Virus record (IMG/VR): IMGVR_UViG_3300005935_000184
Location: 1 to 21,016 of that record
Length of the DNA: 21,016 nucleotides
Origin: a virus
Direction: 5' to 3' (one strand)
Shown: positions 1-21,016 of the stretch, in pieces
How positions within the stretch are numbered: position 1 is the stretch's first letter
How the letters are laid out: every line of letters begins with the position of its first letter
Translations under genes and position numbers: made by a program
The notes under the pieces: model-generated
Databases searched by the model: none
What the model saw: only the letters and a program-made list of their open reading frames with translations
Told to the model about the DNA's origin: nothing

Positions 1-1839
1 TCAATTGAATTTGATATACCATCGATATTTGATGTATCTAACCAAAGAATAATTACAAATGTATTAAACGAACCAACACCAAATTCTATAAATCAAAAAT
101 TGTCTTATGGTGAAGGATTGGGTACAAACAGTCCAATATTTGTTGATTTTGGGTTTATAACATCCGATCAAAGTGTATTAGGAGTTGATTATTATTACAT
201 GGGTGACTTAGCATCCTTTTCAATTCCACAATCACCAGAATATAATGAAGTTGGTATAGTAGTTAAAGAATCTACACAAGGAGATTATTTTGAAATATAT
301 GGAACTTATATGGGATCAAACGAAAATATGGATGAATTTGCATATAATGAAGAAATAAAAGGGGAGAAAATAGAATTAGAATATGTTGTTCATTTATATG
401 AAGAAAATATATTAACAACAAACCAAACATTTGAAATAACTGAAAATTTCACGCAAAAGATATTATATAGACCTATTATACAATTCTCCAATACTACTGC
501 ATCAATTGATGTTGAAATGAGAATAGTAAATAGAGTAAATGGTAGTTATACATCTAAATTTGGTTCAGTAGGTATTACAAATAGTATTAATAAATACGGA
601 AGAACATTAACAAGATTGAATATGGAATCAGGTGTTGTAAACTCTGAAATCTTTAATGTTAAGTTTAAAAATATAATGCAAGGTGGAGTAGGAAATGATA
701 ACACTCTTGATTTAGTTAAGATACCTTATCCTGTAATGATTGATAAGTATAGAATATTAACAAAAAGCACAAATGCATCTCCTAGTACAAATAGTTATGT
801 ACCTAATGGTTTATTAGAAATTGTTTTAACATCATTTGATACAGAAATTAATTTCAATATAGCACAAGATATTAATTCAAATGGAGAACCAATGCCATAC
901 AACCTATCAGAATTAAATAATAACTCTAAAATACTTTTAACATTTAAATCAGATACAGAAAAAGTAGAAAAGGAAATACATTATGATGCAGATAATGCTT
1001 TTGAAATAGGTAACATATATTATAAGATAGAAGAAAATGATTATATCACTATCAGAAGAATGTATGAAAAGGGTTATGATAACTTTTATTTAATTATAAG
1101 TTCTGATAATTCAAATACACAATTATATTCAGGTAAATATGTATTTTATGAAGATTTGTCTTTTGTTTCTGAAACTACAACTAATGAAACAACGACTTCA
1201 ACTACACCAACAGGAATAACAACAGAAGTTACACCAACCATAGAAACAACAAATACAGAAACCGTTGATGATCCTTCATACTTACCTGAACAAGTTGCTT
1301 CTCAAAATAATCCATTTAATCCTGATAATATGACTGCATATGCAGAAAATACATCAACAGATAAAAATTATTTTAATGTTATTATATATGTTAGATTCCA
1401 AACTAATATGGATAAATTGGATGATTGGCTAAAGGCAGAAAATATTACACCAAAGATAAAATATGCTAATATGTATTTCTTAGAAAGAGTTTATGTTACT
1501 AAAGTACAGGAAATCAAGAAGTTAGAATATGTAGAATCAGCATTTGATCTTAAATTAACAGTTGGTCAATCTCCGAAGAAGGTTAAAAAAGTAGCGAGTG
1601 AATTAAATAAAACGGAAAATAAAGCAAAGAGAGTATTCAGAACTGCACCTGTTAGTGATAAAACACCAATTAAAAAACCATATACACCACCGAAACCTAA
1701 TATAGTATTAGAAAATGTAGTAGCTAGTAAATACGTAAAACAAAAACTTGATAATAATTTTGGAATAACATCAGCACAAAGAGAATCTAAAAATTACGAT
1801 AATAGAAAAGGTGGTAGTTCAAGGAAAAATGTAAGATAA
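1..1839 (+). CDS. Large phage structural protein, C-terminal part (5' end outside window)
   Basis: The reading frame is open from base 1 and has no stop before TAA at 1837-1839, so the gene begins upstream of the window. The TTG near base 100 should not be taken as its start. About 612 residues are visible. The first two thirds look like beta-rich structural sequence, without a family I can name. Bases ~1171-1275 encode a low-complexity linker rich in Thr, Glu and Pro. After it comes a compact domain (~1360-1560, containing the run YFLERVYV and then KKLEYVESAF) loosely like the ferredoxin-like fold of subtilase propeptides, then a basic, Pro/Lys-rich tail. The next gene starts 6 bases later and looks like a tail-tube/baseplate protein, so a tail or baseplate role is inferred from context only. 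No enzymatic motif was seen. Confidence 0.75.
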   Translation, partial: SIEFDIPSIFDVSNQRIITNVLNEPTPNSINQKLSYGEGLGTNSPIFVDFGFITSDQSVLGVDYYYMGDLASFSIPQSPEYNEVGIVVKESTQGDYFEIYGTYMGSNENMDEFAYNEEIKGEKIELEYVVHLYEENILTTNQTFEITENFTQKILYRPIIQFSNTTASIDVEMRIVNRVNGSYTSKFGSVGITNSINKYGRTLTRLNMESGVVNSEIFNVKFKNIMQGGVGNDNTLDLVKIPYPVMIDKYRILTKSTNASPSTNSYVPNGLLEIVLTSFDTEINFNIAQDINSNGEPMPYNLSELNNNSKILLTFKSDTEKVEKEIHYDADNAFEIGNIYYKIEENDYITIRRMYEKGYDNFYLIISSDNSNTQLYSGKYVFYEDLSFVSETTTNETTTSTTPTGITTEVTPTIETTNTETVDDPSYLPEQVASQNNPFNPDNMTAYAENTSTDKNYFNVIIYVRFQTNMDKLDDWLKAENITPKIKYANMYFLERVYVTKVQEIKKLEYVESAFDLKLTVGQSPKKVKKVASELNKTENKAKRVFRTAPVSDKTPIKKPYTPPKPNIVLENVVASKYVKQKLDNNFGITSAQRESKNYDNRKGGSSRKNVR

Positions 1840-1845
1840 GATATA

Positions 1846-2514
1846 ATGAGAATTAATTCACAAAATAATCAGTTTGTGTTTCATTTACCACAAGCATATA
1901 TAACTAAAGATATTGAAGAAAAATTTCAAATATTAATGGATAAGAATTTTGTGCAATATAACGATGTGATGGATTATCTTAATAGTACAATTAAAGATAT
2001 GGTTTTCCCGAGTGTTTCTTATGATAAGGTTACTCAAACAAAATATCATGGTAAAAAGATACAATGGAGAGAAGCTGGTAACGTAGCTGATAAATTTCAA
2101 GGTGAAATAGACATTACATACCGTTCAGTAGATTCACATTTGAATTATTTTTTGTTATTAGAAATTAGTAATAGATTCTATTTACAAGATAATCCTAATT
2201 ATATGCCAACATTAAGTATAAAAATATTGGACAAAGACGGTGATGTTATCTATATTATATTGTTAAAAGATGTAATTATATCATCTTTATCAGAACTTAG
2301 GTTAGCATATAACGCTACCGATTTTCAAGAACAGACATTTACAATGCAACTATCATATAATTATATTGAAATAATGTGGTCAATTAACAGGGATGAATTA
2401 GAAGAACAATCTATTTTCGATACAGTACAAGTTGTTGACCCTTATGATGTATCTGGTCTTGAAGAAGAAATGACTATAAGAAAAGAGGAAAGTAAAAAAC
2501 GAATAAATGATTAA
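1846..2514 (+). CDS. Tail-tube-fold / baseplate-like protein
   Basis: This 222-residue protein lies 6 bases after the large structural gene, so the two are probably co-transcribed. The region around residues 150-180 (LSELRLAYNATDFQEQ, then TFTMQLSYNYIEIM) matches the pattern of T4 gp19/gp54-type tail-tube proteins. In those, a conserved strand (roughly 'sSLsdLrl-yn-tDfqeqtFtmqlsYnYiEim') ends the beta-barrel. Because it follows a large structural gene and is longer than a plain tube subunit, a tube-initiator or baseplate-cap role (gp54/gp48-like) is as likely as the main tube protein. The C-terminal ~35 residues are acidic and charged. The family is judged by eye; a structure-based search would decide between tube and initiator. 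Confidence 0.55.
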   Translation: MRINSQNNQFVFHLPQAYITKDIEEKFQILMDKNFVQYNDVMDYLNSTIKDMVFPSVSYDKVTQTKYHGKKIQWREAGNVADKFQGEIDITYRSVDSHLNYFLLLEISNRFYLQDNPNYMPTLSIKILDKDGDVIYIILLKDVIISSLSELRLAYNATDFQEQTFTMQLSYNYIEIMWSINRDELEEQSIFDTVQVVDPYDVSGLEEEMTIRKEESKKRIND

Positions 2515-2603
2515 ATTATTCGAAAATATTCAAAAATATTTCAAACTTCCTAAATAATCCAAACTATATCTTTTAAGAAAACTGGCAAATATACAACAAG
2601 TTT

Positions 2604-2631
2604 TTGACAATACCAAATACTTTAGTATATT
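2604..2631 (+). promoter_or_regulatory. Sigma70-like promoter for the S1-repeat gene
   Basis: A perfect TTGACA (2604-2609) is followed after 16 bases by TATATT (2626-2631), in the 151-base gap before the S1 gene. The predicted start lies about 30 bases before the ATG. The leader just before the ATG is A-rich (ATAAAAAACAAAAAATT) and has no Shine-Dalgarno. No good Bacteroidetes-type TAnnTTTG at proper spacing was seen. Confidence 0.5.
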
Positions 2632-2665
2632 ATTTTTAGTATTAACTTATAAAAAACAAAAAATT

Positions 2666-3931
2666 ATGACTGTAAAAACAAAAAAGAGTACAAAAACAAA
2701 AATTGATCTTGACCCAACTAGTAATTGTGGTGATATTAATTTTGATTGGGGAATGATGAAAAATGATAATGAAGTACCTAAGTATAGGGAAATATTAGAA
2801 GAAATCGAAAACCCAACAGGATCGTTTAATTTTAATACTCTAAAGGAGTTCCAACTTTATGAGGGGTTGGACAATTTAACACAAGTAGAAATTGGGACCA
2901 TTGTTAATGGAAGGGTTATTCAAATAACTGAAAAAGACGTAACATTGGATATCAATAATAAGGATAACGTTATTATTGATAGAAAAGGTTCAGAAGAAAG
3001 AATTTGTCAACAATTGAAAGTAGGTCAAGAAATTGATGTATTAATCAATACTGTATCTGAACAACCATACATGATAAAAGGATCTGTTTCAGACCTTGTT
3101 AGAATGAAGGTAGATACAAAAATGAAGGAATTCTTCGAAAACAAAGTTTCTATTGAAGCTCGTGTTAGAGAAATTATACCAGCAGGTTACATGCTAAATA
3201 TAGACATAGACCACATCAACATTGATGCATTTATGCCGAATACTTTAGCTGATGTAAACAAATTGTATAATCCAGAAGTGTTGTTAGGACAAACCATCAA
3301 AGTGATGTTGGAAACTTTACAACAAGACAAAGGAATATATGTTGTAAGTAGGAAGAGATATCTGAAAACACTTATACCTGAAAAAGTCAAAGACCTCGGA
3401 TCACATCCAAAGGACAAGGTTTACACAGGACACGTTACAGGAACAAGAGATTTCGGTGTGTTCGTTCAATTTGAAGAATGTTTAACAGGTATGATTCATA
3501 AAGCGAACATTAATGAAGTATTCAGGGATAAACTCGCTGACATTGCTCCTGGTACAGAGATTGACTTTTATGTGAAAGATATTATTAAAGGTGGAAGCCA
3601 AATAATTCTAACACAAACATTAGAAGAAAGTCTTTGGGATACTGTAAGAGTAGGAGACAATATTACTGGTAAAGTAATTACAGTTAAACCATTTGGAGCT
3701 CTAATCGCTTTAGATTATGAAACAAACGGTTTAATTCAAACGACCTACATTAACAAGAACAACAAAAGTTTGAAATCTGGTGAAAAAGTGGATGTAATCG
3801 TTATTAGTATTATAAGAGATGATAGAAAGATTTATTTAACCTTTAAGGATGATACCGAAATGGTTGGTAAACTAAAAGAGAAATCATCTGAACTTGACAA
3901 ATTAAAGAAAAAGTTCAATAGTAAAGATTAA
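2666..3931 (+). CDS. S1-domain RNA-binding protein (four S1 repeats, RpsA-like)
   Basis: The 421-residue protein has a ~70-residue charged N-terminus, then four S1-type OB-fold repeats at about residues 76-142, 157-230, 247-318 and 327-395. Repeat 3 is the clearest, with the typical VTGTRDFGVFVQF strand and a GMIHKANI segment. Repeat 4 has GKVITVKPFGALI. The end is Lys-rich. S1 domains bind single-stranded RNA; ribosomal protein S1 delivers mRNA to the small subunit and is also used by phage replicases and RegB. This protein is shorter than bacterial RpsA (usually six repeats). Whether it docks on host ribosomes or acts as a free RNA chaperone cannot be told. Codon use is less extreme than in neighbouring AT-only genes, which fits strong expression. 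It has its own promoter and a strong terminator, so it is a single-gene unit. Confidence 0.88.
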   Translation: MTVKTKKSTKTKIDLDPTSNCGDINFDWGMMKNDNEVPKYREILEEIENPTGSFNFNTLKEFQLYEGLDNLTQVEIGTIVNGRVIQITEKDVTLDINNKDNVIIDRKGSEERICQQLKVGQEIDVLINTVSEQPYMIKGSVSDLVRMKVDTKMKEFFENKVSIEARVREIIPAGYMLNIDIDHINIDAFMPNTLADVNKLYNPEVLLGQTIKVMLETLQQDKGIYVVSRKRYLKTLIPEKVKDLGSHPKDKVYTGHVTGTRDFGVFVQFEECLTGMIHKANINEVFRDKLADIAPGTEIDFYVKDIIKGGSQIILTQTLEESLWDTVRVGDNITGKVITVKPFGALIALDYETNGLIQTTYINKNNKSLKSGEKVDVIVISIIRDDRKIYLTFKDDTEMVGKLKEKSSELDKLKKKFNSKD

Positions 3932-3956
3932 TATATACTAATAACAACAATTAATT

Positions 3957-3993
3957 AACCCCAAATAATAGCCAGAATTATTTGGGGTTTTTG
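3957..3993 (+). terminator. Strong intrinsic terminator after the S1-repeat gene
   Basis: An 11-bp perfect stem CCCCAAATAAT/ATTATTTGGGG (3959-3969 with 3977-3987) encloses a 7-base loop and is followed by TTTTTG. AA/TT pairs extend the stem. It lies 26 bases past the S1 stop codon. Confidence 0.9.
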
Positions 3994-4019
3994 TTTAATA
4001 TAAAATAAAATAAAATAAA

Positions 4020-4574
4020 ATGATTAAGAATGTAATTGATTTAGACAAACGGAAATTTAGGAAGATGGGTGGAGAAGAAATCTCTGACATAATTCCTTAC
4101 ATTAAGAACATCGTAGATGAAGGTATGGATGTACGTGTAATGGTAGGGTGTGATTCAAAACAAAAAAGAAAAATTACACTTTATTCACTTGTTATTGTAT
4201 TGTATGATGTAGAACTTTGTAAAGGTGCTCACGTAGTTTATATGCGTATAAGAACCCCTAAAGAAAGGGATATATTTTCACGTATGATGAATGAAGCAGT
4301 GTATTCACTTAATCTGTCATTATGGTTAGATGATAAATTAGAAGATATGTATCTTGTTCCTAAATTTGGACCAAATGAATATGATAAGTCAATTCCTGTT
4401 AGAAGGGTTGAAATTCACGTTGACGTTAACCCAAATGAAGGTGAAGGAAAACAAAATAAATCTAACGTAGCATATAATGCTGTAATGGGTATGTTATGTG
4501 GTAGTGGGTTTAGTGTAAGAGCGAAACCAATCGCTTATGCTGCTTCTTGTGCGGCAGACTACTTAGTAAAATAA
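4020..4574 (+). CDS. DUF458/YkuK-type RNase H-fold protein
   Basis: The 184-residue protein shows the pattern of the DUF458 (YkuK) family, a predicted RNase H-like fold. There is a first strand with an acidic residue in VGCDSKQ (D45), a following strand SLVIVLYD, a KGAHVVYMRIRTP strand, a helix with E92, EIHVDVNP (D135), and a C-terminal KPIAYAASCAADYL helix with D180. The spaced acidic residues would form a two-metal site, but nuclease activity is not proven for this family. Length is usual for it. A TATAAAATA box at 3999-4007, close to the late-promoter consensus, precedes the ATG by 12 bases and may drive it. The gene ends in a bidirectional terminator shared with the converging tagged gene. 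Confidence 0.8.
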   Translation: MIKNVIDLDKRKFRKMGGEEISDIIPYIKNIVDEGMDVRVMVGCDSKQKRKITLYSLVIVLYDVELCKGAHVVYMRIRTPKERDIFSRMMNEAVYSLNLSLWLDDKLEDMYLVPKFGPNEYDKSIPVRRVEIHVDVNPNEGEGKQNKSNVAYNAVMGMLCGSGFSVRAKPIAYAASCAADYLVK

Positions 4575-4604
4575 AAAAAGGGAAGTTAATTACTTCCCTT
4601 TTTC
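4575..4604. terminator. Bidirectional terminator between converging genes
   Basis: The perfect 11-bp stem AAAAAGGGAAG/CTTCCCTTTTT (4575-4585 with 4593-4603) has a 7-base loop and T-runs on both strands. It begins at the base after the rightward stop codon. The leftward gene's TAA (4586-4588) lies in the loop, so one hairpin serves both genes. Confidence 0.88.
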
Positions 4605-5032
4605 TTTTGTATGTCTTTTTCGAGTTCATCTATATCCAAGTAATCAATTAAATTTATTCTGAATTCTTTATCCAAATAATAATGTAATTCTAATAATGAT
4701 TTATCTTGTCTGTTTTTATGTTCATTTTTTAATCCACTAATTGTATCAATTAATTGTTTTTTATTAGGAAATAATAAAGGTAAATCTAATTTTAGGAATC
4801 TAATAGAACCATTATACCCAAGTATAGAACGGTTGTCGAGGTAATTTTTAATTTCTTCTAAACTATATAATTCTTCGGGATTATTTATTATTTTTTTATT
4901 CAACATATCTTTAATAAACATTATCATATTAAACCCATCTTTTCCTTCCTTGGTTTTTTTAATTTCTTCTAATGATTTAGGTGTCATTTTATCTTTAATA
5001 GATTCTGAAACAAATTGATTATATTTTTTCAT
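4586..5032 (-). CDS. Hypothetical protein with capsid-targeting-like N-terminal tag
   Basis: The 148-residue protein has no fold I recognise after residue ~30; it looks helical and charged, ending KKKGSN. Its N-terminus, MKKYNQFVSE|S, aligns with the T4 internal-protein capsid-targeting sequence MKTYQEFIAE|A: Met-Lys, Tyr4, Phe7 and Glu10 are the same. Glu10 follows hydrophobic-x, which fits a T4 gp21-type prohead-protease site. The next stretch, SIKDKMTPKSLEEI, recurs almost unchanged at the start of two other proteins in this window. Inferred role: an internal head protein or one packaged for delivery. The ATG is preceded by AT-rich sequence without a Shine-Dalgarno. Confidence 0.75.
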   Translation of the reverse strand: MKKYNQFVSESIKDKMTPKSLEEIKKTKEGKDGFNMIMFIKDMLNKKIINNPEELYSLEEIKNYLDNRSILGYNGSIRFLKLDLPLLFPNKKQLIDTISGLKNEHKNRQDKSLLELHYYLDKEFRINLIDYLDIDELEKDIQKKKGSN

Positions 5033-5112
5033 ATTATTATATATTAAAATAGAAAAATACCATAAAATGATATTAAATATATAATCTTATGATATGTAAC
5101 ATAATGAAATTT

Positions 5113-5157
5113 CCCGTAACAAATGATATTTAAACATCAGTTTGTTGCGGGTTTTTT
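5113..5157 (+). terminator. Intrinsic terminator upstream of phoH with no obvious gene feeding it
   Basis: CCCGTAACAAA (5113-5123) pairs with TTTGTTGCGGG (5141-5151) with one G-U pair. An inner TGAT/ATCA stem continues the hairpin, and GTTTTTT follows. It points rightward, yet no rightward gene lies between the previous terminator (4575-4604) and here. It may end readthrough, end a short untranslated RNA begun near the TATAAT-like sequence at ~5080, or act as a leader attenuator for phoH, whose ATG is 31 bases downstream. Confidence 0.75.
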
Positions 5158-5175
5158 ATTTTAAAAATTAATCAC

Positions 5176-5182
5176 AAAGGAG
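5176..5182 (+). promoter_or_regulatory. Strong Shine-Dalgarno of the phoH-like gene
   Basis: AAAGGAG sits 5 bases before the ATG at 5188. It fixes this start, and stands out because most other genes here have A-rich leaders with no Shine-Dalgarno. Confidence 0.8.
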
Positions 5183-5187
5183 AATAT

Positions 5188-5943
5188 ATGGCTAAAACTA
5201 ATGGTAGAAAGAACGGGAGTAACGGAAGTTCCAATAACGGAACAATAGATTTATTACCAAACGAAAACATTAATAATATAAAAGAATATTCTAGTATTTA
5301 TGGAAGAAGGGTTAGAATTAAGTGTAAAAATGAAGAACAAAAAGAATTTATAAATCTTATAAATGATAATGAAATTGTATTATGTAATGGTCCAGCTGGG
5401 TGTGGGAAAACATATTTATCAATTTTAAAATCAATAGAATATTTACAACAAAATAATAACGGGTATAATAAAATATTTATAATAACACCTAATGTTGAAA
5501 TTTCAAGATCACTAGGTTTTTTACCAGGTTCGTTTAGTGATAAAATTTCTGTATATATGAATAGTATATTTAGATTATTTGATAAAGTTATCACAGAAAA
5601 AACAAGAAAAAAATTAGTTGAAGAAAATATAATAGAAACATTAGGTTTAAGTTACATAAGAGGTGAAAATTTTGATAATTGTATTTTAATTGTTGATGAA
5701 GCACAAAATGTCACAAAAAAAGAAATGTTAACAATATTAACAAGAATTGGTAGTAATTGTAAAATGATATTATCTGGTGATATAATACAAATTGATAAAC
5801 TAAATTCAAGAAACGAAAGTGGATTATACTATGCTATGGAAAAATTAAAAGATATAAAAGATATAGGTCTATTTACATTTTCTAATGATAGTATAGTTAG
5901 AAATGATATTATTAGAAAAATACTTGATAAATATGTAGAATGA
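5188..5943 (+). CDS. phoH: PhoH-like ATPase
   Basis: The 251-residue protein has a low-complexity Asn/Gly/Lys N-terminus (1-30). It is followed by a PhoH core: Walker A GPAGCGKT at 68-75, TPNVEISRSLGFLPG at ~100-114 (the family's conserved segment after the second strand, usually RPxxxxGexlGFLPG), Walker B ILIVDEAQN at 166-174, and the SGD motif at 196-198. PhoH proteins are P-loop NTPases common in phages. Links to RNA metabolism are proposed but the exact role is unsettled. Length and motif order are normal for a phage PhoH. It is preceded by a terminator and a strong Shine-Dalgarno, so it appears to be expressed separately. A homing endonuclease gene follows 45 bases later. Confidence 0.9.
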   Translation: MAKTNGRKNGSNGSSNNGTIDLLPNENINNIKEYSSIYGRRVRIKCKNEEQKEFINLINDNEIVLCNGPAGCGKTYLSILKSIEYLQQNNNGYNKIFIITPNVEISRSLGFLPGSFSDKISVYMNSIFRLFDKVITEKTRKKLVEENIIETLGLSYIRGENFDNCILIVDEAQNVTKKEMLTILTRIGSNCKMILSGDIIQIDKLNSRNESGLYYAMEKLKDIKDIGLFTFSNDSIVRNDIIRKILDKYVE

Positions 5944-5988
5944 TTAGGGTATTTATTTTTAATATATAAGATAAATTATATTAATGTA

Positions 5989-6999
5989 ATGTATAAGAAA
6001 TGGACAAGGGATGAAGAACAAATTTTATTTGATTTATATTCAAATAAATATAACGAAGATATATCAAAAATATTAAATAAATCAATATCATCAATAGAAA
6101 ATAAATCTCATAAAATGGGGTTATTAAAATCAAAAGAATTTAAATCTCGATACATGACAATAAAGAATAAAGAATCGGGTCGGGATTTAAATTATGAAAA
6201 ATTAAAAAATATTGCCAAAAATTATAAGTCAAGGGGAGAATTTCAACGAGAAGATTCGAGTGCATATTCTACTGCAAGTAGACAAGAAATCTTAGATGAT
6301 ATATGTTCACATATGATAAAATTGTCATATAGTATACCACAATTGATTTTATTTGAATTATGTAAAAAATTCATAGGTGGAAATATTAAATATAATGATA
6401 GAAAAACAATAAAACCATACGAATTAGATATTTTTATACCTAAATATAATTTAGCGTTTGAATATGATGGAAAAGGATGGCACCAAAATAATGATAACGA
6501 TGAAATAAAAAACAATAAATGTAAAAAAGATAATATTACATTAATTAGATTTATTGAAAATAATAGAAGATATGAAGATGATATTAAAAATCAGTTTATT
6601 AAAAATTTACCAATTTTAAATAAAATAACGAATCTAAACATTATAGAGAAAGATATTTTATCATATGTAAATATTAATTATAGTGATGGTATATTAGATG
6701 AACAATCTATAAAAAAAATTATAAAAAAATATAACTATTATAAAGATTTTAGAGAAAATGAAATGAATTTATATCAAAAATTAATTAAAATGAATAAATT
6801 AGATGAATATACAAAAGATTTAGTAAAATCAAGAATAAATTGGAATCAACAGAAAATAGATTTAGAAATATCTAAATATATATGGTTATTTGATTTTATA
6901 GAAAAATCAAATGGTTGTTATATTTATATAAAAAGAAATAATTTAAGTTATAAAATAGAACATCTGAAAAGAAAAAGGATAAAAAAGAAAGGGAAGTAA
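5989..6999 (+). CDS. Freestanding homing endonuclease, Vsr-like/EDxHD type, with Myb/SANT-like N-terminus
   Basis: The 336-residue protein starts with a Myb/SANT-like DNA-binding helix-turn-helix (residues ~5-45, with WTRDEEQILFDLY and IENKSHKMGL). A middle segment around 72-112 has the 'RGEF....AY..A.R...LD.I..HM' pattern found in such nucleases. The catalytic core has YELDIFIPKYNLAFEYDGKGWH at ~144-165. D147, E158, D160 and H165 match the metal-binding residues of the Vsr-like EDxHD fold (I-Bth0305I type). The C-terminal third is Lys/Asn-rich and probably binds DNA. Composition is even more AT-rich than the phoH gene beside it, fitting a mobile gene. It probably cleaves an intron-less or homing-endonuclease-less allele nearby. 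Its stop codon lies inside the following terminator. Confidence 0.82.
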   Translation: MYKKWTRDEEQILFDLYSNKYNEDISKILNKSISSIENKSHKMGLLKSKEFKSRYMTIKNKESGRDLNYEKLKNIAKNYKSRGEFQREDSSAYSTASRQEILDDICSHMIKLSYSIPQLILFELCKKFIGGNIKYNDRKTIKPYELDIFIPKYNLAFEYDGKGWHQNNDNDEIKNNKCKKDNITLIRFIENNRRYEDDIKNQFIKNLPILNKITNLNIIEKDILSYVNINYSDGILDEQSIKKIIKKYNYYKDFRENEMNLYQKLIKMNKLDEYTKDLVKSRINWNQQKIDLEISKYIWLFDFIEKSNGCYIYIKRNNLSYKIEHLKRKRIKKKGK

Positions 7000-7012
7000 A
7001 TCTTCCCTTTTT
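6988..7012. terminator. Bidirectional terminator between converging genes
   Basis: AAAGGGAAG (6988-6996) pairs with CTTCCCTTT (7002-7010) around a 5-base loop, with A/T runs on both sides. The rightward stop (6997-6999) is in the loop and the leftward ankyrin gene ends at 7017. The core stem matches the one at 4575-4604. Confidence 0.85.
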
Positions 7013-7016
7013 CATT

Positions 7017-8048
7017 TTATAAATATTTTTTAATTTTATTAATCTTCTTTTGGTATTCAACTATTTCGTTATTAAGATTATCTTTCATTTCAGGATTTTG
7101 TTTAATTAGAAATGTTATTATTTCATCGTTTTGATCTTTTTGAATCCATTCATTTATTTTCCTATTAAAAAACCCATATTGGTCAAAATCCACTTTAGAT
7201 CCGTGACTTTGTAATAACTTTACTATTTCAACTCTATTGTTATTTATAGCAACACCTATTGATTTAGAATGTGATGTATTATCAATTGGGTATCCATTAT
7301 CTATTAGAAATTTAACTATATCGTAATAATTATTTCTAATTGTATCGTGTAAATAATTTGAATATTTAGGATTTATATCTGCACCTTTTTCGAAAGCAGT
7401 TCTAACAAGATTAATATTTCCAGTTTCACAACCAATTTTCATCATTTTATTGTAGTCTTTATTATCTGATGATATGCCTAATTCTTTATCATATAATAAT
7501 TTTTCTATTTCTTTTCTTTTGTCATTTAATATTTTTTTCGATATATAATCTCTTTTAATATATTGACGAGCATAAGATACATCTTTAATTCTTATTTTTT
7601 CATAATCTAAGATACATTTTACCATATCAACATTTTCTCTGTTTGCTGCTGTTATCAAATATTTATCCATTCTTAATGCTACACCTTTGTATTTTTCTAT
7701 ACCATCTTTAACGGCACTAAGAATATCTAAATCGACACCTTGTTTTATTTTTTGATAAGGGGGTAATTCATTAAAATATTTTTTTATTTCTTCATCACTT
7801 GGTAAAAATTTATCATCTAATTCTAATCCATTGACAGCTTTAATCCATCTACCTAAATTCAACCCAGAAAAAAGAACTTTGATTTCATCATCACTCGGTA
7901 AAAAACTATCATCCAATTTTAATGATCTTACTTTATAAATCCATTTATCAATATCCAATTTGGATAAATTTCTTTTAATTTCTTTATCTGATTTAGATGT
8001 CATCTTATCTCTTAAAGATTCGTTATATGTACTGAATTTTTTAATCAT
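7017..8048 (-). CDS. Ankyrin-repeat protein with capsid-targeting-like tag and three short repeats
   Basis: I choose the ATG at 8046-8048 (343 residues). A TTG at 8067-8069 would add seven residues, but it abuts the late-promoter box and would leave no leader. The N-terminus MIKKFSTYNE|S resembles the T4 capsid-targeting tag and is followed by LRDKMTSKSDKEI. Next come three ~32-residue repeats with the pattern 'PSDeEIK....L.....WI..V..L.LDD.FL' at about 18-110. The rest is ankyrin-like: ITAANRENVDMVKCILDY, then IGCETGNINLVRTAFEKGADI, HDTIRNNYYDIVKFLIDNGY and VAINNNRVEIVKLLQSHGSKV. Ankyrin repeats bind other proteins. If the tag works as in T4, this protein would sit in the head and might act early in the host. 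The partner is unknown. Confidence 0.8.
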   Translation of the reverse strand: MIKKFSTYNESLRDKMTSKSDKEIKRNLSKLDIDKWIYKVRSLKLDDSFLPSDDEIKVLFSGLNLGRWIKAVNGLELDDKFLPSDEEIKKYFNELPPYQKIKQGVDLDILSAVKDGIEKYKGVALRMDKYLITAANRENVDMVKCILDYEKIRIKDVSYARQYIKRDYISKKILNDKRKEIEKLLYDKELGISSDNKDYNKMMKIGCETGNINLVRTAFEKGADINPKYSNYLHDTIRNNYYDIVKFLIDNGYPIDNTSHSKSIGVAINNNRVEIVKLLQSHGSKVDFDQYGFFNRKINEWIQKDQNDEIITFLIKQNPEMKDNLNNEIVEYQKKINKIKKYL

Positions 8049-8069
8049 TATTAAGTTGTAGTTTTTCAA

Positions 8070-8077
8070 TATTTATA
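8070..8077 (-). promoter_or_regulatory. Late-promoter-like box for the ankyrin gene
   Basis: TATTTATA on the + strand reads TATAAATA leftward, the T4 late consensus, 21 bases before the ATG at 8048. It is one half of a 16-bp perfect palindrome with the box for the opposite gene. Confidence 0.6.
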
Positions 8078-8085
8078 TATAAATA
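8078..8085 (+). promoter_or_regulatory. Late-promoter-like box for the CCA-enzyme gene
   Basis: TATAAATA rightward, 19 bases before the ATG at 8105, immediately abutting the leftward box. T4 late promoters use this sequence with phage sigma gp55. Such an 8-mer is expected several times by chance in DNA this AT-rich, so the position and symmetry carry the argument. Confidence 0.6.
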
Positions 8086-8104
8086 AAATTATAATAGTTT
8101 TGCA

Positions 8105-9700
8105 ATGAAATTATACAAATATACCGACTTTTTCAATGAATCACTTAGGGATAAGATGATACCTAAATCAGATGAAGAAATCAGAGAAAAAATTAAAAAA
8201 ATATTTAACACAGATAAAGATGTAATATCTATAAAATTACATAATCCACATGGTTATAAATTGGTTGGTATGAATTCTGGTATAGAAGAAGAAAATTATA
8301 GGGTTAATTACCATAAATTAACAGGTGATATTGTTGTGATTTATAATTATTTAATGGATTATTTAGATAAATCTCCAGGTGATCCAATTGGGTATATTGG
8401 TGAATTTTTAATAGATGATAAACCACTTACATATAAAAAACGAGAAAAAGTAAGGAATTTTGAAAATTTTAGCTTATCTTTACCTATTGAAATTAATAAT
8501 AACAATATGGAGAACATAAACGAAAGAATAAATGCTAAAATGGATATCCCACAAGATATCATGGATTTCCAAAAATTGTTTACCGCAAAAGGTCATAGAC
8601 TATACATTGTCGGTGGTGCTGTAAGAGATTTTCTTATGAATAAAAAACCACATGATTTTGATATGGCTACTGATACTACACCTCAAAGAGTAATGGATAT
8701 TCTTAAAGATTATAGGACAGATTTACAAGGTGTACATTTTGGCGTTGTTAGGGTATTTACAGAAGCTGAACCAGAAGGATACGAAATTGCATCTTATAGA
8801 AAAGATATTGCTAAAGGTAGAGATAACAAAGGTAATAATCAGAAAGTTGAAATTGGATCTCATATTACAATCAAAGATGATGTAAAAAGAAGGGATTTAA
8901 CTATGAACGCTTTATTCTATGATATTAGGACAGGTCAAATTGTTGATGTTGTTGGTGGAATAAAAGATATTAATGATAAAATTGTAAGAGCTGTTGGAAA
9001 CCCAAGAACAAGGTTTGATGAAGATAGACTTAGAATTCTTAGAGCAATTAGATTTGCTGCTGTTACTCATAGTAAACTTGAAAGAAAAACTGCAACCGCA
9101 ATCAAGAACGATAGTAGATTGTTTAATATATCTGATGTTGATGATGTATCAAGGGAAAGGATTTTTCTTGAATTTAAAAAGGTTAAAGAAAAAGCAAGAA
9201 AGAATGATGATCCTATGATGATCAAAAACTTCGTTGATATGTTAATACAATATGATATAATGGAACAAATCTTTCCTGTTATCACAAAAGATAAATCAAT
9301 TAAACCTACAACATATTTAACTGTAGCTATTGCTCAAGTATTGAGGGAAAATGATGTTACACCTGAATTTAAAAGAATTCTTATTGATGCTAAAATACCA
9401 ACAGATTTTGTAGAAATTATATCAATTCTTGTTGAATTATATAGAAACGGTGTTGCACCAGAAAATGCTTATGAAACATGGAAAACTATACGAAATAAAG
9501 GTCTTAGATTGGATATCTTACAAGAGTGGATAGATGTTATGGGTATAACTAATAAGTCTGTTCTTGCTATGTTAAAATATGTACCAACTACATCCAGTAA
9601 GGATATAATGGACGCAGGTTTCACAGGTGCAGGTATCGGTAATGAAATCAGAAAAAGGGAAGCCGAAAAATTCAATAAATTAGTAACAGAAACTAATTAA
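8105..9700 (+). CDS. cca: CCA-adding enzyme / tRNA nucleotidyltransferase with tagged N-terminal extension
   Basis: The enzyme core starts near residue 150 of 531. It has IVGGAVRDFLM (168-178), the metal-binding DFD (D184, D186) in KPHDFDMATDT, YRKD, RRDLTMNAL (262-270), and DEDRLRILRAIRFA (305-318). These are the class II CCA-enzyme/poly(A) polymerase motifs; CCA enzymes rebuild the 3' CCA end of tRNAs. The C-terminal helical part binds the tRNA body and ends at 9700. The first ~135 residues are foreign to the family. They start MKLYKYTDFFNE|SLRDKMIPKSDEEI, the tag shared with two other proteins here, and are followed by a ~100-residue domain I do not know. An internal ATG at 8507 could give the plain enzyme, but no Shine-Dalgarno precedes it. 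Codon use looks more AT-biased in the extension than in the core. CCA versus poly(A) addition cannot be separated by eye. Confidence 0.88.
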   Translation: MKLYKYTDFFNESLRDKMIPKSDEEIREKIKKIFNTDKDVISIKLHNPHGYKLVGMNSGIEEENYRVNYHKLTGDIVVIYNYLMDYLDKSPGDPIGYIGEFLIDDKPLTYKKREKVRNFENFSLSLPIEINNNNMENINERINAKMDIPQDIMDFQKLFTAKGHRLYIVGGAVRDFLMNKKPHDFDMATDTTPQRVMDILKDYRTDLQGVHFGVVRVFTEAEPEGYEIASYRKDIAKGRDNKGNNQKVEIGSHITIKDDVKRRDLTMNALFYDIRTGQIVDVVGGIKDINDKIVRAVGNPRTRFDEDRLRILRAIRFAAVTHSKLERKTATAIKNDSRLFNISDVDDVSRERIFLEFKKVKEKARKNDDPMMIKNFVDMLIQYDIMEQIFPVITKDKSIKPTTYLTVAIAQVLRENDVTPEFKRILIDAKIPTDFVEIISILVELYRNGVAPENAYETWKTIRNKGLRLDILQEWIDVMGITNKSVLAMLKYVPTTSSKDIMDAGFTGAGIGNEIRKREAEKFNKLVTETN

Positions 9701-9771
9701 ATTAAAGGACAAAATTCAAAAGACCACATATATTAGATATATAAAAATATAATATAAAAAAAGATTAAAGA

Positions 9772-10647
9772 ATGGTATTATCTTCAAAAGAATTTAAAAG
9801 ATTAACTAAATTAAAATCCCAAGAACCAATCAAATACTCAGATGGTTATTTTCAAGGTTGGAATGAAAAGAAAGGTGGTGAAAGACAAGATTTAATTTTT
9901 GCCGTTTGGGATGTGTTTAAAAAATTTTATAAAGATTATCTCCAAGATGTAGAAGGTAGAAAAAGATTAATTAATATACCAGGTGATACCAATGAATATT
10001 CAAAACTAAATTTCTTATCATCTAATAGCAAAACATTTGCTATAATGGTCAATTATTTAAATGAAAAAATAGTTGATATGGCAAAACATGATGAATTAAT
10101 CCAACCAATTCAACGACAATTCCAATTTGATAAAGATAAAATAAATTGGAAATCAGAAATGTATTTTTTCATAGAAGTGTTCAATAAGTATTATGAAGAA
10201 ATTATTGCACCGAATGACAATGGTGTTTTTGATAAATTAATTCATGCATTAGAAAATATGGGTGAAAGAGGACACGACTCAGAAGAAAAAATGATGGAAT
10301 TCCTCAAAAATACATACCCACTTGCTATTAATTGGGAAATTGGTGCAGATGGTAAAACTGATGACATTGTTAAAGGAATAGATATTAGTTTTAGTTTAAA
10401 AGGAGAAATTTATACAATACAACAAAAAAGTTGTAGTTCTGTTAATTTATCAGATGATGGGAATGTATATTTTGTAAATGGTGTTGGTGGTATTAAATTA
10501 TACGATACAACATATTATGGGTTTAGAACTAATGAAGATGAATTATTTCTTTTCGAGAATGATAAATCAATTAAAATTGGTGAACATGAAGGTAGAAAAT
10601 TTTACATTATACCTTATAAATTATTAGAACACCAAATAAAATTATAA
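9772..10647 (+). CDS. Hypothetical protein, possible PD-(D/E)XK nuclease fold
   Basis: This 291-residue protein has no close family known to me. Its middle holds a pattern that fits a PD-(D/E)XK core: a helix with acidic residues (E171/E172 in DSEEKMMEFL), a strand with D204 in KGIDISFSL, and after a short turn the strand IYTIQQKS, giving Q217-x-K219 in place of (E/Q)xK. The next segment, after Cys-Ser-Ser, is beta-rich. The N-terminal ~150 residues are mostly helical. It is followed 8 bases later by thymidine kinase, so they are probably co-transcribed. Restriction-like, repair or structural roles remain possible. The 71-base gap upstream is TATA-rich (TATATAAAAATATAATATAAAA) and probably carries the promoter. 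No Shine-Dalgarno was seen. Confidence 0.65.
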   Translation: MVLSSKEFKRLTKLKSQEPIKYSDGYFQGWNEKKGGERQDLIFAVWDVFKKFYKDYLQDVEGRKRLINIPGDTNEYSKLNFLSSNSKTFAIMVNYLNEKIVDMAKHDELIQPIQRQFQFDKDKINWKSEMYFFIEVFNKYYEEIIAPNDNGVFDKLIHALENMGERGHDSEEKMMEFLKNTYPLAINWEIGADGKTDDIVKGIDISFSLKGEIYTIQQKSCSSVNLSDDGNVYFVNGVGGIKLYDTTYYGFRTNEDELFLFENDKSIKIGEHEGRKFYIIPYKLLEHQIKL

Positions 10648-10655
10648 TATTATGA

Positions 10656-11249
10656 ATGGCTAAATTATTTTTCAGGTACGGAACAATGGGATCAGGTAAA
10701 TCTCTTGATTTATTAAAAGTAGCATATAACTACGAAGAAAATGGAATGGGTGTCTTAATATTGACATCAAAAATAGATGACAGATACGGAAGTGATATAG
10801 TCAAATCAAGAACAGGTATAAGTAAAGACGCAATTGGAATAAGTAAAGAAGAAAATATATATGAAATTGTAGATTATAAAAGAACCATAATGGATAATAA
10901 AGTCAACTGTGTCTTAGTTGATGAAGTACAATTTTTCTCAAAACAACACATCCACCAATTAGTTAAGATAGTTGATATACTGGATATTCCAGTTATTTGT
11001 TATGGACTTCGTTCAGATTTCAGGTTAGAACCATTTGAAGCATCCAAACATTTAATGTCAATTGCTGATGAACTTGAAGAACTGAAAACAATATGTTCTG
11101 AATGTGGAAAAAAGAAAGCTACTGTAAATGCAAGGTTTGATGAAGAAGGTAAAATAGTAACCAAAGGTGATAAGATAGAAATTGGTGGGAATGATAAATA
11201 TAGACCATTGTGTAGAAAGTGTTTTACAAAATTGAAAAATAAATCATGA
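10656..11249 (+). CDS. tdk: Thymidine kinase
   Basis: The 197-residue protein is a type II thymidine kinase, which phosphorylates thymidine to dTMP. It has the P-loop GTMGSGKS (9-16), DEVQFF (89-94, with the catalytic Glu90), YGLRSDF (117-123), and a zinc site made of CSEC (C147, C150) and CRKC (C186, C189). The substrate-binding lasso is between these, around GGNDKYRP. All key residues are present and the length is normal. The stop overlaps the next ATG (ATGA), so translation is coupled. Salvage of thymidine supports phage DNA synthesis. Confidence 0.93.
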   Translation: MAKLFFRYGTMGSGKSLDLLKVAYNYEENGMGVLILTSKIDDRYGSDIVKSRTGISKDAIGISKEENIYEIVDYKRTIMDNKVNCVLVDEVQFFSKQHIHQLVKIVDILDIPVICYGLRSDFRLEPFEASKHLMSIADELEELKTICSECGKKKATVNARFDEEGKIVTKGDKIEIGGNDKYRPLCRKCFTKLKNKS

Positions 11250-11686
11250 AAAAATCATACAATGTATTATTTGTATTTATCTTAATAATAGTTTTTATGT
11301 TAGGAATTTTAACAAAAAGTTTATTTGATAAAAATAATTATTCTGATAATTCTATTAATGAAACAAAGGAATTAATGGAACAATATTCTAACTTACCTCA
11401 TACTATTGATTCATTAGAAAAAATATCTATTTATTGTGTCGATACAGCAAATATCGAATTGTTACATTATGTATTGGAATACAATGGTGTTGATGATTCT
11501 CAATTACCTGATTATTATATTACAAATTTTGGGGATACAATCGAATATAACAAGACAAACTTCAATTATTATGTTGCTATGTACTTAGTAGCAGAAAGTC
11601 TACTAGCAACAAGGAAAAACATTATAAACGGGTTACTATTGAATAACAAGTTGGTAGAACAAGATCAAAAATTTATCGAACAATAA
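11246..11686 (+). CDS. Small membrane-anchored protein
   Basis: The 146-residue protein has one N-terminal hydrophobic segment (residues ~6-23, VLFVFILIIVFMLGIL) after a short basic start. It is probably anchored in the inner membrane with the rest, mostly helical and acidic, outside. The first ATG overlaps the thymidine kinase stop by ATGA. No known family was recognised. It could belong to lysis or to membrane-based superinfection control, but nothing in the sequence decides this. Confidence 0.7.
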   Translation: MKKSYNVLFVFILIIVFMLGILTKSLFDKNNYSDNSINETKELMEQYSNLPHTIDSLEKISIYCVDTANIELLHYVLEYNGVDDSQLPDYYITNFGDTIEYNKTNFNYYVAMYLVAESLLATRKNIINGLLLNNKLVEQDQKFIEQ

Positions 11687-11716
11687 AAACCCCACACCAA
11701 AAGATGCAGGGTTTTC
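11686..11716. terminator. Bidirectional terminator between converging units
   Basis: AAAACCC (11686-11692) pairs with GGGTTTT (11709-11715). On the leftward strand the stem ends in GGGGTTTTTATTG, a good terminator for the long leftward cluster. On the rightward strand the T-run is short. A TCAA tandem repeat (11715-11730) follows. Confidence 0.65.
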
Positions 11717-11738
11717 AATCAATCAATCAACTTAACTA

Positions 11739-12251
11739 TTAAACTTTATTCCTATATGTTCCTAAATCTTTTATAAATCTTTTATATTTTTTATAAAATT
11801 CAATTTCATCAACCAAATTACTTTCAGTAATAGAATTGTATATTGCATTAGACCTTTTTTGGTTATCATCATATTGATTAAGAATACCATCAATATGTTC
11901 TAACCCAAAATTTTCTATTTTAATTGTATTGGGATCTGGTTGTGCTCTTGAATCCGATCTACTTACTATTTTATTTACAAAATCATTACTATTTAACCAT
12001 ATATTATACACTAATGGGAATCTTTTAGCTAATAGATATTCCTTTCTTATAGATAAGAAAAGAAGAGTAATAACTCCCATCAATGGAACAAGTATTAAAA
12101 TCCACATAAGCCAAGGAAACATATTAATACATATTGCAATTGTTATTGCTTCAACCAACCATGCGAAAGCAAACCACCAAGCATAATTTATTTCCCTTTT
12201 AACCTTATCAAATTTGTTTTTGATGTGTTTATAAATAGTTACTTCATTCAT
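11739..12251 (-). CDS. Two-helix membrane protein
   Basis: The 170-residue protein has a charged start, then two close hydrophobic helices (~24-42 and ~46-67) joined by a very short turn. Both ends are probably cytoplasmic, with a ~100-residue helical charged C-terminal region. The start is one base from the stop of the upstream gene (12253-12645), also a membrane protein, so the two are likely a unit. A small two-helix hairpin with a cytoplasmic tail is seen in several membrane-signalling families (SLATT among them), but no family signature is clear. Role unknown. Confidence 0.65.
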   Translation of the reverse strand: MNEVTIYKHIKNKFDKVKREINYAWWFAFAWLVEAITIAICINMFPWLMWILILVPLMGVITLLFLSIRKEYLLAKRFPLVYNIWLNSNDFVNKIVSRSDSRAQPDPNTIKIENFGLEHIDGILNQYDDNQKRSNAIYNSITESNLVDEIEFYKKYKRFIKDLGTYRNKV

Positions 12252-12252
12252 A

Positions 12253-12645
12253 TTATTTCGATTTTAAAGATTTGAATTCCGTATAATTATTGAATTCCCA
12301 ATCAGTTTCAAGAAGATTCAATATACTTTTATTGGAATTGATTTCACCTTGAAGTAAATCCATAAGAATACTATCTTGTTCAATTTTTAATTCAAAGATA
12401 GCTTTCCTTTTTTCATTAGGAACACCAGATGTTTCAATGATTAAATGTTTCAAAGATTCAACTTCCATTTCAAGTTCATAAACCCTCTTACGAGTATTTA
12501 GTTCGTTTGTGTGGGTATAAATAATATCATCTGCGTTTTGAGCAGTTAATACATTATTAAATTTTAGTGAAATGATAATTACTAAAAGTAATGCAAAAAC
12601 TAAAATTAAATCGGTTGTTCTTCTGTTGTATTGGTTAATGTCCAT
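12253..12645 (-). CDS. Single-pass membrane protein with coiled coil
   Basis: This 130-residue protein has an N-terminal membrane helix (residues ~11-28, LILVFALLLVIIISLKF) after a polar, arginine-containing start. A heptad-like charged helix from ~45 to 110 follows (ELNTRKRVYELEMEVESLKH and on). It is one base from the start of the next membrane gene. The topology (N-in, helix, periplasmic coiled coil) resembles inner-membrane spanin or holin-accessory partners, but length and sequence do not decide it. Confidence 0.65.
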   Translation of the reverse strand: MDINQYNRRTTDLILVFALLLVIIISLKFNNVLTAQNADDIIYTHTNELNTRKRVYELEMEVESLKHLIIETSGVPNEKRKAIFELKIEQDSILMDLLQGEINSNKSILNLLETDWEFNNYTEFKSLKSK

Positions 12646-12705
12646 AATTTTTAATTTTTAATGAAAATTTTTCGTTTATATCTTGGTGGTGTAAATATAT
12701 TTTCT

Positions 12706-12915
12706 TTAACATACATCATTGGTATTATCCCGTATCTCTTTCCCTGATATGAAATTATAATTTTTATACCAAGATCCATCTATATCAGTACCTAATAGAT
12801 TATCCATTTCAGGAATAAAAGATGTGCGACCATCTAAATTTCTCCACCCATGACCATAATCCTTTCTGAATTCTTCAAGAGTCTTAAAACGATATTTATA
12901 ATCTTTTTTTATCAC
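12706..12915 (-). CDS. Small conserved-looking phage protein
   Basis: The 69-residue protein begins MIKKDYKYRFKTLEEFRKDYG and contains FIPEMDNLLGTDIDG. From memory this pattern (YRFKT..EF...YG..WR..FV.EMD.LLG) recurs in small proteins of large phages. It has several conserved-looking Trp, Tyr and Gly residues, which supports a real, folded product. No function is known to me. A short AT-rich gap separates it from the next upstream gene at 12940. Confidence 0.6.
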   Translation of the reverse strand: MIKKDYKYRFKTLEEFRKDYGHGWRNLDGRTSFIPEMDNLLGTDIDGSWYKNYNFISGKEIRDNTNDVC

Positions 12916-12939
12916 AGATACAAATATAAGAATAAAAAC

Positions 12940-13716
12940 TTAATAATCCAAATAAATAGAGAATCTATTATTATTTAGTCGAAGATATTTATATATTCTT
13001 CTAATACTTCCTTCAAAGTGGTGGTGTTTTGATTTGAAATCAAGGCTTTTTACATGTTGAGTATAAATTGAATTGTTGTTCTTAATTATTATCCTTCCTT
13101 GATATTCTATGACTTTCTGTATAGAGTTTATTATTGCACTTACATACTTATCTTCATCAAATACAGCATATACAGAAGTTTCTTTTAATTTGGTTAACAT
13201 AAAGTTTATTGGTTCATAAATATTATCTATATGACTACACTTGACTTTATTTTCACCGTATGGAATATAAACTAAAGGTAATCCATTAATTTTAGCTTCA
13301 TGTATTCTTCTTAATGATTCAGCAATTAATGTACAATAATTTATTTCGGTATCATAATTATTACCTGCTCCTTGTCTGTCAAAACTATTGTGTTCAGTTC
13401 CATATACATCATAAAGAACAGATTGTAATATCGGTGTTTTAATATCGGGTAATTTTTTTCTTTCCCAATGATTAACCAATAATATTTTATCAACATTGTT
13501 TAATCTACAATAAGATAATGATAAATTTTGTGTTCTTTCATTAAATGAAGAATCAATAATGTAATCAACTTTATTTTTGACATGAGTTATATCTTTCGAT
13601 ATATTAATACGAAATTTCCCATATCTTTTATAATCATTGTATAACGATTGAGCAATAAAATTATCCCCGATAATAACCAAACTTTTTGTGGCATGGTCAA
13701 CAACACTTTTGTTCAT
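12940..13716 (-). CDS. Rossmann-like protein, possible SDR/epimerase relative
   Basis: The 258-residue protein begins with SLVIIGDNFIAQSLYNDYKRYG, resembling a dinucleotide-binding first strand and helix, though the classical GxxGxxG is replaced by GDNFIAQ. The segment DYIIDSSFNERTQNLSLSYC, followed by KILLVNHWERK, looks like the next strands. Then come a Tyr (YDVYG) and a catalytic-like region up to PLVYIPYG, similar in layout to NAD-dependent sugar epimerases/reductases. The C-terminal part is basic, ending in IRRIYKYLRL. The upstream HD gene ends 5 bases away, so the two are co-transcribed. Assignment is by layout only; activity and substrate are unknown. Confidence 0.5.
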   Translation of the reverse strand: MNKSVVDHATKSLVIIGDNFIAQSLYNDYKRYGKFRINISKDITHVKNKVDYIIDSSFNERTQNLSLSYCRLNNVDKILLVNHWERKKLPDIKTPILQSVLYDVYGTEHNSFDRQGAGNNYDTEINYCTLIAESLRRIHEAKINGLPLVYIPYGENKVKCSHIDNIYEPINFMLTKLKETSVYAVFDEDKYVSAIINSIQKVIEYQGRIIIKNNNSIYTQHVKSLDFKSKHHHFEGSIRRIYKYLRLNNNRFSIYLDY

Positions 13717-13721
13717 AGTTT

Positions 13722-14342
13722 TTAGTTAAAAATAGTTTTGAGATATTCTAATTTTTTAGAATACTTTTTCTTCTCTTTCTTGTGTAATTTCTGTGCGTAC
13801 TTGGTATAAAAACTTACATTATTTATAAAATTGGTTTGATCCTCTAACGCTTGTTTTATTGTAATTCCACGTTCCATTGACAATCCATTGATAGCATAAA
13901 GAAACCAATCAACATCAAATGCCTGAATCATATCACAATCCATTAATATTTTTTGAATATCATTTTCTGGTTCTTTTGTTTTAGGAAATTCAGTATAGGT
14001 TATTAATTCTTGAATACTGATAAAATGAATACCATCAAATGACATCTTATTCAATTCATAAAATTTAATAAATTCTTGAACTGCGATTTGAATATTTTCA
14101 TTATCTTTTAATTTCCCACCACTATGATTAAAGTCGTGAAATAATGCAGCAACTCCTAATACAATTAAATCATGTTCGGGTAATTTATATCCTTTAGCAA
14201 TTTCCATACAAGAATCAAACACCTTTACTAAGTGTCTTGTATTATGATAAGGTAGATTAACTGATTCGTTGTGTTCAATAATATAAGAAAACGCTTTCTC
14301 TAATAGTGGATGACGTTTAATTTTCTTTAAATAATGTGACAT
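13722..14342 (-). CDS. HD-domain phosphohydrolase, PDEase-like
   Basis: The 206-residue protein has YHNTRH (32-37), ALFHDFNHSGG (66-76) and a later DCD (135-137). These are the metal ligands of the HD fold: H in YHNxxH, HD, H in NH, and the C-terminal Asp. The spacing and the wording YHN..RH......AAL.HD..H closely follow the cyclic-nucleotide phosphodiesterase (PDEase_I) subset rather than generic HD nucleotidases. All putative ligands are present. The substrate is unknown; cyclic or linear nucleotides are the family's usual choice. It overlaps the upstream zinc-ribbon gene by 26 bases and lies 5 bases before the Rossmann-like gene, so it is firmly in the leftward series. Confidence 0.8.
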   Translation of the reverse strand: MSHYLKKIKRHPLLEKAFSYIIEHNESVNLPYHNTRHLVKVFDSCMEIAKGYKLPEHDLIVLGVAALFHDFNHSGGKLKDNENIQIAVQEFIKFYELNKMSFDGIHFISIQELITYTEFPKTKEPENDIQKILMDCDMIQAFDVDWFLYAINGLSMERGITIKQALEDQTNFINNVSFYTKYAQKLHKKEKKKYSKKLEYLKTIFN

Positions 14343-14700
14343 TCTTTTTTATATTCTTTTTTAATGATTTAATCTTTTGACTTCTTCTTATCGTTATATC
14401 ATTTTTATATTCTTCTTCGATGTTTCTTAATAGTGTCGGTAGTAAATTCCCACCATTACCGTTACTAGATATCCAATATTTAAAATTAGCTTTTCTGTAA
14501 CAATTTTTAATTTCTTCTAATGATGAATGATCCCAACAATATTGACAAGTTGCAAAATAACTCGAATAAGAATCAGAATTTACACTTTTTTCTTTACAAT
14601 GTTTCCAAGGTAATCCACATTTTTCACAATAAGAATAACGTAAATTTATTAATCTAAAGAAAAATACAACAAGTTTAAATCTTTTAATTTTATTAATCAT
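14317..14700 (-). CDS. Zinc-ribbon-like small phage protein
   Basis: This 127-residue protein has YCEKCGLPWKHC (C25, C28, C35) and ATCQYCWDHSSLEEI (C52, C55). From memory this pair of knuckles (CxKCG.PW..C, then ATC.YCW..S.LEE) recurs in phage hypothetical proteins. The Cys pairs probably hold one zinc. The first ~20 residues are hydrophobic and basic. The rest is Lys-rich. It overlaps its neighbours by 8 bases upstream and 26 bases downstream, so translation is coupled. Confidence 0.7.
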   Translation of the reverse strand: MINKIKRFKLVVFFFRLINLRYSYCEKCGLPWKHCKEKSVNSDSYSSYFATCQYCWDHSSLEEIKNCYRKANFKYWISSNGNGGNLLPTLLRNIEEEYKNDITIRRSQKIKSLKKNIKKNVTLFKEN

Positions 14701-14875
14701 TTTGTATTTTTTCTTTTATTCTCTGTATTTTTTCTGATCTGAAATATCCATCTAATTTATCTATTGTGTTAATATAATTTTTCTTCCTAATATGTAATCT
14801 TTTTGTTTCAGCTTTTAACATTTCATCTACCGTATCTATACTTTCACTACATTTTTCGATAAATATTTTTATCAT
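14693..14875 (-). CDS. C-terminal piece of a gene interrupted by an in-frame stop
   Basis: The first ATG in this frame gives 60 residues, mostly charged helix. However, the frame is open further up to base 15016 (47 more residues) and that part reads like protein: AGFQDGERNGKFFFQTNDG, then KCIRRASFLSKKVNDADYLR. No usual start codon is in it. Directly before it is the TAA (15017-15019) that ends the 41-residue gene, in the same frame. So the original gene may be 14693-15142, broken by one stop, read through at TAA, or started at an unusual codon. The stop overlaps the next ATG by 8 bases. Confidence 0.5.
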   Translation of the reverse strand: MIKIFIEKCSESIDTVDEMLKAETKRLHIRKKNYINTIDKLDGYFRSEKIQRIKEKIQND

Positions 14876-15016
14876 TTCTTCTTCTTTTCGTCTTAGATAA
14901 TCAGCATCATTAACTTTTTTTGATAAGAAAGATGCTCGTCTTATACATTTACCATCATTGGTTTGAAAAAAGAATTTCCCGTTCCGCTCACCATCTTGAA
15001 ACCCTGCTCTAAAAAA

Positions 15017-15142
15017 TTATCTAGTTATAGTAATTGGGTGTTTAGTACCTGAACCTACTGTGATAGATACACGGTAAGAAGGTGGCATGTCTTTAAATGT
15101 AGTAGCATCAGAACTTTTTTCTATTATTTTAATTCCTTTCAT
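15017..15142 (-). CDS. 41-residue small protein, probable N-terminal piece of the interrupted gene
   Basis: ATG at 15140-15142 to TAA at 15017-15019. The protein starts MKGIKIIEKSSDATTFKDM and continues to SITVGSGTKHPITITR, with a beta-like pattern. It follows the 26-residue ORF by three bases, and the stop is in frame with a long coding-like extension downstream (to 14693). It may be a small protein in its own right or the first third of a ~149-residue protein. Confidence 0.5.
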   Translation of the reverse strand: MKGIKIIEKSSDATTFKDMPPSYRVSITVGSGTKHPITITR

Positions 15143-15145
15143 TTG

Positions 15146-15226
15146 TTATACTTTTCTTTTAGGGAAATTGAAAGTCGCATCATATAACTTTGGTTTTCTT
15201 CCTGTAATTTTATTGAAATAAAACAT
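15146..15226 (-). CDS. Possible 26-residue microprotein
   Basis: ATG at 15224-15226 to TAA at 15146-15148 encodes MFYFNKITGRKPKLYDATFN and six more residues, basic. It fills the gap between genes that otherwise abut: 9 bases after the previous stop and 3 bases before the next ATG. It is supported only by tight packing and an amino-acid mix that looks like real protein. Confidence 0.35.
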   Translation of the reverse strand: MFYFNKITGRKPKLYDATFNFPKRKV

Positions 15227-15235
15227 TGGGTTTAT

Positions 15236-15451
15236 TCATCTCCAATTGTGTATAAATACATTAAATCTCTTTTCAAATGCAAATAAATGAATACATTGAT
15301 CATATTCTGCCTGTGTTAAAAGATTTCTACCACATACAGGACATGGTTTATTTATCCAATCGGGATAATCTTCAAATTTTATAGTATCATCACGATAATT
15401 ACAATGTGGTGTATCACATTTAATACCTTTAATTGTCATTGAATTATTCAT
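15236..15451 (-). CDS. Small zinc-ribbon protein
   Basis: The 71-residue protein has KCDTPHC (C12, C17) and PCPVCGRNLLT (C37, C40) around FEDYPDWINK. Four cysteines in this spacing make a zinc ribbon. The pattern IKCD..HC......KFEDY..WINKPCP.CG.NLLT is familiar from small phage proteins. Function unknown. A TATAAATA-like box lies only 10 bases before the ATG (15462-15469, leftward), partly inside the previous gene's end. Confidence 0.75.
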   Translation of the reverse strand: MNNSMTIKGIKCDTPHCNYRDDTIKFEDYPDWINKPCPVCGRNLLTQAEYDQCIHLFAFEKRFNVFIHNWR

Positions 15452-15464
15452 AATATTGAAATAT

Positions 15465-15779
15465 TTATAATTTATTTAATTCATTATTTAATCTACTTAA
15501 AAAACTTTCTTCTCCATCATCACCCGATAAATACCAATCTATTCTTTGAGTATAAACAGATGCTTGTTTTAATATCTTAATAGCATTTTTAAATTCTTCT
15601 TGTATTTCTTTAGGGTGTGTAATATAATATTTTTCTTCTGGATATTTTTTATAATAATCATCATCCATCCATAATTCACTTTTAGATTTAGGTTTTCCTT
15701 GTGAATTTAATTCACGTTCAATACTATCAATGATTTCATTGATTTGGTATTGTTTGTAATTGAAATGTCCACCACTCAT
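15465..15779 (-). CDS. MSGGHFNY-family small phage protein
   Basis: The 104-residue protein starts MSGGHFNYKQYQINEIID and ends with KILKQASVYTQRIDWYLSG, then DDGEESF. This start (MSGGHFnYkQY.I..I...IE) and end (A..Y.QRIDWLLSGDDGEESF) are a combination I know from many phages and some bacteria. Its function is not established. Length fits. It lies 13 bases after the next-upstream gene's leftward neighbour and is tightly packed in the leftward series. Confidence 0.8.
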   Translation of the reverse strand: MSGGHFNYKQYQINEIIDSIERELNSQGKPKSKSELWMDDDYYKKYPEEKYYITHPKEIQEEFKNAIKILKQASVYTQRIDWYLSGDDGEESFLSRLNNELNKL

Positions 15780-15812
15780 TATTTTTAATTAAAGTTATAT
15801 TTTGTATAGTTA

Positions 15813-16544
15813 TTATTTGAGTATTTGTTTAATTTTTCTTTGTCTATCAAGTGCAACAGAATACATATTATATTCTTTTTCCATTTTTTTAAGACCTTCA
15901 CTAATATCTGTTGTTCTTTTAGATATATTAAATCCTGTTCCTAATGCACCACCTTTCCAAGAACCTCTACCTGATCCAACTTCTTCACTAAAATCAACAT
16001 TAACAGTACGACTGATTTTAGAACTCATTTTAGTCCATTTAAACCACTTTCTACGCCACTCCCTCTCCGTTATATGACACTTAACATTAATGTCTATATC
16101 ACCTTCATTTGATGTCTTGTGTTTATATGGGATAGTGACTTGCCATTGTTTATCAGTCCATTCTTTGTTATAAAATTCTTTTCTATGACCTTTGGTTTCA
16201 TGTGCCCATGTTCCATCAGATAATAATAAACTTGATCTTATCCATTCATAAGATAAAAAAGGTAAATCATAAACTTTACATTTACGATTCCAATAAAACA
16301 TAAAAGAATTATTATGATAAGTTATACCATAAGATGGATCATCATGACCATAATCTTTTTTTATTTTATGTTTCCAAGGAAATGTTATAAAAAATTGACC
16401 AAAGAATAGTTGCCAAATTAGTTGAGGATAATCATAATCATTATACCCTATTGTTAGATATTTGATTGTGAAACCCCAATTAAGATAAATTTCTACTTTG
16501 AAATTATTTCGTTTACCTATTCTTATTACTTTAGATTCTTTCAT
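15813..16544 (-). CDS. Hypothetical Trp/Tyr-rich phage protein
   Basis: The 243-residue protein has many aromatic residues, with LPFLSYEWIRSS, WQVTIPYKHK, and EREWRRKWFKWTKMSSK near the end. A Gly-rich stretch around 190-205 is followed by a charged helix. It has the look of an extended beta-rich protein that ends in a helix, and I cannot name a family. It is the first gene after a terminator, so it begins a new leftward transcript. Confidence 0.65.
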   Translation of the reverse strand: MKESKVIRIGKRNNFKVEIYLNWGFTIKYLTIGYNDYDYPQLIWQLFFGQFFITFPWKHKIKKDYGHDDPSYGITYHNNSFMFYWNRKCKVYDLPFLSYEWIRSSLLLSDGTWAHETKGHRKEFYNKEWTDKQWQVTIPYKHKTSNEGDIDINVKCHITEREWRRKWFKWTKMSSKISRTVNVDFSEEVGSGRGSWKGGALGTGFNISKRTTDISEGLKKMEKEYNMYSVALDRQRKIKQILK

Positions 16545-16556
16545 TTATTATAAATT

Positions 16557-16582
16557 AAAAAAGGATGTATCTCTACATCCTT
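16557..16582 (-). terminator. Intrinsic terminator with GNRA-type loop
   Basis: On the leftward strand, AAGGATGTA-GAGA-TACATCCTT is a 9-bp perfect stem with a GAGA tetraloop, then TTTTTTAATTT. It follows the 16609-16929 gene. A nearly identical hairpin is at 18082-18107. Confidence 0.88.
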
Positions 16583-16608
16583 CTTATAATACTATTTAAC
16601 AAATAAGT

Positions 16609-16929
16609 TTATTCTTCGAATTTCTTTTTTAATCTCTGAAATTCCTCAAAGTCTTTGATTCTTTCTTTTTCTTCTGCTTGAGCTTGTTTAGAATTTTCTT
16701 TTTCATTGTAGATAGCATCAACATCAACTTCTACAGCTTCTTTAACTTCATAAAGTGTTGCTGTTTCTAACATAGCTTCATCATAAGAATATTCTTCTTT
16801 AATAAGTTCAGATAATTCTTTTTCTGCATCTTTCATATTATCTGATGATAATTTAACAACTTGTAAACCACATCCGATCATATAATCACAACCTTCTCCT
16901 TTTTGTACTAAATGTGCAATATAATTCAT
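16609..16929 (-). CDS. Small phage protein of T4-like phages
   Basis: The 106-residue protein has an N-terminal beta-like part (IAHLVQKGEGCDYMIGCGLQ), a middle with KELSELIKEEYSYDEAMLET, and a charged C-terminal helix (AEEKERIKDFEEFQRLKKKF). The start resembles small hypothetical proteins of T4-like phages as I remember them (KYIVHLVQ..EGCDYTIGCG). Role unknown. It is separated from the lipoprotein gene by 28 bases and ended by a GNRA-loop terminator. Confidence 0.7.
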   Translation of the reverse strand: MNYIAHLVQKGEGCDYMIGCGLQVVKLSSDNMKDAEKELSELIKEEYSYDEAMLETATLYEVKEAVEVDVDAIYNEKENSKQAQAEEKERIKDFEEFQRLKKKFEE

Positions 16930-16957
16930 AATTTTTGTATTTCTTTTTACTTATATA

Positions 16958-18061
16958 TTATTTTTTCTTTTTAGGAAAATATTTCTTTCTTATATACCCA
17001 TAAATAGGTATTAATAATGCAGTGAATAACCAATACCATCTTTTAGCAGCACTGTCTATAAAATTATTAAATCCTTCTTTGAAGTTATTTTCAACAATTA
17101 AAACACTATCTCTTAAAATCAAATCTTCATAATCACCTACTATTTTAATAACATATGGTAATGTTTTTTCTTTACCCTTTGGTGTAACTACCCATTTGTA
17201 ATTAAATTGTGATTTATTATCATTTATAATATTATCATCTGTTATGATAGTAACTTTACCATCAAATTCTAATACTATTTTACCTTCTCCACCCCATTCA
17301 ATACTATAAGTATCAAATTTTTTTTCTATTAAATTTAATCTAATTATACTATCTTCATATCTTTTTAAATTATCAGGAATATCAATTATCATTGAATATT
17401 TTTTCTTTGGCTTATTTGTTACATTAATTTCTGTATCAAATATTATTTTATCCCTAGTTGGACCATCTTGTTTTATTTTCGCAGTCAATATTAAATTATA
17501 ACTACCAATTTTATTTGCAGTAACACCCCATAACCAAAGTGTTGGATCTGTTTCGTCTACTAATTGTTCATCATCTGTAATTTCAGTTATTGTGATTGCA
17601 TCTTCATCTAAGGTTTTTAATTCCATGTCCATTATATTTCCAACCTTTATAATTTCTTCATGTATAATACCTGTTGATGTTCGTGTCGTTAATGAAACTA
17701 ACTGTTCCGTTGTTTCTTCACTTACTTGTTTTATTATTCTTGCTTCTACCCTAGATACAACACCTATAATTAATACTGAATCTACTTTATAAACTAATGT
17801 TCCTTGATTACTTAATGGTGTGTCCATTAATAATTTATTTTCATCACGAACTACTTCTCCCATTTCAATACCATGACTTATTTCTTCTAAATCAATTTCT
17901 TGGAAATCTATAACACCATCACCATCAACATCAGGAATATAAACACCATCAATCATTACTGTATCTGGGAAATATACCCATTTAATCTCTTCTTGTTTAT
18001 TTATTCTACTATTACAACTAAATAAAATAAAGATAGATAATATATAAATTATTCTTTTCAT
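16958..18061 (-). CDS. Phage lipoprotein with C-terminal membrane helix (possible unimolecular spanin)
   Basis: The 367-residue protein begins with a lipoprotein signal: basic MKR, hydrophobic IIYILSIFILF, then LFSC with Cys16 as the lipid-attachment residue. An EF-hand-like loop, DVDGDGVIDFQE at 44-55, has Asp or Glu at positions 1, 3, 5, 9 and 12. The middle is beta-rich, with several Ig-like strands. The end has a 16-residue hydrophobic segment (342-357, WYWLFTALLIPIYGYI) and a Lys-rich tail. A lipid anchor at one end and an inner-membrane helix at the other is the topology of unimolecular spanins such as T1 gp11, which join and disrupt the two membranes at lysis. It is much longer than gp11 (131 residues). 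A surface exclusion lipoprotein is another option. Confidence 0.7.
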   Translation of the reverse strand: MKRIIYILSIFILFSCNSRINKQEEIKWVYFPDTVMIDGVYIPDVDGDGVIDFQEIDLEEISHGIEMGEVVRDENKLLMDTPLSNQGTLVYKVDSVLIIGVVSRVEARIIKQVSEETTEQLVSLTTRTSTGIIHEEIIKVGNIMDMELKTLDEDAITITEITDDEQLVDETDPTLWLWGVTANKIGSYNLILTAKIKQDGPTRDKIIFDTEINVTNKPKKKYSMIIDIPDNLKRYEDSIIRLNLIEKKFDTYSIEWGGEGKIVLEFDGKVTIITDDNIINDNKSQFNYKWVVTPKGKEKTLPYVIKIVGDYEDLILRDSVLIVENNFKEGFNNFIDSAAKRWYWLFTALLIPIYGYIRKKYFPKKKK

Positions 18062-18081
18062 ATAATTATATATTAAAACAA

Positions 18082-18107
18082 AAAAGGATGTATTTCTACA
18101 TCCTTTT
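18082..18107 (-). terminator. Intrinsic terminator of rtcB with GNRA-type loop
   Basis: On the leftward strand, AAAAGGATGTA-GAAA-TACATCCTTTT forms an 11-bp stem with a GAAA tetraloop, followed by TTGTTTT. The rtcB stop TAG (18096-18098) is inside the hairpin, spanning stem and loop. The arm is the same as at 16557-16582. Confidence 0.88.
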
Positions 18108-19487
18108 CATATTCTTGTAAGACTTATCTCTACGTTCTCTTTTACGGTCTTGGTCTTTCTTCTTCTTATTCTTTCTTTCTTTCCAAGACATACCTTCTGA
18201 CTTATCTTTGATATTCATAACTGGTGTTATTCTATCAACAACCGTAGCAGTATCTTGTATTAAACTTTCTATTAGTTTAGAAGATTTATAAGATTGTGGA
18301 CTTTCATCAAGTGTGTTTTTAGTAACTGATGTTGTAACAATACCTTTCATTGATTTTTTATATTCATTATAATCTACTGTTACTTTAGCTTTACTACGAG
18401 AAAATAATCGACCAGCTCCATGAGGACTGGAAAAATTCCAATCTGAATTAGATTTTCCTTCACATAATAAAATCCCATCTCTCATATTAAAAGGTAAAAG
18501 AAATTTTTGTTCCTTATATGATTTTACTGCACCTTTACGTATAATCATATCATATGGATCAATATAATTATGAATAGTAGATACTATTTCATCATACTTA
18601 TCAATATTTAATTTTTCTTTAATAATATCTAACATAGTTAGACGATTAACATAAGCATAATATTGGGTGAAAATCATATCGAAAATATATCCAATAAGAT
18701 TATCATCAGATAAATATCCTTTAGCAATTCCTACTTTATGTTTTTCTTTTAATTCTTTAATTCTTTTAGGAATTTCTGATTTGATTTTAGTATTTTGAAT
18801 AATATTATCTAAATCATTAGTGTATTCTTTAGAAACAACTTTAACTTTTCCAATAGCAATATTATTCCAATAATCAAAAATTTTAATTCCTAAATTTCTT
18901 GATCCAGAATGAACTGTAATCCAATAATCTCCTTCTAAATTTTTTCCAACTTCGATAAAATGATTTGAACCCCCCATAGTTCCTATGGAATTCCAAAATT
19001 TAGAAGCATCCATTTTAATATCTTTTAATTTATCGGTAAGCCACTTATCATTATAAGTAGGAGCATCATAAGAAGTTCCAAATTTTTCATTGAAATTTAC
19101 AATGAAAGAATTAGCAATTTTTTGAATTTCTTCAAAATCTATTTTATTTACAATAGGTGATGGATGTAAATTAAATCCTGTTGGAACTGATTGTCTTATT
19201 TGTGTTTCTAATTTTTCTAAATTAATAGAGTTTTTCTTATCGAATTTAACACCCAAAAGACCACACCCAATATCACAACCCACCAATCCGACATCTAAAA
19301 ATTTACCTAATTCCATCGAGAATCCTACGCAGACCCCCGAGCCAACATGTGCATCAGGCATTATCCTGACTTTCAACCCATTAGATATTTGTGAATTGAT
19401 TATACCATAAACTTGTTGAAACACACCTTCTTCGATATTATCAATGAAGATTTTAGCATCTGTATATTTTCCTTTTAATTCTAACAT
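18096..19487 (-). CDS. rtcB: RtcB-type RNA ligase
   Basis: The 463-residue protein is a full RtcB, which joins RNA 2',3'-cyclic phosphate or 3'-phosphate ends to 5'-OH ends using GTP and Mn. The conserved motifs are in order: PDAHVGSGVCVG (44-55), VGCDIGCG (69-76, with the metal-binding Cys75), GGSNHFIEV (172-180, His176), VHSGSRNLG (192-200, His193), HNYI (306-309), and SPHGAGR (354-360), whose His356 accepts GMP. The C-terminal ~35 residues are strongly basic. In phages, such ligases reseal tRNAs cut by host anticodon nucleases. A late-promoter-like box lies 15 bases before the ATG and a hairpin terminator overlaps the stop, so it may be a single-gene unit. Confidence 0.95.
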   Translation of the reverse strand: MLELKGKYTDAKIFIDNIEEGVFQQVYGIINSQISNGLKVRIMPDAHVGSGVCVGFSMELGKFLDVGLVGCDIGCGLLGVKFDKKNSINLEKLETQIRQSVPTGFNLHPSPIVNKIDFEEIQKIANSFIVNFNEKFGTSYDAPTYNDKWLTDKLKDIKMDASKFWNSIGTMGGSNHFIEVGKNLEGDYWITVHSGSRNLGIKIFDYWNNIAIGKVKVVSKEYTNDLDNIIQNTKIKSEIPKRIKELKEKHKVGIAKGYLSDDNLIGYIFDMIFTQYYAYVNRLTMLDIIKEKLNIDKYDEIVSTIHNYIDPYDMIIRKGAVKSYKEQKFLLPFNMRDGILLCEGKSNSDWNFSSPHGAGRLFSRSKAKVTVDYNEYKKSMKGIVTTSVTKNTLDESPQSYKSSKLIESLIQDTATVVDRITPVMNIKDKSEGMSWKERKNKKKKDQDRKRERRDKSYKNMKRM

Positions 19488-19502
19488 TATTTCTGTTTTT
19501 AA

Positions 19503-19510
19503 TATTTATA
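19503..19510 (-). promoter_or_regulatory. Late-promoter-like box upstream of rtcB
   Basis: TATTTATA on the + strand, i.e. TATAAATA leftward, 15 bases before the rtcB ATG at 19487. It matches the T4 late consensus exactly. Chance occurrence is possible in this AT-rich DNA. Confidence 0.5.
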
Positions 19511-19523
19511 ATACACAAAGATA

Positions 19524-19551
19524 CAAAAAATATTGATTAATAAAAATCAAT
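19524..19551 (-). terminator. Hairpin terminator of the leftward RHH gene
   Basis: ATTGATT and AATCAAT (19532-19538 with 19545-19551) pair around a 6-base loop. On the leftward strand the stem is followed by ATTTTTTG. The TGA stop (19547-19549) is in the stem. The stem is AT-only, so it is weak. Confidence 0.6.
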
Positions 19552-19717
19552 TATCCTTTTTTTCTTCATTTATTTGTTTTTTAATAAATTGTTCTATTAA
19601 ACTAGACTTGTTATATATTTCATTTTCTTCGATATATTTTTCTAATTTATCATTCAATTCTTTATCAATTGTAACAGTAATTTTTTTTCTACCGTTTCCT
19701 TTATATTTTTTCTTCAT
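19547..19717 (-). CDS. Ribbon-helix-helix small protein
   Basis: From the ATG at 19715-19717 the protein has 56 residues: a basic start MKKKYKGNGRKK, the strand ITVTIDKEL, then two helices (NDKLEKYIEEN; KSSLIEQFIKKQINEE). That is the ribbon-helix-helix fold, in which the strand enters the DNA major groove as a dimer. Starts further up would read through the promoter region and are rejected. It is divergent from a second RHH gene across 95 bases that carry a 31-bp dyad. Confidence 0.78.
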   Translation of the reverse strand: MKKKYKGNGRKKITVTIDKELNDKLEKYIEENEIYNKSSLIEQFIKKQINEEKKDN

Positions 19718-19751
19718 ATTATTTATATAATATAAAATAGTTAAAGTTTTT

Positions 19752-19782
19752 ATATAAAATGTCAATTTTTGACTTTTTATAT
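19752..19782. promoter_or_regulatory. 31-bp dyad, probable operator between the RHH genes
   Basis: The arms ATATAAAATGTCAA and TTGACTTTTTATAT are inverted repeats with one mismatch in 14, around a central TTT. Each arm holds a TTGAC -35-like element pointing outward. The dyad fits binding by RHH dimers. Confidence 0.7.
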
Positions 19783-19796
19783 TTAATATATATAAT
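19769..19796 (+). promoter_or_regulatory. Sigma70-like promoter for the rightward RHH gene
   Basis: TTGACT (19769-19774), 16 bases, then TATAAT (19791-19796), 16 bases before the ATG at 19813. The -35 lies inside the right arm of the dyad, so a bound repressor would block it. No good -10 was seen in the leftward direction. Confidence 0.6.
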
Positions 19797-19812
19797 AAAA
19801 CAATATTATAAT

Positions 19813-19968
19813 ATGCCAAAAAAAATAAAAACAAAAGTTGAATTATCAATATCTCTTGATGGTAAATTACTTGAATATATAAAAGATAATTACAAAAACC
19901 GTTCAAAATTTATAGAATATTGTATAATAGAAGAATTAAATCGTTATAATATCCAAAAAGAAATATAA
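19813..19968 (+). CDS. Ribbon-helix-helix small protein
   Basis: From the ATG at 19813 the protein has 51 residues: MPKKIKTKVELSISLDGKLL, then helices EYIKDNYKN and SKFIEYCIIEELNRY. This is an RHH fold, with VELSISL as the DNA-binding strand. An upstream in-frame ATG (19759) lies in the dyad and is rejected. The next gene starts 3 bases after its stop, so this regulator is probably co-transcribed with the homing endonuclease. It is distinct from the leftward RHH protein in sequence. Confidence 0.78.
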   Translation: MPKKIKTKVELSISLDGKLLEYIKDNYKNRSKFIEYCIIEELNRYNIQKEI

Positions 19969-19971
19969 AAA

Positions 19972-20871
19972 ATGTCAAAAAGAAAAACTAAAGAACAATT
20001 TATAATAGATTCAATAAGAAAACATGGTAATAAATATGATTATTCATTAGTTGAATATATTAATAATAGAACTACTATTATGATTATTTGTCCTATTCAT
20101 GGTGAATTTAAACAAACACCCAGTAATCATATTCAAGGTCGAGGATGTAAAAAATGTCATATATTGAATATTTTGATGTCAATTAATACATTTATTCAAA
20201 AATCTAATATAATTCATAATAACAAATATAATTATTCATTAGTTAAATTAGAAGGATTACAAAAGGAAATTAAAATTATTTGTCCTATTCACGGTGAATT
20301 TAAACAAAAACCTGAATATCATTTATATGGTCATGGTTGTCATTTATGTGGCGGTTCACAAAAGTTAACATTGAAACAATTTATTGAAAAATCTAAGAAA
20401 GTTCATGGAGATAAATATAATTATTCTTTGGTAGAATATAAAAATACACATACAGAAGTTAATATTATCTGTAAAATTCACGGTAAATTTAAACAAAAAG
20501 CAAGAGAACATTATGACGGGTGTGGTTGTCCTAAATGTAAAGAATCTAAAGGCGAAAGAAAAATAAGAAATTATTTAAAATTTAATAATATTGATTTCAA
20601 AAGTCAAAAAACATTTGAGGGGTGCAAATATAAAAATTTATTGAAATTTGATTTTTATTTACCAAAAGAAAATCTTTGTATTGAATATGATGGAGAACAC
20701 CATTTTATAATTAAAGAACATTGGGGTGGAATTAAAGAATTTAAGAATATTCAAAAAAGAGATAATATTAAAATCGAATATTGTAAAAACAATGTTATTA
20801 AATTGTTACGTATTAAATATACCGATAATATAGAAGAAAAATTAAATGATATTATTCAGATTAAATTCTAA
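19972..20871 (+). CDS. DUF723-repeat homing endonuclease, EDxHD nuclease
   Basis: The 299-residue protein has three DUF723 zinc-binding repeats at about 6-62, 72-126 and 136-189. Each has the pattern 'HG.KY.YSLV.Y......I.IIC.IHG.FKQ.P..H..G.GC..C', with two Cys pairs and an HG motif. A C-terminal EDxHD/Vsr-like nuclease follows: KFDFYLPKENLCIEYDGEHHF at 225-245, where D227, E238, D240 and H243 are the likely metal ligands, then RDNIK and LLRI. This is the I-Bth0305I-like type of freestanding homing endonuclease. The second repeat has the weakest match. It is tightly linked to the RHH gene upstream and its stop overlaps the end of the opposing gene. Confidence 0.88.
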   Translation: MSKRKTKEQFIIDSIRKHGNKYDYSLVEYINNRTTIMIICPIHGEFKQTPSNHIQGRGCKKCHILNILMSINTFIQKSNIIHNNKYNYSLVKLEGLQKEIKIICPIHGEFKQKPEYHLYGHGCHLCGGSQKLTLKQFIEKSKKVHGDKYNYSLVEYKNTHTEVNIICKIHGKFKQKAREHYDGCGCPKCKESKGERKIRNYLKFNNIDFKSQKTFEGCKYKNLLKFDFYLPKENLCIEYDGEHHFIIKEHWGGIKEFKNIQKRDNIKIEYCKNNVIKLLRIKYTDNIEEKLNDIIQIKF

Positions 20872-21016
20872 AGACCATTAATTTTTTTAAGATTTTTAAT
20901 ATCTTCAATATCTTTGGGTCGTCCACTTATTTCTTTCATTTCAATCAAATCATCTAAAGATACAAAATTTATATCAACCCCATTATCGAATGTAGATATA
21001 TTTCTATTATTATATA
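20868..21016 (-). CDS. C-terminus of a probable nucleotidyltransferase (N-terminus outside window)
   Basis: Reading leftward from base 21016 to TAG at 20868-20870 gives about 49 residues. The piece reads DNGVDINFVSLDDLIEMKEI, then SGRPKDIEDIKNLKKI. The pattern FVSLddLi.mKe.sGRPKDieDi..L is the usual C-terminal end of MNT-type/AbiEii-like nucleotidyltransferases. The catalytic part is outside the window, so the call rests on this tail only. It converges with, and overlaps by 3 bases, the homing endonuclease gene. Confidence 0.55.
   Translation of the reverse strand, partial: YNNRNISTFDNGVDINFVSLDDLIEMKEISGRPKDIEDIKNLKKINGL

Follow-up and report, generated by a model that had tools for sequence, protein, structure and literature searches.

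What does it mean when three genes in one stretch of viral DNA encode proteins that share a short N-terminal sequence and nothing else? The stretch (the window) comprises 21,016 nucleotides, positions 1 to 21,016 of IMG/VR virus record IMGVR_UViG_3300005935_000184. An earlier note, made from the sequence alone, had likened the shared start to the capsid-targeting sequence of phage T4. We consider it likely that the tag is a signal of the T4 type, for capsid targeting and processing, to which a new extension has been added; binding to the prohead core, cleavage and injection are inferred.

The three tagged proteins of the window

Each tag was divided into module A, a capsid-targeting-like propeptide, and module B, the extension that follows the predicted cut. 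A slash marks predicted cut sites throughout. The features are:

4586-5032 (-): tagged protein 1, 148 aa, function unknown
5003..5032 (-): tag 1, module A, MKKYNQFVSE, predicted cut after E10
4961..5002 (-): tag 1, module B, sequence SIKDKMTPKSLEEI
7017-8048 (-): tagged protein 2, ankyrin-repeat protein, 343 aa
8019..8048 (-): tag 2, module A, MIKKFSTYNE, predicted cut after E10
7977..8018 (-): tag 2, module B, sequence SLRDKMTSKSDKEI
8105-9700 (+): ORF of tagged protein 3, N-terminal tag module plus CCA enzyme
8105..8140 (+): tag 3, module A, MKLYKYTDFFNE, predicted cut after E12
8141..8182 (+): tag 3, module B, sequence SLRDKMIPKSDEEI
8105..8506 (+): tagged N-terminal module of protein 3, residues 1-134
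8507..9700 (+): CCA-adding enzyme/poly(A) polymerase head-domain part (Pfam match residues 166-295, nt 8600-8989)

All three ORFs begin as the note had claimed, with module A running directly into module B. The tags align pairwise (E 1e-4 to 8e-7), and the claim that the remainders are unrelated also held, in that the bodies do not align (best E 0.045). We excluded a chance origin by simulation: a relaxed version of the motif is present three times in the window and absent from all 200 simulated windows with the same dinucleotide make-up. The tag codons also differ synonymously (1, 3 and 4 codons across the three pairs), so the tags are not a recent copy-paste, and simple duplication was ruled out. 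A database artefact is excluded by independent contigs; an ORF with two tags (G006) was found again in a contig from another sample (G007). Nor is the tag a generic start of phage CCA enzymes, since those examined from other phages begin at or near the catalytic domain.

Protein 1 has no match in Pfam or PHROGs; distant relatives elsewhere carry the same tag (L034, 31% over 138 aa). Protein 2 matches Pfam Ank_2 (8e-12) and has a homolog, likewise tagged, in L011/L058 (33% over 346 aa). A TTG upstream, at 8069, is an alternative start for this ORF (MKNYNLI-MIKKFSTYNES). Its AlphaFold model has a mean pLDDT of 84, with residues 1-17 below 50, and the second half of module B forms the start of the solenoid's first confidently modelled helix. 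In protein 3, the tag sits in a module of about 110-134 residues that is fused in frame to the enzyme, which begins at about residue 135 (nt 8507) and is identified by Pfam PolyA_pol (2e-32) and the PHROG for tRNA nucleotidyltransferase (7.5e-51). Tagged relatives of the N-terminal module occur in L042, L013 and L019, either free-standing or within multi-tag proteins.

Modules A and B and the T4 targeting sequence

T4 genetics assigns targeting to residues 4 and 7 of the capsid-targeting sequence and a requirement in processing to residues 8 and 10 (PMC9026906); the way in which T4 proteins are localized to the core has yet to be resolved (PMC9958956). Tag 1 matches all four key residues (Y4, F7, a hydrophobic residue 8 and E10). 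The aromatic residues are Y4 and F9/F10 in tag 3, and F5/Y8, shifted by one, in tag 2. At the cut sites, VSE/S has a hydrophobic P3, and YNE/S and FNE/S have an aromatic one. We searched the consensus tag against 50,697 phage records, with the reversed tag as a control. The consensus matched T4-like phages only (22 of 22), with starts such as MKTYQEFINES, MKSFNEFINES and MKTYNEFLNES, and the reversed tag matched none of these records. We examined four of the matched loci: in each, the match starts with the first residue of a CDS, and annotated internal-head-protein genes lie near three of them (VR7, with ip6 and ip9; ABTNLsp5; and 005). Individually the matches are weak (E 1-9), and few families account for them.

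Similar tags recur far beyond the window, on 52 non-redundant proteins from 19 IMG/VR contigs, many of them unrelated; the tag therefore meets the criterion of a short N-terminal segment common to otherwise unrelated proteins, as in a T4-type targeting sequence. A search of bacterial and archaeal genomes with the tag pattern gave six matches, none of which was confirmed. Across this set, the tag is observed to consist of two separable modules: (i) module A, M-K-x-[YF]-x-x-[FY]-x-N-E/, in which the residues with a genetically assigned role in T4 capsid targeting and cleavage are retained; and (ii) module B, [LIV]RDxMxPKSxEEI, which we found solely in the tagged IMG/VR contigs. The modules also occur apart and with variable spacing, and module A stands without B on other proteins of several tagged contigs. 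Conservation is sharpest around the predicted cut. In N-terminal copies, P1 is E in 43 of 43, P2 is N in 38 and P1' is S or G in 42; at P3, 18 have I or V and 20 an aromatic residue (Y 11, F 9). About 13 to 15 of the 52 proteins carry an internal copy, always as E/S plus B and without the targeting half. These 19 copies keep E and S throughout and N in 14, and the upstream aromatic/lysine pattern is gone; they may mark cargo polyproteins.

In both AlphaFold models the first 17 residues of the tag are disordered, and internal copies lie within or beside low-confidence stretches; the PKSxEE half of B resembles a helix cap. A PDB search with the model of a triple-tag protein returned a single match at E < 0.001, with an uninformative rmsd of 15.

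Like the T4 sequence of IPI-IPIII and their relatives in other T4-like phages, the tag is N-terminal, spans about 10 residues, precedes otherwise unrelated proteins, has a matching pattern (MKTYNQFINE in tagged contigs, MKTYQEFINE in VR7) and ends in a Glu after which an S77-type protease is predicted to cut. It differs in that P2 is nearly always N and that it often has only 9 residues, with an aromatic P3. It also differs in number, the genomes counted exceeding background by about 40 tags or more, and in the internal copies of cut site plus extension in fused proteins. The note had regarded the conserved part past the cleavage point as an addition to the T4 tag. This stands insofar as B follows the site in the window and in the tagged contigs, whereas T4 has no conserved sequence past the cut, but it needs refining: B is a module of its own and also lies inside proteins.

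Head genes of the Mahaphage clade

PMC7162821 describes the Mahaphage clade as huge phages of 634, 636, 642 and 735 kb, and in the passages searched we found no mention of a targeting sequence or prohead protease. The window phage looks like a distant member, judging from homologous structural and core genes and without a phylogenetic tree: its tail-tube-like protein shares 47% identity with that of LR756501 (the 735-kb phage) and 35-37% with those of LR745206/LR756502, and its CCA enzyme shows 39% (635-kb phage) and 35% identity. In the three huge phages whose CCA enzymes are nearest, exact and HMM searches with the full tag detected no module B; module A occurs there by itself. N-terminal [FYW]x0-2NE occurs 57 times in the 635-kb phage against 14.2 expected (822 proteins, p 3e-18) and 46 times against 8.4 in the 54% of the 735-kb phage that is covered (459 proteins, p 3e-20), or about 40 proteins above background in each.

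The note had asked for a gp21-like protease, and the clade provides one, together with a scaffold and a capsid protein; the window itself is only a 21-kb fragment. The 635- and 735-kb phages encode a capsid protein resembling gp23 along with an S77-type protease (GEFDHP and SSRA motifs), as in the gp21/gp22/gp23 system of T4, and share with it a presumed Glu-specific processing and a Glu site ahead of the mature capsid protein. In contrast to T4, protease and scaffold form one ORF, and the scaffold contains about 7-13 tandem repeats of YSEY[IL]AE, close to YQEFIAE of T4. We counted 972 repeats in 88 protease-scaffold ORFs, with 795 spacings of 14 residues. The tandem repeats can be written as (YSEYIAENLDKNI)n. 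The presumed protease-scaffold junction is [LIMV]NE/S or A in 90 of 90 cases (S 89, A 1), and the presumed maturation site of the capsid protein is [ILM]-N-E/N in 57 distinct proteins (N at P2 in 55). N-E is hence observed in tag, capsid site and junction alike. P1', however, is S or G in the tags and N in the capsid protein, and P3 is often aromatic in N-terminal tags versus I, L, M or V at the other two sites.

On the tagged contigs themselves, gp23 and S77 models gave nothing above the cut-off, and no intact protease was found. A clade-specific protease profile detected relatives on G017, where a relative of the capsid protein is also present, and a short match on G019; the protease relative on G017 has 145 aa and lacks the SSRA serine motif. 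Module B is absent within 10 kb of head genes. In SPN3US and phiKZ, many head proteins likewise have N-terminal propeptides that are cut by the prohead protease, and are injected; those propeptides are mostly longer than 100 residues (PMC5694885), and no short common tag of this kind is seen.

Proposed delivery route and its alternatives

We propose that the first 10-12 residues act as a T4-type propeptide that would mimic the Y-S-E-Y-[IL]-A-E repeat of the scaffold, so that a tagged protein is built into the prohead scaffolding core. The S77-type protease would then cut after N-E (or S-E) and free into the head a mature protein starting S-[LI]-[RK]-D-K-M, to be injected along with the DNA. 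RDxMxPKSxEEI would remain on the mature protein as a link between cleavage site and cargo domain, a flexible R-D-x-M followed by helix-capping PKSxEE. Being self-contained, module B could permit in-frame fusion of cargo genes, with one targeting sequence in front and a cleavable junction ahead of each further domain. Cutting at internal copies is, like the earlier steps, inferred, and we found no virion proteomics for the clade. More tentatively, and with less than even confidence, we suggest that the largest phages load dozens of different proteins, including enzymes of tRNA repair (CCA-adding enzyme, T4-Rnl1-type RNA ligase) and many ankyrins, into the head through a T4-type tag that copies the scaffold repeat, and that one lineage's second module permits once-targeted polyproteins, cut by the prohead protease into separate effectors.

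The polyprotein step has a serious competitor, which may well be correct although we would not wager on it: A is a targeting propeptide, and internal E/S plus B stays uncut, being a linker or repeat cap that gene fusion left behind, so that there would be no cargo polyproteins. T occupies P3 in eight of the 19 internal copies, in contrast to all 57 capsid and 90 junction sites, so that cleavage there may be inefficient or absent; the helix-cap look of PKSxEE could alone conserve B. Yet E and S persist in every internal copy though the preceding residues drifted freely. B moreover accepts other lead-ins (NE/GSIRD, NE/ELNVRELM and NE/GVKNLKVRD), so it does not itself demand E-S.

We regard it as unlikely that the tag serves docking of another kind (to the phage replication compartment, a membrane or, without cleavage, the scaffold) and that its N-E/S resemblance is incidental. 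Packaging has not been demonstrated, B lacks a T4 counterpart and P3 is frequently aromatic, but this explanation leaves unaccounted for the match to T4 internal-protein starts, the N-E common to the capsid and protease-scaffold sites, and scaffold repeats that nearly equal the T4 targeting core. Less credible still is common descent alone, in which a single ankyrin-like gene family has recently expanded, its C-termini have diverged or recombined, and the tag is merely its conserved beginning, without signal function. Ankyrins do make up 16 of the 52 tagged proteins, and one cluster unites 24 of 71 tagged bodies; those bodies nevertheless fall into 34 similarity clusters, 24 of them singletons, the modules occur apart with variable spacing, and the 635-kb phage keeps module A on DHH, NFACT-R, RNA-ligase and CCA proteins, which are unrelated to ankyrins.

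We therefore retain the T4-type signal, for which the consensus search and the matching N-E sites speak. If it is correct, the proteins that are packaged and injected by the largest known phages, which are described from metagenomes only, can be predicted from a single short motif, and a set of genes without known function becomes a list of early-acting effectors that is open to testing. This reading would extend the T4 targeting mechanism to Bacteroidota megaphages and suggest both how the tag works, as a copy of a tandem scaffold repeat, and a polyprotein-like delivery of phage effectors. The data suggest that giant phages, including the largest known, deliver a large protein kit along with their DNA. 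As for the packaging and delivery set that the note had proposed, with an ankyrin protein and a CCA enzyme as members, packaging remains an inference and the ankyrin assignment is solid. The CCA enzyme is a plausible but less certain cargo, because its orthologs in the two closest relatives (G004 and G009) lack N-E/S. A tagged CCA enzyme and RNA ligase would suit a pre-emptive countermeasure in which tRNAs cleaved by host defences are repaired. The CCA orthologs of the 635- and 642-kb phages begin with a bare tag-like start.

A tag shared by unrelated proteins

Three ORFs of the window, a 21-kb IMG/VR virus record rather than a whole genome, share an N-terminal segment of about 25 residues, which we read as a T4-type capsid-targeting and processing signal with a new extension; packaging and cleavage are inferred.

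4586-5032 (-): tagged protein 1, no match to Pfam or PHROGs
7017-8048 (-): tagged protein 2, an ankyrin protein (Pfam match)
8105-9700 (+): tagged protein 3, a CCA-adding enzyme in its C-terminal part (Pfam/PHROGs match)

The three tags align pairwise with E values of 1e-4 to 8e-7, and the tag motif was found in none of 200 simulated windows; the bodies of the three proteins do not align with one another (best E 0.045). Further tag loci were collected from tag alignments in three scans of IMG/VR. Full reading of the contigs yielded 53 tagged proteins, located on 19 contigs, or 52 once one ORF common to two samples is taken out. Pfam recognized ankyrin repeats (16), CCA/poly(A) head domains (2), DUF7448 (2), HD (1) and AhpC/TSA (1) on tagged proteins, and 71 tag-stripped bodies grouped by similarity into 34 clusters, of which 24 have a single member. 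On contigs of the window's lineage (L009, L015 and L019), core genes reach 93% identity with those of the window, whereas the tagged genes at corresponding slots differ. Judged from sequence comparison, this lineage has a conserved frame holding a variable cargo set.

Two modules and the link to T4-like phages

Module A of the tag spans residues 1 to 9-12 and ends in N-E↓ (↓, predicted cut site); module B is [LIV]RDxMxPKSxEEI. Module A occurs without B on several tagged contigs (e.g., MIKRFSQFINES at G002 17426 and MKYLKTFNES at G014 31684), and the joint between the modules varies in length (NE↓S-L-R-D, NE↓G-S-I-R-D, NE↓E-L-N-V-R-E, NE↓G-V-K-N-L-K-V-R-D). E-S with module B is also found internal to proteins, in up to three copies per ORF. 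All 19 internal copies keep E, S and M, and 14 keep N; the aromatic/K pattern upstream of the site is lost. T4 genetics separated targeting (residues 4 and 7) from processing (residues 8 and 10) (PMC9026906). Compared with the T4 tag, the internal copies lack the targeting residues but retain the Glu of the processing part. One copy, on contig G019, keeps its own Met (...KMKTFEQFINEELNVRELM), as expected if two tagged genes fused.

In a model of the ankyrin protein (mean pLDDT 84), disorder extends over residues 1-17, and PKS/SKS precedes the first helix predicted with confidence. For a triple-tag protein (mean pLDDT 62), the model shows a disordered first tag and a third tag that ends a low-confidence stretch, immediately preceding a confident domain. 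Based on these models, we propose with moderate confidence that module B is a joint linking the cut site to the cargo domain.

The consensus tag gave 22 matches in 50,697 phage records, all 22 in T4-like phages; the same kind of search with a reversed tag gave none. The matches are individually weak (E 1-9); the case for a T4 link rests on which phages matched and where the match lies. At all four loci read, the match begins at CDS residue 1 (MKTYQEFINES, MKSFNEFINES, MKTYQEFINES and MKTYNEFLNES). It lies near ip6 and ip9 in VR7, and the ABTNLsp5 and 005 loci have annotated internal head protein genes; the Serratia phage PS2 locus has no such annotation.

Head genes and tags in the Mahaphage clade

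The complete genomes closest to the window's phage are the 634-735-kb Mahaphages, with Bacteroidetes as predicted hosts (PMC7162821). The window's CCA enzyme matches the 635-kb phage (LR745206) at 39%, and its tail-tube-like protein the 735-kb phage (LR756501) at 47%. In Mahaphages, the gp23-like capsid protein gene adjoins a single ORF fusing an S77-like protease (GEFDHP, SSRA) to the scaffold. In IMG/VR, 88 protease-scaffold ORFs hold 972 copies of Y-S-E-Y-[IL]-A-E, and 795 of the distances between copies are 14 residues. At LR745206 198486-200669 and in 88 relatives, the scaffold carries about 7-13 tandem repeats of YSEY[IL]AE(N/H)LDKNI, to which the T4 capsid-targeting core YQEFIAE is similar.

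A presumed site, [ILM]-N-E↓N, is common to 57 distinct capsid proteins from IMG/VR (N in 55/57), and the protease-scaffold junction reads [LIMV]-N-E followed by ↓S in 89 of 90 cases and ↓A in one. Given these two sites, N-E marks both the tag and the clade's presumed head-protease sites, which are predicted, not measured. N-termini with [FYW]x0-2NE number 57 in the 635-kb phage (background 14.2) and 46 in 54% of the 735-kb phage (background 8.4), a four- to fivefold excess; tag-like starts in huge phages include MKYLKSFNES and MIKTFDEFINES. Pfam-recognized tagged proteins of the 635-kb phage include T4 Rnl1-type RNA ligase, NFACT-R, DHH and CCA proteins. An NFACT-R protein with a tag-like start comes right after the capsid gene (LR745206 202490-202897; LR756502 229226-229942); in LR756502, another huge phage of the clade, the tag-like IIKFDKFNE↓GKKDKF lies within a fused ORF. 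The literature searched, which largely excluded subscription-only papers and preprints, yielded no description of tags of this kind in Mahaphages.

Module B was seen neither near head genes nor in complete huge phages. One contig, G017 (IMGVR_UViG_3300020048_000501), has three module-B proteins. Several kb from the nearest of these, it encodes a 145-aa protein related to the clade's protease (4e-16), in which the His motif is retained but SSRA is replaced, and a piece of the clade's capsid protein (2e-6). At 14.6-21.7 kb of this contig (L079, L080), a C-terminal motif like RREKLEKIxxKI recurs on about 15 small ORFs that follow one another on the minus strand; two or more of these ORFs are related to, or fragments of, the head protease and capsid protein of the clade. 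Could this motif be a C-terminal tag carried by exapted pieces of head genes?

The CCA enzyme and other genes of the window

Residues 1-134 of protein 3 are the tagged module, with free-standing or internal relatives in L042, L013 and L019. Contigs G009 and G004 carry the CCA enzyme as an ORF of its own, whose start (MKKMQKYQNFNVSLQDY and MIKKFDDMIN, respectively) has no N-E↓S. The enzyme starts MILKKYKMFLE↓S in the 635-kb and MIITKYAKFLE↓S in the 642-kb phage; in the CCA enzymes read from other phages, the catalytic domain lies at the N-terminus or close to it. On this evidence, packaging is plausible for the CCA enzyme, though less certain than for ankyrin proteins.

In locus L061 (contig G013, 3640-4575), about 960 bp, probably a mobile intron, interrupts the CCA gene after GYEIASYRKDI; its ORF resembles a GIY-YIG endonuclease by eye. 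In the window, an RtcB RNA ligase (18096-19487, -; PF01139, 6e-47) makes the CCA enzyme one of two RNA-repair genes within 21 kb. The window also encodes a relative of the CBASS inhibitor Acb3 (15813-16544, -; PF25187, E 6.5e-31) and, nearby, an HD/phosphodiesterase-like protein (13722-14342; weak, 6e-4, below cut-off). A repeat-rich DUF723/treble-clef protein (19972-20871, +) is of a type, probably a mobile endonuclease family, that recurs many times on tagged contigs.
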